Assembly (NCBI GenBank): GCA_016191845.1
Contig: JACPVF010000012.1
Location: forward strand, 248,001-312,000
Reading direction: 5' to 3'
Length of the DNA stretch: 64,000 bases
Origin: Chloroflexota bacterium
GTDB taxonomy: Bacteria; Chloroflexota; Anaerolineae; Anaerolineales; Villigracilaceae
Shown here: piece after piece, positions 1 to 64,000 of the stretch
Layout of the letters: every line of letters starts with the position of its first letter
How positions within the stretch are numbered: the stretch's first letter is position 1
Made by a program: the position numbers and the translations under genes
Notes under the pieces: generated by a model
What the model was told of the DNA's origin: nothing
Database searches by the model: none
The model's input: only the letters and a program-made list of their open reading frames with translations

Positions 1-1
1 G

Positions 2-1090
2 CCCGAATACGAAGGCCAGATCAACCTCATCTACGTTGATCCGCCTTTCTTCACCAATCGCAAATATCCCGCTCGCATCGGGCGCGGCGAGGACTCACGT
101 AAACCGCAGGATTGGCAACTGACCGATGGCTACCACGATCACTGGGAGAGTCTCGACGAGTACCTGCAATTCCTCTACGAACGTCTTGCCCTGATGACCC
201 GCCTGCTGACTCCAAATGGGACCATTTACCTGCACCTCGACTGGCATGCCGACGCCTATGCCCGTCTGCTGCTCGACGAATTGCTTGGCCCCGACAACCT
301 GCTCAACGAGATCATCTGGACTTACCACGGCCCTTCGCCCATCCGCCGCGCCTTTAACCGCAAGCACGATACTATTCTGGCCTACGTCAAGGGCGACGGC
401 TATACTTTCAACGCAGACGCCGTGCGTGAGCCGTACAATCCCAGCACGGTCAATACTTTTAAGTCTTCGCCCAAGGCGGGTTTTGGCAAAGTCCCTGACT
501 TGGAGCGCGGCAAAGTGCCCGAGGATTGGTGGTACTTCCCTGTGGTGGCACGTCTGCACAATGAGCGTACAGGATATCCCACCCAGAAACCCGAAGCCAT
601 GTTGGAACGCATCATCCTGGCCTCGTCGAACCCTGGCGATCTCGTGGCTGATTTCTTCTGCGGATCAGGGACCACGCCCGCTGTCGCCGCCCGCTTGGGA
701 CGACGTTTCCTCGCCTCGGACGCTGCCTCGCATGCCATCCAGACGACCCGCAAACGGCTGACTGTTTCAGGGTCCGCCTTCTCGCTGGAGCGGGATTCCA
801 TTTCCCCTGCCGTATGGACAAAACCTCCCCGAACGAAGGTTCACATCACGCCGACTTCTGTTGCTTTGGAGACTCGCCTGCAACTGGACTCTTGGGAGGT
901 AGATCCCGATTGGGACGGGGAAACCTTCCGCAGCGTTGCCCAGGCTATTCGGTCCGCGCGCAGGGATGAGATTCCCTTCGAGTTGGGAATCAAAAGCGGA
1001 CGCAGGGTCTGCATCCGCTTGGTGACGGTCGAAGGAAAGAAGTATCAGCTAGACGTCCAGCCGATAGCCGACGCCGCGAATCGTCTTTAG
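2..1090 (+). CDS. Site-specific DNA methyltransferase, C-terminal part (5' end outside the window)
   Basis: The reading frame is open from base 2, so the start lies upstream of the window. The visible 362 residues begin just before the catalytic DPPF motif (INLIYVDPPF, visible residues about 8-17). The SAM-binding FCGSGT motif comes later, near residue 218. Motif IV before motif I is the order of beta-class N6-adenine or N4-cytosine methyltransferases, including type III Mod subunits. About 100 further residues follow the last motif and are of unknown role. No restriction subunit is visible downstream, so whether this is an orphan enzyme or part of a restriction system cannot be decided here. 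The 3' end overlaps the convergent regulator gene by 42 bases. Confidence 0.88.
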   Translation, partial: PEYEGQINLIYVDPPFFTNRKYPARIGRGEDSRKPQDWQLTDGYHDHWESLDEYLQFLYERLALMTRLLTPNGTIYLHLDWHADAYARLLLDELLGPDNLLNEIIWTYHGPSPIRRAFNRKHDTILAYVKGDGYTFNADAVREPYNPSTVNTFKSSPKAGFGKVPDLERGKVPEDWWYFPVVARLHNERTGYPTQKPEAMLERIILASSNPGDLVADFFCGSGTTPAVAARLGRRFLASDAASHAIQTTRKRLTVSGSAFSLERDSISPAVWTKPPRTKVHITPTSVALETRLQLDSWEVDPDWDGETFRSVAQAIRSARRDEIPFELGIKSGRRVCIRLVTVEGKKYQLDVQPIADAANRL

Positions 1091-1708
1091 GAATTTCGGG
1101 TGAAGGGGGTCGAGTTCGATGGCGCGCCGCAGCCACGAAATGTGTACATCCAGCGTGCGCGTATCGCCCGTGTAATTGGTTTCCCACACACGTTTGAACA
1201 AAGACTCGCGCTCTACCACTTCGCCGTGATGCTCCATCAAAATTTGCAGGAGCGTGACCAGGCGTGGAGTGAGCTTGGTGCTTTTGCCCAGCGAGCGCAC
1301 GCGGCGCTGCTCGATATCCAAACGGACGGGACCGACATGCAGCACATTCTTGCCTTCACCGGGCAGCAATGGCTTGATGCGGTTGACAAGCTTCTGCACG
1401 GTGAATGGTAGCACCAACACCGAATCGGCGGCGTCCTTTTCCACACCATTCTCAGAGGCGAGAATTAAAATGATGGGCAACTTGGAATCTTTTTCACGCA
1501 GAGACTGACAAATACGCAGACCTGTGCTTCGCAGCGAAGCCGCATTGACGACAACCAGGCTTGGTGCGACTTCTTTCAAGCGTGCAACAGCCTGGCCGCC
1601 GTTTTGGGCGGTTTCTACTTCAAATCCCTTCTTCTGCAGGTCCGCCGCAAAAGAAGGGATTTCCGCATGTCTGCCTTCGATGACAAGTATTGTGGTTTTT
1701 TTGGTCAT
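1049..1708 (-). CDS. OmpR-type winged-helix regulator with degenerate receiver domain
   Basis: The 219-aa protein has an N-terminal receiver fold (about residues 5-117) and a C-terminal OmpR/PhoB winged helix (about 125-219, ending TIRGVGYRLDV). The receiver lacks the usual active site. The phospho-acceptor position reads VVVNAA (Asn55 instead of Asp), the acidic pair after strand 1 is reduced to EG, and the conserved Lys before Pro is Leu (VLPF). It is therefore probably not phosphorylated and may act as an atypical, constitutive or ligand-controlled DNA-binding protein. No histidine kinase is adjacent. A TATAAT on the minus strand (1767-1762) predicts a leader of about 47 nt; no good Shine-Dalgarno is seen. 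Confidence 0.85.
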   Translation of the reverse strand: MTKKTTILVIEGRHAEIPSFAADLQKKGFEVETAQNGGQAVARLKEVAPSLVVVNAASLRSTGLRICQSLREKDSKLPIILILASENGVEKDAADSVLVLPFTVQKLVNRIKPLLPGEGKNVLHVGPVRLDIEQRRVRSLGKSTKLTPRLVTLLQILMEHHGEVVERESLFKRVWETNYTGDTRTLDVHISWLRRAIELDPLHPKFLKTIRGVGYRLDV

Positions 1709-1858
1709 GATCCGAGAGATGATTGCTTTGCAACAAGCCTTTATTTTTTTAAGGTTTTGGTATTATACACTAGAATTCGGTGATTTGTTTTCATACTACA
1801 GTACTGGGTGTTTTTAAGGTTGGCGCTGGGTGGGTTTTCGATATAATGTTATTTTTGC

Positions 1859-1887
1859 TTGACGTGCCTCCCTGCTTATGGTATTAT
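1859..1887 (+). promoter_or_regulatory. Promoter of tRNA-fMet
   Basis: TTGACG (1859-1864), a 17-bp spacer and TATTAT (1882-1887) put the transcription start near 1894, about 13 nt before the mature tRNA 5' end. This is a near-consensus housekeeping sigma promoter. Confidence 0.7.
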
Positions 1888-1906
1888 CCGCGGGCTGGAA
1901 AACCGA

Positions 1907-1978
1907 TGCGGGGTAGAGCAGAGGCAGCTCGTCGGGCTCATAACCCGGAGGTCGCAGGTTCGAGTCCTGCCCCCGCTA
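1907..1978 (+). tRNA. Initiator tRNA-fMet (CAT)
   Basis: A full cloverleaf can be drawn: acceptor 1907-1913/1971-1977, D stem GAGC/GCTC, anticodon stem TCGGG/CCCGG with loop CTCATAA (anticodon CAT at 1939-1941), T stem GCAGG/CCTGC with loop TTCGAGT, and discriminator A1978. Three features mark it as an initiator: an unpaired 1-72 position (T-T), three G-C pairs at the base of the anticodon stem, and an A11-T24 pair in the D stem. CCA is not encoded and must be added after transcription. A perfect hairpin terminator follows directly. Confidence 0.95.
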
Positions 1979-1980
1979 CT

Positions 1981-2026
1981 CTGAAAAAGATGCACCCAAT
2001 TTTGGGTGCATCTTTTTCAGTATTTT
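1981..2026 (+). terminator. Bidirectional terminator after tRNA-fMet
   Basis: A long perfect inverted repeat (1981-2020) starts with CTGAAAAAGATGCACCCAA and ends with its complement. A and T runs lie within the arms, so it can stop transcription from the tRNA on the + strand and from the VKOR-family gene on the - strand. Confidence 0.85.
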
Positions 2027-2041
2027 GTTACAAGAGGAATG

Positions 2042-3064
2042 TCAATCTTCTTGGTCGGTTGCAAAGACTCGCAGAGCGGGTGGTAACCCAAGCAGCAGCA
2101 GGAGGGTGGATATCACGGCAGAGGACAAACACCAGATGCATACGGCATGGATGACAAACGGTTCAAGATAGGTCAAATAGGAGGAAAAGGTTACAGCAAA
2201 GAAGGCCATACCAAAAAAGGCTACTGCCGCAGGTTGTCCCCACTTTGAGAGGAAACGACGAATCAGCCAGGCAGCCAACAGGCCGAAGTAGCCCAACAAA
2301 CCAAAGATTCCCATTGGCAGGATGCCGAATATCCTGGCATAGCTACTTTGCTGAACCGTTTCACAGTTCCCAATGGGGCCGCAGATGGGCGTGACAGGCT
2401 GAGTCTCAATATAAGTCAGGTAGCCAGCCACACCGATGCCGATCATGATGAACAACGGGATCAACCAATCGGTCCAGGCAGGCAGAGAGTAGGTACGGCC
2501 CATCGTAAAAGCGACCAGACTGTAGATCAGGGCAAGCACCATGAGGATCAGGATTCCAATCGCCAGGGAGAAGCCATCATTCTTCGGCTGGGTGGGAGCG
2601 GTATCCATGAGTTTGGGAGCGGTCTGTGCGGGAGCCGACCCTGTCGGTAGGAATTCCCGTAGAGAGGGATCTGTAGGCCAGTCCACACCGCCCTGGGCAA
2701 GGTGGCTTTCGATCAGCGCGGGGAGTTGGTCACGCACTTGATCGGAGCCAGCCAGCGCCTGGTCGCCGATGACAACCAGTGGGACCCCCGTTTGCTCCTT
2801 GGTCAGACCGTAGGCAGCACCCACATCGTAAAGCGTCTGGATGTCATCGACGTTGACCACTTCGATGGTCAAGAGCTCAAGTTGCGTACCATATTTCTCG
2901 CGCAGCGGCGGGATGGTCTGGGTGAGGGTTTCTTCACAATGGGGACAGCCCGCCTGCCAGAACAATACTGCGCGGACAACGGGTTGCGCATCCTGCGCAT
3001 GGACGGTGGTGGGGAACAGACACGTTATAAGGATACACAAGAGGAGGAGACTTTTTCGTTTCAT
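2042..3064 (-). CDS. Thioredoxin-like / vitamin K epoxide reductase (VKOR) fusion, exported
   Basis: The 340-aa protein starts with a signal peptide (MKRKSLLLLCILITCLFPTT), which is why 3064 is chosen over the upstream ATG at 3106. A thioredoxin-like segment with CPHC (about residues 40-43) follows. After that comes a four-to-five-helix VKOR membrane domain with an outer cysteine pair (CGPIGNC, about 230-237) and the quinone-reducing CIWC (309-312). VKOR proteins make disulfides by passing electrons from a thioredoxin-like partner to quinone, outside the membrane. In most bacterial fusions the thioredoxin domain follows the VKOR domain; here it precedes it. The gene is monocistronic and ends at the terminator shared with the tRNA. 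Confidence 0.85.
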   Translation of the reverse strand: MKRKSLLLLCILITCLFPTTVHAQDAQPVVRAVLFWQAGCPHCEETLTQTIPPLREKYGTQLELLTIEVVNVDDIQTLYDVGAAYGLTKEQTGVPLVVIGDQALAGSDQVRDQLPALIESHLAQGGVDWPTDPSLREFLPTGSAPAQTAPKLMDTAPTQPKNDGFSLAIGILILMVLALIYSLVAFTMGRTYSLPAWTDWLIPLFIMIGIGVAGYLTYIETQPVTPICGPIGNCETVQQSSYARIFGILPMGIFGLLGYFGLLAAWLIRRFLSKWGQPAAVAFFGMAFFAVTFSSYLTYLEPFVIHAVCIWCLSSAVISTLLLLLGLPPALRVFATDQED

Positions 3065-3286
3065 TGTTTGCACCGTGGGGTCGAAAGTTATCGTTTTAAT
3101 TTCCATTCCATAGACTTGAAGATATTGTAAAGCGCAAAGATTAATTTAATATGTAATATTTTTCACAAATTTTAAGGCCGAAATTCCCAGGAGAGTGGAA
3201 CTGCTTTTTGTACACAGCCGTCTATATGCTGGTAATTTTGAAGGTCTGATCCTCAAGTCGACACTGGCTGTGGCCGGGAGGTTGGA

Positions 3287-6200
3287 ATGAAACGAATAAA
3301 GTATGTGCTCTTCTATCTTTTTCTGTTACTTTTGATCAGTTGCCAGCCGTTGGAACCTGCCAAACTGACAGTAGACGTTATCCCAACGGGTCCGCAAGTG
3401 GTGGACCAATCGCCATTTCCGAGCGAGCGTCTGGTGCTCGAGCCTACACTCATGGTCCGCTTTGACCGCAAGATGGACAGGGCCAGCGTCGAGGCAGCCT
3501 GGACTCTGCGGGATGGGCAGGATCAGCCCGTCGCGGGGACCACTTCCTGGGCCGATGATTCCACCTTCCAGTTCAAGCCCAAATCTAAACTCCAGCCTGG
3601 TTCCGCTTTCACGGGCGTCTTCTCTGCCTCAGCCACCTCCGCCAACGGCACACCGTTGACGGAGGAACTGCGCTTCAATTACATGACCGTCGATGCGCTG
3701 TCGGTCAGCCAGGTCTTCCCTGGCGATGGCGCCAAGGACATCGCGCCTGATACGGCCATCACAATCATTTTCAACAAGCCTGTGGTGCCTGTATCTATCA
3801 TGGAGGAACGTGAGAACCAGCCCCACCCCATCACGATCTATCCTGCGATCAGCGGCACAGGCGAGTGGGTCAATTCGTCGGTGTACGTCTTCCAGCCTGA
3901 GAAACCGCTGACCTCGCAAACCCAATACAAGGTCAACTTGCGCAAGGGACTGGTCGACGTGACAGGCAGCGAGCTAAGCGACTCGTATTCCTGGACCTTT
4001 TCCACCACGCCACCCAAGATCCTGCACTATTCGCTGGTCAATGGCGAGCGGAATCCAACTGAGTTGGTGAAATACGTGCGCCTCGACCAGGCTTTCGAGA
4101 TCGAGTTTGCCCAGCCGATGAATGAGGAAAGTGTCGCCGAGTCCTTGAGCCTGGTCAACCGTGAGATGAAAACCACCATCCCCCTGGACCTGACCTGGAA
4201 CGAGAAGGGCACGCTGGTCACGATCAAGCCGCACGAGGCGATGAAGATCGCCAGCTTCTACGATCTGGTTCTGACCGACTCGGCGCGCGCCGCGGACAGC
4301 GGGACGCTGGCACAGGGCCTGACCCTGAAGATCTCCACCGTACCTTTGCCGCAGATCCTTGGAACCGATCCACAAGCCGATAGCAAAGCCAGCCGCTATT
4401 CTTCGCGTGTGACGATCAACTTCGCTTCGCCCATGGACATCAAGAGTTTTGAAGGCAAGATCCAGATCTCGCCTGAGGTGAAAGACTTTAAGCTGTATTA
4501 TGACGACTACAGTTGGTGGTCGATGACGCTGGATGGCTTCATGCCATCCACGGAGTATGTGGTGCGCATCCTGCCTGGTATGCGGGACATCTACGGCAAC
4601 GAGATCAAAACGGAATACGCCTTCAGCTTTACCACGGGGTCGCGTGACCCTTCGGCCTACATGCTCCTGCCGTATGATACGCTGGTCTATCGTGAACAGG
4701 GCAAGCAGGAGATGTACTTCCAATACATCAATGCCAAAAACGTCAATATTTCTGTTTATCAATTGTCGCCTGAAGAGTTCACTCGCTATCAGGGAGATAA
4801 CAGTTCATCACCTGTATTTTTCGACCCTGCGAGTCGGTCTCCTATTTTGACCTGGACGCCCGACTCTGAGATCGAACTGGATGCCATCCGCCGTGTGCGC
4901 ATCGACTTTGCCGAGCTGGGCGGTCCGCTCAAGGCGGGCTATTACCTGATCGGCTTGCAGGCCGATCCGTTCACCCACGATGGCCATTTTCTGCAAGCCA
5001 ATGTCTTTGTGGTTGCCACCGACAACCTGACTTTCAAGACCACAGATACCGAGGCGCTGGCCTGGCTGGTGGACCTGGAAACGGGCGAACCCGTCAGCAA
5101 CGTGCCTGTCAGTGTGTATGACCGGTATTGGAACAAGCTCAAAACGGTTAACACCAGTAAGGACGGTCTCGCTTACTTTGCCAATGTCAACAATCCGGTC
5201 TATGTCCGCGCCGAGGGGAATGGACACCTGGCCTACGCCACGCGCTACTGGGGCAGCGGCGTATCCTTCGGAGAATTCGGCGTGTGGACGGCCTATTATG
5301 GTGACGTCTCTGGGCCCTTTGCCTATGTCTACACCGATAGACCGCTCTATCGGCCTGGGCAGGAGGTCCTGTTCAAAGGCATCGTCCGCGAGCAGGATGA
5401 TCTGCGCTACAGCCTGACCGATCATTCCAAGGTCTATGTGAAGATCTTAAATAGCCAGGGTGAGGAAGTCTACAAAGACACGCTGAATATTTCCTCAGAC
5501 ATGGGCACCTTCGATGCAAAGTTCAACATTGCTAAGGATGCCATGGTCGGGACCTATGACATGTTCGTGGGCTACGATTTTACGAACCCGTTTGCCAGCG
5601 TTTCCTTCCGCGTGGCAGAATATCGCAAGCCCGAATTCGAGGTCAATGCCAGCGCTGCCTCGGCAGATGTGTTGGCGGGCGACCCAATTACCTTCAATCT
5701 TGATGCAGCCTATTACTCAGGTGGAAACCTGAGCAATGCGAACGCGGATTGGTTCACCGAGGCTTCGTCGTACAGTTTCATCCCCGTGGAGGATTATGCC
5801 AACTTCAGCTTCAGCGACTTAAATTTTGACTGGTACCGTTACAATGCCAGTCAACCCTCAGGCGGGACTCTGAACGAAGGCACAGGCCAGACCGATGCGC
5901 AGGGTCACTTCAGCGTGCAGCAGCCTTCGAGCCTGGGCGAGGACAATATCAGCAGACGCGTCACGTTCAACGCCAACATCACGGATGTGGCGGGCAACCT
6001 GGTGAGCGGCAGCACCAGCGTGGTGGTGCATCAGAGCAAGGTGTATGCGGGCATCCGTCCGATGCAGTATCTGGGGACGCAGGGCGAGCCGCAGAGTTTT
6101 GAAGTGGTTGCGCTGGACTGGAACTCCGTCCCGCAGGCGGGAGCCACCGTCCGCGTGGAGATGCTCAAGCAGGAGTGGTTCAGCGTCCAGAAGCAGGGCA

Positions 6201-9181
6201 AGGACGGCAGATTGTCGTGGGAGACCTCGATGAAGGAAACGCCTGTCGAAACGAAGTCAGCCGTCGTCGTGGACGAGAAGGGGCTGGCACAGGTCCAGTT
6301 CACGCCGCCGACGGGCGGCATCTACAAGGTCATGGTCACGGTCGACGATGGCGCGGGTCACACGCACAAGGCGTCCACGCGCATCTGGGTGGCGGGCAAG
6401 GACTTCGTCCCGTGGCGCGAGACCAATGACCGCTCCTTCGACCTGGTGGCCGACAAAGCCGAATATGCGCCTGGCGATACCGCCAAGATCCTGATCGCCT
6501 CGCCCTTCGAGCAGGAAGTGTACGCGCTGGTCAGCTATGAGCGCGGACACGTCTACGAGCGCGAAGTGGTCTTGCTCAAAGGCAACAGCACGATTTATGA
6601 ATTACCCATTACCAAGGATATGGCCCCTGGTGTGTACTTGTCTGTGACCGTCATTCGCGGCGCGCAGCAGGGTGGCCTCGACTTCAAGATGGGCGTGACC
6701 CAGTTCAAGGTCAACACCAGCCAGCAGGAATTGAACGTGACCGTGACGCCCGATCAAAAAACGGCTGGACCTGGCGACACGTTGACCTATACCGTGCAGA
6801 CCAAGGATGCCTCGGGCAAACCTGTCGCGGCGGAAGTGTCGCTGGCGCTGGTCGATAAATCGGTACTGGCGCTGGCTCCGTCGAACACGCAGCCTATCCT
6901 GTCTGCGTTCTATCCGCAGCGCGCACTGAGTGTACAGACCTCGGTCGGCATCGTGCAGAACGCCGAGGATTTCAACGCCAATTACGAAGGCACCGAGACC
7001 GATGGCCAATCCAGCGGCAGTGGCGGAGGCGGCAAGGGCGCAGGCGACCTGGGCGTGATCGACGTGCGCCAGAACTTCAAGGACACGGCTTACTTCCGCG
7101 CCGTGGTGCAGACCGACGAGAGTGGCACGGCGACCGTCAGTGTGACCCTGCCCGACAACCTGACCACCTGGCGCATGGATGCGCGCGCCGTGACCGCCGA
7201 CTCGCGCGTGGGCCAGTCGACCAGTGAACTGGTTTCGACCAAGCCTGTCTTCATTCAAATTCAGGCGCCGCGTTTCTTCGTGGTCAACGATGCCGCGCAA
7301 CTGGGCGCGACCGTCCACAACAACACGGATGTGGCGATGCAGGTCACCGTCTCTCTTGACGCCAGGGGCGTGACGATGAAATCGGAAGCTGTGCACGTGG
7401 TGGACGTGCCCGCGCGTGGACAGGTCTATGTCACCTGGGATGTGGAGGTCAAGCCCGACTCGACACGCGTGGACCTGTTGGCCAGCGCCTCAGGCGGCGG
7501 TTACGAAGACCGCACCCAGCCGACGCTGGGCACGCTGGATGGCAACGGCATCCCAGTCTATGCTTATCGTGTGAGCGAAACGGTCGGTACCTCGGGCATC
7601 CTCACCACTGCCAATTCGGCCAGCGAAGCGTTTGTCCTGCCCACCTCGATGAAAGGCCAGGATGCGACATTAATGCTGGAAGTCTCGCCCTCGCTGGCTG
7701 CTTCCATGACCGACGATCTGACCTACCTCAAAGATTATCCGTACCTGTGCATGGAGCAGACCGTCTCGCGCTTCCTGCCCAACGTGCTCTCGACGCACGT
7801 GCTCAAGATGGCGGGGATCGAGAGTCCGCTCTCGAAGGATTTGGATGCCAACGTCGGCACGGCCTTGCAGCGCATCTATGCCAAACAAAACTCGGATGGC
7901 GGCTGGGGTTGGTGGAACATGGAGAGTCATCCGCTGACCTCGGCTTATATTGTCCTGGGATTGGTCGAAGCGCGCGATGCAGGATACACCGTTTCAGAGA
8001 GTGTCATTTCGCGCGGCATCAGCTATCTCCAATCTCGACTGCCGCAGTTGCACGTCAACTCTAGCACGAGCGATTACAACCGTCAGACCTTTATGTTGTT
8101 TGTGCTGGCACGTGCGGATCATGCCCATGAGAACCAGATGAACTTCGTGTTCGAGCATCGTGAGAAGTTGAGCGTCTACGCTCAGGCTTATCTGGCGCAC
8201 GCCATGTTCCTGGCGGATCCGAAAGACGAGCGCATCACGACCCTGCTGGCCGACATCAACGGCACGGCCATCGTCTCCTCGACAGGTACGCACTGGCAGG
8301 AGAAGACCACCGACTACTGGAACTGGAACACCGACAAGCGTACGACTGCCATCGTTCTCAACATGCTGACCGACGTGGACCCGAAGAATCCGCTGACGGC
8401 CAATGCCGTGCGCTGGGTGATGTCCAACCGAAAGGGCGGCCGCTTCGACTCGACCCAGGAAACAGCCTGGACCCTGATGGCGCTGACCAACTGGTTGAAG
8501 GTCACAGGCGAGTTGCAGAGCAGCTATCAATATGCCATTGGCCTGAACGGCGACCTGCTTCAGCAAGGCGAAGTGACGAAGGACAACCTCTCCGACCCGA
8601 TCGTGGTGAAGAAGGCTTTGCTCGATGAGGTTAACACGCTGGTCGTCTCGCGCGACAGCGGTAAGGGCAATCTGTACTACAGTGCCTATCTGGATGTTTC
8701 GCTGCCCGTGGACCAGGTCAATGCGTATGACCACGGCATCGCGGTTTCGCGTCAGTATTACGCTGTGGATGACCTCGACACGCCCATCACCGAGATCCAG
8801 CGCGGGGAACTGGTGCAGGTGCGCGTGACGATTGTGGTACCCGAGTCGCTGCATTACATGGTGGTGAACGATCCACTGCCCGCAGGCCTGGAAGGAGTTG
8901 ACTCGTCGTTGATGACCAGCGCCGAGGTGCCCACGTCTCTGACGCGCACGATGTTCAAACAGCGCGGCTGGGGTTGGTGGTACTTCGACTACATCGGCAT
9001 GCAGGATGAAAAAGTGGTGCTCTCTGCTGAATACCTGCCCGCAGGAACCTACGTCTTCAACTATCTGGCGCGGGCCAGCACGGCAGGAACATTCAACGTC
9101 ATCCCTGTCACGGCACAGGAGTTCTACTTCCCCGATGTGGCGGGCCGTGGAGATGGGAGCGTGTTTGTGGTGAAGCCGTAG
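3287..9181 (+). CDS. Alpha-2-macroglobulin family lipoprotein with thioester motif
   Basis: The 1964-aa protein begins with a lipoprotein signal (lipobox LISC, Cys19) and is preceded by GGGAGG five bases before ATG. Residues about 40-450 contain SbsA/Big_5-like Ig repeats (phrases such as VRFDRKMD and INFASPMDIKSF). The MG2 core starts near residue 680 (YTDRPLYRPGQEV). A Gly-rich bait-like loop lies near 1240. The A2M family segment follows near 1260-1310, then the thioester motif CMEQ (residues 1488-1491) in the alpha-toroid domain. Bacterial A2Ms are thought to trap proteases that attack the envelope and are often encoded beside PBP1C. A PBP1C-type gene is the next gene here, but convergent. 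The intact Cys and Gln suggest a working thioester. Confidence 0.93.
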   Translation: MKRIKYVLFYLFLLLLISCQPLEPAKLTVDVIPTGPQVVDQSPFPSERLVLEPTLMVRFDRKMDRASVEAAWTLRDGQDQPVAGTTSWADDSTFQFKPKSKLQPGSAFTGVFSASATSANGTPLTEELRFNYMTVDALSVSQVFPGDGAKDIAPDTAITIIFNKPVVPVSIMEERENQPHPITIYPAISGTGEWVNSSVYVFQPEKPLTSQTQYKVNLRKGLVDVTGSELSDSYSWTFSTTPPKILHYSLVNGERNPTELVKYVRLDQAFEIEFAQPMNEESVAESLSLVNREMKTTIPLDLTWNEKGTLVTIKPHEAMKIASFYDLVLTDSARAADSGTLAQGLTLKISTVPLPQILGTDPQADSKASRYSSRVTINFASPMDIKSFEGKIQISPEVKDFKLYYDDYSWWSMTLDGFMPSTEYVVRILPGMRDIYGNEIKTEYAFSFTTGSRDPSAYMLLPYDTLVYREQGKQEMYFQYINAKNVNISVYQLSPEEFTRYQGDNSSSPVFFDPASRSPILTWTPDSEIELDAIRRVRIDFAELGGPLKAGYYLIGLQADPFTHDGHFLQANVFVVATDNLTFKTTDTEALAWLVDLETGEPVSNVPVSVYDRYWNKLKTVNTSKDGLAYFANVNNPVYVRAEGNGHLAYATRYWGSGVSFGEFGVWTAYYGDVSGPFAYVYTDRPLYRPGQEVLFKGIVREQDDLRYSLTDHSKVYVKILNSQGEEVYKDTLNISSDMGTFDAKFNIAKDAMVGTYDMFVGYDFTNPFASVSFRVAEYRKPEFEVNASAASADVLAGDPITFNLDAAYYSGGNLSNANADWFTEASSYSFIPVEDYANFSFSDLNFDWYRYNASQPSGGTLNEGTGQTDAQGHFSVQQPSSLGEDNISRRVTFNANITDVAGNLVSGSTSVVVHQSKVYAGIRPMQYLGTQGEPQSFEVVALDWNSVPQAGATVRVEMLKQEWFSVQKQGKDGRLSWETSMKETPVETKSAVVVDEKGLAQVQFTPPTGGIYKVMVTVDDGAGHTHKASTRIWVAGKDFVPWRETNDRSFDLVADKAEYAPGDTAKILIASPFEQEVYALVSYERGHVYEREVVLLKGNSTIYELPITKDMAPGVYLSVTVIRGAQQGGLDFKMGVTQFKVNTSQQELNVTVTPDQKTAGPGDTLTYTVQTKDASGKPVAAEVSLALVDKSVLALAPSNTQPILSAFYPQRALSVQTSVGIVQNAEDFNANYEGTETDGQSSGSGGGGKGAGDLGVIDVRQNFKDTAYFRAVVQTDESGTATVSVTLPDNLTTWRMDARAVTADSRVGQSTSELVSTKPVFIQIQAPRFFVVNDAAQLGATVHNNTDVAMQVTVSLDARGVTMKSEAVHVVDVPARGQVYVTWDVEVKPDSTRVDLLASASGGGYEDRTQPTLGTLDGNGIPVYAYRVSETVGTSGILTTANSASEAFVLPTSMKGQDATLMLEVSPSLAASMTDDLTYLKDYPYLCMEQTVSRFLPNVLSTHVLKMAGIESPLSKDLDANVGTALQRIYAKQNSDGGWGWWNMESHPLTSAYIVLGLVEARDAGYTVSESVISRGISYLQSRLPQLHVNSSTSDYNRQTFMLFVLARADHAHENQMNFVFEHREKLSVYAQAYLAHAMFLADPKDERITTLLADINGTAIVSSTGTHWQEKTTDYWNWNTDKRTTAIVLNMLTDVDPKNPLTANAVRWVMSNRKGGRFDSTQETAWTLMALTNWLKVTGELQSSYQYAIGLNGDLLQQGEVTKDNLSDPIVVKKALLDEVNTLVVSRDSGKGNLYYSAYLDVSLPVDQVNAYDHGIAVSRQYYAVDDLDTPITEIQRGELVQVRVTIVVPESLHYMVVNDPLPAGLEGVDSSLMTSAEVPTSLTRTMFKQRGWGWWYFDYIGMQDEKVVLSAEYLPAGTYVFNYLARASTAGTFNVIPVTAQEFYFPDVAGRGDGSVFVVKP

Positions 9182-9223
9182 GGGAGAGAACAATGAGCAG
9201 TGAGTAGTTAACAATGAGCAATG

Positions 9224-9244
9224 GGGCGGGATTTTATCCCGCTC
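9224..9244 (+). terminator. Hairpin after the A2M gene
   Basis: GCGGGAT-TTTA-ATCCCGC-type stem (arms 9226-9232 and 9236-9242) 45 bases after the A2M stop codon. The T tract behind it is weak, so it may be an RNA 3'-end stabiliser rather than a strong terminator. Confidence 0.45.
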
Positions 9245-9336
9245 CACTGACTTTTATCGCTGATGGGGGCGATTGTAAGGCGCAAAATTCAACCTGAACG
9301 GCGCAAACATTTAGGTTTAAGCCATTAAACTTTAAA

Positions 9337-9504
9337 TACGGAGCAGCGTATTCAAACTACGGAGATATATATTCAAAATACGGAGGTCCGTATTTAAAAG
9401 ACGGAGCTTCGTATTCAAAAGACGGAAATCCATATTCAAACTACGAAGCAGCATATTCCAATTACGGAGGCCCATATTTAAACTACGGAGATCCATAACA
9501 AAAG
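9337..9504. repeat. Eight tandem 21-bp repeats
   Basis: Eight units of exactly 21 bp begin at 9337, 9358, 9379, 9400, 9421, 9442, 9463 and 9484. The pattern is TACGGAG, five variable bases, TATTCAAA and one more base. Several units contain an internal dyad (for example TACGG-AGGT-CCGTA in the third). The copies are imperfect, so this is an aged or selected array. There are no spacers, so it is not CRISPR. Confidence 0.9.
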
Positions 9505-9607
9505 TGTGAGGGCTTGTACTTAAGAGAGAAGACGATTTATGTATATTTTTACCCCTGTGAGCCATGAATTGGATAGCGCGAGATATTATCTCGCGCTGCT
9601 TGATTTT

Positions 9608-9685
9608 AAATTTACCGCGAAACGGCGAAGGACGCGAAGAAAAAAAGAATCTTTGCGATCTTTGCGCGCTTCGCGGTTCAAATTT
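9608..9685. repeat. Palindromic REP/MITE-like element
   Basis: Outer arms ACCGCGAA (9614-9621) and TTCGCGGT (9670-9677) are extended by AAATTT-type flanks. Inside are shorter repeats of the GCGAAG/CTTTGCG kind. It abuts the 3' end of the PBP gene on the minus strand and has no coding content. Confidence 0.6.
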
Positions 9686-9687
9686 TC

Positions 9688-12093
9688 TTATGACTCCAAT
9701 ACTGTGACCATCACAGGCGGAGTGGTGAGGATTTGTCCGTCTGTGGTGACGGCTTGCAGCCAGATGCGGTGCTCGCCGACGGTCAGCGGCCACCAGGTAT
9801 GATAGGGCGCGGAGGTGAGCGTGATGAAGACGTTCCCGTCCACGATGACCGAGAGGCTGGTCAGCGCCTGACGGCTCTCGGCCTGGATGGGGATCTGCTG
9901 GGCCTGCGGGTCGAGGTCCGCGCTGAGGCGGTAGATAACGTCAGCGGCGGGGGAGATCATCACTAGGGATGCGGCTTGAGAAACGGGAGCAGGCGCGAGG
10001 TCTGCGAGGAGGGGCAGGTGCTGGCTCCTCGCCCAGGGAAAGGCCGAGGCGGGCAGGTCCAGTGCGATGACGGGCTGGTCCTCGATCCAAACCTGCTTGT
10101 AGAGTGTGTCGAACTGCGTGGGCTCGGTGCCTGCGATGAACCATTCGGTCTGGGTGTTGGGGCAGAGCGGCGTGGGCTGCATGCCCGAGAGCGTGCAAAC
10201 CTGTGCCTGGATGATTCCATCGGGGCGCGCGAAGGGTTGGTCGGGTTGGCCCTGCAGGACGGCGCGCATATAGTTGTTCCAGATGGGTGCGGCGCCCGTC
10301 AGGCCTGTGACGTTGTGCATGGCCTGATAGTCGCTGTTGCCGACCCACACGCCGACCACCAGGTCTGGCGTGTAGCCAATCGTCCAGTTGTCGTGGAAGT
10401 TGGTGGTGGTGCCCGTTTTGACGGCGGCGGTGTGGTCAAGCTTGAGCGTGCTGTTGAGGCCGAAGCCGATCTTGCGCGCACGGTCGTCGCTGAGAATGTC
10501 GCTGATGATCCAGGCCACGCGCGGGTCGAAGACTTGCGTCTGCGGTTTTTTTGGTTCGGTGTAGAGCACGTGGCCGTCGAGGTCGCTTACGTCGAGCAGC
10601 ACGGTGCGGTTGGGATAGGCGCCCTGGTTGGCGAACGTGGCGTAGGCGCTGGTCAGTTCGAGCAGCGACATCTGTCCGCCGCCGAGGGCCAGCGACAGGT
10701 CGTATTCGTTCGGGTCGGGACTCAGCGATTGGATGCCGAGTTTTTTGGCGGTGGTCAACGTTTCAGCGATGCCAACATGGTCGAGTGCCAGCACGGCGGG
10801 GATGTTGAGCGATGAGCCCAACGCGATGCGCACAGGCACGGGACCATGCTCGAGATTGTCGTAATTCTTCGGCACGTACGGAGTGCCGTCGTGCGTGGGG
10901 AAGGTCGTTTCGACGTCAAGTAGGGGTGTGGCGGCTGTCCACGGGGCGGAGGAGGTGGGTGATAAGGCCTGGGCGTAGATGAACGGTTTGAAGGCGGAGC
11001 CCGACTGACGCGGCGAGGTGGCCATATCGACCGAGCCGTGGATCGACTCGTCGAAATAATCCGCGCTGCCGACCAGTGCCAGCACCTCGCCTGTGTGCGG
11101 GTCCATCGCGACCAGCGCCGCGTTGTTGACGTTCTGGTCAAGCTCGCCATCTTTGGGTTTGTACAACTCAAGGCGGCGCGTGACCGTTTCCTCGGCCAGT
11201 TGCTGCTTATCGAGGTCGAGCGTGGTGCGCACGATCAGGCTTTGCGTGGGCGAAAGCTGCCCGCTCTCGAACAACTCATCCACGCGAGCCTTGACCAGCC
11301 ACACAAAATGCGGTGCGCGGATGGGGAAGGGCGCGGGGTTGTAGGCCAGCGGCGTGATCTCGGCCAGCGCGCGCTGTTCGGCGCTGATGAAGCCATCCTT
11401 TTCCATCAATCCGAGCACGATCTTCTGTCGTTCCTGCGCGGCGGCGGGATCGGTGAACGGATTGTACAGGCTGGGGGCCTGCGGCAGGCCCGCGATCAGC
11501 GCACACTCGGGCAGCAACAGGTCGCGAGCGGGCTTGTCGAAATAAATTTGCGAGGCGGCTTCCACGCCATAGGCGAAGCTGCCGTAATAGGATTGGTTCA
11601 AGTACAGCGCGAGGATCTCGTCCTTTGAAAGCTTCCGCGACATTTGCCACGCCAGTAATGCCTCGCGCAGTTTGCGGCGCAGCGTGCGCTCGGTGCGCTC
11701 CTCGGGCAGCAGCAAATTGCGCGCCACCTGTTGCGTGATGGTGCTGCCGCCCGCCACGGTCTCGCCGCCTGTCAGGTTGATCCACAACGCGCGGATGATG
11801 CCCACCACGTCCACGCCTGGGTTCTGGTAGAAGTTGCGGTCTTCGATGGCGATGGTGGCGTCCTTCATGCACTGCGGCATCGACTCCAACGGGAGGACCG
11901 CATGTTGACCGCCGTCCTCGGGCATGATCTCGTACAGCAGGCGTCCGTTGCGATCCGTGATGCGGATGCTGGGCTGATTCAGTTTCGACGGCAGCGAATC
12001 CACCGACGGCAGGTCGTGGAACAGGTAGAACCATCCGCCCGCGAAGAGCAGGAAGAGGATGAGCAGGGTGTACCAGAAGGGTTTGCGTTTCAA
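9688..12093 (-). CDS. pbpC: Bifunctional class A penicillin-binding protein, PBP1C-like
   Basis: It makes glycan strands and cross-links them. The start is a TTG at 12093, because the single membrane anchor (KRKPFWYTLLILFLLFAGGW) begins there and GGAG stands five to six bases upstream; the frame upstream is open but not protein-like. Of 801 residues, the GT51 glycosyltransferase spans about 55-240 (catalytic Glu84 in EDRNFY, then GGSTITQQ). The transpeptidase spans about 320-600 with Ser366-x-x-Lys369 (SAFK), SLN and Lys559-Thr-Gly. The last 90 residues form a beta domain resembling BiPBP_C, which is typical of PBP1C. Repeat element 12106-12170 sits in its 5' leader. Its neighbour, the A2M gene, is the usual partner of pbpC in other bacteria. 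Confidence 0.92.
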   Translation of the reverse strand: MKRKPFWYTLLILFLLFAGGWFYLFHDLPSVDSLPSKLNQPSIRITDRNGRLLYEIMPEDGGQHAVLPLESMPQCMKDATIAIEDRNFYQNPGVDVVGIIRALWINLTGGETVAGGSTITQQVARNLLLPEERTERTLRRKLREALLAWQMSRKLSKDEILALYLNQSYYGSFAYGVEAASQIYFDKPARDLLLPECALIAGLPQAPSLYNPFTDPAAAQERQKIVLGLMEKDGFISAEQRALAEITPLAYNPAPFPIRAPHFVWLVKARVDELFESGQLSPTQSLIVRTTLDLDKQQLAEETVTRRLELYKPKDGELDQNVNNAALVAMDPHTGEVLALVGSADYFDESIHGSVDMATSPRQSGSAFKPFIYAQALSPTSSAPWTAATPLLDVETTFPTHDGTPYVPKNYDNLEHGPVPVRIALGSSLNIPAVLALDHVGIAETLTTAKKLGIQSLSPDPNEYDLSLALGGGQMSLLELTSAYATFANQGAYPNRTVLLDVSDLDGHVLYTEPKKPQTQVFDPRVAWIISDILSDDRARKIGFGLNSTLKLDHTAAVKTGTTTNFHDNWTIGYTPDLVVGVWVGNSDYQAMHNVTGLTGAAPIWNNYMRAVLQGQPDQPFARPDGIIQAQVCTLSGMQPTPLCPNTQTEWFIAGTEPTQFDTLYKQVWIEDQPVIALDLPASAFPWARSQHLPLLADLAPAPVSQAASLVMISPAADVIYRLSADLDPQAQQIPIQAESRQALTSLSVIVDGNVFITLTSAPYHTWWPLTVGEHRIWLQAVTTDGQILTTPPVMVTVLES

Positions 12094-12105
12094 GTATTCT
12101 CCAAT

Positions 12106-12170
12106 CAAGTGACAGTCACCTGGCGAAGCACCTTGTAGTGCGGCGTAGTGGGCGAGGCGACTGTCACTTG
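12106..12170. repeat. TGACAGTC inverted-repeat element, copy 1
   Basis: Perfect 12-bp arms CAAGTGACAGTC (12106-12117) and GACTGTCACTTG (12159-12170). It lies 12 bp upstream of the pbpC start codon. The inner ends (ACCTGGCGA and GGCGAGGC) resemble those of the copy at 30313-30347, so this is one dispersed repeat family. Confidence 0.8.
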
Positions 12171-12213
12171 TAAGACCCCAGAATATTTGTCGAAGTTCCA
12201 TTTCATCGGTATT

Positions 12214-12222
12214 TGATACAAT
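12214..12222 (+). promoter_or_regulatory. Extended -10 for a leaderless transcript
   Basis: TG-A-TACAAT (12214-12222) places the transcription start at 12229, which is the A of the ATG. No Shine-Dalgarno precedes that ATG. Confidence 0.6.
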
Positions 12223-12228
12223 CCACGC

Positions 12229-12927
12229 ATGCCCAGGTATTTCACCCATGTCAACGAACTGGACGTGCAAAAAGTCCGCGAGCTGTACGACGGCTTCGAC
12301 GCACCCATTGCGCGACTGGATTGCGGCAAGAAATGCGCACCGTACAATCCCAGCGGAAAGCCGTTCTGCTGCGACATCTGTCATGCCGTGCCTGCGGCTT
12401 ACCAAAGCGAGTGGGCCTACCTGCAACCCAACACAAATTTGTGGCATGAGTGGCGTGGCGATGAGTGCGGTTCAGCTCAGGAAGTAGATACACTCAAAGC
12501 TGAAACACCCGAGAGCATGATCCTGCTGGCCTGCCTCGGCCCTGACCGCTGTCAGCGCGATTTCCGCGCGCTCAGTTGCAGACAGTTTCCGTTCTTCCCG
12601 TATGTCACCGCTGATTATCGTTTTGTGGGAATGGCCTACGAGTGGGAATTCGAGTCGAAGTGCTGGGTCATCAGCAATCTGAGTCAGGTCTCGGTGCGTT
12701 ACCGCGAGGAATTCATCCGCACGTATGACGAGTTGTTCGCGCTGTTTCAGGATGAGTTCGACAGCTACGCTGTACATTCAGAAGAGATGCGTGCACACTT
12801 TATCGAACAAAAACGCCGCATTCCAATCTTGCATCGGAATGGCGGCGTGTATCTGTTGAGTCCTGCCAGCGAGCGCATGGTCCGCGTCGAAGCTGGAAAG
12901 CTGCCAAAGTTTGAGCCTTATAAATAA
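12229..12927 (+). CDS. Cysteine-rich protein, YkgJ-like metal/Fe-S cluster candidate
   Basis: The 232-aa soluble protein has an N-terminal cluster DCGKKC...FCCDICHA and later Cys in CLGPDRC and LSCRQFP. The CR-x-FP segment and the CC-x2-C spacing recall the YkgJ/UPF0153 family of presumed zinc or iron-sulfur cluster proteins, but the similarity is by eye only. The function is unknown. It appears to be expressed as a leaderless mRNA (extended -10 at 12214-12222). It converges with an unknown gene across the hairpin at 12931-12953. Confidence 0.75.
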   Translation: MPRYFTHVNELDVQKVRELYDGFDAPIARLDCGKKCAPYNPSGKPFCCDICHAVPAAYQSEWAYLQPNTNLWHEWRGDECGSAQEVDTLKAETPESMILLACLGPDRCQRDFRALSCRQFPFFPYVTADYRFVGMAYEWEFESKCWVISNLSQVSVRYREEFIRTYDELFALFQDEFDSYAVHSEEMRAHFIEQKRRIPILHRNGGVYLLSPASERMVRVEAGKLPKFEPYK

Positions 12928-12930
12928 AAA

Positions 12931-12953
12931 GGGATGCAGTATCCCTGCATCCC
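12931..12953 (-). terminator. Intrinsic terminator of the 12960-13742 gene
   Basis: GGGATGCAG/CTGCATCCC stem. Read on the minus strand it is followed by TTTTTATTTA, so it mainly terminates the minus-strand gene. Confidence 0.75.
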
Positions 12954-12959
12954 GAACTC

Positions 12960-13742
12960 TTACCATTCACATCCAGGCGGGGTCGAAATGCCTGCATGTT
13001 TTCCCACCCGTTTGTACATTGTCACATTTGTGAACGGCTCGCCCAGAATACCATCGTGGATGGCCCATGAGCGGCGGCGGATGCTGTTGGCTGCATCAGG
13101 CTGACGGAAGGGTGACGACCCGTCCAGTCGCGCCGAGAGGTCACCGCCCGGCTGGAACCCTGCCTGGATCTTGTCCATCAGGCGTTTTCCCACCTGATAG
13201 GTAAACCCGTAGCGCTCGAAGATGACCGCATTGTGATAATAGAGCGGCTCGACAAAGTACATGTCATGCCCGAGACTCTCGACGAAGCCTTCAAAGGCGT
13301 TGATGGCATCTCCCAACATGCGCACCCCGTGCCGTACCTGGCCTGGAGCCAGTCCCGCTTCGAGGGCGCCCTGCTCGGCGGCAAGGTTGCGATGCAGTGT
13401 GCCGAAGCGCGTGGGCGTACCATCGGGGAGTTTGTCCACGTTGAAGCGCGGAGAGTCGGGGTCGTTGAGGATGTATAGCAGCACGTGGATCTGACCGTTC
13501 ATGGTGTCGGTCAGGTGCGCGTACAGGATCGGGTCGGGGAAATTCTTTTCGTGGAACAGGCTCATCTCCACGTCACTGGAGCCTGGCGCGAAGCGGAACT
13601 GTAAAAAGGACTGGATGCGCTGCGAGTCGGCGTCGGGCAGGCGGAAGCGTTCCAGCAAGGACTTTGGAATATAGCGGGCGTAGATGGCCCGTTTTTCGTC
13701 CTCAGGGAGCTTGTTGATTCCACCGATGGTCGAAGGGGTCAT
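12960..13742 (-). CDS. Conserved-looking protein of unknown function
   Basis: The 260-aa protein has no signal peptide or membrane segment. I do not recognise the family. A GNAT-like phrase (FERYGFTYQVGKRLM) near residues 175-190 suggests an acetyltransferase-type fold but is not enough to assign one. GAGGAG precedes the ATG. It is 15 bases downstream of smpB on the same strand and probably co-transcribed with it. Confidence 0.65.
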   Translation of the reverse strand: MTPSTIGGINKLPEDEKRAIYARYIPKSLLERFRLPDADSQRIQSFLQFRFAPGSSDVEMSLFHEKNFPDPILYAHLTDTMNGQIHVLLYILNDPDSPRFNVDKLPDGTPTRFGTLHRNLAAEQGALEAGLAPGQVRHGVRMLGDAINAFEGFVESLGHDMYFVEPLYYHNAVIFERYGFTYQVGKRLMDKIQAGFQPGGDLSARLDGSSPFRQPDAANSIRRRSWAIHDGILGEPFTNVTMYKRVGKHAGISTPPGCEW

Positions 13743-13757
13743 GACTCCTCTTTTCTT

Positions 13758-14216
13758 TCACCGCACGCGGGACTCGCGCTCCGCTCCGCGTTCCTGGTCG
13801 CGTTTGGCGATGGCCTCGCGTTTATCGTAGGCCTTCTTGCCGCGCGCCAGGGCGATCTCGATCTTGGCTCGTCCATCCTTGAGATAAATGCGCGTCGGCA
13901 CCACGGTCATGCCTTTCTGGCGGACCTGGTTCCAAATCTCGCGGATCTGTTTCTTGTGAAGGAGCAGACGGCGTTTTCGCTTGGGATCGTGATTGAAGCG
14001 GTTGGCCTGCGCGTATGGCGCGATGTGCGCCTCGACCAGCCAGGCTTCCTCGCCGCCTTCGATGTCCACGTAGGCTTCGACAATGCTGACCTGTCCCGCG
14101 CGGATCGACTTGATCTCGCTGCCCTGCAGCGACAGACCCGCCTCGAACCGTTCGAGCAGGAAATATTCGAAACTCGCCTTGCGATTGGTGGCGACTACTT
14201 TAACGTTTTCAGTCAT
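13758..14216 (-). CDS. smpB: SsrA-binding protein SmpB
   Basis: The 152-aa protein is full length for the family. Typical features are an N-terminal VVATNRKASFEYFLLE, GSEIKSIRAGQVSI, NRFNHDPKRKRRLLLHK, and a basic C-terminal tail rich in Lys, Arg and Glu. It delivers tmRNA to stalled ribosomes for trans-translation. No tmRNA gene is visible in this window. Confidence 0.97.
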   Translation of the reverse strand: MTENVKVVATNRKASFEYFLLERFEAGLSLQGSEIKSIRAGQVSIVEAYVDIEGGEEAWLVEAHIAPYAQANRFNHDPKRKRRLLLHKKQIREIWNQVRQKGMTVVPTRIYLKDGRAKIEIALARGKKAYDKREAIAKRDQERGAERESRVR

Positions 14217-14297
14217 ACAAGTTCATTTTAACACAAGAGAGTCTGGGGCCCTGCATAGTTAAATCGGCATCCATGTGGTGAAGATGGGAGGGGGCGA

Positions 14298-15545
14298 TTA
14301 TCCCCACTTCAGGATGGCCGCACCTGCGAACAGGCGCAGCACCCCGAAGACGATCAATGCGGCGCCAATGCCGATTCCGTCCGCAATGGCGGGACCCGCC
14401 AGCGAGCCGAACAGCACCGAAGCGTTGAGCACCATGTTGTACCAGGCCAGGTGTGCGGGACGGTCATGGTCAGGGATGTTTTCGAGCAGGTAATTGGCGT
14501 ACGCGCCGCCGACCAGCGCCCACACGAAGCCACCCAGCAGAGAATATCCGTAAAAGTGCCAGACCTGGCTTGAGAGCGCCATCAAGATGGGATAGAGTGC
14601 CATGCCCATCACACCGTAGGCCGTCACGGTTTTATGCCCCAGCCGTTGGACGATGTGCCGCAGCTGCATCGAGCCAAACAGCATGGCCAGGTAGAACAGG
14701 GCCGTGCCAATGCCAATATGGTCATCGGTCAGGCGCAGGTTGTGGACCATGTAGATGGAGAACAGCGGAATGGCCAGATATTGGGTGACGTGGAATCCCA
14801 GCAGCACCAACAGGCTGCGACGGTAATCGGTCTTCCAGATTTCGAGCCGCAGGACGGAGCGCCAGTCGCGGCGGGACGAAGCGGCGGACGAAATGGAATC
14901 AGGCGCAGGGGCGGAAGGCAGGTCCGCTTGCAGGGGGCGGATGAAGTACAAGTGGACGGTGCTCATCACCGCCCCGAAGAAGCCGATCGCGAAGACCACC
15001 TGATATCCAGTTGGGAAGGGCAGGTGGTTGAGCAAATATCCGCTCAACACGGAGGAGAACATGAACATGATCGAAAGCACCACGTTGCGCATGCCTGCCA
15101 CGTGGGCGCGATATTGCTGGGGCACCGACGAGGCGAACAGTGCGTTGAAGCCCACGGCCACCCCCGTCAACGGGATGCCCATCATCAGCGCGATCAGGAT
15201 CAACGCCCAGATCTGATCCTGTGCCCCGAACAGCCACGGGAGCGGAATCCACAACGCGAAGCCGATGCGATAGATCGCCGCCGTCCAGAAGACAGCCTTG
15301 CCGACTGCGCGCTTTTCGAGCCAGCGCCCTGCCGGGATGGCCAGGAACAGGCTGACCACCGCCCCGACCGATCCCAATAACCCGATCTGGAACGCCGTGG
15401 CTCCCAGGCGCGCGGCGTACACGTTGAGGAAGTTGACCGATGACCCGCTCAACAGGCCAAACCAGCCAATGTCAAAGTATAGGTGGATGAAGTTGGCGCG
15501 ATATTGTGGCGGGACGTCGGATTGACGGAAGAGTTTGTTGAGCAT
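14298..15545 (-). CDS. Major facilitator superfamily transporter
   Basis: The 415-aa protein has about 12 hydrophobic segments and an MFS-like loop after helix 2 (GRWLEKRAVGK). The substrate is unknown. The ATG at 15545 is only 23 bp from the ATG of the divergent aminotransferase. Its predicted -10 (TATAAT, minus strand 15560-15555) gives a start at about 15548, a leader of three bases. Confidence 0.85.
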   Translation of the reverse strand: MLNKLFRQSDVPPQYRANFIHLYFDIGWFGLLSGSSVNFLNVYAARLGATAFQIGLLGSVGAVVSLFLAIPAGRWLEKRAVGKAVFWTAAIYRIGFALWIPLPWLFGAQDQIWALILIALMMGIPLTGVAVGFNALFASSVPQQYRAHVAGMRNVVLSIMFMFSSVLSGYLLNHLPFPTGYQVVFAIGFFGAVMSTVHLYFIRPLQADLPSAPAPDSISSAASSRRDWRSVLRLEIWKTDYRRSLLVLLGFHVTQYLAIPLFSIYMVHNLRLTDDHIGIGTALFYLAMLFGSMQLRHIVQRLGHKTVTAYGVMGMALYPILMALSSQVWHFYGYSLLGGFVWALVGGAYANYLLENIPDHDRPAHLAWYNMVLNASVLFGSLAGPAIADGIGIGAALIVFGVLRLFAGAAILKWG

Positions 15546-15562
15546 AGCGGGACGATTATAAT
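15535..15562. promoter_or_regulatory. Shared palindromic -10 for two divergent, leaderless genes
   Basis: ATTATAAT (15555-15562) reads as TATAAT on both strands. On the + strand the hexamer at 15557-15562 sets the start at 15569, the A of the aminotransferase ATG. A poor -35 (TTGTTG, 15535-15540) lies inside the MFS coding region. On the - strand the start is about 15548, three bases before the MFS ATG. Confidence 0.65.
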
Positions 15563-15568
15563 GCCGCC

Positions 15569-16714
15569 ATGCCTTCCCTTCGCTCCCAATTCCTGCTCGA
15601 TCCCACCATCACTTTCCTCAATCACGGCTCTTTCGGGGCCACGCCCAAACCCGTCTTTCGCGAGTATCAACGCTGGCAGCGCGAACTGGAGCGCCAGCCC
15701 GTGGAATTTTTGGGCCGCCGCTACAATGACCTGATGAAATCTGCCCGCGCCGCCCTGGCCGATTACCTCGGCACGCAGGCCGATAACGTGGTCTTTGCCC
15801 AAAACGTGACCATCGCCCTCAACATCGTGGCCCGTTCGCTCGACCTCGGCCCGGGCGACGAGGTCCTCACCACCAACCATGAGTATGGCGCGCTCGACCG
15901 CACCTGGCGTTTCCTCTCCAGAGAGCGAGGCTTTGCCTACATCAACCAGACCATTCCCGCACCGCTCACCACTGCCGCAGATTTCGAAGCGGCTTTCTGG
16001 CGCGGCGTCACCCCGCGTACGCGCGTCATCTTCCTCAGCCACATCACCAGTCCCACGGCGCTGGTCTTTCCCGTTGAGCGCATCGTCCGCCGCGCGAGAG
16101 AAGCGGGCATCCTCACCGTGGTGGATGGTGCCCACGCGCCGGGCCAGCTTCCGCTTGCGCTCGATTCGCTCGGCGCCGATTTCTATGGCGGCAACCTGCA
16201 CAAGTGGCTGTGCGCCCCCAAGGGCGCGGGGTTTTTGTATGCCCGCCCCGAGGTCCAGCGCCTGCTCAAACCGTTGGTTGTCTCCTGGGGCTACGAATCC
16301 GAAACACCGAGCGGCTCGCTCTTCGTGGATCACAACGAATGGTGGGGCACGCGCGATGTCTCCGCTTTCCTGACTGTTCCCACTGCCATCGAATTTCAGC
16401 GCCAACATCATTGGGATGAGGTGCGGGCGTCCTGTCACGAACTGGCGGTGGACTCCCAGCGGCGACTCTGCGCCCAAACGGGACTCGCCCCCCTGCACAC
16501 CGACGCCGAGGCCTGGTTCCGCCAAATGTTCGCCGCCCCGCTTCCAGCGGATACCGATATCGCCGCCCTCAAGGCACGCCTGTACGATGAGTTTCGCATC
16601 GAAGTTCCGTTGATCGATTGGAACGGAAACAAGCTGATCCGCGTCTCTATTCAAGCCTACAACTCCCGCCGCGACGTGGATCGCCTGCTGCACGCCCTCG
16701 AAATCTGCCTGTGA
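15569..16714 (+). CDS. PLP-dependent class V aminotransferase, isopenicillin N epimerase-like
   Basis: The 381-aa protein matches the CefD-like branch: N-terminal LNHGSFGATP, a cofactor region with NHEYGALDRTW, and the Schiff-base lysine in GGNLHKWLCAPKGAGFLY (near residue 212). Members act on varied amino-acid substrates, including as cysteine desulfurase-like or epimerase enzymes, so the substrate is open. No beta-lactam pathway genes are near. The start codon coincides with the predicted transcription start (leaderless). Confidence 0.87.
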   Translation: MPSLRSQFLLDPTITFLNHGSFGATPKPVFREYQRWQRELERQPVEFLGRRYNDLMKSARAALADYLGTQADNVVFAQNVTIALNIVARSLDLGPGDEVLTTNHEYGALDRTWRFLSRERGFAYINQTIPAPLTTAADFEAAFWRGVTPRTRVIFLSHITSPTALVFPVERIVRRAREAGILTVVDGAHAPGQLPLALDSLGADFYGGNLHKWLCAPKGAGFLYARPEVQRLLKPLVVSWGYESETPSGSLFVDHNEWWGTRDVSAFLTVPTAIEFQRQHHWDEVRASCHELAVDSQRRLCAQTGLAPLHTDAEAWFRQMFAAPLPADTDIAALKARLYDEFRIEVPLIDWNGNKLIRVSIQAYNSRRDVDRLLHALEICL

Positions 16715-16901
16715 CCCTGTTCGCGCTGAGCGGAGAGCGGGTGCTTTCCCGCTTGCAGTCGAAGCGCAGTGCTTGACATCAGATAATGTACCTTTGCATC
16801 AACACTCCCGTAGGCGCATCGAAACCGTTGTGTGACATTCAAGGTTATACTTCTCATCCCGTCCCCGAAACAATCCGCTTTCAACGTTCCTGGAGGTTTG
16901 A

Positions 16902-17600
16902 ATGAAACTGGTCCGACCCTTATCCCTGCTGGCCGCCCTGGCCCTGTTGCTCTCCGCTTGTGGACCGCAAGCCACGCCCACCAGCTCCGCCGACCTGTTC
17001 CTGACAGAAGGCGTCAACACCATCGTGGCCTCCTATTTCGGCACGCAGACCGCCGTTGCTCCCGTGCCGACCGTCCCGCCACCCGCCACGGACACACCTC
17101 CCCCGTCCGCCACCTTCCCGCCCGTGCCGACCCAGCCACTTGTCACGCCGACCTTCACGTTCATCTATTACACGCTCACGGCCACGCCCTACACTGTCAC
17201 GCCCACGGGCACTTTCTACACCGCCACCACCAACGCGGATACACTGGCTTATGGCTGCAAGAACCTGCTGCTCATCGCCGATGTGACCTATCCCAGCGGG
17301 ACGGCCGTCAAGCCGGGTGAGAACTTCACCAAGACCTGGAAGGTGGCCAACAACGGCACCTGTCAGTGGGAATACGTCTTTGCCCTCACCCAGACAGGTG
17401 GTACCGACTTCGATGCGCCGAGCAAGCGATTGGGGAAGGTCGTGGGCGTCAATGACTGGACCGAGATCTCCATCAACCTGGATGCGCCCAACAAGGAAGG
17501 CACCTATACCGCCTACTGGCGCATGTCCGATGGCGACGGTCACCTGTTCGGGTCCACGCTGGGCGTCACGATCAGGGTCAGCAAGAGCGCCTATCCGTAG
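16902..17600 (+). CDS. Lipoprotein with NBR1-type Ig-like domain
   Basis: The 232-aa protein has a lipobox (LLSAC) and a Pro/Thr-rich linker (about residues 45-110). The C-terminal Ig-like domain (about 120-230) has the hallmark phrases KPGENFTKTWKVANNGTC and YTAYWRMSDGDGHLFG, as in the NBR1/ILRUN central domain. The domain is common on surface proteins of Chloroflexota, where its ligand is unknown. GGAGG precedes the ATG, and TATACT at 16846-16851 is a possible -10. The CAP-LysM gene follows 26 bases later and is likely in the same operon. Confidence 0.83.
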   Translation: MKLVRPLSLLAALALLLSACGPQATPTSSADLFLTEGVNTIVASYFGTQTAVAPVPTVPPPATDTPPPSATFPPVPTQPLVTPTFTFIYYTLTATPYTVTPTGTFYTATTNADTLAYGCKNLLLIADVTYPSGTAVKPGENFTKTWKVANNGTCQWEYVFALTQTGGTDFDAPSKRLGKVVGVNDWTEISINLDAPNKEGTYTAYWRMSDGDGHLFGSTLGVTIRVSKSAYP

Positions 17601-17626
17601 CCTGTATCTTTGTATTGGGAGGGACC

Positions 17627-18646
17627 ATGCGTAACCATTGGGTCGCCACCTTGTTGGGATTGTCCCTGCTGGCCTGGACGCTTGGGTCATGGGGGACCGT
17701 CTCAGCGGCCCCGCGGCACGAGCCAACCCCGTCCGAGCTGATCGCCGAGGTCAACAGTCTGCGCCTGGCCAATGGACTGAACGCGCTCAATGCGCATCCC
17801 ATCTTGATGCAGGTGGCCCAGAGCCAGGCGGATACACTGCTGGCCACCGAAGGCGCGGCGGGACATAGTCGCCCAAACGGTATGACCCTCACCCAACAAT
17901 TACTCCTGTTGGGTTACCCGCTCTCAGGTGATCTCTCGCTGGGCGGATACCGCTCCGAGAATTTTGTCTTTGGCTACGGTATGACCGCCCACGACGCCAT
18001 CGTCGCCTGGCAGGGAGACGATCCGCACACCAACACCATGCTCTCGCCCAATCGCAGCGACATTGGTGCGGGCGTCTCCATTGGCAGTGATGGCACGGTC
18101 TATTTTGTGATTGACACCGCCCTGCAAACCGCCAGCGGACTTCCGCAGGAGGAAGCCAGCCAGTACTTGCCTGGCGGCAGCGGCACCGCCGTCAACCCCG
18201 AGGATGCGCTCAGTCAGTACATCGTGCCCATTGCGGTTGCCACAGCCCGCCCCGACGGCGACGTATATCACAAGGTCCAGTACGGGCAGACGTTGTGGGG
18301 CATTGCCATCGCCTACCACACCAAGATCGACGAGATCCGCCGTCTGAACAACCTGCGCAACGACACGGTCTATCCCAATCAACTGCTGCTGGTGATGCAC
18401 GGTGCGACGCCGCCCCCGCCCCCCACGCGGACGGCGGCTCCCGCCGCAACCAAGTCGATCCACGACGTGGTCTTGCCGCCGCCTGGCGTGGCTCCCACCC
18501 AGACGCTTCCCGCCACGCCCATTGCTGCGCCCGCGGAGTCCTCCCCAAGCGGACCCTCGCTCGGCATGATCGTCCTCATCCTGGCGTTGCTGATCGTAGT
18601 CGGTGGCGGGACCGCCGCCTGGTTCATCCGCGAGCCTGCGAAATGA
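17627..18646 (+). CDS. Secreted CAP-domain protein with LysM and C-terminal membrane anchor
   Basis: The 339-aa protein has a signal peptide (1-28) and a CAP/SCP domain (about 35-180; LIAEVNSLRLANGLNAL and HDAIVAWQGDDPH). A LysM repeat follows (about 205-255; VQYGQTLWGIAIAYHT), then a Pro/Ala-rich stretch and one C-terminal helix followed by a basic tail. LysM implies binding to peptidoglycan or another N-acetylglucosamine polymer. The start at 17627 is chosen for GGGAGGG just upstream. The hairpin 18646-18672 starts at the last base of its stop codon. Confidence 0.87.
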   Translation: MRNHWVATLLGLSLLAWTLGSWGTVSAAPRHEPTPSELIAEVNSLRLANGLNALNAHPILMQVAQSQADTLLATEGAAGHSRPNGMTLTQQLLLLGYPLSGDLSLGGYRSENFVFGYGMTAHDAIVAWQGDDPHTNTMLSPNRSDIGAGVSIGSDGTVYFVIDTALQTASGLPQEEASQYLPGGSGTAVNPEDALSQYIVPIAVATARPDGDVYHKVQYGQTLWGIAIAYHTKIDEIRRLNNLRNDTVYPNQLLLVMHGATPPPPPTRTAAPAATKSIHDVVLPPPGVAPTQTLPATPIAAPAESSPSGPSLGMIVLILALLIVVGGGTAAWFIREPAK

Positions 18647-18672
18647 TGTCATGGCTTCGCTCGCCATGACAT
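18646..18672 (+). terminator. Hairpin at the CAP-LysM stop codon
   Basis: ATGTCATGGC/GCCATGACAT stem with a 7-base loop beginning at the last base of the stop codon. There is no T tract, so its role as a terminator is uncertain. Confidence 0.4.
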
Positions 18673-18683
18673 GGGGACAAAGG

Positions 18684-18721
18684 TATAATCCCTCTGACCA
18701 GCGCCGTCTAACAGACGGCGC
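18684..18721 (+). promoter_or_regulatory. Promoter and 5' hairpin of the patatin operon
   Basis: TATAAT at 18684-18689 sets the start near 18696. The leader then folds almost at once into GCGCCGTCT-AAC-AGACGGCGC (18701-18721), which could protect the 5' end. No T run follows it. Confidence 0.55.
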
Positions 18722-18744
18722 AACCCTTGAATGGAAGTGAACGA

Positions 18745-19623
18745 ATGGATATTTCTGTCGCATTGGGCGGCGGCGGCGCCAAGGGAAATTCCCACATCGG
18801 CGTGCTGCGCCGCCTCGAAAAAGAAGGCTATCAAATCCGCGCAATTGCGGGGACCAGTTTTGGCGGTATCGTCGCGGTGTTGTACGCGTCGGGTTATACC
18901 CCCGCCCAGATCGAAGACCTGTTCCTCAAAGTGGACCAGACCAAACTCTATGGACGTCGCCCGAACGAGGGACCCGCTCTGCTGGGATTGGCGGGCGTCA
19001 ATCAATGGCTGGATGAAGTCCTCGGAGACCGCACCTTTGCCGACCTCAAGATTCCCTGCGCCGTCACGGCCGTCGACTTGAACTGTGGTTGTGAGGTCAT
19101 TCTCTCCGAAGGCCCCGTCAAGGATGCGGTCCTGTCCACGATTGCCCTGCCTGGTATCTTTCCGACCTTTGAGATGAACGGTTGGCGTCTGGTGGACGGC
19201 GGCGTGTTGGATCCTGTGCCTGTTTCGGTGGCGCGCTCCTTGGCGCGCAACTTGCCTGTGGTGGCCGTGGCGCTTACGGCTCCTATCGGCGAGCCCGCCC
19301 GTCCCTGGGGCGTGCCCATGCCCAGCATCGTCCCGCGCGTGATCGCAGATCGCATCAACCGCCTCAACGTAGCCCAGGCCATGGATGTCTTTATGCGTTC
19401 GATCGACATTGGCAACCGCGCCATGGCCGAATACCGTCTGGCCGTGGACAAGCCCGAGGTGCTGGTGCGCCCCGCTGTCTCACACATCGAACTGCTCGAC
19501 CGCGTGGACCCGCGTGAGGTGGCTCAACTGGGCGAGGATGCACTCGAAGCCGTCCTGCCCGACTTGAAACGTGCTGTCAGTTGGCCTGTCCGTCTGGGCC
19601 GCTGGATGGGAGTCAAGGCATGA
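18745..19623 (+). CDS. Patatin-like phospholipase
   Basis: The 292-aa protein carries the patatin signature: oxyanion-hole GGGGAKG (residues 8-14), nucleophile Ser38 in GTSFG, and the dyad Asp in VDGGVLDP (near 150). It should hydrolyse acyl esters of lipids in the cytoplasm or at the membrane. An ATG at 18731 is out of this frame, and a TTG at 18727 is in frame. The ATG at 18745 is chosen because GGAAGTG precedes it and the beta strand with the glycine loop starts at once. It overlaps the next gene by the ATGA pattern. Confidence 0.9.
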   Translation: MDISVALGGGGAKGNSHIGVLRRLEKEGYQIRAIAGTSFGGIVAVLYASGYTPAQIEDLFLKVDQTKLYGRRPNEGPALLGLAGVNQWLDEVLGDRTFADLKIPCAVTAVDLNCGCEVILSEGPVKDAVLSTIALPGIFPTFEMNGWRLVDGGVLDPVPVSVARSLARNLPVVAVALTAPIGEPARPWGVPMPSIVPRVIADRINRLNVAQAMDVFMRSIDIGNRAMAEYRLAVDKPEVLVRPAVSHIELLDRVDPREVAQLGEDALEAVLPDLKRAVSWPVRLGRWMGVKA

Positions 19624-19847
19624 AACGTGATCTGCGCGATTATGCCCGCAAGACCGAAGTCCGCCTGGGGCTGGGGGCGATCGTCCTCTTCCTGGTGGTG
19701 GGCATGGGACTGATTTGGCTCATCTATGGCACGGGGGCGGCCTCGTTGGGCATGTTGTGCATGGGTGCGGGCCTGGCCACCGTGGTGCTCATCTATCTTG
19801 TCTTCCTCGGAATCGAGTTGATCCTGAAGAATGCCCGCCCCAAGTGA
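19620..19847 (+). CDS. Small two-helix membrane protein
   Basis: The 75-aa protein has a basic N-terminus (MKRDLRDYARKTEVR), two hydrophobic helices (about 17-38 and 44-66) and a short basic tail. Family unknown. The start overlaps the patatin stop (ATGA) and its end overlaps the next gene by 17 bases, so it is translationally coupled in one operon. Confidence 0.75.
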   Translation: MKRDLRDYARKTEVRLGLGAIVLFLVVGMGLIWLIYGTGAASLGMLCMGAGLATVVLIYLVFLGIELILKNARPK

Positions 19848-20490
19848 TTCCCAGTTGATCGAATTCCACGGCTGGACCCTGCGCCTGCGTCCCGCTTCCG
19901 AGCCGCCCCCACGCCTGATGCTGATGTTGCACGGCTGGACGGGCGATGAGAACTCGATGTGGGTCTTCGGCCGCGACCTGCCGCCGCGAACCTGGCTGTT
20001 GGCTCCGCGCGCACCACATGCCGCCCACCCAAGCGGATATTCCTGGCGGCCATACGTCGAGGACACGCATGGCCGCCCGAGCGCCGAGATGATGCGTCCC
20101 TCTGCCGATGCGTTGATCCAATTGGTGGATGAGTACTCCGCCTCCGTCGGTGTGGACGCTGCCCAGTTCGACGTGATGGGCTTCAGTCAGGGTGCGGCCA
20201 TGACCAACCTGCTGGCCATGCTTTATCCGCAGCGCATCCGCAGGGCGGGAGTGTTGGCGGGCTTCGTCCCGAGCGGAGTCGAGGCCCTCGTGGAGAAACG
20301 GCCACTCGAAGCGAAGCCATTCTTCGTCGCACACGGCACGCAGGACGAACTCGTCCCCATTGAGCGAGCGCGGGACTCCATCCGCCTGCTCGAACAGGCG
20401 GGGGCGCAAGTCACCTACTGCGAAGCCGAGGTCGGTCACAAGGTCAGTGCGGATTGTATGCGTGCGCTGAAAAGATTTTTTCAGGAATAG
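19831..20490 (+). CDS. Alpha/beta hydrolase, phospholipase/carboxylesterase type
   Basis: The 219-aa protein has the LHGWTGDENSMW oxyanion region (about 34-45), nucleophile GFSQGAAM (about 110-117), an acid in HGTQDELVP and a final His in VGHKVS. This matches the carboxylesterase 2 / YpfH-like family that cleaves short acyl or lysophospholipid esters. Being fused into an operon with a patatin and a membrane protein suggests a shared role in lipid turnover. Confidence 0.87.
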   Translation: MPAPSDSQLIEFHGWTLRLRPASEPPPRLMLMLHGWTGDENSMWVFGRDLPPRTWLLAPRAPHAAHPSGYSWRPYVEDTHGRPSAEMMRPSADALIQLVDEYSASVGVDAAQFDVMGFSQGAAMTNLLAMLYPQRIRRAGVLAGFVPSGVEALVEKRPLEAKPFFVAHGTQDELVPIERARDSIRLLEQAGAQVTYCEAEVGHKVSADCMRALKRFFQE

Positions 20491-20542
20491 GAATCCGCGA
20501 GTTCTGCTCGCGGCAGAAGATGAGCCCCATTTCATCTGGGCG

Positions 20543-20571
20543 TTGACGCTCATTTTGTTTACGGGTATCCT
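20543..20571 (+). promoter_or_regulatory. Promoter of the ldt-ccdA-grx-pgeF operon
   Basis: TTGACG (20543-20548), 17-bp spacer, TATCCT (20566-20571). Predicted start near 20578. It follows a small hairpin, CCGCGAG/CTCGCGG (20495-20513), at the end of the hydrolase gene. Confidence 0.55.
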
Positions 20572-20600
20572 TGACCGAAATTTTACATGAAGGACAAAGC

Positions 20601-21755
20601 ATGAGACGACCTGTTTCCCGTCGTGACTTTCTCAAACTCGCGGGCCTGAGCCTGGGCGCAATGGCGCTCACCCCAGCCGACATCAAGTTTCTGGATCGGT
20701 TGAACGCTCCCAAGCGCCTGCCACAATTCCCCACCAGCGCGATCATCGGCCGTGTGACCGATAGCGACGTGGACCTCCGCAGCCGTCCCACCAACGACCC
20801 GGGCCTGAACACTTCCATTGCCAAACTGCCCGCCGACACCCTGCTCGAGTGGAATCGGGAGGTGGTCGGCAATGTGGTCTTTGGCCTGTCCAACCAGCGT
20901 TACGTGGAGACGCCGCAGGGCTACGTTTATGGCTCGGTGCTCCAGCCCACCCGCAACCTGCCCAATACGCCCATCACATCCATGCCGCCCGGCGTGCCTG
21001 GTTTCTGGGCCGAGGTCACGGTGCCGTACATCGACCTGGCGCACGAAGGGGCGGTGGCCTCGCCCTGGCTGCAGGACATGCAGAAGTACAATTTCCAGCC
21101 GCGCCTGTATTACGGGCAGGTGGTGTGGATCGACCAGATTCGCACCTCCAATGGGTTCCCCGAATATCGCTGGACCGAAGGGGCCAACGGTCACGGCTAT
21201 GGCTACGGCGACTATGGCGAATTCTTCTGGGCCGACGGTGCGGGACTCAAGATCCTCACCGACGCCGACGTGGCTCCCATCAGCCCGGACGTCGACCCGA
21301 ACGCCAAAACCATTTCGGTGGACCTCGACTACCAAACCCTGTCCTGCTATGAAGGAACCAACGAGGTGTACTTCTGTCAGATCTCCAGCGGCAAACGCTA
21401 CGACCCCGTAACAGGCATGGTGACAGATGCCTTTGCCACGCCCGCGGGTACCCTGATGACCTACTGGAAGATCATCTCCAAGAACATGACGGCGGGCAGC
21501 GAAGCCTCGGGCTATTCCACGCCTGCGGTTCCCTGGTGCACCTTCATCGCCACAGGCGGAGTCGCCATCCACGGCGCGTTCTGGCACAATGCCTTCGGCG
21601 AACGCCGCTCGCATGGCTGCATCAACGTCTCACCTGAAGACGCCAAGTGGATCTTCCGCTGGACGACTCCGTATGTGTCCCTGGCCGTCAGCGAGGAGCG
21701 CCGCAGCCTGCCTGATCACGGCACGGTAATCAACTCAAAAGAGACCGTCGTCTAA
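20601..21755 (+). CDS. L,D-transpeptidase (YkuD), Tat-exported
   Basis: The 384-aa protein begins with a twin-arginine signal (SRRDFLKLAGLSLGA). An SH3-like region follows (about 45-110), and the C-terminal YkuD domain has His in VAIHGAFWH and the catalytic SHGC (Cys340) in RRSHGCINVSPEDA. L,D-transpeptidases make 3-3 cross-links or anchor proteins to peptidoglycan. The ATG at 20601 is preferred over upstream starts because AAGGA precedes it and it opens the Tat signal. It leads an operon with thiol-redox genes. Confidence 0.92.
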   Translation: MRRPVSRRDFLKLAGLSLGAMALTPADIKFLDRLNAPKRLPQFPTSAIIGRVTDSDVDLRSRPTNDPGLNTSIAKLPADTLLEWNREVVGNVVFGLSNQRYVETPQGYVYGSVLQPTRNLPNTPITSMPPGVPGFWAEVTVPYIDLAHEGAVASPWLQDMQKYNFQPRLYYGQVVWIDQIRTSNGFPEYRWTEGANGHGYGYGDYGEFFWADGAGLKILTDADVAPISPDVDPNAKTISVDLDYQTLSCYEGTNEVYFCQISSGKRYDPVTGMVTDAFATPAGTLMTYWKIISKNMTAGSEASGYSTPAVPWCTFIATGGVAIHGAFWHNAFGERRSHGCINVSPEDAKWIFRWTTPYVSLAVSEERRSLPDHGTVINSKETVV

Positions 21756-21782
21756 CTCAACCCAAAAAGAGAGTTCCCTTTC

Positions 21783-22508
21783 ATGGATATTTCCCAGATC
21801 ACCCTCGGCCTGGCCTTCCTGGCAGGTCTGGCTTCCTTCCTTTCTCCGTGCGTGTTCTCGCTGGTGCCCGCCTATGTGGGCTACCTCAGCGGACGTGCGG
21901 CAGGCGGCGAAAGCAGCGCGTCGAACCGCTGGATTACGTTCACGCACGGTCTGGCCTTCGTCCTCGGCTTTAGCGTGGTCTTCATCCTGCTGGGGGTGGC
22001 CGCCTCCGCCCTGGGCGGAATCTTGCACGACTTAAGCGATTGGTTGGCGCGCATCGGCGGCATCGTTGTGATCGTCTTCGGCCTGCACATGATCGGCGTC
22101 TTCCGCATCCCCTTCCTGGAGTACGACACGCGTGTTACCACCGCTCCCGACCGTAAGCTGGGATATCTCTCGTCCGCGCTCATGGGAGTCTTCTTCTCGG
22201 CGGGCTGGTCTCCTTGTGTGGGACCCGTCCTCGGCGCGATCCTGACCCTGGCCGCCAACGGTGGGAACCTGACCTTGGGCACGATGCTCCTTACCGCCTA
22301 TTCCGTGGGATTGGCCATTCCCTTCCTTGTGGCGGCCCTTGGCATCGGCTGGGTGACCGTGGTCCTGCGCAAGTACAGCAAGGTCATGCGCTACGTCGAG
22401 ATCGGCATGGGTGTGGTGCTGGTACTTGTGGGTGTCATGCTCTTCACGGGCGCGTTCTCGTTGATCGCCCAGCGCACCCAGTTCTTCTGGTTCGATTTCG
22501 GAATTTAG
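21783..22508 (+). CDS. CcdA/DsbD-family membrane thiol-disulfide transporter
   Basis: The 241-aa protein has six hydrophobic helices. It carries the two family cysteines in FLSPCVFSLVPAYVGYL (near residue 23) and SAGWSPCVGPVLGAI (near 145). The family moves electrons from cytoplasmic thioredoxin to extracytoplasmic thiols, for cytochrome c maturation or protein repair. It sits between an exported L,D-transpeptidase (a Cys enzyme that must stay reduced) and a glutaredoxin-domain protein. Confidence 0.88.
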   Translation: MDISQITLGLAFLAGLASFLSPCVFSLVPAYVGYLSGRAAGGESSASNRWITFTHGLAFVLGFSVVFILLGVAASALGGILHDLSDWLARIGGIVVIVFGLHMIGVFRIPFLEYDTRVTTAPDRKLGYLSSALMGVFFSAGWSPCVGPVLGAILTLAANGGNLTLGTMLLTAYSVGLAIPFLVAALGIGWVTVVLRKYSKVMRYVEIGMGVVLVLVGVMLFTGAFSLIAQRTQFFWFDFGI

Positions 22509-22532
22509 TTGTAAGCCTTTTGGGAGCTGACC

Positions 22533-23543
22533 TTGCTTACCGTTACCCTGTACACCCGTGAGAATTGTCCTCTGTGCGACGAAGTTCGCGCCGAGTTGGC
22601 GGCCCTGCAGGAGAAATTTCCGCACCGCCTTGTCATCGTGGATATCGACTCCGACGCGTCGTTGAAGCAAAAGTTCGGCGAAGCCATCCCCGTCGTCGAG
22701 GTGGGACCCTACAGTCTGAAAGCACCCATCTCGCCCCAATCTCTGGCGATGACCCTCGGCGCCGCTACCGACCGCCGCGACCAATGGCAAAAGCTGGACC
22801 CCGAGGAATATGAAAAGCGGGTCCGCCGTGGACAGGAGTTCACGCGCGGTGACCGCATCTCGTATTGGATCGCCAAAAATTACCTGTGGGTCATCAATCT
22901 GTTCATCCTCCTCTACGTCGGCCTGCCCTTCCTGGCGCCCACGCTCATGGAGGCGGGGTTGACTCTCCCTGCCAAGGCCATTTACGCCATGTACAGCCCG
23001 CTCTGCCATCAGTTCGGCTTCCGCTCGTTCTTCCTGTTTGGCGAGCAGTCCTATTATCCGTTGGCGGAAGCCAATGTCAGCGGCGCGGAGACCTTCGAGC
23101 AGGCTACGGGTATCCAGGGTTTGAGCGACCCTTCGAACATCGCCCGCCTGGAAGCGCGTCAGTTCGTCGGCAATCCGACGATGGGATATAAAGTAGCCTT
23201 GTGCGAGCGGGATGTCGCCATCTATGGCGCGATGCTGCTCTTCGGTATCGTCTACGCTCTGACGGGGCGCCGCATCCCGCCGCTGCACTGGGCCTTGTGG
23301 CTGGTCCTCGGCCTGGGGCCGATCGGCCTGGACGGTTTCTCGCAGCTTTTTAGTCAATTCAACTGGACCTGGCTGAGCGCCATCCTGCCGTATCGCGAGA
23401 GCACGCCCTTCCTGCGCGTGCTGACCGGCGCACTGTTCGGTCTGTCCACCGCCTGGTTTGCCTACCCCTACGTGGAAGAATCCATGAAGGAGACGCGCCA
23501 GTTCTTTGTCAAGAAACTCGCCGTCTCGCAGCCCACCGAATAA
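22533..23543 (+). CDS. Glutaredoxin-DUF2085 membrane fusion protein
   Basis: The 336-aa protein has an N-terminal glutaredoxin/thioredoxin-like domain (about 1-75) with ENCPLCDE as the active site. A membrane part of about five helices follows, with the DUF2085 features PLCHQFGFRSFFLFG and ALCERDVAIYGAM. The start is a TTG, with GGGAG upstream. DUF2085 has no known biochemical role. Fusion to a dithiol domain and linkage to a CcdA-like gene suggest it receives or gives electrons. Its stop overlaps the start of pgeF by one base. Confidence 0.85.
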   Translation: MLTVTLYTRENCPLCDEVRAELAALQEKFPHRLVIVDIDSDASLKQKFGEAIPVVEVGPYSLKAPISPQSLAMTLGAATDRRDQWQKLDPEEYEKRVRRGQEFTRGDRISYWIAKNYLWVINLFILLYVGLPFLAPTLMEAGLTLPAKAIYAMYSPLCHQFGFRSFFLFGEQSYYPLAEANVSGAETFEQATGIQGLSDPSNIARLEARQFVGNPTMGYKVALCERDVAIYGAMLLFGIVYALTGRRIPPLHWALWLVLGLGPIGLDGFSQLFSQFNWTWLSAILPYRESTPFLRVLTGALFGLSTAWFAYPYVEESMKETRQFFVKKLAVSQPTE

Positions 23544-24325
23544 TGCCTTTCATCGAAAAAAACGGTCTCCGTTATTACACCTTTGATCTGTTTCCGCGCT
23601 CGGTGCTGCACGGCGTGATTACGCGTCGCGGCGGGGTCAGCCCTGCGCCCTGGGAGTCGCTCAACGTAGGCGGCACCGTCGGCGACGACAAGACGCGCGT
23701 GCGTGCCAACCGTCAACGCACCTTCGAGGCCTTTGGCCGCGACCTGTCGTCTATCTTCGACGTGTGGCAGGTCCACAGCGCGGACGTGGTCTGTGCCGAC
23801 CAGCCCATTGACCCCGACACCGACCTGACCCAGGCCGACATCATCCTCACCGATCGGCCCGAGGTCACGCTCTATATGCGCTTTGCCGATTGCGTGCCGT
23901 TGCTCTTCCATGACCCCGTCAAGCAGGTCATTGGCCTGGCTCATGCGGGCTGGGTGGGTACGATGAAAGGTGCGGGCCGCGCGGCGGTCGAGGCCATGCA
24001 AGCACGGTACGGCTGCAAGCCTGAGAATATCCTGGCGGCTGTTGGGCCCTCCATCGGCGTGGACCATTACGAGGTCGGCGCGGACGTCATCGTCAAGACC
24101 CGCGAGTCTTTTGGCGCAGATGCCGAGCGTCTGATCGAGTCACGCAACGGTCACACCTATCTCGACTTGTGGACGGCAAATTATGTCCAGCTGCAGAAAG
24201 CGGGCGTGGAACACATCGAAGTGGCGGGCCTGTGCACGGCCTGTCATCTCGAGGATTGGTTCTCGCACCGTGCTGAGAAGGGCAAGACGGGACGCTTCGG
24301 TGCGCTGATGGCGCTCCAGGCGTAA
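23543..24325 (+). CDS. pgeF: Peptidoglycan editing factor PgeF (YfiH / multicopper polyphenol oxidase family)
   Basis: The 260-aa protein has the family marks: GVITRRGGVSPAPWESLNVG near the N-terminus, VWQVHSADV, FADCVPLLFHDP, GLAHAGWVGTMKG, and a C-terminal CTACHLEDWFSHR with TGRFGAL. The family hydrolyses wrongly inserted serine in peptidoglycan precursors and shows purine-nucleoside and laccase-like activities. Placement in an operon with an L,D-transpeptidase fits the wall role. Confidence 0.93.
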   Translation: MPFIEKNGLRYYTFDLFPRSVLHGVITRRGGVSPAPWESLNVGGTVGDDKTRVRANRQRTFEAFGRDLSSIFDVWQVHSADVVCADQPIDPDTDLTQADIILTDRPEVTLYMRFADCVPLLFHDPVKQVIGLAHAGWVGTMKGAGRAAVEAMQARYGCKPENILAAVGPSIGVDHYEVGADVIVKTRESFGADAERLIESRNGHTYLDLWTANYVQLQKAGVEHIEVAGLCTACHLEDWFSHRAEKGKTGRFGALMALQA

Positions 24326-24373
24326 GGCCGTTGGCGAAACGGGAACAGGTTCAGGTCCAGGTGCGAAGCAGAG

Positions 24374-24379
24374 TAAAAT
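24374..24379 (+). promoter_or_regulatory. -10 element of yggS, near-leaderless
   Basis: TAAAAT at 24374-24379 sets a start at about 24386, beside the GTG/ATG pair at 24384/24387. The -35 is poor. Confidence 0.4.
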
Positions 24380-24386
24380 AAGAGTG

Positions 24387-25121
24387 ATGACCGAACTCGT
24401 CGATTCCATCCGTGAACGTTATCTGCATACGCTCGACCGCATTGCATCTGCCGCCCGCTTCGTGGGACGCGATCCCGCCGCGATCCGCCTGGTGGTGGTG
24501 ACCAAGTCTCAGCCGCGTGAGGTGGTGGAGGCTGCCATCGAAGCGGGGGCAACCATTCTCGGGGAGAATTATCCCGAAGAAGCGGTCGAAAAAATCCAAT
24601 CCATCGGCGTGCAATCTGCGGTAGAATGGCACATGATCGGGCACGTACAAAGCCGCAAGGCGCGTTTGGTGCCCGCGAACTTTAACTTGATGCATTCGCT
24701 GGATGGTGCGAAGTTGGCCGGGAAGCTGGACCCCTTTGCCGCTGAGGCGGGACGTGTCCTGCCCGTCCTGTTGGAATTCAACGTGGGCGGCGAGGACTCG
24801 AAATCGGGTTGGTCCGCCACCGATGAGTCCCGTTGGGATGAACTGGCGGCCTCGCTGACGCCCGTGCTGGGCCTGTCCCATCTGCGGATTCGCGGCTTGA
24901 TGGTGATGCCGCCCATCGGCGACGACGCCGAGGCCTCGCGCCCGTACTTCCAGCGGACCCGCCGCCTGCAGGCTTTTTTGCGCGAGCACCTGCCGCAGGC
25001 CGACTGGTCCGAGCTTTCGATGGGCACCAGCACAGACTTCGAGGTGGCGGTGCAGGAAGGCGCCACTTTGGTGCGCGTGGGGACGGCCATCGTCGGCCCG
25101 CGCAAGTATGCTCAAAAATAA
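24387..25121 (+). CDS. yggS: YggS/PLPBP family pyridoxal-phosphate homeostasis protein
   Basis: The 244-aa protein has family features: VVVTKSQPREVVEAAIEAGATILGENYPEE with the PLP lysine in TKSQ, EWHMIGHVQSRKARL, GRVLPVLLEFNVGGEDSKSGW, and SMGTSTDFEVAVQEGATLVRVG. The protein buffers PLP and affects amino-acid metabolism. A GTG three bases earlier could also serve as start. The yggS-yggT-yggU order is conserved in many bacteria. Confidence 0.95.
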   Translation: MTELVDSIRERYLHTLDRIASAARFVGRDPAAIRLVVVTKSQPREVVEAAIEAGATILGENYPEEAVEKIQSIGVQSAVEWHMIGHVQSRKARLVPANFNLMHSLDGAKLAGKLDPFAAEAGRVLPVLLEFNVGGEDSKSGWSATDESRWDELAASLTPVLGLSHLRIRGLMVMPPIGDDAEASRPYFQRTRRLQAFLREHLPQADWSELSMGTSTDFEVAVQEGATLVRVGTAIVGPRKYAQK

Positions 25122-25136
25122 TGTCGAGGAGCTTTA

Positions 25137-25391
25137 ATGTACGGATTGGTAAGCGCGATAAGCCTGGTATCAAATCTCTTGATCTGGATCGTGATCGCGA
25201 ATGTTCTGCTATCATATTTTGTGGACCCGTATCACCCCATCCGCCGTGCGCTCGACAGCATCGTGGAGCCGTTCCTTGCGCCCATCCGCCGCATCCTCCC
25301 GAGCACGGGCATGGTCGATTTCAGCCCGATGGTGTTGACCTTGTTGATCTGGCTTTTGACCCGTTTCCTTATTAGCATTCTGACTCATTAG
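25137..25391 (+). CDS. yggT: YggT family membrane protein
   Basis: The 84-aa protein has two hydrophobic segments around a conserved loop (VDPYHPIRRALDSIVEPFLAPIRRILP). Relatives are linked to cell division or osmotic tolerance, but biochemistry is lacking. GAGGAG precedes the ATG. Confidence 0.9.
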   Translation: MYGLVSAISLVSNLLIWIVIANVLLSYFVDPYHPIRRALDSIVEPFLAPIRRILPSTGMVDFSPMVLTLLIWLLTRFLISILTH

Positions 25392-25401
25392 CGAGGCATC
25401 T

Positions 25402-25713
25402 ATGACCAAACGCAAGTTCCAACTGCACGACGGGAAAAAAGGGGCCGCGCTGGCGGTGCGGGTCACACCGCGGGCCAGCAAGAACAAGATCGTGGAAGTG
25501 CTCGAAGACGGCACGTTGAAGGTCCATCTCGCCGCGCCGCCCGTGGATGATGAGGCCAACCTGGAATTGCTCAAGTTCATGGGCGAGGTGCTGGGTATAC
25601 CCAAATCACGGCTGGACATTGTGGCGGGCGCGGCGGGTCGTGACAAGCTCATCGCGGTTATCGATATGGACGCCGAGACTGCTCACAAGCGCATCCTGGC
25701 GTATCTCGAATAA
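25402..25713 (+). CDS. yggU: DUF167 / YggU family protein
   Basis: The 103-aa protein carries the family core: AVRVTPRASKNKIVEVLEDGTLKVHLAAPPVDDEAN and GAAGRDKLIAV. Function unknown. It is the last gene of the yggSTU run and ends at a strong terminator. Confidence 0.92.
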   Translation: MTKRKFQLHDGKKGAALAVRVTPRASKNKIVEVLEDGTLKVHLAAPPVDDEANLELLKFMGEVLGIPKSRLDIVAGAAGRDKLIAVIDMDAETAHKRILAYLE

Positions 25714-25750
25714 ATAAAAACAAGCCGATGAAAGTCGGCTTGTTTTTATT
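25713..25750. terminator. Bidirectional intrinsic terminator
   Basis: Perfect 16-bp arms (25713-25728 and 25735-25750) with GC core AAGCCGA/TCGGCTT and A/T outer runs. It serves yggU on the + strand and the lytic transglycosylase on the - strand. Confidence 0.9.
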
Positions 25751-25789
25751 TGTCTACTTACTTGGCGTGAGGGTTGTCTCGCACTATTT

Positions 25790-28210
25790 TTATTGCACAC
25801 CGTTATTCCCGTACAACCTGCGGTAGATGACGTAGATCTCGTAGATGTTGCGGATGTACTGACGAGTCTCGTCGAAGCGCACCACCTCGAGGAACAGGTC
25901 GGGGTCGCCGCCGGAGAGGTCATACCAGGCTTTGGCGTTGCCAGGTCCGCCGTTGTAGGCGGCCAGCGCGGCGTACAAGTCTCCGTTCAGGTAGGTGCGG
26001 TTGGCAGCCAGATAATGTGTGCCGAAGCGGATGCTGACATCGGGGCGGTACAGGTCATCGGGGGTGTACTCGATGGGCCAGCCCAGCTGGCTGGAAATGC
26101 TCGCACCCGTGCCCGGGACGATCTGCATCAGGCCGCGCGCGCCTGCCGAGGAACTCACAAATCCCTCGAACAGACTCTCCTGTCGCACCACGCTGAAGAT
26201 AAAGAGCGGGTCGAAACCTTCGGAGGTGGCGTCAGGCACGATCAGGTCGGCGTAATACAACCCGTAGCGCAGGTGACTGAAATAGGTCGGCGCCATCATC
26301 GACTCGGTGTGTTCGTCCAGCCCGGCCAGGGTCAGGACCTGGCGGGCTGCAAAGATGGAGGTGCGATACAGGCCCAGGTCAAACAGGTAATTGGCGAGGC
26401 GGTAACTGCCCACGGCGTCGCCCGCCAGGTTGTCGCGCAGGTTTTCGAACTCGAGGCGGGCGTCCTCGTATAGGCCAAGATTCCACAGGGCCGCGCCGCG
26501 CTGGACGCGCGGGTCTGTGGCCAGCGGACCCAGCCCGCGCAGGTCGGTGTCGGCGGGCAGACTGAAGGTCACCTTCATCCAGGTATCGGCGGCGGGACGT
26601 TCGGCGGCCAGATCGAAGCTCAGGTTCGACGAGGCGGGCGGATCGAAGGGCGCAGGGTTGGTCAACAGGTCGCGGGCGCGCTCGCTGTAATATCCGCTGG
26701 GGTCCACGTTCTGTCCCTGCTGCCAGGCCTGTTGCATGGCGTCGGTGTTGCCCAACTGTTGTTGGGCCTTGCCGATCCACAGGTAGGCGCGTGAACGATC
26801 TTCGGTCTTTTGAGCGATCTCCAGACTGTGGGTGAAAGCGGTCAGTGCGGCCTGGAAGTTGCTCTGGCGGTAGCGGAGGATGCCCACCTGGAAGATGGCC
26901 GTCGAGGCATTTTCATTGCCAGGGTAATTATCTGCCACGCGGCCCCAGGCTTCGGCGGCCTCGTCGAGGCGATTGTCGCGCTCGAGGATGCGGCCTGCAC
27001 TCATTAGGTAATCGGGTGCAGACTCGGAGTCGGGGAAGATGGTGGCGAACTCGGTCAGGGTGGCGGCGGCCTGCTCGTACATGTCCAGTTCGGCCCATTG
27101 CAGGTAAGCCTTCTCGGCCCAGGCATCGACCCACTTGGGATGCGTCGAGTAGTCCTTGATAAAGACCCCGAACTCATCCACGGCGGCTTGATAGTTTCCA
27201 AGTTCCCGCAGGGTCAGGGCGCGGTAGTAGTGGGCTGTGCCGTCGTTGACGGGGTTGACGGCCAGGTAACGGTCCAAAGCTTGCAGGGCCACATCATACT
27301 GGCCCGCGAAATAGTCGACCAGCCCGCGGTCCAGGTCGCTGACTTCGACGCCCGCGTTGATCAACTCGACCAGGCTGAGATAGGAATAATACGCCAGCGG
27401 ATAGCTTTCCACTGCCAGGCGGAAGCGGGCCTGCGCATTCTCGGTCTGACCGAGAGCTTGATACGCCACCCCGGAGAGATACGCCACCTGGGCGCGCAGG
27501 TAGTCGTTGCTGGTGCGGGCCGCGATGCCATCGTAGAGCGAGAGGGCATTCTCGTAATCGCCGAGGCTGGCGCGCGTCTGCGCCACCTTGACATCAACGT
27601 AGATGCCGTCATCGAGGCGCGGCGCCTGGATGGCAGCCAAGTAGGCGGCCAATGCGCCGGTGTAATCACCTGCGTTGGTCAGTGCATCGCCGCGCAGCTC
27701 TTGCGTATAGGCATCCAGGACACCTGGCCGCAGGGTCAGATAAAGCTGCCAGGCGGCGGCCGCGTCGGCGTAGCGCTGCATCTGGTTGTAGGTCAGTCCC
27801 TGAAGGAAATAGGCATCGGGAAAGTAGGTCGAATCGGGATATTCGCTGATGAGAGTCTGCAGGGAGGCCAGTGCTTCGGCGTAGCGTCCGTCCGTGTAGA
27901 AGGTGCGGGCCTCGCCCCATTTGGCGGCGGCGCGCACGGCGGGATCGGACGAGTCCTGGTAGGCGGTTTGGTACAGCCCGAGCGCATAGTCATAGTCGCC
28001 GTTGAAGAGCAAGCGGTCACCGCTGGCCACGCGCACCACAGGTGCGGGCGTGGGGGTGACCGTGGCGGTGGGGGACGGGGATGGGGTGAGGGTCGGGCTG
28101 GGGGTGGCCGTGGCTGCCAGGGGCAGGGCAGGCAGGTTCGAAGGCAGGGAGCAGGCTGCGATGGCGGTGACAAGCCAAAGTCCCAGCACGAGGCGGAAGG
28201 TCCGTTTCAT
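25790..28210 (-). CDS. Soluble-type lytic transglycosylase lipoprotein with TPR-like repeats
   Basis: The 806-aa protein has a lipobox (TAIAACS), a Thr/Pro-rich linker and a long helical-repeat region (about 75-600; TPR-like ALxxLQTLISEYPDS and similar). A C-terminal Slt domain (about 650-800) carries the catalytic Glu in RQESLFE and GLMQIVPGTG. It cleaves glycan strands to 1,6-anhydro ends. The start is set at 28210 because the signal peptide begins there and a consensus promoter puts the transcription start one base away. Confidence 0.92.
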   Translation of the reverse strand: MKRTFRLVLGLWLVTAIAACSLPSNLPALPLAATATPSPTLTPSPSPTATVTPTPAPVVRVASGDRLLFNGDYDYALGLYQTAYQDSSDPAVRAAAKWGEARTFYTDGRYAEALASLQTLISEYPDSTYFPDAYFLQGLTYNQMQRYADAAAAWQLYLTLRPGVLDAYTQELRGDALTNAGDYTGALAAYLAAIQAPRLDDGIYVDVKVAQTRASLGDYENALSLYDGIAARTSNDYLRAQVAYLSGVAYQALGQTENAQARFRLAVESYPLAYYSYLSLVELINAGVEVSDLDRGLVDYFAGQYDVALQALDRYLAVNPVNDGTAHYYRALTLRELGNYQAAVDEFGVFIKDYSTHPKWVDAWAEKAYLQWAELDMYEQAAATLTEFATIFPDSESAPDYLMSAGRILERDNRLDEAAEAWGRVADNYPGNENASTAIFQVGILRYRQSNFQAALTAFTHSLEIAQKTEDRSRAYLWIGKAQQQLGNTDAMQQAWQQGQNVDPSGYYSERARDLLTNPAPFDPPASSNLSFDLAAERPAADTWMKVTFSLPADTDLRGLGPLATDPRVQRGAALWNLGLYEDARLEFENLRDNLAGDAVGSYRLANYLFDLGLYRTSIFAARQVLTLAGLDEHTESMMAPTYFSHLRYGLYYADLIVPDATSEGFDPLFIFSVVRQESLFEGFVSSSAGARGLMQIVPGTGASISSQLGWPIEYTPDDLYRPDVSIRFGTHYLAANRTYLNGDLYAALAAYNGGPGNAKAWYDLSGGDPDLFLEVVRFDETRQYIRNIYEIYVIYRRLYGNNGVQ

Positions 28211-28217
28211 GCTGGGA

Positions 28218-28246
28218 CTTATACTGGTAAAGCGGGATGATGTCAA
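28218..28246 (-). promoter_or_regulatory. Consensus promoter giving a leaderless slt mRNA
   Basis: On the minus strand: TTGACA (28246-28241), exactly 17 bp, TATAAG (28223-28218). The predicted start is 28211, one base before the ATG at 28210. No Shine-Dalgarno could fit. Confidence 0.75.
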
Positions 28247-28312
28247 CGGCTTGTGCCTGGCGGACCTGTCCTTCGACTGCACGTCGCTCCGCTCAGGACG
28301 GGGGCTTGAAAT

Positions 28313-29257
28313 TTACGTGTACTCACCGACCTTTTCCAGCATCTTGTATGGGTCGAAGGCGTCGCGCAGGCCGTCGCCGATGTAGTTGACCGAGATGATG
28401 CTGAGGAAGATCATGATGCCTGGGAAGACGGCCAGCCAGGGGTATTTGATGAAGTGCTCCTGCGCGTCACTGAGCAGGTTGCCCCAGGACGGTGTGGGCG
28501 GCTGGATGCCGAAGCCGAGGAAGGACAGTCCCGCCTCCTGGATGATGGCGTAGCCCAGTTGCAGCGTGGCCTCGACGATGACGGGGCCGACCGCGTTGGG
28601 CAGGATGTGCCCGAGGATGATGCGCAGGTCCGAGGCGCCCAACGCGCGCGCCGCATTGACGTAGTCCATTTCGCGCAGGGTCAGGAAGGCGGCGCGCACC
28701 AGGCGCGAGAAGGTCATCCACGAGAGGATGCCGATCACGAAGCTGATGGTGAAGACGCTGCTGCGCTGGAAGAGCGGAATGTCCACCTCGCGCAGGATGG
28801 CGGCCAATAGGATCAGCACGAGGAAGGGCGGCAGCGACAGGAAGGCATCGGTGATGCGCATCAGGATCGAGTCCAGTTTGCCGCCGTAGTAACCTGCAAT
28901 GGCGCCGATGGGCACGCCGATCAACAACGAGATGGCTACAGCGATCCCGCCCACGGCCAGCGAGATGCGCCCGCCATACAGGATGCGGGTCAACAGGTCG
29001 ATGCCGAGGGCGTCGGTGCCGAACCAGTGCGCGGTGGACGGACCCTCGAATCGCTCGGGCAGGTTGGAGGCGGTCGGGCTGTAGGGCGAGACGAAGGCCA
29101 GGACTGTCAACGCGATCAACAGGCCGAAGACGACCAATCCGCCGATGGCGCCCTTGTGACGCAAAAAGCGTCGCCAGACGTTGCCGACCAGATTGACCTG
29201 CGACTCGAGCGGATGCGGATATTCGGGAGTCCCTTTGATGGCAGCGAGGTCACTCAT
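28313..29257 (-). CDS. Dipeptide/oligopeptide-type ABC permease, DppC-like
   Basis: The 314-aa protein has an N-terminal helix, five further helices and the binding-protein-dependent transport signature (AARALGASDLRIILGHILPNAVGP) that contacts the ATPase. HWFGTDALGIDLLTRILYG is typical of DppC/OppC. Its Shine-Dalgarno (GGAG) overlaps the end of the upstream permease gene, so the two are coupled. Confidence 0.92.
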   Translation of the reverse strand: MSDLAAIKGTPEYPHPLESQVNLVGNVWRRFLRHKGAIGGLVVFGLLIALTVLAFVSPYSPTASNLPERFEGPSTAHWFGTDALGIDLLTRILYGGRISLAVGGIAVAISLLIGVPIGAIAGYYGGKLDSILMRITDAFLSLPPFLVLILLAAILREVDIPLFQRSSVFTISFVIGILSWMTFSRLVRAAFLTLREMDYVNAARALGASDLRIILGHILPNAVGPVIVEATLQLGYAIIQEAGLSFLGFGIQPPTPSWGNLLSDAQEHFIKYPWLAVFPGIMIFLSIISVNYIGDGLRDAFDPYKMLEKVGEYT

Positions 29258-29259
29258 GG

Positions 29260-30297
29260 CTACTCCGAATACCGAACGCGCGGATCGAGCATGGCGTACA
29301 ATACATCCGCCAGCAGGTTGGATAGGATGATGAAGGCCGCGCCGATGATGAGCACTGCCATCAGCAGGGGATAGTCACGCTCGACGGCAGCCTGGTAATA
29401 CAGGCGTCCCATGCCAGGCCAGGCGAAGATGGTCTCGATCAGCACTGCACCCGTGAAGATGTAGGGCAGGTCGAGCGCTACCAGCGTGACAATGGGGATC
29501 AATGCGTTGCGCAGGGCATGTTTGTAGACCACCATCCGCTCTGAAGCGCCTTTGGCGCGCGCGGTACGCAGATAGTCGAGCGGCAGAATCTCGAGCATGC
29601 TCGAGCGGATGAAGCGCGAGTACCAGGCCACCCAACCCAGCGCCCCCGTCAGCACGGGCAGGATCAGGTGGCTGATGCTGTCCATCAGGGATGGGTTGTC
29701 CCCAGACATCTGCCCGGGCGGGAGCAGCGGTTCGCCCGTGAAGGGATTTCGCAGCCAGACGTAGAAGATGATGATCAGCAACAGTCCCAGCCAGAACTCT
29801 GGGATGGCCTGCCCCGCGAAGGAGAAGGTGGTGGCGATGAAGTCGAAGACCGAGTATTGCTTCACCGCCGAGAGGATTCCGATGGGGATGGCGATCAACA
29901 GGGCCAGGCCCATCGTGATGGACATCAGGTAGATGGTGTTGGGGAAGCGCTGGCCGATCTCATCCAGCACGGGCTTGCGGGTGCGGTACGAGAAACCGAA
30001 GTCGCCGCGCAGGATGCCGAGGCGGGACCCCGAGGCATCGGCGACACCGTCGCCGTTCGTGTCGACCCGGGTCCAGTCGTTGCCGATCAGCCACGAGACG
30101 TATTGCAAAGGGAGGGGTTTATCCAACCCAAATTGACGCTTGAGGATTTCCGCCTGCTCGGGCCGAAGACGCCTCCCCTGTCCATAGGCGGACAGGGGCC
30201 CGCCGGGGGCAAGGTTGACCAGCGCGAACAGGATGATGCTCAATAGAAACAGCAGAACGACGGTCTGCACCAGACGGCGGGCTATGTAGGTGGTCAC
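29260..30297 (-). CDS. Dipeptide/oligopeptide-type ABC permease, DppB-like
   Basis: The 345-aa protein has six helices, with N-terminal RRLVQTVVLLFLLSIILFALVNLAPGGP-type sequence and the coupling motif RTARAKGASERMVVYKHALRNALIP. The start is GTG at 30297 with AAGGA upstream. The insertion around residues 70-95 (ending with GDFGFSYRTRKPV) is a common variation of the family. Between it and the binding-protein gene lies repeat element 30313-30347. Confidence 0.92.
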   Translation of the reverse strand: MTTYIARRLVQTVVLLFLLSIILFALVNLAPGGPLSAYGQGRRLRPEQAEILKRQFGLDKPLPLQYVSWLIGNDWTRVDTNGDGVADASGSRLGILRGDFGFSYRTRKPVLDEIGQRFPNTIYLMSITMGLALLIAIPIGILSAVKQYSVFDFIATTFSFAGQAIPEFWLGLLLIIIFYVWLRNPFTGEPLLPPGQMSGDNPSLMDSISHLILPVLTGALGWVAWYSRFIRSSMLEILPLDYLRTARAKGASERMVVYKHALRNALIPIVTLVALDLPYIFTGAVLIETIFAWPGMGRLYYQAAVERDYPLLMAVLIIGAAFIILSNLLADVLYAMLDPRVRYSE

Positions 30298-30312
30298 TTC
30301 CGATCCTTACAC

Positions 30313-30347
30313 CAGATGACAGTCACCCGGAAGGCGACTGTCATCTG
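30313..30347. repeat. TGACAGTC inverted-repeat element, copy 2
   Basis: Perfect 12-bp arms CAGATGACAGTC (30313-30324) and GACTGTCATCTG (30336-30347). It lies between the binding protein and dppB-like genes, 15 bp upstream of the latter's GTG, a placement very like that of copy 1 before pbpC. Confidence 0.8.
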
Positions 30348-30355
30348 CGTAGCGT

Positions 30356-32074
30356 TTATTTGATCTTCCAATCCGCGATATTCCAGGTGACCAGGTCATT
30401 GACCGTGGACTGCACACCTTCGAGACGACTGGAGTGGGCATCCGCGTTGGGGACGGTGAAGAGCATGATCTCGGGAGCCTGCTCGTCGAGGATCTTGGCC
30501 ATCTTGCAGAAGGTCTCCTGACGACTGGCCTCGTCGAGAGTATAGGAATCTTCGATCAGGGAGTTGAATTCGTCATTCTTCCAGCGGGCCAGGTTCCAGC
30601 CAAAGCCAGGGGTGGCCGCCTCGATGGAGTAGTTTTCCCAAATGTAGTCGGTGGGATCCACGCCCGCGTAACCGTCGTCCCAGATGTCGATGTCGAAATT
30701 GCCGCTCTGTTCGATGCCGCCGCTCTGGGCGTCAGCCCACAACACGCTGCCTTCAACCACGGTCAGATCCAGTTTGATGCCGACCTTGCCGAGCATTTCG
30801 GCGATCAATTGCTGGGTAAGTTCGAGCGGTTCGCCATATTCGGCATATGTGATGAACTCCATATGCATCTCATATCCCTCTTCGGCGCTGGCGCAGCCAT
30901 GACATTCACGCACGCCATCGTTATTCGTGTCGGTCCAGCCTGCTTCTTCGAGCAGGGCCTTGGCGGCTTCTGGATCATAGGCAGGGCGCGGCACGTCGCA
31001 CTTGTTGTAAGGCGGGCGAAAGAACTCGGTCCATTGCGGGTGGCCCAGGCCGAGGAAGATCTCGTTGTTGATGGTGTCCACGTCGATGGCCTGGCGGATG
31101 GCCTGGCGCACGCGCACATCCGAGAGGATGGGATGCGGCGTGGCTTCTGCGTCGACAGTGCCCTTTTCGGCTTCGTTCATGAACAGGCGCATCACAAAGC
31201 GGTCAGACGGGCTGAGGCTGACCTTGGCGACCTGCGAGTCTTTGAGGTCATTGATGGTGTTGACGTTGATCCACATGTCGATGTCGGCATCTCCCTGTTG
31301 CATCATGGTCTTGCGGACCGAATCGTCGGGGACGACCTGCACGGTCACTTTCTCGATCTCAGGCTTGCCAGCCACATAATATTTGTCGTTCTTGAGGAAG
31401 GTCATGTGGTCGCCTTCGACCCAGTCCTGTAATACGAAGGGACCGTCACTGAGCGGTTTGCGGCCGCAATCCCAGGCCACGAATCCCTGCGAGGCGTCGC
31501 AGTAGTGCGCGGGCCAGATGGCGAGTTGCTCGCCGCCGAACTGCGTCAGGTACCCGGGGTAGATGGCGGAATAGTTGACCTTGAACGTGTATTGATCCAC
31601 CTTCTCGACCGAGTCGATCGAGTCAATGCCGGGGATCCACGAACCCGTATTCGGGTCCTGGATGGCGTTCCAGGTAAAGAGCACATCGTCGGCGGTGACG
31701 GATTGCCCATCCTGCCACTGCACGTCCTGGCGCATCTTCCACGTCACAGACATGGTACCTGCCGCCTCGTCGAGCACCACGCCGCCGCTGTCCACGGTAG
31801 GCAGTTCGGCGGCCAGTTCAGGGAACACGGTTCCGTTCGGGTCGATGTCGGTCATACCGAGCAGGACCAGCTCCATCACGAGCGCATCGTAGCCCGTGTC
31901 AGCCACCATCGGGTTGAACGAAGGCGGGTCCTCGCCAACCAGGATGGTGATGGATTTCTCGTCGGATGGATTCGCGGCGGGAGCGGTGGATGGGGCAGCC
32001 TGACATCCAATCAGGCTGAGGATCGTTACTGATGTGAGGGTCAGCAGAGCGAGTGTTCGGAAATTCTTGGACAT
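30356..32074 (-). CDS. Peptide-type ABC transporter substrate-binding lipoprotein (SBP_bac_5)
   Basis: The 572-aa protein has a lipobox (SLIGC), then the family 5 binding-protein fold. Typical phrases are TWKMRQDVQWQDGQSVTADDVLFTWNAI, VRQAIRQAIDVDTI and a calcium-like loop DTNNDGVRECHGC. It captures peptides or other oligomeric solutes for the two permeases downstream. AGGAGG precedes the ATG. No ATPase genes follow in the window, so the ATPases must be encoded elsewhere. Confidence 0.92.
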   Translation of the reverse strand: MSKNFRTLALLTLTSVTILSLIGCQAAPSTAPAANPSDEKSITILVGEDPPSFNPMVADTGYDALVMELVLLGMTDIDPNGTVFPELAAELPTVDSGGVVLDEAAGTMSVTWKMRQDVQWQDGQSVTADDVLFTWNAIQDPNTGSWIPGIDSIDSVEKVDQYTFKVNYSAIYPGYLTQFGGEQLAIWPAHYCDASQGFVAWDCGRKPLSDGPFVLQDWVEGDHMTFLKNDKYYVAGKPEIEKVTVQVVPDDSVRKTMMQQGDADIDMWINVNTINDLKDSQVAKVSLSPSDRFVMRLFMNEAEKGTVDAEATPHPILSDVRVRQAIRQAIDVDTINNEIFLGLGHPQWTEFFRPPYNKCDVPRPAYDPEAAKALLEEAGWTDTNNDGVRECHGCASAEEGYEMHMEFITYAEYGEPLELTQQLIAEMLGKVGIKLDLTVVEGSVLWADAQSGGIEQSGNFDIDIWDDGYAGVDPTDYIWENYSIEAATPGFGWNLARWKNDEFNSLIEDSYTLDEASRQETFCKMAKILDEQAPEIMLFTVPNADAHSSRLEGVQSTVNDLVTWNIADWKIK

Positions 32075-32161
32075 TCGTCCTCCTGTTGCTTTCTTGGAAT
32101 AGCGAACGGGGCGTATTATTGCACATAAACCCCTCGATGTTAAGGTTTTTTGGAAATCAAT

Positions 32162-32167
32162 TACAAT
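32162..32167 (+). promoter_or_regulatory. -10 element of mtnA
   Basis: TACAAT at 32162-32167 predicts a start near 32174 and a 14-nt leader with GAGG before the ATG at 32188. Confidence 0.45.
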
Positions 32168-32187
32168 CGTCGTGAAAGTGAGGACTC

Positions 32188-33228
32188 ATGCGAACGCTCT
32201 TCTGGGAAGACGGCCAACTCAAGATGATCGATCAGCGCATTCTTCCGAATCGGTTCGAGATCGTGTCTCTGCACGATGCGCGTGCTGTTGCGCAGGCCAT
32301 CCGCGATATGACCGTGCGCGGCGCACCTGCCATCGGAGCTGCCGCCGCCTTCGGCCTGGCCCTGGCTGGATTCGGATCCCAGGCCGTCTCGACCTCAAGC
32401 CTGCTCGCCGACCTGCGGGCCGCTGCCACGCTGTTGAAGTCCGCTCGCCCGACGGCGGTGAATCTGGCCTGGGCCGTGGACCGCACCATGGGCGTGGCGG
32501 AAAAGGTCAAAGGTGGTGTGGACGAACTTCGTCAGGTCATATTGAATGAAGCACAGCGCATCGCCGATGAGGATGTGGAGATCAACCGACGCATGGCCGA
32601 ACATGGCGCGGCGCTGCTCGCCGATGGCGATACCGTTATTCATCATTGCAACACGGGTGCGCTGGCCACCGTCGATTGGGGGACGGCGCTGGGCGTGATC
32701 CGCATGGCGCACGAGCAGGGCAAACGCGTCCACGTGCTGGTCGATGAGACCCGTCCGCGTTTGCAGGGCGCGCGTCTCACCGCCTGGGAGTTGGAGCAAT
32801 ACGGCGTACCGTATGAGATCATCAGCGACAACATGGCGGGTTATTTCCTCAAGACGGGCCAGGTACAGAAAGTCCTCTTCGGCGCGGATCGTGTGGCCGC
32901 CAATGGGGATGTAGCCAACAAGATCGGAACGTACATGCTGGCCCTGGCGGCGTATGACAACGACGTACCCGTCTATGCGGTGGTGCCGACTTCCACCATC
33001 GACTTGACCCTGGCACATGGCGGTTTGATTCCCATCGAAGAACGGGACCCGTCCGAGGTGTTGGGCTTGCAATTTCACGGTGAACCTGTCGCGCCGAAGA
33101 ATGCCAGGGCGCGCAACCCCGCTTTCGACGTTACGCCCAATCGATTGCTCACGGGGATCGTCACCGAGAATGGGGTGGTGGTTCCGCCCTTCGAGGTTAA
33201 TCTTAAAGACCTCCGAGGTCTGCCTTGA
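32188..33228 (+). CDS. mtnA: S-methyl-5-thioribose-1-phosphate isomerase
   Basis: The 346-aa protein aligns by eye end to end with MtnA. It has [19 protein letters not shown], catalytic Cys in [18 protein letters not shown], catalytic Asp in [18 protein letters not shown], and a C-terminal [17 protein letters not shown]. It isomerises 5-methylthioribose-1-phosphate in methionine salvage. Other mtn genes are not in the window, but three SAM/nucleoside-handling genes follow on the same strand. Confidence 0.96.
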
Positions 33229-33233
33229 TTCTT

Positions 33234-33262
33234 TTGACAATCCACCCATCCCGTGTTAAACT
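33234..33262 (+). promoter_or_regulatory. Promoter-like sequence before the adenosine kinase gene
   Basis: TTGACA (33234-33239), 17-bp spacer, TAAACT (33257-33262), start near 33269. A hairpin terminator begins only about 10 nt after that start. Confidence 0.55.
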
Positions 33263-33278
33263 CAGTTCGTTCGTAACA

Positions 33279-33305
33279 ACGCACTCGCGAGAGTGCGTCT
33301 TTTTT
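33279..33305 (+). terminator. Intrinsic terminator between mtnA and the adenosine kinase gene
   Basis: ACGCACTC-GCGA-GAGTGCGT followed by CTTTTTT. It can end mtnA mRNA, but it also lies inside the leader made from the promoter at 33234-33262. Confidence 0.85.
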
Positions 33306-33325
33306 GCGTAAACTCGGAGGTACAG

Positions 33326-34279
33326 TTGGATATTCTCCTGACTGGATCAGTTGCATACGATTATTTGATGACGTTCCCAGGTCTGTTCGAAGAACAGATC
33401 CTGCCCGAGCGCCTGGCTTCGATCAGCCTGTCGTTCCTGGTGGACTCGATGTCCAAGCAGCGCGGCGGTATTGCGCCCAACATTGCGTACAGCATGGCCC
33501 TGCTTGGCGGACATCCGCGCGTGATGGCTACCGTCGGCGAGGACTTCGGCGAGTACCGCGCCTGGCTCGACTCGAAAGGCGTGGACACCAGCCTGATGAC
33601 GGTCGTCCCTGGCTTGTTCACCGCTTCGTTCTTCGCCACCACGGACCGCAAGAGCGCCCAGATCGCTTCCTTCTATCCTGGCGCGATGGGACAAGCCGCC
33701 ACCCAGTCCTTGAAGGACTTGCCGTCCAAGCCCGACCTGGTGGTGGTCTCGCCCAACGAGCCGACTGCCATGACCAAGTTCGCCGCCGAGGCGCGCGAGT
33801 TGGGCATCAAATATTTGTACGATCCCAGCCAGCAGGTTCTGCGCCTCGAAGGCACGGAACTGGCACGCGATATGGAAGGCGCCTACTTTCTGTTCTGCAA
33901 CGATTACGAGTACGGTCTGATCTCCAAGAAGACAGGCTGGAGCCTGGACCAGATCCTGGAACACGTCGAAGTGCTGGTCATCACGCGTGGCAAGGACGGC
34001 GCCGACCTGTATTCGGACGGCCACGCGGTTCACATCCCGACCGTGCCCGAGGATGAGATTGTCGACCCAACGGGTGTGGGCGACGCCTTCCGCGGTGGAT
34101 TCCTCGCGGGTTACAACCTCGGTTTCGACTGGAAATTATGCGGCGAGATCGGTTCGCTGGCCGCCGTCTACTGCCTCGAACAGCGCGGACCGCAGAGTCA
34201 CAGCTACACGCGCCAGGATTTTGTCAAACGCTTCCGCCAGAACTTCGACGACGGCGGCAAATTGGATATGTTGTTAAAG

Positions 34280-34282
<3 letters not shown>
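33326..34282 (+). CDS. adoK: PfkB-family kinase, adenosine kinase-like
   Basis: The 318-aa protein has N-terminal GSVAYDYLMTFPGLFEEQ and SLSFLVDSMSKQRGGIAPNI, and later AQIASFYPGAMGQA. These closely recall the bacterial-type adenosine kinase of Mycobacterium rather than sugar kinases. The catalytic motif is DPTGVGDAFRGG, with Val for the usual Ala in GAGD. The start is a TTG at 33326 with GGAGG five bases upstream. The next gene is ahcY, which produces adenosine, so the kinase would pull that reaction forward by making AMP. Confidence 0.85.
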
Positions 34283-35611
<1,329 letters not shown>

Positions 35612-35637
35612 GCCTGTTTTTGCAAGATGAAGCCAAA

Positions 35638-35663
35638 GGCCGCGCAATTGCGCGGCCTTTTTT
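35638..35663 (+). terminator. Intrinsic terminator of ahcY
   Basis: Perfect palindrome GGCCGCGCAATTGCGCGGCC followed by TTTTTT. Confidence 0.92.
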
Positions 35664-35701
35664 GGCGCCTCCGCGTCAAAAATATCTCTGATTGTGATTT
35701 C

Positions 35702-35710
35702 TGATATAAT
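35702..35710 (+). promoter_or_regulatory. Extended -10 of the purine nucleoside phosphorylase gene
   Basis: TGA-TATAAT (35702-35710), start near 35717, giving a leader of about 51 nt before the ATG at 35768. Confidence 0.6.
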
Positions 35711-35767
35711 CCCTCTGCCATTTTGGCGGAATCGTCAACTTTCAACCTATAAATTGTCAGGAACCCC

Positions 35768-36604
35768 ATGCAAAACTTCTTTACACTTGCACAATTCGAC
35801 GAGGTGGCGGCGGCGATCCGTACCCGCACCTCTTACAAGCCAACTGTGGCTCTTATCCTCGGATCGGGCCTGAATGGGCTGGCTGATTCGGTTCAAAAAG
35901 CGGACATCATCCCCTTTGGCGACCTGCCCCATTTCCCCGTCTCGACCGTGCACGGCCACGCGGGTCGACTGGTCATCGGTGAGCTGGAAGGACAGATTGT
36001 CTTCGTCATGCAGGGGCGCATCCATTATTATGAAGGCTACAGTATGAACCAGGTCACCCTGCCCATCCGCGTCATGCAGCGGCTGGGCATCGGCAGCCTG
36101 ATCGTCACCAACGCAGCGGGTGGGGTCAACCCCGAATTCCAGCCCGGCGACGTGATGCTCATTACCGACAACCTCAACCTGATGGGCATGACGGGCGCCA
36201 ATCCGCTCTTCGGCCCCAACATCGACGAACTGGGAACGCGCTTCCCCGACATGAGCCAGGCTTACGATCGCCAATATCAGGACCTGGCCCGCCGCGTGGC
36301 GCGCGAGAGCAACCTGACCCTGCGCGAAGGCGTGTACGCCGGCCTGAGCGGACCCTCCTTCGAATCCCCCGCCGACTTGCGTTTCCTGCGTCTGGCGGGC
36401 GCCGACTCGGTTGGCATGTCCACCGTGCCCGAAGTGATTGTGGCTCATCACGGCGGAATGCGTGTCCTCGGTTTCTCTGGCATCAGCAACAAGGCCAACC
36501 TCGACGGCTCCACCGTCACCACGCACGAAGAGGTGATCGAAGCGGGGCGCGTCATCACGCCCAAGGTCGAAACCCTCGTCCGCGGTGTGTTGCGCGGGAT
36601 GTAA
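35768..36604 (+). CDS. punA: Purine nucleoside phosphorylase, trimeric class I
   Basis: The 278-aa protein has LILGSGLNGLAD with the phosphate-binding Ser, VHGHAGRLV, MQGRIHYYEGYSM, and VTNAAGGVNPEF. GLSGPSFESPADLR and SVGMSTVPEVIVAHH are followed by the purine-binding Asn in SGISNKAN. That Asn and the Glu in SFES mark a 6-oxopurine PNP rather than an MTA phosphorylase. It recovers bases and ribose-1-phosphate and fits the nucleoside theme of mtnA-adoK-ahcY. Confidence 0.94.
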   Translation: MQNFFTLAQFDEVAAAIRTRTSYKPTVALILGSGLNGLADSVQKADIIPFGDLPHFPVSTVHGHAGRLVIGELEGQIVFVMQGRIHYYEGYSMNQVTLPIRVMQRLGIGSLIVTNAAGGVNPEFQPGDVMLITDNLNLMGMTGANPLFGPNIDELGTRFPDMSQAYDRQYQDLARRVARESNLTLREGVYAGLSGPSFESPADLRFLRLAGADSVGMSTVPEVIVAHHGGMRVLGFSGISNKANLDGSTVTTHEEVIEAGRVITPKVETLVRGVLRGM

Positions 36605-36619
36605 GGCGGTCTCCTCGAC

Positions 36620-37297
36620 ATGGTAAATCTGGTTCGCGCCCTCGCCGACTACGAGACGGCGATTTATATCGTGTTGGCCATTGGAGGGCTACTTGCCTTC
36701 CGATGGCTGTGGGTGTCGTGGCGCGAATGGCAGATGTCCGTCTACAAGCTGGAGCGTGAGTTTGCCATGCGTCGCCTCAGTCAGGCGGTGACCATCAGCG
36801 TGCTGGTGGTGGTGTTGTTCTGCGTGGAATTTACGATGGCCTTTTTTGTCATCCCAGGGCTGCCCGCCAGTTTCTTTGCGTCCACGCCCACCATGGATGT
36901 GCTGGCCCAGCCACAAGGCACGCTCTCGCCTGAGATGCTGACTCAGGGTGCGGCCGCGCCGCAGCCTGCCGTTTCGGCTAATATGCAAGGCTGTGTCCCT
37001 GACCAGATCATGATCACCTCCCCCAAGCCGGGCGACGAGGTCAAAGGCAAGATTGAGATCAAAGGCACGGTCAACATTCCGAATTTTGGTTTTTATAAAT
37101 ACGAGGTGGCCCTGCGTGGAAGCGATACCTGGGCCACCATCCTGGCGGGGACCGAGGTCAAGGTCAACGATGTCCTTGGCCAATGGGACACTACCGCCTT
37201 AACTCCGGGTGATTACCAGTTGCGTGTGGTCGTCACCGACAACCAGGGAGTGGCACAAACTCCCTGCGTCATCCCCATCCGAATCCTGGCACCCTGA
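36620..37297 (+). CDS. Two-helix membrane protein with extracytoplasmic Ig-like domain
   Basis: The 225-aa protein has helices at about 14-33 and 52-76, then an Ala/Gln/Pro linker. The C-terminal beta domain has two Cys and the phrase ITSPKPGDEVKGKIEIKGTVNIPNFGFYKYEVAL, which is typical of Ig-like/fibronectin-like folds on Chloroflexota surface proteins. The function is unknown. It starts 15 bases after the PNP gene and ends one base before the acetyltransferase gene, so the three are probably co-transcribed. Confidence 0.72.
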   Translation: MVNLVRALADYETAIYIVLAIGGLLAFRWLWVSWREWQMSVYKLEREFAMRRLSQAVTISVLVVVLFCVEFTMAFFVIPGLPASFFASTPTMDVLAQPQGTLSPEMLTQGAAAPQPAVSANMQGCVPDQIMITSPKPGDEVKGKIEIKGTVNIPNFGFYKYEVALRGSDTWATILAGTEVKVNDVLGQWDTTALTPGDYQLRVVVTDNQGVAQTPCVIPIRILAP

Positions 37298-37298
37298 T

Positions 37299-37835
37299 AT
37301 GACTGACATCGAGATCCGTCCCTCTGCTCCCACTGACCTGTCCCGCCTGATGGCGCTCGACCACTCTGCCCGCAGTGAGTACGTCTGGCAGTTGGAATTG
37401 CGCCGCGACACGGGACAACTCCTCGCTAATTTTCGCGAGGTGCGCCTGCCGCGCCCGATCCCTCTGGCCTATCCGCACGATCCGTATGCCCTGGCTGACG
37501 AATGGTCGCACAAGTCCATGATGTTCACCGCCATGATGGGTCCCGACGCTGTGGGATATGCGACTCTCGTCAATCGCGGGGTGGGGGTGACCTGGGTCAC
37601 GGATCTGGTGGTGGGCGCGAACATGCGCCGCCGCGGGGTTGGCAGTGCTCTCCTTGCGGCCGCCCAGACCTGGGCGGGGGAGCGGGGGATGCGGCGTCTC
37701 ATGCTCGAGATGCAGGCCAAGAACCTGCCTGCCATCCGCATGGCGCAGAAACATGGCTTCGAGTTCTGCGGGTATAATGACCATTATTACCTGACCCAGG
37801 ACGTGGCTCTTTTCTTCGTGAGGGCCCTGAAGTAA
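37299..37835 (+). CDS. GNAT family N-acetyltransferase
   Basis: The 178-aa protein has the acetyl-CoA site VTDLVVGANMRRRGVGSALLAAA (about 100-122) and the C-terminal NLPAIRMAQKHGFEFCGY helix-strand pair, as in RimI-like enzymes. The substrate is unknown. The start at 37299 directly follows the previous stop codon; an upstream ATG in the same frame runs through the preceding gene and is not credible. Confidence 0.87.
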   Translation: MTDIEIRPSAPTDLSRLMALDHSARSEYVWQLELRRDTGQLLANFREVRLPRPIPLAYPHDPYALADEWSHKSMMFTAMMGPDAVGYATLVNRGVGVTWVTDLVVGANMRRRGVGSALLAAAQTWAGERGMRRLMLEMQAKNLPAIRMAQKHGFEFCGYNDHYYLTQDVALFFVRALK

Positions 37836-37854
37836 AACTCTTACTGGACGGTGC

Positions 37855-39777
37855 ATGATTAACGGTTGGCACGATACCATTCTGGCGGGGATCCAGACTC
37901 TTAACCAGATCCTGACGGCGGGCATCGCCATCACGGCCTTTTCTCTGTTCCTGTACGCTCTGTCATTCAACCTGCGTGATCGAGTGGCACGTTCGTTTGC
38001 CATTATTTTGTTGTGTGTGGTGGTGGTTTTCACCACAGAAGCCCTGCAAAACGAGACCGTCCCCTCTTTGGGTATTTATCTGCTTCTGCGCCTGCAGTGG
38101 ATCGGAATCGTCTTTCTGCCCGCGGCCTACCTTCACCTCTCGGATGCAGTGTTGGTTACGGCAGGGCGTCCCTCGCGTGGGCGCCGCCGCTTTGCTGTAC
38201 GGGGAATGTATGGTATTTCGGCTGTTTTCCTGCTTTTGTTAGCCATGGGTTTTTTACTGGGTGAGCTCGTGCCAAATGGCAAGCCCGCTCCGCATCTGAC
38301 CCGCACTCCCTGGACCGAACTCTTCACCCTGTATTACATCGGCGCGATGATTTGGGCGGGCGTGAATTTCGCGCGCGCCTACCAGCGTATGCTCACCCGC
38401 TCGGGCCGCCGCCGCATGTTGTACTTGATGGCGGGTGCGACTGCTCCCGCGTTGGGTTCCTACCCTTACTTAATGTACGGTTACGCCCCTGCGGCGTCTT
38501 TCCCGCTTCTGTTCTGGAGCCTGGCGCTCATCATCAACATCCTTGTGGCGGGATTGGTGATCGTGATGGCCTACGCCGTAGCCTTCTTCGGCGTCTCATG
38601 GCCTGATCGTGTCGTCAAGAGCCGCCTTTTCAAGTGGATTATGCGCGGCCCCGTGACCGCCTCCGCCGCCCTTGGCCTGATGACCATCGTCCGTCGTGGT
38701 GGCGAGGTCTTTGGCGGGTCGTCGTATAACGCCTTTGTCCCGTTGACTGTGGTGGTGACGGTCCTCCTGTTGGAGCATCTCATCACGTTGGTTTCTCCCT
38801 TGTGGGAGCGCTGGCTGTTCTTCGGCGGTGACCGCGCCGAACTGGAACTGCTTCAGAACGTGGAAGAGCGTCTGCTTACCCAGGGTGACCTTCAGCAATT
38901 TCTCGAGGCCGTGCTGGCAGCTGTTCGCGATCATTTGCAGTCTCCCTCTGCCTTCATCGCTGCCTTGGATGGTGACGGCCTTTCACTGATCGTCATGGCG
39001 GGCAAACGCAATATGCTTGATCAGGCTGCCTTGCCCGAGGCCCTTGAAAAGGTGGGAGACGGCTTGAGAATGCGACAGGAATTTGCCTGGGGTAATTATT
39101 GGATCCTGCCCCTGCATCAGCGCAAGCGCGGAGACATGGACCGCGATGAGATGCCGCCTTTGTTGGGCATCCTGGGGGTGGCTTATCATGGTGACGGCCA
39201 TCCCATGGAATCGGAACAACGCGACTCCCTTTGGTTGCTGGCGGACCGCGCAGCTCTGGCGCTCGAAGACCGCCAATTGCAGCAGCGCGTCTTCCGCTCG
39301 CTGGAGGACATCCAGCCGCAGGTCGAGATGATCCAGCGCCTGCGCGCGGTGGGACGATATGACAGCCGTACCAATCTGCTGGTCGATCCCCTGCCCGAGG
39401 AGGCCGACCTGGCCAACTGGGTCAAGGACGCGCTGACCCATTACTGGGGCGGCCCCAAGCTCACCAGCAGTCCGCTCATGCGCCTGCAGGTGGTGCGCGA
39501 TATGGTGGACGAACACGATGGCAACGCCGCCAACGCCTTGCGCGCGTTGCTGCGTAAAGCCGTGGATCAGGTCAAGCCCGAGGGTGATCGCCGTTTCACC
39601 TCGGAGTGGATCCTGTACAATATCCTGGAGATGAAGTTCATCGAAGGTCGCAAAGTCCGCGAGGTGGCCTCGCGCCTGGCCATGTCCGAAGCGGACCTGT
39701 ATCGAAAACAACGTGTTGCGGTGGAAGCCGTGGCGCGCGCCATCCTTGAGATGGAAACCCAAACGCAAGAACAATAA
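37855..39777 (+). CDS. 7TM-GAF membrane sensor with C-terminal HTH-like region
   Basis: The 640-aa protein has seven to eight helices within residues 15-325, as in histidine-kinase-associated 7TM modules, then a GAF-like domain (about 330-475). No H-box or ATP-binding kinase motifs are seen. Instead the last 60 residues read EGRKVREVASRLAMSEADLYRKQRVAVE..., resembling a sigma-region-4 or LuxR-like helix-turn-helix. This suggests a membrane-bound regulator that senses with its 7TM or GAF part and binds DNA itself, but the HTH call is by eye. Confidence 0.75.
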   Translation: MINGWHDTILAGIQTLNQILTAGIAITAFSLFLYALSFNLRDRVARSFAIILLCVVVVFTTEALQNETVPSLGIYLLLRLQWIGIVFLPAAYLHLSDAVLVTAGRPSRGRRRFAVRGMYGISAVFLLLLAMGFLLGELVPNGKPAPHLTRTPWTELFTLYYIGAMIWAGVNFARAYQRMLTRSGRRRMLYLMAGATAPALGSYPYLMYGYAPAASFPLLFWSLALIINILVAGLVIVMAYAVAFFGVSWPDRVVKSRLFKWIMRGPVTASAALGLMTIVRRGGEVFGGSSYNAFVPLTVVVTVLLLEHLITLVSPLWERWLFFGGDRAELELLQNVEERLLTQGDLQQFLEAVLAAVRDHLQSPSAFIAALDGDGLSLIVMAGKRNMLDQAALPEALEKVGDGLRMRQEFAWGNYWILPLHQRKRGDMDRDEMPPLLGILGVAYHGDGHPMESEQRDSLWLLADRAALALEDRQLQQRVFRSLEDIQPQVEMIQRLRAVGRYDSRTNLLVDPLPEEADLANWVKDALTHYWGGPKLTSSPLMRLQVVRDMVDEHDGNAANALRALLRKAVDQVKPEGDRRFTSEWILYNILEMKFIEGRKVREVASRLAMSEADLYRKQRVAVEAVARAILEMETQTQEQ

Positions 39778-39796
39778 GTGGTAGAAGGAGGCTCAC

Positions 39797-40750
39797 ATGG
39801 CGGGCCAACGTAAGATCCAAGAACAGCAAATCTCCGCCCCCGACGAAGGTTGGTGGGACTCGCTCCTGGCCGAGGAGGAACGCTATGCGCCGCCTCCGCC
39901 TTCCCGTGCCGTGGCGGCCAAGCAGCAGGAACCCAAGGTCGAGGAACCTGCCGCCAGGCCGTCTGCTGACTGGGTGCAAGTCAAGGACCTGTATTCGAAG
40001 GACCAGATCGTGTCCCTGCGCGTGACCGGGCACAATCGCGGTGGTCTGCTCGTGGAGGGTGAGGGCCTCTATGGGTTCGTGCCGTTTTCGCACCTGATCG
40101 ACCTGGCAGGCAAGACCGAGATCGCGGACCGTGATACCCAACTTGAAGCCTATGTGGGCCGCACCTTGAACCTCAAGGTCATCGAATGTGTCCCCGAGGA
40201 CGGACGCGTGGTCTTCTCGGAACGAGCCGCCCTGGCTGAGCCTGGCCAACGTGCCGTGCTCTTCAACGCCATTGTGCCTGGGCAGCACATCACTGGCACG
40301 GTCACCAATATCACTGACTTTGGCGTCTTCGTGGACCTGGGCGGGGTCGAGGGCCTCATCCATATTTCGGAACTTTCGTGGGGCCGCGTTATCCATCCCA
40401 GCCAGATCGTCCAACTCAATCAGAAGATCGAGGTCCAGGTGCTCGATCTGGCTCCCGAGCGCTGCCGCGTGGCGCTTAGTCTCAAACGTCTGCATCCCAA
40501 CCCGTGGGCGGATGCCGAGACCGTCTTCCCCGTGGGTGCGGTCATGCCTGCCACCATCACCAGTGTCGTGTCCTATGGCGCGTTCGCCCGTTTGGATGCG
40601 GGTGTCGAGGGCCTGATCCACGCCTCCGAGATCGAGATGAGTGGGGTGCAGGCTGTCAAGGATGTGCTGCGCGAGGGGCAGCCTGTCCAAGTACGCATTT
40701 TGCACGTCGACGCCGCCCGTCAGCGCATGGGACTGAGCCTGCGCTACTAG
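39797..40750 (+). CDS. Protein with three S1 RNA-binding domains
   Basis: The 317-aa protein has a charged, Pro-rich N-terminus and three S1 domains (about 65-135, 160-230 and 245-315). The second has the strong signature ITGTVTNITDFGVFVDLGGVEGLIHISELSW. Its layout resembles short ribosomal S1-like proteins, and it may help mRNA binding or decay. AGAAGGAGG stands before the ATG. The next gene, ftsK, starts two bases after its stop. Confidence 0.88.
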   Translation: MAGQRKIQEQQISAPDEGWWDSLLAEEERYAPPPPSRAVAAKQQEPKVEEPAARPSADWVQVKDLYSKDQIVSLRVTGHNRGGLLVEGEGLYGFVPFSHLIDLAGKTEIADRDTQLEAYVGRTLNLKVIECVPEDGRVVFSERAALAEPGQRAVLFNAIVPGQHITGTVTNITDFGVFVDLGGVEGLIHISELSWGRVIHPSQIVQLNQKIEVQVLDLAPERCRVALSLKRLHPNPWADAETVFPVGAVMPATITSVVSYGAFARLDAGVEGLIHASEIEMSGVQAVKDVLREGQPVQVRILHVDAARQRMGLSLRY

Positions 40751-40751
40751 A

Positions 40752-42968
40752 ATGACTTCCCATTCCCGCCCCCCGCGCCGCTTCGAAGAAGCCGAGCCGC
40801 CGACCTCGGACTGGCTCGACGGTCTGGCGCGATTCAACCAGCGTTTTGGCCCTTATCTCCGTGACCTGGCTGGGTTAGCCTTGTTGGCCTTGGCCCTGAT
40901 CTCCGTGATCGCCCTGATGGGTGGCACGCGGGGTTGGTTTATCTCGCTGTGGGCCAAATGGATTGGGAGTTGGTTTGGCTGGGGCGGATACCTAGTTGTG
41001 ATTGCCATCGGCCTGTTCGGCTTGGCCCTGTTTAATCTGAAACTTGGATCGTGGGGCCTGGGCCGCATCATCTGGCTGGAACTGGCCGCCTTCCTGACTC
41101 TCGGTCTGCTCTCGGCCCTGATGGGTCACTCCGCTGATCGGGCCGAGCTCGGCCTGGACGGCGGTCAGATCGGCTGGGGCATGACCTGGCTGTTGTGGAA
41201 GATCGCCACTCCCGTCGGCGGGACCTTGATCCTGTTTGTAGCCTGGCTGTTTTCGGTGGTCAGCGGCTTTGGCCTGTGGACTTATGTCGAGCGTTGGCTG
41301 AGGCAGATCGCAGGCGAAACACCCGTCCCCGTCGAGGTGGCGGCGGAGGAATCCGCTCCCGCCGTGGAAGAGGCCAAGGTGGAGGAGTCTGCGCCCAAGC
41401 AGCCTGCGAAAAAGAAACCCGCACCCCTGCCGCCTGAATTCCGCACCTCCCTGCGCGCTCCCGAAAAGAAGAACGAGAAGCCCATCAAGCTTCCCCCACG
41501 CGACGAAACCCTGCCGCCTCTGACCATCCTGCTGGCTGACCAGGCCATCCGCGCGGATGAACGCACCATCAACCAGACCGCGGGTCTGATCATGAAGACC
41601 CTGTCCGAGTTCGGCATCCCTGCCACGGTCATCGGATATCGGGTCGGTCCGTCGGTCACGCAGTTTGCCGTCCAGCCCGGGTTCATCAAGAAGGGCAACA
41701 ATCCCAGCGAGGAAGACGCGCAACTGATGAAGGTCCGCGTGGCGCAGATCGCCTCGCTCGAAAAGGACCTGACCCTGGCGCTCTCCGCCGAGCGTCTGCG
41801 CATCGAAGCGCCCGTGCCTGGCAAGCCCTACGTGGGTATCGAGGTGCCGAACGCGCGCTCCGCGGTGGTGCGCATGCGTCCCCTGCTCGAAAGCGAAAAC
41901 TTCCATAAGGTTGGCGCCCCGCTGGCCGTTGCCCTTGGGCGTGATGTCTCGGGACAGCCTCTTATTGCAGATTTGGCACGTATGCCGCACATGCTCGTGG
42001 CAGGATCCACGGGTTCAGGCAAGTCCGTGTTCATCACGGCCCTGGCGGCCTGTCTGGCTATGAACAATACGCCCGAAGAATTGCGCATGGTGATGATCGA
42101 CGCCAAGATGGTGGAACTCCTGCGATTCAACGGTCTGCCGCACCTGTATGGCAAGGTCGAGACCAACGTGGAACGCATCCTGGGCGTGCTGCGCTGGGTG
42201 GTGGTGGAGATGGAGCATCGCTACCGCCTGCTCGAAGCCAGTCATTCGCGCGACCTTGCTTCCTACAACCACAAACAGACCCGCAAAGAAGGCGGACAGG
42301 CTCTTCCGCGCATCGTGGTTATTATCGACGAATTGGCCGATCTGATGATGTCGGCGCCTGACCAGACCGAGCATAACCTGGTGCGCCTGGCGCAGATGGC
42401 GCGCGCCACGGGGATTCACCTGGTGGTCGCAACCCAGCGTCCCAGCACGGACGTGGTGACAGGCCTGATCAAGGCCAACTTCCCCGCGCGCCTGGCCTTT
42501 GCTGTTGCCTCGGGCGTGGACAGCCGCGTCATCCTCGACACGACGGGCGCGGAATCCCTGCTCGGGCGCGGCGACATGCTCTTCCTCAATCCCGAGGTCG
42601 GCACGCCTGTGCGTGCCCAGGGCGTGCTCATCACCGACATGGAGATCGAACGCCTCATTGCCCATTGGCAGAAGGTCAGTGACGTGCCCGTAGCGGACGT
42701 CCCGCCGTGGGAGAAATTGCTGACCGAACCCGACGAAGACGAAGATGGCGACCTGATCGAGAAAGCCACCTCCATCGTCCGCTCGACGCAACGGGCTTCG
42801 GCCTCCCTGCTTCAGCGGCGGCTGCGCATCGGCTATCCGCGCGCGGCGCGTCTGCTCGACCAGCTCGAAGATCTGGGCGTGGTCGGTCCCTCGCAGGGCG
42901 GCGGACGCGAGCGCGATGTTCTGGTCAGCGAGACCGATGAAGATGTGGACGATCACGGGGACAAGTAA
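40752..42968 (+). CDS. ftsK: DNA translocase FtsK/SpoIIIE
   Basis: The 738-aa protein has four N-terminal helices (about 35-185), a Pro/Glu/Lys-rich linker (about 195-260) and the RecA-like motor. Walker A is AGSTGSGKS (about 416-424) and Walker B is IVVIIDELADLMM. A C-terminal gamma winged helix (about 670-725; SASLLQRRLRIGYPRAARLLDQLEDLGVVG) reads the orientation of the chromosome. It pumps DNA at the division septum and helps resolve dimers. The linker is short compared with E. coli FtsK and more like SpoIIIE. Confidence 0.95.
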   Translation: MTSHSRPPRRFEEAEPPTSDWLDGLARFNQRFGPYLRDLAGLALLALALISVIALMGGTRGWFISLWAKWIGSWFGWGGYLVVIAIGLFGLALFNLKLGSWGLGRIIWLELAAFLTLGLLSALMGHSADRAELGLDGGQIGWGMTWLLWKIATPVGGTLILFVAWLFSVVSGFGLWTYVERWLRQIAGETPVPVEVAAEESAPAVEEAKVEESAPKQPAKKKPAPLPPEFRTSLRAPEKKNEKPIKLPPRDETLPPLTILLADQAIRADERTINQTAGLIMKTLSEFGIPATVIGYRVGPSVTQFAVQPGFIKKGNNPSEEDAQLMKVRVAQIASLEKDLTLALSAERLRIEAPVPGKPYVGIEVPNARSAVVRMRPLLESENFHKVGAPLAVALGRDVSGQPLIADLARMPHMLVAGSTGSGKSVFITALAACLAMNNTPEELRMVMIDAKMVELLRFNGLPHLYGKVETNVERILGVLRWVVVEMEHRYRLLEASHSRDLASYNHKQTRKEGGQALPRIVVIIDELADLMMSAPDQTEHNLVRLAQMARATGIHLVVATQRPSTDVVTGLIKANFPARLAFAVASGVDSRVILDTTGAESLLGRGDMLFLNPEVGTPVRAQGVLITDMEIERLIAHWQKVSDVPVADVPPWEKLLTEPDEDEDGDLIEKATSIVRSTQRASASLLQRRLRIGYPRAARLLDQLEDLGVVGPSQGGGRERDVLVSETDEDVDDHGDK

Positions 42969-43028
42969 ATCCAGACGGCCCATGTTTTCGGGTATGATTG
43001 GAAAATCTTCCTTGAAAGGACAAGAACG

Positions 43029-43667
43029 GTGGCAGATACTACAACCACTGCAAAATTGACGTTTACTGACCGATTGCGTGTCTGGTTCAAATGGCTTTTG
43101 GACCCCATCGGCAATTTCCTCAATCGAATCGGACTGACCCCCAATACCATGACCATCCTTGGATTGATGGGGAATGCTGTGGGCGCATACTTCCTCGCGC
43201 GTGGACAGATGACCACGGGGGGGCTGTTCGTGCTGTTGATGACCCCCATCGACGCGCTGGACGGGACGATGGCCCGCCTGCGCGGTGAACCCAGTGACTG
43301 GGGCGCCTTTGTTGACTCCGTCAGCGACCGCTATTCCGAATTGATCATCCTGGGCGGCGTGTTGTATCACTTCCTCGATGTAGGCGACACCCTTGGCGCG
43401 ATGTTGACCTTCTTCGCGGCGGCGGGTTCGGTGTTGGTCTCATATACGAAGGCCCGCGCCGAGTCTCTGCGCTTCGAGGCCAAGGGTGGAATCCTTACCC
43501 GTGTAGAACGCTACCTAGTGCTTGCTCCGTTGTTGGTCTTCAATCTGCCTCTATGGGCGGTTGGAATCATCGCCGTGTTAGCCAATGTGACCGCTCTCCA
43601 GCGCATCGGGTTGGTGCGGGTGCAGGGACATGCACGCATGAAACAGGTCCGCGAGAGGAAAGCATGA
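43029..43667 (+). CDS. CDP-alcohol phosphatidyltransferase
   Basis: The 212-aa protein has about five helices and the full family motif D-G-x2-A-R-x8-G-x3-D-x3-D within DALDGTMARLRGEPSDWG...D. It joins a CDP-diacylglycerol-type donor to an alcohol; phosphatidylglycerophosphate, phosphatidylinositol-phosphate or archaetidyl-type products cannot be told apart here. The start is GTG at 43029 with AAAGGA upstream. It overlaps lgt by the ATGA pattern. Confidence 0.9.
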   Translation: MADTTTTAKLTFTDRLRVWFKWLLDPIGNFLNRIGLTPNTMTILGLMGNAVGAYFLARGQMTTGGLFVLLMTPIDALDGTMARLRGEPSDWGAFVDSVSDRYSELIILGGVLYHFLDVGDTLGAMLTFFAAAGSVLVSYTKARAESLRFEAKGGILTRVERYLVLAPLLVFNLPLWAVGIIAVLANVTALQRIGLVRVQGHARMKQVRERKA

Positions 43668-44533
43668 TCGACGGTTTCTACATCGGTCCGCTGTACATCC
43701 ACTTTTACGGGATCATCCTGATGACGGGCGCGCTGGCGGGCGGCTGGCTGGCTTCACGCGAAGCCAGGCGTCGCGGCCACGACCCTGAGATCATCTGGGA
43801 TCTGATGATCTACCTGATCATCGCGGGCGTGGTAGGTGCGCGTCTGTGGCACGTTTTCACGCCCTCGCCCAGTGCCCTGGTGATGGACCCCGTCACAGGC
43901 AAGATGGTCAACCCATATTTTGCGGGCGGCACCATCCACATCATCGATATCCTCAACGTTCGCAGCGGTGGATTGGGAATCCCGGGTGCGGTCATCGGCG
44001 GCGCAATCGCGCTTTATTTCTACAGCCGAAAGCATAAACTGGAATTCCTCGAATGGGCCGACATTGCTGCTCCCAGCCTCGCGTTGGGACAGGCCATCGG
44101 CCGCTTTGGCAACTTCTTCAACCAGGAACTCTACGGTGCGCCCACGAACCTGCCGTGGAAGTTGTACATCGACCCTCAGCATCGCCTGCCCACCTTTGCC
44201 AGCGTGGAATACTATCATCCGCTCTTTGCGTATGAGTCGGTCCTCAATCTGATCAACATGGCTCTGCTGATGTGGGTCACGCGTACGTACGAAGGCAGGA
44301 GCAAGAAAGGCGATATCATGCTCCTGTACCTGATCGTATATCCTGTGGTGCGCTTCAGCCTGGATTTCCTGCGCCTGGACGCCTCCCTGGTCGGCGGGAT
44401 TAATATCAACCAGACCGTCATGGCGGTCATCGCCGTGATTGCCGCCCTGACCCTGGCCTGGCGCCATCGCCCTGGAGCCTCCTCCGCGGAGGGTTCCCCC
44501 TCTGATCTCACTGACAAAACTGACAGTTCCTGA
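43664..44533 (+). CDS. lgt: Prolipoprotein diacylglyceryl transferase
   Basis: The 289-aa protein has about seven helices and the Lgt signature GRFGNFFNQELYG preceded by GQAI, plus the N-terminal YGIILMTGALAGGWL and a conserved Arg in GVVGARLWHV. It attaches diacylglycerol to the lipobox Cys of preprolipoproteins; several such lipoproteins are encoded in this window. The upstream ORF start inside the phosphatidyltransferase gene is rejected in favour of the coupled ATG at 43664 with GAGAGGA upstream. Confidence 0.95.
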   Translation: MIDGFYIGPLYIHFYGIILMTGALAGGWLASREARRRGHDPEIIWDLMIYLIIAGVVGARLWHVFTPSPSALVMDPVTGKMVNPYFAGGTIHIIDILNVRSGGLGIPGAVIGGAIALYFYSRKHKLEFLEWADIAAPSLALGQAIGRFGNFFNQELYGAPTNLPWKLYIDPQHRLPTFASVEYYHPLFAYESVLNLINMALLMWVTRTYEGRSKKGDIMLLYLIVYPVVRFSLDFLRLDASLVGGININQTVMAVIAVIAALTLAWRHRPGASSAEGSPSDLTDKTDSS

Positions 44534-44608
44534 GAGTCCCGCCCGCAAAATTTAACGGTAAGATAGTCCTCCGCGAAGACAACAAAACGTGAGAGGACTC
44601 TTGTCTTA

Positions 44609-44637
44609 TTGACAGGGGGCCACCCTGCCGATATTCT
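44609..44637 (+). promoter_or_regulatory. Promoter of the ABC-2 exporter operon
   Basis: TTGACA (44609-44614), 17-bp spacer, TATTCT (44632-44637), start near 44644, only about six bases before the ATG at 44650. Just upstream lies a dyad AAGACAA (44576-44582) / TTGTCTT (44601-44607) that could be an operator. Confidence 0.65.
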
Positions 44638-44649
44638 GAGATAAAGACG

Positions 44650-45585
44650 ATGATAGAAACCAACGATCTAAGCAAGCAATTTCATGATTTCTGGGCCGTC
44701 GAAGGCGTGACCATCAACGTCCAGCCGGGGCAAATTCTGGCTTTCCTCGGTCAGAATGGAGCGGGCAAGACCACCACGGTCCGCATGTTGACGGCGCTCT
44801 TAGAGCCGACGCGGGGTTGGGCGCGGGTGGCGGGCTATGACGTATCCACGCATGGTAACGAAGTGCGTGCCTCGGTCGGTGTGTTGACCGAACAGCATGG
44901 TTTGTATGTACGTATGAACGCGCTCGAATATCTCGATTTCTTCGGGCAGGTCTATTCGCTCAGCCCACAGGCCCGCAAGGCCCGCTCGGAATATCTGCTC
45001 GATTACTTCGGCCTGTCCTACGCGGCCAAGCGGCGCATCGGGGAATACTCCAAGGGCATGCGCCAGAAACTGGCCCTGGCCCGCGCCTTGATCCACGAAC
45101 CGCCTGTGTTGCTGCTCGACGAGCCCACCTCCGCGATGGACCCCGAGTCCGCGCGGTTGGTGCGGGATGAGATTGCGCGGCTGAAGTCCTCGCAGCGATC
45201 CATCGTCATCTGCACCCATAACCTGGCCGAGGCGGAAGCATTGGCCGACACCGTTGCCATCATCTATCGTGGACGAATCCTCATGCAGGGTTCGCTTGAC
45301 GAGCTCAAAGATAACATCCTCGGGTCTGCTGAGTACGAGGCGCAACTTGCCGAGGCATGGACTCCCAACGGACTGACTCTGCCCGAGGGCGTGACCATGC
45401 GTCAGTTGGACGGAACCCGGCTCAGGTTCCAGGTGAAACAGCCGCGGGAGGTGAATCCGCAGTTGGTGCATGCCCTGTCCGCAGGGCACGCGCCCGTGGT
45501 CGCCTTCCAGGAGGTTCCGCGCACATTAGAGCAGGCCTATCTCAAGGCCATGGCCGAGGCGCAGGGAGGGACCTATGTTGTCTAA
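44650..45585 (+). CDS. ABC transporter ATP-binding protein (ABC-2 type exporter)
   Basis: The 311-aa protein has Walker A GQNGAGKTTT (about 37-46), the signature YSKGMRQKLALARAL, Walker B VLLLDEPTSAMDP, and a C-terminal extension of about 90 residues typical of CcmA/NatA-like exporters. It energises the permease encoded next, whose ATG overlaps this gene by 11 bases. The substrate is unknown. The predicted mRNA is nearly leaderless. Confidence 0.93.
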   Translation: MIETNDLSKQFHDFWAVEGVTINVQPGQILAFLGQNGAGKTTTVRMLTALLEPTRGWARVAGYDVSTHGNEVRASVGVLTEQHGLYVRMNALEYLDFFGQVYSLSPQARKARSEYLLDYFGLSYAAKRRIGEYSKGMRQKLALARALIHEPPVLLLDEPTSAMDPESARLVRDEIARLKSSQRSIVICTHNLAEAEALADTVAIIYRGRILMQGSLDELKDNILGSAEYEAQLAEAWTPNGLTLPEGVTMRQLDGTRLRFQVKQPREVNPQLVHALSAGHAPVVAFQEVPRTLEQAYLKAMAEAQGGTYVV

Positions 45586-47005
45586 CCTGAAGCCTGTCTG
45601 GATCGTGGCACAGCGTGAACTGCGTGACCAGCTCCGCGATTGGCGTGTGCTCTTCCCGTTGGCGGTGTTGACCACGGCCTTCCCGTTCCTGATGATGGTC
45701 ATGGCGCGTGGCGTGATCGACTTCATCAATCAATACGGCGCAGACTTGGTGATCGATGCCTTGGTGCCGTTCTCGGTTCTGTTAATCGGTTTCTTCCCGA
45801 ACACCATTTCATTGGTGGTGGCATTGGAAACTTTTGTGGGCGAAAAGGAACGCGGCACCATCGAGCCGCTGCTCAGTTCGCCGATGAAGGACTGGCAGAT
45901 CTACCTGGGCAAGCTGGTGGTCGGCGTGTTGACTCCACTGATCGCGAGTTTCCTGGCGATCGCCGTGTATCTGGTCCTGGTCTCGCGCCTCGACCTGACC
46001 ATGCCCTCGGCGGGACTCGTCGCCCAGTTGATCATCCTGACCACGGGCCATGCCATTCTGATGGTGAGCGGTGCGATTGTCATCTCGGTCCAGTCCACCT
46101 CGGTGAAGGCGGCCAATTTACTGGCCTCGTTCATCATCATTCCTGTGGCTTTCTTGGTGCAGGGTGAAAGCGTCCTGCTCTTCTGGGGCAACGGCAGGAT
46201 CTTGTGGGTGGCGCTGGTGGGTGTGATGGTGTTGGCTTCCTTGTTCGTGCGCATGGGCATTGCCCATTTCCAGCGCGAATACCTGCTGGGACGGGAGATC
46301 GATACGCTCAACATCCGCTGGATGTGGGTGACTTTCTGGCGCAGTTTCTTGGACGGGGCACATTCCATTGGCGAGTGGTACCGCATCGCTGTGGCGACCA
46401 CCCTGCGGCGGCTGGCCCTGCCGACCTTGATCATGGTCCTGGTCTTCTTGGCAGGCGGTTGGCTGGGTTATGACCAGGTGACGCTCAATGCCCCGAATGC
46501 CTTGAAGGATGTGAGTTCTTTAGCCGAACTGCGTGAAAACGTAGCCTCCATCCCCTCGGCGAACGGCTTGGGCGAAGTACAGATCTCTGCTCCCTTCATC
46601 TTCATGAATAACATCAGGGCTACCGCCCTCATGTTCCTGTTTGGGATGCTCACCTTCGGGGTGCTGGGCATCCTGGTCTACCTGTTGAACGCGGGCCTGA
46701 TCGGTGGCGTGTTGAGTCTCTTTGCCTATTTTGGAGTCTCGCCCTGGGTGCTGTTCTCCACGGGCATCCTTCCGCATGGACTGTTCGAACTGCCTGCGCT
46801 CATGCTCAGCGGGGCGGCGGTCCTGCACATGGCGGTGGCTCTGGTCACGCCGCAGACGGGCAGATCCATGGGCGAGGTGTTTATCGATCAGGTTGCGGAT
46901 TGGGCCAAGGTCTTCCTCGGCGTGATCATCCCGCTGTTGTTGGTGGCCTCCCTGATCGAGACGTATGTGACCCCCGTCATCCTCAAAGGTGTTCTCCACT
47001 GGTGA
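45575..47005 (+). CDS. ABC-2 type transporter permease
   Basis: The 476-aa protein is larger than a simple six-helix permease. An N-terminal block has an ABC-2 core with GEKERGTIEPLLSSPMKDWQIYLGK. A second membrane block follows (about 340-476) containing stage-II-sporulation-M-like phrases (FFNNIRATAL-like MNNIRATALMFLFGMLTFGVLG and GILPHGLFELPALMLSGAA). It therefore looks like an ABC-2 permease fused to a SpoIIM-like domain. Role in export is inferred from the coupled ATPase. Confidence 0.85.
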   Translation: MLSNLKPVWIVAQRELRDQLRDWRVLFPLAVLTTAFPFLMMVMARGVIDFINQYGADLVIDALVPFSVLLIGFFPNTISLVVALETFVGEKERGTIEPLLSSPMKDWQIYLGKLVVGVLTPLIASFLAIAVYLVLVSRLDLTMPSAGLVAQLIILTTGHAILMVSGAIVISVQSTSVKAANLLASFIIIPVAFLVQGESVLLFWGNGRILWVALVGVMVLASLFVRMGIAHFQREYLLGREIDTLNIRWMWVTFWRSFLDGAHSIGEWYRIAVATTLRRLALPTLIMVLVFLAGGWLGYDQVTLNAPNALKDVSSLAELRENVASIPSANGLGEVQISAPFIFMNNIRATALMFLFGMLTFGVLGILVYLLNAGLIGGVLSLFAYFGVSPWVLFSTGILPHGLFELPALMLSGAAVLHMAVALVTPQTGRSMGEVFIDQVADWAKVFLGVIIPLLLVASLIETYVTPVILKGVLHW

Positions 47006-47008
47006 ACT

Positions 47009-47764
47009 ATGTCCAAAGTCATCATCCTCGGCTCGTCGAACGCCATCCCCACCAAGAACCAGGAGAATACCCACCTGGTCGTGGTTGGTCGTGAACGCAT
47101 GGTGCTGGTTGATTGCGTGGGCAATCCTGTCCTGCGCCTCGAACAGGCGGGCCTGGATTTCAATGACTTGACGGACATCATCGTCACTCACTTTCACCCT
47201 GACCATGTTTCAGGTCTGCCGCTCCTGTTGATGGACATGTGGTTGATGGGCCGCAAAAAGCCGATCAATATCTACGGACTGCATTACACCCTCGACCGCG
47301 TGGAGGGATTGATGGGCTTCTACTCCTGGTCCGATTGGCCCGATTTCTTCCCTGTGGCCTTCCATCGCCTGCCTCAATCGGAGAATTCGCCTGTCCTGGA
47401 TTGCCCCGATTTCAAAATCGTCTCCTCGCCTGTTCGCCACCTGATTCCAACCATCGGTCTGCGCTTCGATTTCCACCCGACGAAGAAGAGCCTGGCCTAT
47501 TCCTGCGATACCGAACCGTGCGTGCAGGTGGTGCGTCTGGCCGAGGGTGTGGACGTGTTGATCCACGAGGCGGCGGGTGACTTCGTAGGACATTCCTCGG
47601 CAGCCCAGGCGGCGGAGATCGCCTCGCAGGCCGAGGTGGGGGCGCTGTACCTGATCCACTACCCGACGGGGCGTTTCGGCAGCGGTGATATCACCGCCGA
47701 GGCCCGACAGAAATACCAGGGCCCCGTCACCCTGGCCCAGGACTTCATGACCTTGGAGTTCTAA
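47009..47764 (+). CDS. Metallo-beta-lactamase fold hydrolase, RNase Z-like
   Basis: The 251-aa protein has the metal-binding THFHPDHVSGLP, a later His in SPVRHLIPTIGLRFDF, Asp in YSCDTEPC and His in HEAAGDFVGHS. The layout recalls RNase Z or arylsulfatase-type MBL enzymes, but the tRNA-binding arm is not evident. It follows the permease by three bases and ends at a strong terminator. Confidence 0.85.
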   Translation: MSKVIILGSSNAIPTKNQENTHLVVVGRERMVLVDCVGNPVLRLEQAGLDFNDLTDIIVTHFHPDHVSGLPLLLMDMWLMGRKKPINIYGLHYTLDRVEGLMGFYSWSDWPDFFPVAFHRLPQSENSPVLDCPDFKIVSSPVRHLIPTIGLRFDFHPTKKSLAYSCDTEPCVQVVRLAEGVDVLIHEAAGDFVGHSSAAQAAEIASQAEVGALYLIHYPTGRFGSGDITAEARQKYQGPVTLAQDFMTLEF

Positions 47765-47780
47765 CCTTCCTCTTTTTGAA

Positions 47781-47809
47781 AAAACTCTCTCCGCTGAGGA
47801 GAGAGTTTT
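47781..47809. terminator. Bidirectional intrinsic terminator
   Basis: Perfect 12-bp arms AAAACTCTCTCC and GGAGAGAGTTTT around GCTGA, between the MBL gene (+) and the convergent HNH gene (-). Confidence 0.88.
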
Positions 47810-47812
47810 GAT

Positions 47813-48316
47813 TTACCAGCCCGTGATGTAAGGTTCCCACTCGCGATTATCGTCGAGGTGACGCCCGTACAGGTACGATGCGTTGGCAGGTGGCTCCTTG
47901 GGGAACTGGTGTAATATCATATGAGATTCTTCCAGCCTGCGTCCGCCCTTGCGATGATTACAGGCGGGACAGGCCGCCACCACGTTCGTCCAGGTATGCT
48001 CTCCGCCGAGGTGGCGCGGCACCACGTGATCCACCGTCAGACCACCATCCCGCCGACCGCAATACTGGCAGGTATAATTGTCGCGACGAAAGACCTCGCG
48101 TCGAGTCAACTTCACGTGTGGCCGTGGACGATGCACCTGCATTTCCAGGCGAATCACGGATGGGCGTGGCAGCAATTGGGCGACAGTGTGAATATGCCCG
48201 CGGCCATTGACGACCATGTCCGCCTTGCCAGACAGGATCAAACCGATGGCGCGCCGTGTGGAACATACGTTGATTGGCTCAAAATTTGCGTTGAGGACCA
48301 ATACTGGCTCATTCAT
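47813..48316 (-). CDS. HNH endonuclease family protein
   Basis: The 167-aa protein starts MNEPVLVLNANFEPINVC, as in a widespread family of stand-alone HNH proteins. The HNH core is CQYCGRRDGGLTVDHVVPRHLGGEHTW...C-x2-C, with two zinc CxxC pairs. Such proteins are nicking or double-strand endonucleases of unknown biological use. The start at 48316 has GAGG five bases upstream and a TATAAT (48343-48338) giving a short leader; the longer ORF is not credible. Confidence 0.88.
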   Translation of the reverse strand: MNEPVLVLNANFEPINVCSTRRAIGLILSGKADMVVNGRGHIHTVAQLLPRPSVIRLEMQVHRPRPHVKLTRREVFRRDNYTCQYCGRRDGGLTVDHVVPRHLGGEHTWTNVVAACPACNHRKGGRRLEESHMILHQFPKEPPANASYLYGRHLDDNREWEPYITGW

Positions 48317-48337
48317 GAGAGCCTCACAATAGGCACG

Positions 48338-48343
48338 ATTATA
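48338..48343 (-). promoter_or_regulatory. -10 element of the HNH gene
   Basis: TATAAT on the minus strand, start near 48331, leader of about 14 nt. Confidence 0.5.
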
Positions 48344-48391
48344 CTGCTTTTCGGATTTGCGCAAGACGCAGGAGAGACAGGAGCAAATGGT

Positions 48392-49294
48392 ATGAAAGTC
48401 CTGATAACTGGCGGGACGGGTTTCCTCGGCACCGCCCTGACGAATTCTTTGTTGATCGACGGACACCAGGTCTGGACCCTGAGCCGAGACCCACAGCGGA
48501 CGCGCGTCCTAGCAGGGGTGCAGGTGGCTGCCTGGGACGGTCGCACGGCCGCGGGCTGGGGCGGCCTGGTCAACGAAATGGACGCGATCATCAACCTGGC
48601 GGGCAAATCCCTCTCCACCTGGCCGTGGACGGAAGCCAATAAGCGGGAATTTTGGGACTCGCGCGTGAATGCGGGCCGCGCCGTGACGGAGGCCATCTCG
48701 AAGGCTGACCGCCGCCCGAGGGTGCTGGTTCAGGCTTCGGGCATCGGGCACTACGGCCTGAGTGGGTCCCTCGCCGACGAATCCACCCCGCCTGCCGACG
48801 ATTTCTCCGCCCGCCTGACGGTGGCCTGGGAGGACTCGACCCGCCCCGTCGAGGAGATGGGGGTGCGGCGAGCGATCATCCGCACGGCGGTGGTGTTGGG
48901 GCAGGGTGGCGGGATGCTCGGCCTGATGGCGCTCCCCGTCCGATTGTTTGCGGGCGGGCCGATCGGAGGTGGGAAGCAGGCCGTCCCGTGGATCCATCTG
49001 GCGGACGAGGTGGGCGCAATCCGCTTTTTGCTGGAGAACGAATCGGCGCGCGGACTCTTCAACCTGATCGCCCCCGAGGCGAGCACCAACGCCGATTTTT
49101 ATCGCACGCTGGCAAAGGCTCTGCATCGCCCGTACTGGTTCCCGACACCTGCCCTCCCGCTGCGACTGGCTTTGGGCGAGATGAGCACCCTCGTCGTGGA
49201 TGGGCGCGCGGCCCAACCCAAACGGCTGACCGAGCTTGGATATCGGTTCCAGTTCCCGGGTCTGGCCGAAGCGTTGGCGGATCTCTTCCGATAA
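48392..49294 (+). CDS. TIGR01777-family NAD-dependent epimerase-like protein
   Basis: The 300-aa protein has a Rossmann glycine motif (LITGGTGFLGTAL), NLAGKSLSTWPWTEANKRE, QASGIGHYG and a C-terminal DUF1731-type tail (VVDGRAAQPKRLTELGYRF). It belongs to the YfcH/SDR39 group, whose substrate is unknown. AGGAG lies eight bases before the ATG at 48392. The ORF is open far upstream, but that part is antisense to the HNH gene and not real. Confidence 0.9.
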   Translation: MKVLITGGTGFLGTALTNSLLIDGHQVWTLSRDPQRTRVLAGVQVAAWDGRTAAGWGGLVNEMDAIINLAGKSLSTWPWTEANKREFWDSRVNAGRAVTEAISKADRRPRVLVQASGIGHYGLSGSLADESTPPADDFSARLTVAWEDSTRPVEEMGVRRAIIRTAVVLGQGGGMLGLMALPVRLFAGGPIGGGKQAVPWIHLADEVGAIRFLLENESARGLFNLIAPEASTNADFYRTLAKALHRPYWFPTPALPLRLALGEMSTLVVDGRAAQPKRLTELGYRFQFPGLAEALADLFR

Positions 49295-49352
49295 TGGCGG
49301 AACCCCGCCGCGTGGATCGTCGTCTGAAAAGGAAACATGTAAAGGAGTTCCC

Positions 49353-50015
49353 ATGAAACGTTGGTTATTACTGGTCGTGTTGTTGCTTTCGGGATGCGGC
49401 GTTCCCCAGCCGCCGCCCGCGGAGGGACAGGTGGGTCCGACCGCCTTTATCTCCGAGTCCTATCCGACTGCGCAGGCGCAGTCCGTTTCTCCCAATCAGG
49501 TCGCCAGCGGGGTCAACGTGAGCGTGACCCGCGCCTGGCAGGACGGCAAACAGGTCAATGCGGATGTGTGCTTCACCCTGCCCGACAGTTCGGATTGGTC
49601 CATCTACAGTGCCAGCCTGCAATACGGTGACACGGTCTCGGCTGAGTTCGGCACCACGCTGGTGAGCATGCAGCCCGCGGGGGATGGCGCTTCGGGTCAG
49701 CGTTGTGACACGCTCAGCTTTTACGTCCCGCCTGATGCCGTGTTGACCAACGTGGTGGTGACCATTGACTCGATCGCGGCCCTTCCGCGCGAAGGCGATT
49801 ACTGCAACCTGTACATGCCCAAGATCCAGCAAGCCATGCAGGAGCGAGGCATCGCCATCACCTTGGAATGCGTCGATGTGAACGGGATCCCCACCATGCA
49901 GATCACCAGTTTCCCGCCTGACATGACGCAGGAGCAGGCCGAACAGATCGTGTACAGCGACGAGTTCTACACGATCAAGGGCCCGTGGACGTTCACCTTC
50001 AGTCTCGGTCAGTAA
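49353..50015 (+). CDS. Lipoprotein of unknown function
   Basis: The 220-aa protein has a lipobox (LLLSGCG) and AAAGGAG before the ATG. The mature part is beta-rich (VSVTRAWQDGKQVNADVCFTLPD) with four Cys that could pair. I do not recognise the family. It ends in a terminator, so it is separate from tyrS. Confidence 0.75.
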   Translation: MKRWLLLVVLLLSGCGVPQPPPAEGQVGPTAFISESYPTAQAQSVSPNQVASGVNVSVTRAWQDGKQVNADVCFTLPDSSDWSIYSASLQYGDTVSAEFGTTLVSMQPAGDGASGQRCDTLSFYVPPDAVLTNVVVTIDSIAALPREGDYCNLYMPKIQQAMQERGIAITLECVDVNGIPTMQITSFPPDMTQEQAEQIVYSDEFYTIKGPWTFTFSLGQ

Positions 50016-50023
50016 AATGCCAG

Positions 50024-50051
50024 GCCGCCACTCGATGTGGCGGCTTTTTTT
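50024..50051 (+). terminator. Intrinsic terminator of the lipoprotein gene
   Basis: GCCGCCAC-TCGAT-GTGGCGGC followed by seven T. Confidence 0.92.
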
Positions 50052-50060
50052 AAATCCTGT

Positions 50061-50089
50061 TTCTGAAGAAAAGAAATATTGGGTATAAT
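50061..50089 (+). promoter_or_regulatory. tyrS promoter
   Basis: TATAAT (50084-50089) with a poor -35 (TTCTGA, 50061-50066, 17-bp spacing). The predicted start is 50096, the A of the leader-peptide ATG. Confidence 0.72.
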
Positions 50090-50095
50090 GGGCAC

Positions 50096-50143
50096 ATGCT
50101 TGAATTGAAGTGCAAGTCCTACTATTATTATTCCCACCCCTAG
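50096..50143 (+). CDS. Tyrosine-rich leader peptide of tyrS (leaderless)
   Basis: A 15-codon ORF encodes MLELKCKSYYYYSHP, then TAG. Codons 9-12 (50120-50131) are TAC TAT TAT TAT, four tyrosines in a row. The ORF begins at the predicted transcription start and lies 81 bases before the tyrosyl-tRNA synthetase ATG, with an intrinsic terminator in between. This is the layout of amino-acid attenuators such as pheST or trp leaders: ribosomes pausing at Tyr codons when Tyr-tRNA is low would change the folding of the RNA. No Shine-Dalgarno exists or is needed if the mRNA is leaderless. Function is inferred from position and content. Confidence 0.82.
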   Translation: MLELKCKSYYYYSHP

Positions 50144-50200
50144 TTTTTCCGCGGTGGAGTATTGAACGCGCCCTTCACCATCGCGGGCGCGTTTTTGTTT
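50134..50200 (+). promoter_or_regulatory. Transcription attenuator of tyrS (competing helices)
   Basis: Segment 1 CCACC (50134-50138) can pair with GGTGG (50153-50157). Segment 2 CCGC-GGTGGAG (50149-50159) can instead pair with segment 3 CTTCACC (50173-50179) and GCGG (50183-50186). Segment 3 overlaps the terminator hairpin AACGCGCCC (50165-50173) / GGGCGCGTT (50185-50193), which is followed by TTTTT-G-TTT. Helices 2-3 and the terminator cannot form together. Ribosomes stalled on Tyr codons would cover segment 1 and free segment 2 for antitermination. Ribosomes at the stop codon would cover segment 2 and allow termination. Confidence 0.78.
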
Positions 50201-50224
50201 GCCATTTTTTGTCGGGAGGTTCCC

Positions 50225-51436
50225 ATGAATATTGATGAACAAGTCGAACTTTTGATGCAAGGCACCGAGTACGGCGACGAGGACTTGAAGAAGGCCATGA
50301 CCGCCGAACTGCGTGAGCGCCTGATCCAGGCCCAGAAAGAGGGCCGACCTCTGCGCGTGTATTGCGGTTACGACCCCACGTCCACGGACCTGCACCTGGG
50401 ACACACCATCACCATGCGTAAGTTGCGCCAGTTCCAGGATCTGGGACATGAGGTCACCTTCCTGATCGGGAGCTACACCGCGCTGGTGGGTGACCCTTCC
50501 GACAAGAACAAGGCCCGCCCGATCCTGACCCAGGAGCAGGTGGCCGCCAATGGCAAGACCTACGCCGACCAGGCTTTCCGTGTGCTTGATCCCGCGAAGA
50601 CGAAGATCCGCGAGAACGGCGAGTGGCTGTCCAAGCTGACACTGGTGGACCTGATCCGCCTGGGGCAGAATTTTACCGTGCAGCAATTCCTGGCGCGCGA
50701 GAACTTCGCCAACCGTCTGGAAAAGGGCGAGCCGATCTTCCTGCATGAGACCTTCTACGCTTTGATGCAGGGCTACGACGCGGCTGCCATGGAGACCGAC
50801 ATCCAGGTGGGCGGCACGGACCAGTTGTTCAACATCATTGTGGCGGGACGCAAGCTGCAAGAGGCCCTCGGTCAGAAACCGTTGGTGGGCGTCATCTGCG
50901 GCATTTTGCCTGGCACCGACGGGGTCCAGCGCATGTCCAAGTCGATGGGCAACATCGTGCCGATCAACACCAACGCCGACGACATGTATGGCAAGGTCAT
51001 GTCGGTGCCTGATGCGGCCATGAGCAAATATTATCGGCTGGTGACGCGCTTCTCGCCGCACGAGATCGATGACATCGAGAAGACGGTGGCATCCGGCGCA
51101 ATGCATCCGCGTGACGCCAAGATGAAGTTGGCGCGCGAAATCACCAGCATCTTCTACGGCGATGCGGCGGCTAATGCGGCGCAGGAAAACTTCATCAAGA
51201 TGTTCCAGCAGAAGGAGGTCCCCGACGAGATGCCCGAATACAGCCTCAAGGCTGGCGAGACCGTGCTGGATGTGATCCTCGCGGCGGGTATGGCTGAGAG
51301 CAAGAGCAAGGCCCGCGGCCTGATCGACCAGAAGGGCGTTCGTTTGGACGGCGAGACGCTCGAACGCGGTGACGTTCCCTTCCCACACCCTGGCGTGCTG
51401 CAGGTGGGCAAGCGGCGCTTCCTGCGTGTCAAATAA
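50225..51436 (+). CDS. tyrS: Tyrosyl-tRNA synthetase, TyrZ (type II) form
   Basis: The 403-aa protein has the HIGH-type motif LHLGH in STDLHLGHTITM (near 57-61), the Tyr-binding region VGGTDQLFNII and the RMSKS loop in VQRMSKSMGN. It also has a C-terminal S4-like RNA-binding domain (about 340-403). KMSKS rather than KFGKT places it in the TyrZ branch. The start at 50225 follows GGGAGG by five bases; the ORF opens earlier at a TTG within the attenuator, which is rejected. It is probably regulated by the leader peptide. Confidence 0.96.
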   Translation: MNIDEQVELLMQGTEYGDEDLKKAMTAELRERLIQAQKEGRPLRVYCGYDPTSTDLHLGHTITMRKLRQFQDLGHEVTFLIGSYTALVGDPSDKNKARPILTQEQVAANGKTYADQAFRVLDPAKTKIRENGEWLSKLTLVDLIRLGQNFTVQQFLARENFANRLEKGEPIFLHETFYALMQGYDAAAMETDIQVGGTDQLFNIIVAGRKLQEALGQKPLVGVICGILPGTDGVQRMSKSMGNIVPINTNADDMYGKVMSVPDAAMSKYYRLVTRFSPHEIDDIEKTVASGAMHPRDAKMKLAREITSIFYGDAAANAAQENFIKMFQQKEVPDEMPEYSLKAGETVLDVILAAGMAESKSKARGLIDQKGVRLDGETLERGDVPFPHPGVLQVGKRRFLRVK

Positions 51437-51441
51437 AAAAT

Positions 51442-51475
51442 ACTCCCGACACCATAAAGGGTGTCGGGAGTTTGC
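51442..51475 (+). terminator. Intrinsic terminator of tyrS
   Basis: Perfect 12-bp arms ACTCCCGACACC (51442-51453) and GGTGTCGGGAGT (51460-51471) with loop ATAAAG, followed by a T-rich stretch. Confidence 0.85.
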
Positions 51476-51503
51476 TTTTAAGGAAGGACAGGGATGAGCA
51501 CGG

Positions 51504-54500
51504 TCATCCCTGCCTTCTTTCGTCCTCGTCGATCATCCTCAGAAATTCGTGGACGATGGCTGGGTCAAAGTGAGTCCCAGATTCGGAGAGCAGGTACTCC
51601 GCCACTTTTTGCTTGGGCCACGCTTGGCGATAAGGGCGGTCGAAGAGCAGAGCATCATACACATCTATCACGGCAAAGATACGCGCCGCAAGCGGGATTT
51701 CTTCGCCTTTCAATCCGCGCGGGTAGCCATTCCCATTCCAGTATTCGTGATGCGCATACGGGATGTCTAGGGCGGGGCGCAGATAGGCGATGGGGTAGAG
51801 CAGGTCGTAGGCATACTTGGGATGCTGACGCATCTCGGCCCATTCGTCGGGGTTGAGCGGTCCCGTTTTCTTGAGGATGTGATCGGGGACGGCCATTTTT
51901 CCAATGTCATGCAGGAGCACGCCGCGACGGACGTGGATTAGGTCGGTTTCGGGAATTCCCATGCGGCGGGCCAGGCGCAGGGTCAAGTCTGTGACACGCA
52001 CGGTGTGGCCCTGGGTTTCTTTGTCGCGCAATTCAAGCGCCTTACCCCAACCCTCCAGGGTGGTGTCATATGCCAGGGATAATTCCTGGTTGGAGCGTTG
52101 TAAGTTTTCGAACAGTTGGGCGTTGTCGATGGCAATGGCGGCTTGTCCAGCGATGGTGTGGAAGAAGTCCACCCAATTGGTTTCGGGCAGGAAGGATCGC
52201 TTCAAGTAGACCTCAAGGATGCCTTTCACCTGTCCCTTGCTAATCAAGGGAGTGGCAAAATAACAAACAAAGTTTTCCTGGTCGGCAATCTCTCTGCGAT
52301 GGAAATCGGCCTCGGCCGCAATGTTTTCAACATAGATATCCTTGCGCGCCAGCATGATTTCGTTGAGCAGGCGGCTGTTGATGCGGATGGGAGGCTGCAG
52401 GCTGCCAGGCTGTCGGAAGCCAAGGCTGGCAAGATGGTTGAGGGTGCGCAGATCGGAGTTGTAGATGATGATGTCGGCGGCATCCAAATTGAGCTGGGCC
52501 AGGGTGTGGTCCAGCAGAATATTGAGGGTCACTCGCAGGTCGAAACTGGAGGCGATGGCGGTATCCACATCCCGCAATGCGGTCAGACGGCGAACCTGTT
52601 CCTCGCTCTGGTCGTATAACTGGGCGCGGTGGATGGCGCTGCCTACGATTTCTGTCAACGTTCCGAGTAATTGGACCTGTGGGGACTCTGCTTTGCGTGG
52701 TTGGGGCAAAGCCACAACCAGGACACCGATGGTCTGGGATGTGGTGCGGATGGGAACAACAATGCCTCCCCATCCCGCCCCAATCCTCGTGGCCATGGCA
52801 GGATGTGCATGCGGATCATGGGGAAAGTCCTGAACAATATAGGTTTCGCCTGTCTGGTAAACGAAGCCCACAATGGACTCATTGGGGTGCGCGTGTTTGA
52901 CGTTCAAGTCGGCCTGCCATCCGCTGGCGACCACCAGGTCAAGCATATAGGTCTGCGGGTTGTACAACCAGATTGAGGCGGCCTCCGTGCCGATCACCCG
53001 CTGGATCTCCTTCATGACCATCGAGAGCATGTGGATCGGATCCTGAGTGGCGCGCAGGGCAAAGGAAACACGGCTGACCACTTCCAGTTCTTCAAGCCGC
53101 CTGCGTGTCTCCTCGTACAGGCGGGCGTTCTCAATGGCAATGGCAGCCTGGGTGGCAAAGGTCTGTGCAAGGATTGCTGAGTTCTCGTCGAAGGTCCCCA
53201 CTGTATCGCTGTCGAGGGTGATGTAGCCCACAATCTCGCCACGGGTGACTAGGGGGACGCCCATCCAGCCGTGGACCTCGGTGTCCAGCCAGTTTTCGAA
53301 GCGTGGATCGACCTGCGCGTCGTAGAGGATGACGGGCTGGTTGTTATTCTCCCGTATGGCAAGAAACAGCCCGTTGTCGGAAGGGAAGGCGCGGTAAATG
53401 AGTTCATCCACTTGCGACAACCCCTGCGTGGCGGCAATGCGCACCACATCGTTATCCAGCAGGAACATGGTGGCACTGTAATAAGGGACCACCTGTCGCA
53501 GGGCGATAAGGATGGTTTCGAGCACCTGACGCGCGTCCAGCGTGGAGGTGATGGCCGAGGCAGCCAGCCGCAAGTTTTCGGCTTCCTGACGGCGGCGCTG
53601 TTCCATTTCAAACAGCCGTACGTTACCGATGGCGTTGGCGGCGTTGTTGGCGATGGTCAGGGCCAGGTTCTCGTCATCGCGGGTGAAAAGATTGGGCTGG
53701 GGACCGTCTAAGGTGACGATCCCGATAACTTCTTCTTTGAAGATGATTGGTACGCCCATGAAGGAATGGACATTTCGTATGCCCGGGATCCAACGATAGC
53801 GGTCATCTGCTTCGACTTCACCAATGCGGATGGACTCCCGGTGAGTCACGATGTGCTGATTGATTGGGAAGTCTTCCAACAGGAGCGTGTTCCCGCTCTT
53901 GATGGAATTATCCTTGAACCCGATGGCTGCTGAGACGCGTAGCCGGTCGCCTTGCAAGATCTGGATCGTCCCAGAGTTACAGGGAATAAGGTGGATGATG
54001 TGGCCGAGGATGGCATGGTTGACCTGATCCAGGTCAATGGATGAGGCTGCCAGACGCATCAGGTCGAGCATGGAGGCTTCGCGTAGACGCTGGCTCTGTT
54101 CGCTGGCAAAGAGGCGGGCATTTTCAATGGCAATGGCTGCCTGGATGGCGAAGGTCTCGACGAGGCGGGCATGTTCCTCGGTGTAGTAATTCGGTTCGAT
54201 GTGGTCGACTGCCAGCATGCCGAGCAACTGCTCACGGACGATGAGCGGCACACCCAGCCAGGAGTGGATATGACTGTGCGGTTTCTCGCGGAATGTGCCG
54301 TACTCCGTTGGCGCATTCGTGAGGATATAAGGCCTCCGTTCGAGGATGACGGTAGTGTTCGGATTGTCACCAGGGACGGGGAAGCGCATCCCCTTGACTG
54401 CCTTTAGGTCGGGCCAACCCACACCCCCTACGATTTCAAGATAGCCGTCCCCAAGGATCTGTACTGAGGCGCTCTCGAACGGTACCACCTGCGATAACTG

Positions 54501-57500
54501 GTCCAGGATGACCTGAATGGCCTGGGCCTCATCAAGAGTCGAAGCCACGGCAGTGGCTGCCTCGCGCAAGGTTTCGGCTTCCTGGCGTCGTCGTTGTTCG
54601 GCTTCGAATAACAAGGCATTTTCGATGGCAATGGCGGCCTGGTTTGCAAAGGTCTGGATCAGAGTCGCCCGTTCTTCTGTAAAAAAGTTAGGGGTGCGGC
54701 TGTCCACATTGATGAAACCGATGATTTCATCCTTGACCACTAGCGGCAGGCCCATCCATCCACGGATATAGTTGGTTCCCTCCCAGTGCTCGAAGGACGG
54801 ATCATTCTGAGCGTCTGCGATAATCAATGGGCGGTGAGTGGCATACATCTTTTCCCATTTTTCGGTCATGGGATATTCCTGCCCAATCAGGGGGGGATTC
54901 TGAGGCAGGCCACGCCCTGCAATGATCTCAATGTTTTCGCCTTTGAGGAAGAAAATGGAGGCGCTGTCGTATGAGGTGAAGCGGGCTAACATGTCGAAAA
55001 TAACCTCGAACAGGCTTTCCAGATTGAGCGAATTGGTCAAGGTGGCGGTAGTAATGCGCAAGTTTTCCGCATCCAAGGCCCGCTGGCGCTCGGTCTCGAA
55101 GAGTTTGAATTTGGCAATTGCCGCCCCCAATCCACCTGCGATGGTATTGATGAGCCGTTCATCCGACTCATTGTAGGCGTCTTTCAGGGTACTTTCGAGG
55201 TTGATGGCGCCGATGACTTGGCCACTTGAGAGGATGGGGATACACATCTCTGACTGGATGCCCAGCGAGGTGGGGAGATATTCCGGGACCTTGCTGACAT
55301 CCCCTAGGCGGATAGGTTGACGCGACGTCACCACCATCCCTACCACGCCTTGGTCGAGGGACTGTGGATCCCATGCCTCGGACAGGGTCAGGCCGAAGTA
55401 GGAGGCATGCGGGACGATGCGCGTGTGGCTTTCATTCACGACCAGCACGCCACAATTGTCGTTGATTAAATTTTCGTGGATGGCCTCAGTGACACGATGG
55501 ATAAGTTCATCCACATCATTGGCTGTGGAGTTAGCCAGCGCAACTGTGTGCAGAAGCAGTAAGTCCCTGACCTGCTTCTGGACCGCTTCGCTCGACCGCT
55601 CGCGCTGGATGGCAGCGCTGATGATGTTGGCTGCTGTATGGAGGGCTTCGATCTCGCTTTCGCTCCACACGCGTGGAGTAACACAATCATCCAGGCCAAT
55701 GAAGCCCCACCATTCATTTTCAATCATGATGGGGGTGCAAAGGATGGACAGAATTTCCTGCCGTGTGAACTCGGTCTGTTCTTCGATGGGCAGGTCGGCT
55801 ACCACGCTGTAGACTGGCCTGCCATTGCCGAGAATATTGGTCCAACGCCCCAACTTGTTGGCGACCATATCAAACTCTTTCATCGATTCATCGTCGATGA
55901 AAGACATTACGCCAGGTTTGCACCACTCGAAAAGTTGTGTGACGATTGTCCTGTATTCTGGATCCTTCTGGAAGATATATACCCGGCTTGCATTGGCCGC
56001 ATTGCCAAGAGTCTCCAGAATGGCCATGATATTGTCGGTCCATTGCAATGATTTGAGGAATTGGTCTGCGGCGAAGGCGATCGCATTCAGAATAGCCTCT
56101 TTGCGGCGCAAGTCATCCTGGGCTTTTTTCTGTTCGGTGATATCGTGGAACATAGACAGAATGCAGTCCTGGTTTCCGATGCGGATCAACTCGTAGAAGA
56201 TGAGCGTATCACGGGCGATACCCGACGCGGTGACGAATTTGCCTTCCAGTCCACGCAGGGATTTTTTTTGTTTCAACTGCGCAAGCTGTTTTTCTCGATC
56301 CTGGCCGTCCTTCCAAATGCTCAACTCAATAGAGGTGCGACCGATGACCTCCATTGGGGTATAACCAAACAATTCCCAATATGCCTGGTTTGCGTCGATG
56401 AATCTACCTTCATCCAACGTGGTGATGCAGATAGCGATGGAACTGGCCTGGAAGACCTTACTAAAGCGTTCCTCGCTTTGTCGGATAGCCTCCTCGGCTT
56501 GGCGCTGCTTGGTGATGTCCAGTAACACACCTTGATAAGATAACGGAACGCCCTCCTGGTCTTGTAGTAATACGGCGTGGTCATACACCCAAATTGCCTG
56601 CCCATCACGGCGTATCAGGCGATATTCCTGGCTGAAAGGCAAGCCCTTTTCTGTTGTGCGAAGTTCTTCCGCATGGACGGCTTCAAAATCATCAGGGTGA
56701 ATGCGCCTATCCCAAAGACCCGGGTCGGCTATCCACTCTTCGGGTGTGTACCCGACCAATGCTTCGACTTGCGGACTGATATAAGTGGTCCGATATTCTG
56801 TGGCTGAATCGACATACACAACAGCTGGCAGGTGTTCTACCAGGTTGCGATAACGTGCCTCGGCTGTCCGCAGGGCCTCTTCCACCTTCTTGCGCTCGGT
56901 GATATCTTCTGCAAAGGCGATCAAGACATCATTGCCGAAATAGGATCCTTTCGCCACACGGACGTTTTTCGGGAAGACCTCTCCATTTTTTCGCCGACCC
57001 CAAAATTCGAATTGTTGCGCTTCGCCTTGCAGGGCCAGTTGAATATGCCTGCTGATCTGCTCCATGTCGTTCTTATCGGGCGCTGCCACATCCTCGGGGG
57101 TCATGCCGATCAATTCCTCGCGAGTGTAGCCATACATGCGGACAGCACCCTCGTTTACATCGAGGAAGATACCGCTTGGATTTTGGATATAAATGGCGTC
57201 CGTCGCGGAGTCGAACAGCCTGCGATAAGAGATCTCGCTGTCAAGGAGTGAGTCCTGCGCCCTTTTCTGTTCAGTGATGTCCATCAATACACCCTGCCAG
57301 TATTGGGGAATGCCATCCTCTGCGCAGATGACGATGGCTTGATCCCGTAGCCAGATCGCACCCCCGTCCTTTTTGATGGCTCGATATTCGATTTGGAAGG
57401 GTTCAAGGGTTTCGTCTGTTCGCTGATTTTCAGCCAGAACCCGTGCACGATCTTCAGGGTGGATGGCGTTCCCCCAGATCTCTGGGTGTTCTGTCAACTC

Positions 57501-58613
57501 TTCAACCGTATACCCGAGGATGCGCTCGATTTGCGGGCTCAGATACAGGTGCTGATTTCCCTTTTTGTATTCTTCACGGTATACAGCAATTGGCGATTGC
57601 TCTACCAGGGCGCGGTACCTTTGTTCCGCCAGTACCAGATTCAGTTCCGCCTGCTTCCGCTCCTGGATATCCTCGCAGACCACGAAGATATTGAACTCAT
57701 TGTTCTTGTCAAGAAAGGCGCGTGCGCTCCCCTCTACCCAGATTTGGTCTCCCGACTTGGTCCTGGTGCGGAATTCCATCTGAAATATTTTGTTGGGGCT
57801 TTCAAGACAATTGAACGCAGTTCGCAGGACATTCTTTCTGTCCTGTTCATGTGTTAGGTTGATGGCGTGCCGCCCGATTAGTTCTTCTGTAGAATATCCC
57901 AGTATCTGGCAGGCAGTTTGGTTGACGGCCAAAATGATACCCCTACGATCCACGTTGAAGAGGATGAGTGGGTTATGCTCGTAAAGCCCACGGAAACTCC
58001 ACTCGCTTTCGAGTAGGGCTTGTTCGGCTTGCTTGCGTTGCGTGATATCCTGAAGGAAACCCTCGTAGTAAAGGACTTCTCCACTCTTATCTCTAACCAC
58101 TCGTGCATTGGTCGAAGTCCAGATGATGCTGCCATCCTTGCGGACATTTTGCGCCTCATAATTCGAGACGAATCCATCGCGAAGTAATCGATTGGTAAAG
58201 GCTTTCCTATTTTCGCGGTTTAAGTGGTTTTGCGTGTTGATGTCCGTGACTTGGGTGATCATCTCTTCCGGCGAGCTGTAGCCGAAGATATGGGCCATAG
58301 CCGGGTTGACGTTCACAAACCTGCCGCCCGGAGTGGATTGGAAGAAACCTTGTGGGCTATTCTCGAAGATGGTGCGATATTCATTCTCGGCTTTCTCTCG
58401 GATGTCATATTCCCGCCTCACTACGAGAAAGAGGACAAGCGCAGTCGCCACTACAAACACCCCGCCTGCAACATTTTGTAACAGGATCATGATACTTGGG
58501 TCGGGGATCAATGCGTGGACGATCTGGTGAGAAGCAAAGACCCACAGCCCTCCCAGGATCAAATAAAGGAGAGTGATGGACAAAGGAAAGGGGAGTCGCG
58601 GCCTTTTATTCAT
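51504..58613 (-). CDS. Giant PAS-GAF sensor with HD-GYP output (c-di-GMP phosphodiesterase)
   Basis: The 2369-aa protein has two N-terminal helices (about 10-66) and six PAS domains (starting near 76, 205, 327, 455, 580 and 710, several with PAC tails). About eight GAF domains follow (near 838, 1014, 1181, 1346, 1518, 1678, 1841 and 2009), then an HD-GYP domain (about 2178-2369). The HD-GYP motifs are present: HDIGK (near 2234), YAHHE and NGNGYPRGLKGEEIP. It should hydrolyse cyclic di-GMP under control of many ligands. The helical linkers between GAFs repeat (EQRRRQEAE...LR), so the array grew by duplication. TATAAT at 58642-58637 predicts a 17-nt leader. Confidence 0.92.
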   Translation of the reverse strand: MNKRPRLPFPLSITLLYLILGGLWVFASHQIVHALIPDPSIMILLQNVAGGVFVVATALVLFLVVRREYDIREKAENEYRTIFENSPQGFFQSTPGGRFVNVNPAMAHIFGYSSPEEMITQVTDINTQNHLNRENRKAFTNRLLRDGFVSNYEAQNVRKDGSIIWTSTNARVVRDKSGEVLYYEGFLQDITQRKQAEQALLESEWSFRGLYEHNPLILFNVDRRGIILAVNQTACQILGYSTEELIGRHAINLTHEQDRKNVLRTAFNCLESPNKIFQMEFRTRTKSGDQIWVEGSARAFLDKNNEFNIFVVCEDIQERKQAELNLVLAEQRYRALVEQSPIAVYREEYKKGNQHLYLSPQIERILGYTVEELTEHPEIWGNAIHPEDRARVLAENQRTDETLEPFQIEYRAIKKDGGAIWLRDQAIVICAEDGIPQYWQGVLMDITEQKRAQDSLLDSEISYRRLFDSATDAIYIQNPSGIFLDVNEGAVRMYGYTREELIGMTPEDVAAPDKNDMEQISRHIQLALQGEAQQFEFWGRRKNGEVFPKNVRVAKGSYFGNDVLIAFAEDITERKKVEEALRTAEARYRNLVEHLPAVVYVDSATEYRTTYISPQVEALVGYTPEEWIADPGLWDRRIHPDDFEAVHAEELRTTEKGLPFSQEYRLIRRDGQAIWVYDHAVLLQDQEGVPLSYQGVLLDITKQRQAEEAIRQSEERFSKVFQASSIAICITTLDEGRFIDANQAYWELFGYTPMEVIGRTSIELSIWKDGQDREKQLAQLKQKKSLRGLEGKFVTASGIARDTLIFYELIRIGNQDCILSMFHDITEQKKAQDDLRRKEAILNAIAFAADQFLKSLQWTDNIMAILETLGNAANASRVYIFQKDPEYRTIVTQLFEWCKPGVMSFIDDESMKEFDMVANKLGRWTNILGNGRPVYSVVADLPIEEQTEFTRQEILSILCTPIMIENEWWGFIGLDDCVTPRVWSESEIEALHTAANIISAAIQRERSSEAVQKQVRDLLLLHTVALANSTANDVDELIHRVTEAIHENLINDNCGVLVVNESHTRIVPHASYFGLTLSEAWDPQSLDQGVVGMVVTSRQPIRLGDVSKVPEYLPTSLGIQSEMCIPILSSGQVIGAINLESTLKDAYNESDERLINTIAGGLGAAIAKFKLFETERQRALDAENLRITTATLTNSLNLESLFEVIFDMLARFTSYDSASIFFLKGENIEIIAGRGLPQNPPLIGQEYPMTEKWEKMYATHRPLIIADAQNDPSFEHWEGTNYIRGWMGLPLVVKDEIIGFINVDSRTPNFFTEERATLIQTFANQAAIAIENALLFEAEQRRRQEAETLREAATAVASTLDEAQAIQVILDQLSQVVPFESASVQILGDGYLEIVGGVGWPDLKAVKGMRFPVPGDNPNTTVILERRPYILTNAPTEYGTFREKPHSHIHSWLGVPLIVREQLLGMLAVDHIEPNYYTEEHARLVETFAIQAAIAIENARLFASEQSQRLREASMLDLMRLAASSIDLDQVNHAILGHIIHLIPCNSGTIQILQGDRLRVSAAIGFKDNSIKSGNTLLLEDFPINQHIVTHRESIRIGEVEADDRYRWIPGIRNVHSFMGVPIIFKEEVIGIVTLDGPQPNLFTRDDENLALTIANNAANAIGNVRLFEMEQRRRQEAENLRLAASAITSTLDARQVLETILIALRQVVPYYSATMFLLDNDVVRIAATQGLSQVDELIYRAFPSDNGLFLAIRENNNQPVILYDAQVDPRFENWLDTEVHGWMGVPLVTRGEIVGYITLDSDTVGTFDENSAILAQTFATQAAIAIENARLYEETRRRLEELEVVSRVSFALRATQDPIHMLSMVMKEIQRVIGTEAASIWLYNPQTYMLDLVVASGWQADLNVKHAHPNESIVGFVYQTGETYIVQDFPHDPHAHPAMATRIGAGWGGIVVPIRTTSQTIGVLVVALPQPRKAESPQVQLLGTLTEIVGSAIHRAQLYDQSEEQVRRLTALRDVDTAIASSFDLRVTLNILLDHTLAQLNLDAADIIIYNSDLRTLNHLASLGFRQPGSLQPPIRINSRLLNEIMLARKDIYVENIAAEADFHRREIADQENFVCYFATPLISKGQVKGILEVYLKRSFLPETNWVDFFHTIAGQAAIAIDNAQLFENLQRSNQELSLAYDTTLEGWGKALELRDKETQGHTVRVTDLTLRLARRMGIPETDLIHVRRGVLLHDIGKMAVPDHILKKTGPLNPDEWAEMRQHPKYAYDLLYPIAYLRPALDIPYAHHEYWNGNGYPRGLKGEEIPLAARIFAVIDVYDALLFDRPYRQAWPKQKVAEYLLSESGTHFDPAIVHEFLRMIDEDERRQG

Positions 58614-58907
58614 TAATTCATGGAATACTAGTTAATATTATAGAACGAATTTGCATAAACAAAAATCAGAGTTACATTGCGCTGAAACGAGGAAATGCAG
58701 GCTATTACATCCGAGGGTTGCAGGGAGTGAATTACAGAATTGGATATTGCAACCCAAGTTTATCTCAAAAGATTTCAAAGAAAACTCAAAAGATTAAAAA
58801 AACTTAAGCGAGTAAATTTGAAACTGGCCGTTCTCTTTGGCCCCCCTTTCCTTCATCCCTTTGGATAAAAACAAGATACGATCCTTTTGAATGGAGAATC
58901 GTTCCCC
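58614..58907. other. Divergent gap before the polysaccharide cluster
   Basis: An A+T-rich gap of about 290 bp between the giant sensor (-) and the NusG-like gene (+). It contains the sensor's -10 (58637-58642) and a possible TACGAT -10 (58877-58882) for the + strand. I see no gene or long repeat. Confidence 0.5.
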
Positions 58908-59417
58908 ATGGAAAAGTGGTACGTTCTGCACAGCAAACCCAGGTATGAGGATTTCCTTTGGAAGCAGCTTTGCATGCGCAAATTGGAGTCCTACTATCCC
59001 TGCCTGCGTGTGCGGACGGTGAATCCCCGTGCGCGGACGGTCCAACCGTATTTTCCCGGTTACCTGTTCGTGTCGGCGGATCTGGATGTGGTGGGAATCT
59101 CCTATTTGCAATGGATGCCTGGTTCAGCAGGGCTGGTCCGCTTTGGAGAGGAACCTGCCACGATTTCTGAAAGCCTGCTCCTCGCTATCAAACAACGCAT
59201 CGAATGTCTGGAAAAAACTTCATCGGCCAAGGCAGTTCCTTTTCAGAAGGGTGACATTGTCTTGGTTCGGGACGGAGTCTTCAAAGGCTACGAGGGTATC
59301 TTCGATGTCTGTCTCTCTGGCGCGGATCGTGTGAGGATCTTGTTGTCGCTACTGGGCGACCGCCAGATGGCGGTGGAACTGCCTGCAGACTGTATCTGTT
59401 CGACTGCCCCGAACTGA
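58908..59417 (+). CDS. NusG-paralogue antiterminator, RfaH/LoaP/UpxY-like
   Basis: The 169-aa protein has an NGN domain (about 1-100; MEKWYVLHSKPRYEDFLWKQL and VQPYFPGYLFVSADLD) and a KOW domain (about 115-165; VPFQKGDIVLVRDGVFKGYEGIFD). Housekeeping NusG is normally beside secE or ribosomal genes. A paralogue leading a polysaccharide cluster is typical of specialised factors that let polymerase read long operons. ATG 58908 fits the NGN start; TTG 58887, seven codons earlier, has GGAG in between and remains possible. Confidence 0.88.
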   Translation: MEKWYVLHSKPRYEDFLWKQLCMRKLESYYPCLRVRTVNPRARTVQPYFPGYLFVSADLDVVGISYLQWMPGSAGLVRFGEEPATISESLLLAIKQRIECLEKTSSAKAVPFQKGDIVLVRDGVFKGYEGIFDVCLSGADRVRILLSLLGDRQMAVELPADCICSTAPN

Positions 59418-59457
59418 TTCGAGGCGGATCGGGGGAAGAGACATGGGGGATGTGCGC

Positions 59458-59520
59458 CGACAATCAGCGATTGTCGGAATGGCGGAGCAATCTTCGGACT
59501 TAAACCCGCCCCGGGCTTAA
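59458..59520 (+). promoter_or_regulatory. Paired hairpins in the leader of the polysaccharide cluster
   Basis: CCGACAATC-AGC-GATTGTCGG (59458-59478) is followed by GGCGGAGCAATC and a second dyad TTAAACCCG/CGGGCTTAA (59500-59520). The sequence lies between the NusG-like gene and the first cluster gene, where a loading or pause element for an RfaH-like factor would be expected. A match to a known ops element is not claimed. Confidence 0.4.
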
Positions 59521-59538
59521 AAGGACATCGAACCGATC

Positions 59539-60993
59539 ATGGAAGAATCTGCTGTTCTCGAACTTGTCGCCAGGTTGGCTCATGTACTTGCGGACGAAAG
59601 AATCGAATATTGTCATTGGAAAAGCAACGCTTATTTAGATCGTTCAGCCAGCGGCGAGAACGACCTCGACTTGTTGATTGGCCGTTCGCATGGAGAACGC
59701 TTTGTCGGGATTTTGTTGCGGCTCGGCTTCAAGGAAACCTTTGCCCCGCATGAAGCCGCCTTGCCTGGCGTACGTGATTTTTATGGATATGACATGCCGA
59801 CGGGACGCTGGGTCCATGTGCATGCACATTTTCAGCTTATCCTGGGGAATGACCTCTCCAAGAATTACCGCCTTCCACTGGAACGCGAGTATCTGGCCTC
59901 CTCCTCGCAGGGGAATTTGTTCCGCCTACCCGCGCCTGAGTTCGAACTGTTGGTGCTCGTCATCCGCATGGTCTTGAAGCACTCGACCTGGGACTCGATC
60001 CTGATGCGGCATGGCTCGTTGACCAAGACCGAGCGCCGTGAGCTGGAAGTCCTCTCGACGGAAGAGAACCTCGCAAAGATGGGAGCGCTCCTTCCGCTTG
60101 TGCCTGGGCTGGACCGCAGCCTCTTCGACCTGTGCCTGCGCTCGTTGCGTCCAGGTTGCCCCCCCTGGACGCGGGTCCGGGCGGGAGAGCGCCTGCAAGC
60201 CCTCCTGCGCGCATGGGCACGCTATCCGCACACGGTGGATGTGCTGCTCAAGCTTATCCGCCGTGTGACGCAGCCCTTCGCGCGGCGTGTGCTGCGCATC
60301 CGACCCAAGAATCGACTCGTCAACGGCGGCCTGTTCGTTGCCGTCGTCGGCGGGGATGGGGCGGGCAAGACTACGCTGATCGACGCGGTAAACGCGTGGT
60401 TGTCAGCCAAGTTCAAGGTCAAGACCTTCCATATGGGCAAGCCCGCCTGGTCGTTGACCACTGTGCTGCTGCGCGGACTGCTCAAAGTTGGCACCCTGCT
60501 ACGTTTGTATTCCTTTGAAGGCGATACCTACGAACAATCCGCAGGGCCGCACGGACTACCCTGGTTCATTCGCGCGGTTTGCACGGCACGGGACCGTTCG
60601 CTCACATACCAGCAGGCTCGCCGATTTTCCTCCAGTGGCGGACTGGCCCTATGTGATCGCTACTCCTTCCCTGGCTTCATGCACATGGACGGGCCACAAT
60701 GCGAAGGTGCGGTTCAGTCCGAGCGGGTTACGGGATTGCGCAAATTCCTGATTGAACAGGAAAAGAATTTTTACCAGCACATCCCGCCGCCCGATTTGTT
60801 GATCGTCCTCAAGCTTGACCCTGAGATCGCCATCCAGCGTAAGACGGAAGAGACCGCCCTGTCGGTGCGGGCCCGCTCGACCGAAGTCTGGGGTCTGGAT
60901 TGGGACGCCGTCTCGGGCCATATCATCGACGCGAGCCGCCCTCGAGACGAGGTGCTGGCTCAGGTCCAGGCTCTGCTCTGGGAACATTTATAA
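59539..60993 (+). CDS. Nucleotidyltransferase-like / thymidylate kinase-like fusion
   Basis: The 484-aa protein has an N-terminal half (about 20-200) with HWKSN and ENDLDLLIG, resembling the nucleotidyltransferase fold with its Asp-x-Asp. The C-terminal half (about 265-484) is a P-loop kinase with VVGGDGAGKTTLIDAV, DRYSFPGFMHMDGP and a lid-like RKTEETA, close to thymidylate kinase. No role is established. Both domains handle nucleotides, so modification of a sugar, lipid carrier or protein in polysaccharide synthesis is possible. A possible paralogue of the kinase half is encoded at 62587. Confidence 0.75.
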   Translation: MEESAVLELVARLAHVLADERIEYCHWKSNAYLDRSASGENDLDLLIGRSHGERFVGILLRLGFKETFAPHEAALPGVRDFYGYDMPTGRWVHVHAHFQLILGNDLSKNYRLPLEREYLASSSQGNLFRLPAPEFELLVLVIRMVLKHSTWDSILMRHGSLTKTERRELEVLSTEENLAKMGALLPLVPGLDRSLFDLCLRSLRPGCPPWTRVRAGERLQALLRAWARYPHTVDVLLKLIRRVTQPFARRVLRIRPKNRLVNGGLFVAVVGGDGAGKTTLIDAVNAWLSAKFKVKTFHMGKPAWSLTTVLLRGLLKVGTLLRLYSFEGDTYEQSAGPHGLPWFIRAVCTARDRSLTYQQARRFSSSGGLALCDRYSFPGFMHMDGPQCEGAVQSERVTGLRKFLIEQEKNFYQHIPPPDLLIVLKLDPEIAIQRKTEETALSVRARSTEVWGLDWDAVSGHIIDASRPRDEVLAQVQALLWEHL

Positions 60994-60995
60994 GC

Positions 60996-62585
60996 ATGTC
61001 CACCAACGCCCATCCCATGAAACTCATCGCAGGTTTGTTCTCCGATAAAGGGCTGACCCGCAAGGCTTATCTGAATGCAATCACCGTCGTGCTGGATTAC
61101 GGTGCAAGCCTGCTGGTTGGGTTCATTGTCACCCCCTTGATGGTGGCGGGACTGGGCAATTACCTCTTCGGCATGTGGCAGGTGCTGAATCGCCTGATCG
61201 GCTACATCACCCCCGCCAGCGGACGGCCTGGCTTTGCCCTGAAGGCCACCCTTGCCAACCAGCAAGCCTCCACCGACTACGACCAGAAGCGCCGCTACGT
61301 GGGCAGCACGCTGGTCATCTGGGTCATCTTCCTGCCGCTGTTGACGGGTATTGGCGGGGTGGTTAGCTGGCTGGTCCCATTCTGGGTGAAAGCCCCGGCC
61401 GAGTATGTGTGGGTCGTTCGCGCGGTGGCGGGATTGTTGGTCCTGAACATGATCGTGGACACCCTGTCTTCGATCCCGCAGGTCACTCTGCAGGGGGAAA
61501 ACCTCGGCTACAAACGCATGGGCGCGTCCATCGTGCTGGTCCTGCTGGGCGGTGGTTACACCTGGCTGGCTCTGTTCCTGAAGACGGGCATCGTGGGGGT
61601 GTCGGCCGCCGTGGTGTTGAGTACGCTGTCCACGGGAATTTTCTATTTGTGGGTGGTGCGCAGATACACCCCTTGGTTCGGGATTGCCAGACCCACCCGC
61701 ACTGATGTGAGTCAGATGCTCAATCTGAGCTGGTGGTTCATGGGTTGGAACCTGGTCACCAGTCTGCTGCTCGCCAGTGACGTGGTGGTGTTGGGGCTGC
61801 TCAACTCGGTCGAGTCGGTCACAAACTACTCGCTCACCAAGTACGTGCCCGAGACGTTGATCGGTGTGATCGTCATCGTCATCTTCGGGATCCTGCCTGG
61901 GCTGGGAAGCATCATTGGCACGGGCGACCACGAGCGGGCGATCCGCCTTCGGGACGAGATCAACTCGTTCATCTGGCTGACGGCCACCACGTTGGGCGCA
62001 GCCATCCTCGTCTGGAATCCTGTCTTCGTCGGGCTGTGGGTGGGTCCTGACCATTTTGCGGGGACCATCCCGAACCTGTTGATCATCGTCTCAGCCATGC
62101 AGCTGGCCCTGATCCGCAGCGACGGTAACATCATCGACCTGACCCTGCGCCTCAGCCAGAAAGTATTACTCGGCTTGCTCTCGGTCACGATCTCGGTCGT
62201 GGCAGCGGCTGTGTTTGTGGGTGTGTTCAAATGGGGGATCGTGGGCCTGGTGCTTGGCATCATGGGCGGACGATTGATCCTGAGCGTAGGCTACCCCTAT
62301 CTGATCGGCCGCTTCCTGGGTGTCCAACCCGCCGCACAGATTCGTTGGATGGTTCGGCCGATGCTGGCCACGCTGGGAATTTTCTCCGTGGCGGCTTTTC
62401 TGGCGCGGTGGATTTCGCTGCCTGCGGGCGCGGACCTGACTCGTTGGCTGGCCTTTCTCTTCTTCGCGGCGCTGACGGGCCTGACGATGTTGGCTCTTTC
62501 TTTCTTTGCTGGGCTGACGGGCACACAACGACAGACCATCCTGCGCCGTATCCGCGCCGTGCTCTCCACTGCGGAACGGGATTGA
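60996..62585 (+). CDS. Polysaccharide flippase, Wzx/MATE-like
   Basis: The 529-aa protein has about 14 hydrophobic helices. It shows the oligosaccharide-flippase pattern: N-terminal YGASLLVGFIVTPLMVAGLGNYLFG, a central LNLSWWFMGWNLVTSLLLASDVVVLG and many Gly in helices. It should move lipid-linked repeat units across the membrane. ATG 60996 is three codons after the upstream stop; ATG 61017 is an alternative. Confidence 0.87.
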   Translation: MSTNAHPMKLIAGLFSDKGLTRKAYLNAITVVLDYGASLLVGFIVTPLMVAGLGNYLFGMWQVLNRLIGYITPASGRPGFALKATLANQQASTDYDQKRRYVGSTLVIWVIFLPLLTGIGGVVSWLVPFWVKAPAEYVWVVRAVAGLLVLNMIVDTLSSIPQVTLQGENLGYKRMGASIVLVLLGGGYTWLALFLKTGIVGVSAAVVLSTLSTGIFYLWVVRRYTPWFGIARPTRTDVSQMLNLSWWFMGWNLVTSLLLASDVVVLGLLNSVESVTNYSLTKYVPETLIGVIVIVIFGILPGLGSIIGTGDHERAIRLRDEINSFIWLTATTLGAAILVWNPVFVGLWVGPDHFAGTIPNLLIIVSAMQLALIRSDGNIIDLTLRLSQKVLLGLLSVTISVVAAAVFVGVFKWGIVGLVLGIMGGRLILSVGYPYLIGRFLGVQPAAQIRWMVRPMLATLGIFSVAAFLARWISLPAGADLTRWLAFLFFAALTGLTMLALSFFAGLTGTQRQTILRRIRAVLSTAERD

Positions 62586-62586
62586 G

Positions 62587-63231
62587 ATGAAAACAGGTAA
62601 TTTGCGCGTAGTCGAAATTGTCGGGCCCGCAGGGGCGGGGAAAAGTACGTTGTATCAAGCCTTGTGCGGGCGAGACAGTCTCCACCTCGACAACTTCCCT
62701 GATGTGCGCCGACTGGCGAACCTGCCCTTCTTCCTTTGGAATGGGGCGCGGGTGATCGGTTCCCTGCGCAGGCTGGGTGGCCTGAGCCGACGGGAACTGG
62801 CCTGGATGTCCATCCTGCGCGGCTGGCCTGCCTTGCTGCAAAAAGCAGACTCGCGCGTGACCGTGCTCGACCAGGGCCCTGTCTACCTGATGACGGAATT
62901 GCGCGAGTTCGGTCCCGCCTCTTTGCGGACTTCCACTGCCGACGCCTGGTGGCGCAACCTGTCCGCCCGCTGGAGCCAGACCCTGGACCTGATCGTCTGG
63001 CTGGATGCTGACGATGCCGATCTGCTGGAGCGCATCCGCACCCGCGAGAAGGCGCACATCGTTAAAGACGCCCCGGCCAAAGAAACCCTGTCTTTCCTGA
63101 ACCGTTACCGCGCGGCTTATGAGCGCGTCATGGCGGACCTGCACGTGCCGATCCTGCGCTTCGACTCTTCGCGTATGACTGCTGCGCAGATCGCCGAGAA
63201 TCTCCTGCGTGACCTGGGGGACGCGCACTAA
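62587..63231 (+). CDS. P-loop kinase-like protein of the polysaccharide cluster
   Basis: The 214-aa protein has Walker A GPAGAGKSTLYQAL (about 13-26), an Asp in VTVLDQGPVYL, WLDADDADLLERIRTRE and a C-terminal helix. The fold is that of thymidylate/adenylate kinases, but the base-specific residues are not recognisable. Together with the fusion protein upstream it makes two nucleotide-kinase-like proteins in one sugar cluster. The start follows the flippase stop by one base. Confidence 0.75.
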   Translation: MKTGNLRVVEIVGPAGAGKSTLYQALCGRDSLHLDNFPDVRRLANLPFFLWNGARVIGSLRRLGGLSRRELAWMSILRGWPALLQKADSRVTVLDQGPVYLMTELREFGPASLRTSTADAWWRNLSARWSQTLDLIVWLDADDADLLERIRTREKAHIVKDAPAKETLSFLNRYRAAYERVMADLHVPILRFDSSRMTAAQIAENLLRDLGDAH

Positions 63232-63253
63232 ACCAACCCTCATCGGATCTGAG

Positions 63254-64000
63254 ATGAAAACTTCCAAGAAACGGTTGGCCTTGTTTCTGCCAGGTTTATA
63301 CGAAGGCGGCGCGGAGCGCGTGATGCTCAACCTTGCGGCAGGCATCGTCGCCCGCGGCCATCCCGTGGACCTGGTGTTGGCGCGTGCCGAAGGGCCGTAC
63401 ATGCCGCAAATCCCCGCCGACGTGCGTTTGGTGGATTTGAAGGCGCCGCGCGTGTTGAGCAGCGTCCCTGCGCTGACAACCTATCTCCGCCGCGAACGTC
63501 CTGCCGCAATGCTCTCCGCGTTGTATGCGAATCTGGTGGCGGTTTGGGCGCGCAAGTTGTGTGGTTTTCCCAAACGCCTGGTGTTGACCGAACACAACAC
63601 CCTCGCCGCCGTGGTGCGTCACAAAACGGACCTGCGCTGGCAGGCCTACCCAAGCCTGGCCCGACAATTCTATCCCTGGGCCGACGCGATCATTGCTGTC
63701 TCGGGTGCAGTGGCGAGCGAGTTGGTCAAGACGGCGGCCCTGTCCACTGAGCGGGTGCAGGTGGTTCACAACCCGATCGTCACCCCTGAGTTGATGCTCA
63801 AAGCCGACATGCCACTCGACCATCCATGGTTTGGAGTGGGTGGGCCGCCCGTGATCCTTTCCATCGGACGCTTGACCGAGCAGAAGGCCTTCGATGTGCT
63901 GATCCACGCCTTCGCGCTCGTGCGGAAGAACCAGCCTGCGCGGCTGTTGATCCTCGGCGACGGCGAAGAACGGTCTGCGCTGGAAGCTCTTATTGCCAAC
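63254..64000 (+). CDS. Glycosyltransferase family 4-like (3' end outside the window)
   Basis: The frame is open from ATG 63254 to the window edge (249 codons). The N-terminal MKTSKKRLALFLPGLYEGGAERVMLNLA, the middle TEHNT and IIAVSGAVASELVK, and the C-terminal start VVHNPIVTPEL and VILSIGRLTEQKAFDVLIHAFA are the GT4 (GT-B fold) pattern. It transfers a sugar from a nucleotide donor. It continues the surface-polysaccharide cluster. Confidence 0.9.
   Translation, partial: MKTSKKRLALFLPGLYEGGAERVMLNLAAGIVARGHPVDLVLARAEGPYMPQIPADVRLVDLKAPRVLSSVPALTTYLRRERPAAMLSALYANLVAVWARKLCGFPKRLVLTEHNTLAAVVRHKTDLRWQAYPSLARQFYPWADAIIAVSGAVASELVKTAALSTERVQVVHNPIVTPELMLKADMPLDHPWFGVGGPPVILSIGRLTEQKAFDVLIHAFALVRKNQPARLLILGDGEERSALEALIAN

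Follow-up and report, generated by a model that had tools for sequence, protein, structure and literature searches.

In the pheST leader of E. coli (PheM) and in the trp and his leaders, a short ORF with codons for the cognate amino acid is combined with protector, antiterminator and terminator helices, and the leader ORF has a 5' UTR with a Shine-Dalgarno sequence. Like the gene discussed here, pheST serves a tRNA synthetase. The T-box (RF00230) controls synthetase genes through uncharged tRNA, which it binds directly and without any need for translation. PMC1262725 mentions pheST as an attenuator, predicts trpS and leuS attenuators in Streptomyces and reports that conserved RNA structures are lacking upstream of the tyrosine operons of Actinobacteria. 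The uORFC-8-2 motif precedes cysS in Rhodobacterales (PMC8632094), so that attenuators are already known or predicted for pheST, trpS, leuS and cysS. Leaderless leader peptides have been described for trpL (rnTrpL) of S. meliloti (PMC7298713) and for the poly-Cys ORFs of mycobacteria (Canestrari 2020, as described in PMC9031893).

The tyrS gene is located at positions 50225-51436 (forward strand, as are the leader features below) of the window, which is the whole stretch of 64,000 nucleotides that was analysed. It starts with ATG at 50225 and encodes a tyrosine--tRNA ligase of 403 aa, which scored 353.3 bits against the NCBIfam tyrS cut-off of 113.8. A terminator of the upstream gene (50022-50051; a 10-pair stem at 50022-50046 with a T run behind it, found by the terminator scan) ends at approximately 50051 and separates the transcription of tyrS from that of the preceding gene. 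Downstream of this terminator, the -10 element TATAAT (50084-50089) is followed after 6 nt by a putatively leaderless 15-codon ORF (50096-50143) that begins with ATG at 50096-50098, encodes MLELKCKSYYYYSHP and stops with TAG at 50141-50143. Four tandem Tyr codons, TAC TAT TAT TAT (50120-50131), are the presumed sensor, and three sense codons lie between the last of them and the stop codon. Segment 1 (CCACC, 50134-50138) is located within the ORF and can pair with 50153-50157. Segment 2 (CCGCGGTGG, 50149-50157) begins 5 nt after the stop codon, and folding, covariation and duplex energies indicate that its partner is either segment 1 or 50178-50186. The 5' arm of the tyrS leader terminator (GAACGCGCCC, 50164-50173) is followed by segment 3 (CCATCGCGG, 50178-50186), the 3' strand of the antiterminator, which overlaps the loop and 3' arm of the terminator, and then by that 3' arm and its T run (GGGCGCGTTTTT, 50185-50196). 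The distance from TATAAT to the T run is 113 nt. A Shine-Dalgarno-like GGGAGG (50214-50219) precedes the tyrS ATG. The TATAAT, the start and Tyr codons of the ORF, and the GGGAGG and ATG of tyrS are all present in the sequence as the earlier note had claimed. Elsewhere in the window, Rfam identified a tRNA gene at 1907-1978.

The earlier note had read this arrangement as ribosome-mediated transcription attenuation of the trp/his/pheST type, specific for Tyr and with a leaderless peptide. Judged from the sequence, it is very probable that tyrS is controlled in this way, and this reading is supported by the elements themselves, their conservation and covariation, and their position before tyrS. 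In the proposed mechanism, the attenuator would sense charged tRNA-Tyr. Transcription would start at A 50096 or within a base or two, and with a start at approximately 50096 the ribosome would begin directly on the leader ORF. When Tyr-tRNA is scarce, the ribosome would stall on the Tyr codons and cover segment 1, segment 2 would pair with segment 3 to form the antiterminator, and polymerase would continue into tyrS. When Tyr-tRNA is plentiful, the ribosome would reach the stop codon with its leading edge over the first part of segment 2, helix 3:4 would form as the terminator, and transcription would end near 50196. Without translation, helix 1:2 should likewise allow termination. With the usual ribosome footprints, the order of the elements, the 5-nt gap from the stop codon to segment 2 and the three-codon distance would fit the trp/his scheme.

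The tyrS leader thus shares its plan of one ORF and three helices with the pheST, trp and his leaders, but the codons are for Tyr rather than for Phe, Trp or His. The predicted trpS and leuS attenuators of Streptomyces, found by comparison, are likewise of the classical type and precede synthetase genes outside Proteobacteria, although they concern other amino acids and another phylum. uORFC-8-2 resembles the tyrS leader in that it lies before a synthetase gene and combines a uORF containing tandem cognate codons with a terminator downstream; it differs in the amino acid (Cys), in the location of the codons (usually positions 14-15, inside the first stem) and in phylum. In S. meliloti trpL and the mycobacterial poly-Cys ORFs, the leader ORF starts at the 5' end of the mRNA, as proposed for the tyrS leader, but these serve Trp and Cys, other downstream genes and other phyla. 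The claim of novelty in the earlier note therefore stands in part: the open-licence literature yielded no earlier description of a tyrS attenuator with a Tyr leader peptide, whereas leaderless leader peptides were already known in S. meliloti and mycobacteria. With the present case, tyrosine would join the amino acids whose own synthetase is under leader-peptide attenuation, and the leader is a clear and testable candidate for a leaderless leader peptide.

We found three alternative helices upon folding the leader of the window. Helix 1:2 (CCACC 50134-50138 with GGUGG 50153-50157; -6.4 kcal/mol, with 21/200 shuffles as good) overlaps the end of the leader ORF; it is weak when folded alone and weaker than the other two. 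Helix 2:3 (CCGCGGUGG 50149-50157 with CCAUCGCGG 50178-50186) consists of nine contiguous pairs at -16.2 (8/200 shuffles as good), and helix 3:4 (GAACGCGCCC 50164-50173 with GGGCGCGUUU 50185-50194) consists of ten pairs at -17.0 (0/200). The latter is the strongest single structure of the leader, and both folding and covariation place this intrinsic terminator between the leader ORF and tyrS. Helix 2:3 and the terminator are mutually exclusive, as helix 2:3 shares 50185-50186 of the 3' arm and encloses the 5' arm. The weak CCACC/GGTGG helix and the terminator stem with its T run were found at the places claimed for them; the bulged antiterminator that had also been proposed (CCGC-GGTGGAG with CTTCACC-N3-GCGG) was not preferred. 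Folding favoured the contiguous helix of 9 bp, and the bulged register was dropped for this nine-pair register, which was also the one counted in relatives. The whole 132-nt leader was not clearly better folded than its shuffles (z -1.11, 28/200), and helix 3:4, with a loop of 11, was absent from the terminator scan because the scan takes loops of up to 8. When the antiterminator was folded singly per locus, 5/100 shuffles or fewer were as good in only 21/95 loci, and this result was not used as support. It is comparison, rather than the scanning of single sequences, that carries the case.

For this comparison, 80 tyrS relatives were kept as the best among 159 encoding stretches from named genomes, and tyrS was found in 135/150 family genomes. 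Among 95 distinct tyrS upstream regions, 60 passed a filter for a -10-like hexamer, a start codon and at least two Tyr codons near the stop; L071 and L075 were removed by eye. The remaining 58 non-identical leaders, comprising that of the window and those of relatives with 73-95% TyrS identity, could be aligned. The T run is present in all 58, which had been cut at the T run, and three sense codons separate the last Tyr codon from the stop in 44 of them.

All three helices exceeded 500/500 shuffles of this alignment in paired cells, double-change cells and covariation score, with shared ancestry uncorrected. Helix 2:3 was paired in 95.4% of cells and showed 15 double-change cells versus 2.9 in shuffles (0/500), helix 3:4 was paired in 97.3% with 8 versus 0.7 (0/500), and helix 1:2 was paired in 70.1% with 21 versus 10.5 (0/500). 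The last is the weakest, as most sequences leave two of its eight pairs unpaired. The true registers of all three helices were better than every slide of 1-3 columns in the percentage of paired cells and in covariation score; for double-change cells, one slide equalled the true register in helix 1:2 (+1) and one in helix 2:3 (-3). The counts of pairs changed on both sides and of pair types were not above shuffles for helix 1:2 (276 and 141 of 500 as high) or helix 2:3 (401 and 365 of 500). Duplexes between own partners were more stable than those between swapped partners in helix 1:2 (-10.93 versus -8.59) and helix 2:3 (-13.97 versus -13.09), with 0/5000 permutations as good in either case and shared ancestry again uncorrected; in single loci, the own partners of helix 2:3 were better than the swapped mean in only 34/58. 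Two natural changes stand out most clearly: GCGATGGTG/CATCATCGC versus GCGGTAGT/ACTATCGC in L014 and its relatives, where segment 1 matches (ACACTGCC), and GCGAGGG/CCCTCGC in L056. As the earlier note had predicted, tyrS relatives thus keep the Tyr run, the stop position and the helices, with compensatory changes.

Because the alignment filter had demanded Tyr, a covariance model of the hairpins only (antiterminator and terminator, from 35 of the 58 rows) was built with no Tyr criterion. This model gave 55 matches in the 84 tyrS loci searched. In 54 of these (the exception being L067), the hairpins were accompanied by TATAAT, 6-7 nt and then an ORF of 14-17 codons with at least two Tyr. The spacing was 6 nt in 52 and 7 nt in 2, the script having tried 6 nt first, and the start codon was ATG in 53 and GTG in 1. 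Tyr accounts for 22.3% of the residues in the leader peptides found through the model and is present at codon -4 in 44/54, at -5 in 50/54 and at -6 in 45/54 leaders (81-93%). These results bear on the simpler explanation that a plain terminator limits basal readthrough into tyrS and that the Tyr-rich small ORF is unrelated and has no regulatory role. That the terminator is the strongest single structure, and that some relatives have neither ORF nor terminator, would agree with it. We nevertheless consider it very unlikely, as at least two Tyr are present in 54/54 readable short ORFs, within the last 9 codons in 53, and as covariation is seen both in the alternative helix 2:3 and between segment 2 and segment 1, which is part of the ORF.

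The genome itself carries T-boxes for other synthetases, which could suggest that tyrS is likewise controlled by a T-box, or by another tRNA- or metabolite-binding RNA, with the ORF being incidental. We found eight T-box matches in this genome (L182-L189), one of them above the gathering score, and the genes after them are pheS, thrS, valS, serS, a TrpB-like gene and three unassigned ORFs. The best matches of these ORFs, all below cut-off, are alpha/beta-hydrolase-like for L183 and alpha-xylosidase-like for L187, with none for L188, which makes them odd T-box targets. T-box matches at E 0.001 or better were found in 61/61 family genomes searched, and above the cut-off in 54/61. At tyrS, no T-box was found in the whole window at the Rfam gathering score or at positions 49900-50300 at E up to 1, where the only match was P9, well below its gathering score. 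Additionally, the 113 nt from TATAAT to the T run compare with 219 model positions for a T-box. Control of tyrS by a T-box or by another tRNA- or metabolite-binding RNA is extremely improbable. The proposed tyrS attenuator would differ from the T-box in direct tRNA binding, although both would control synthetase genes, and leader-peptide attenuation would stand beside T-boxes in one genome.

The leader ORF is predicted to start at the 5' end of the transcript. The TATAAT at 50084 was missed by the consensus promoter scan, as no -35 element reaches the threshold of that scan; its one promoter-like match (50100-50128, 9 of 12) lies inside the leader ORF. The promoter claim rests on the conserved TATAAT, which is identical in 58/58 aligned leaders picked with a TANNNT filter that favours TATAAT, and on its fixed distance to the start, which is 6 nt in 55/58. 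We found 71 TATAAT-N6-ATG sites in this genome versus 8 for a reversed-pattern control. Apart from the tyrS site, 70 remain: ORFs longer than 45 codons begin at 66 of them and ORFs of at most 45 codons at the other 4, with no terminator found downstream of these short ORFs. As such sites are common and mostly open long ORFs, leaderless starts look like a normal mode in this genome, and this supports the reading of the tyrS leader ORF as leaderless, with its ATG at the transcript 5' end. A genome-wide set of leaderless amino-acid attenuators was sought among the same 70 sites and rejected, as none of the 4 short ORFs has an amino-acid run and a terminator; the tyrS leader is the only TATAAT-N6-ATG site in the genome with a Tyr run and terminator. 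A second TATAAT-N6-ATG in the window (15557-15571) opens a long ORF and is likely the start of a leaderless gene.

A review (PMC9031893) describes the mycobacterial leaderless poly-Cys ORFs as regulators of the translation of downstream genes, and the same elements at tyrS might act mainly on translation or mRNA stability rather than on transcription termination. In the aligned leaders a T run comes directly after a GC-rich stem, and the tyrS Shine-Dalgarno sequence is outside the helices, both of which make such an action very improbable compared with attenuation of transcription.

A search of 346 class genomes with the hairpin model, which scored up to 16 candidates in each genome, gave 15 strong matches (E <=2.7e-7), one per genome, and all 15 end 22-65 nt before the tyrS gene of that genome. 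Three weak matches (E about 0.006-0.007) were in other families of the class, and four family genomes (G002, G018, G027 and G043) had no match among the candidates scored, again at most 16 per genome. Diverged versions with the same logic and other sequences were present in distant family members (for example L217, L218, L197, L222, L225 and L230), in 2/9 genomes searched from the same order (L309 and L310) and in L198, L207, L208 and L211 from a further family of the class, in which 9 nt separate a -10-like element from the start. We also observed an inverted repeat resembling GGGGC...GCCCC within the ORF, after the Tyr codons, in L198, L207, L208, L211, L241 and L253 of other families; it is probably the 1:2 helix of these diverged attenuators.

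In total, 143 nonredundant tyrS upstream regions were classified as 79 leaderless with Tyr (calls checked one by one only in part; L071 among them is better read as a gene tail, as described below), 15 tail, 38 without a terminator, 6 other, 3 with a long ORF with fewer than two Tyr and 2 leaderless with fewer than two Tyr. The conservation predicted in the earlier note thus holds in the 58 aligned leaders but is not universal, since the 38/143 regions without a recognisable terminator include the close relatives L088 and L193, and a few of them are cut by contig ends. A terminator preceded by an ORF that stops was present in 105/143 regions. At least two Tyr were found in the last 12 codons in 95 of these 105 in the best frame, versus 12% in a control in which the sequence ahead of the terminator was shuffled in 20 rounds.

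Certain relatives that lack the leaderless ORF have, before tyrS, a gene of approximately 170 aa whose product has a weak, below-cut-off likeness to a bacterial PH domain. This gene was found in 32/100 family genomes and, in a class-sample search that used a relative of the protein and a stricter E-value, in 1/249 genomes, that one being in the family. In the copies at L005:891-1394 and L054:923-1423, for example, the stop codon is immediately followed by interleaved, attenuator-like hairpins and a T run. The tails of such genes read YYARA, YYYSRS, YYSRR and similar, that is, YY or YYY plus three residues. At least two Tyr were present in the last 8 residues in 20/21 genes that lead directly into an attenuator versus 2/13 others (L222 and L234), in which a separate leader intervenes, the attenuator is absent or the gene is elsewhere; these classes were assigned by hand after the tails had been seen. 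Where a separate leader lies between the gene and tyrS, the tail mostly has a single Tyr. Three sense codons follow the last Tyr in 21/21 direct tails, the same distance that the majority of leaderless leaders show. The other 13 genes, too, often have a single Tyr at this position, which may therefore be a trait of the family, and it may be only the doubling of Tyr that goes with the attenuator.

Own-partner antiterminator duplexes were better than swapped ones in the 17 tail loci pooled (0/5000 permutations), and 7/17 singly beat 95% of shuffles. The tree offered 3 independent pairs when restricted to well-supported branches and 5 when every branch was used, and the sign test was not significant (median p 0.5). 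With only 3-5 independent contrasts, the association between tail Tyr and attenuator is suggestive rather than proven. In the TyrS tree, the genus of the window is among tail-mode and leader-lacking relatives. On balance, we lean towards the view that in part of the family the final codons of a full-length protein gene upstream of tyrS form the sensor and that lineages moved between the tail and leaderless modes. Translation of an ordinary protein would then control whether the next gene is transcribed, and switches in which an ordinary gene end acts as an amino-acid sensor would escape searches limited to short ORFs. We found no earlier description of such a tail-mode attenuator in the open-licence literature. 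In L216, the ORF before tyrS has an acidic tail that ends in DEEEDEY, together with similar hairpins, and is perhaps another captured gene end.
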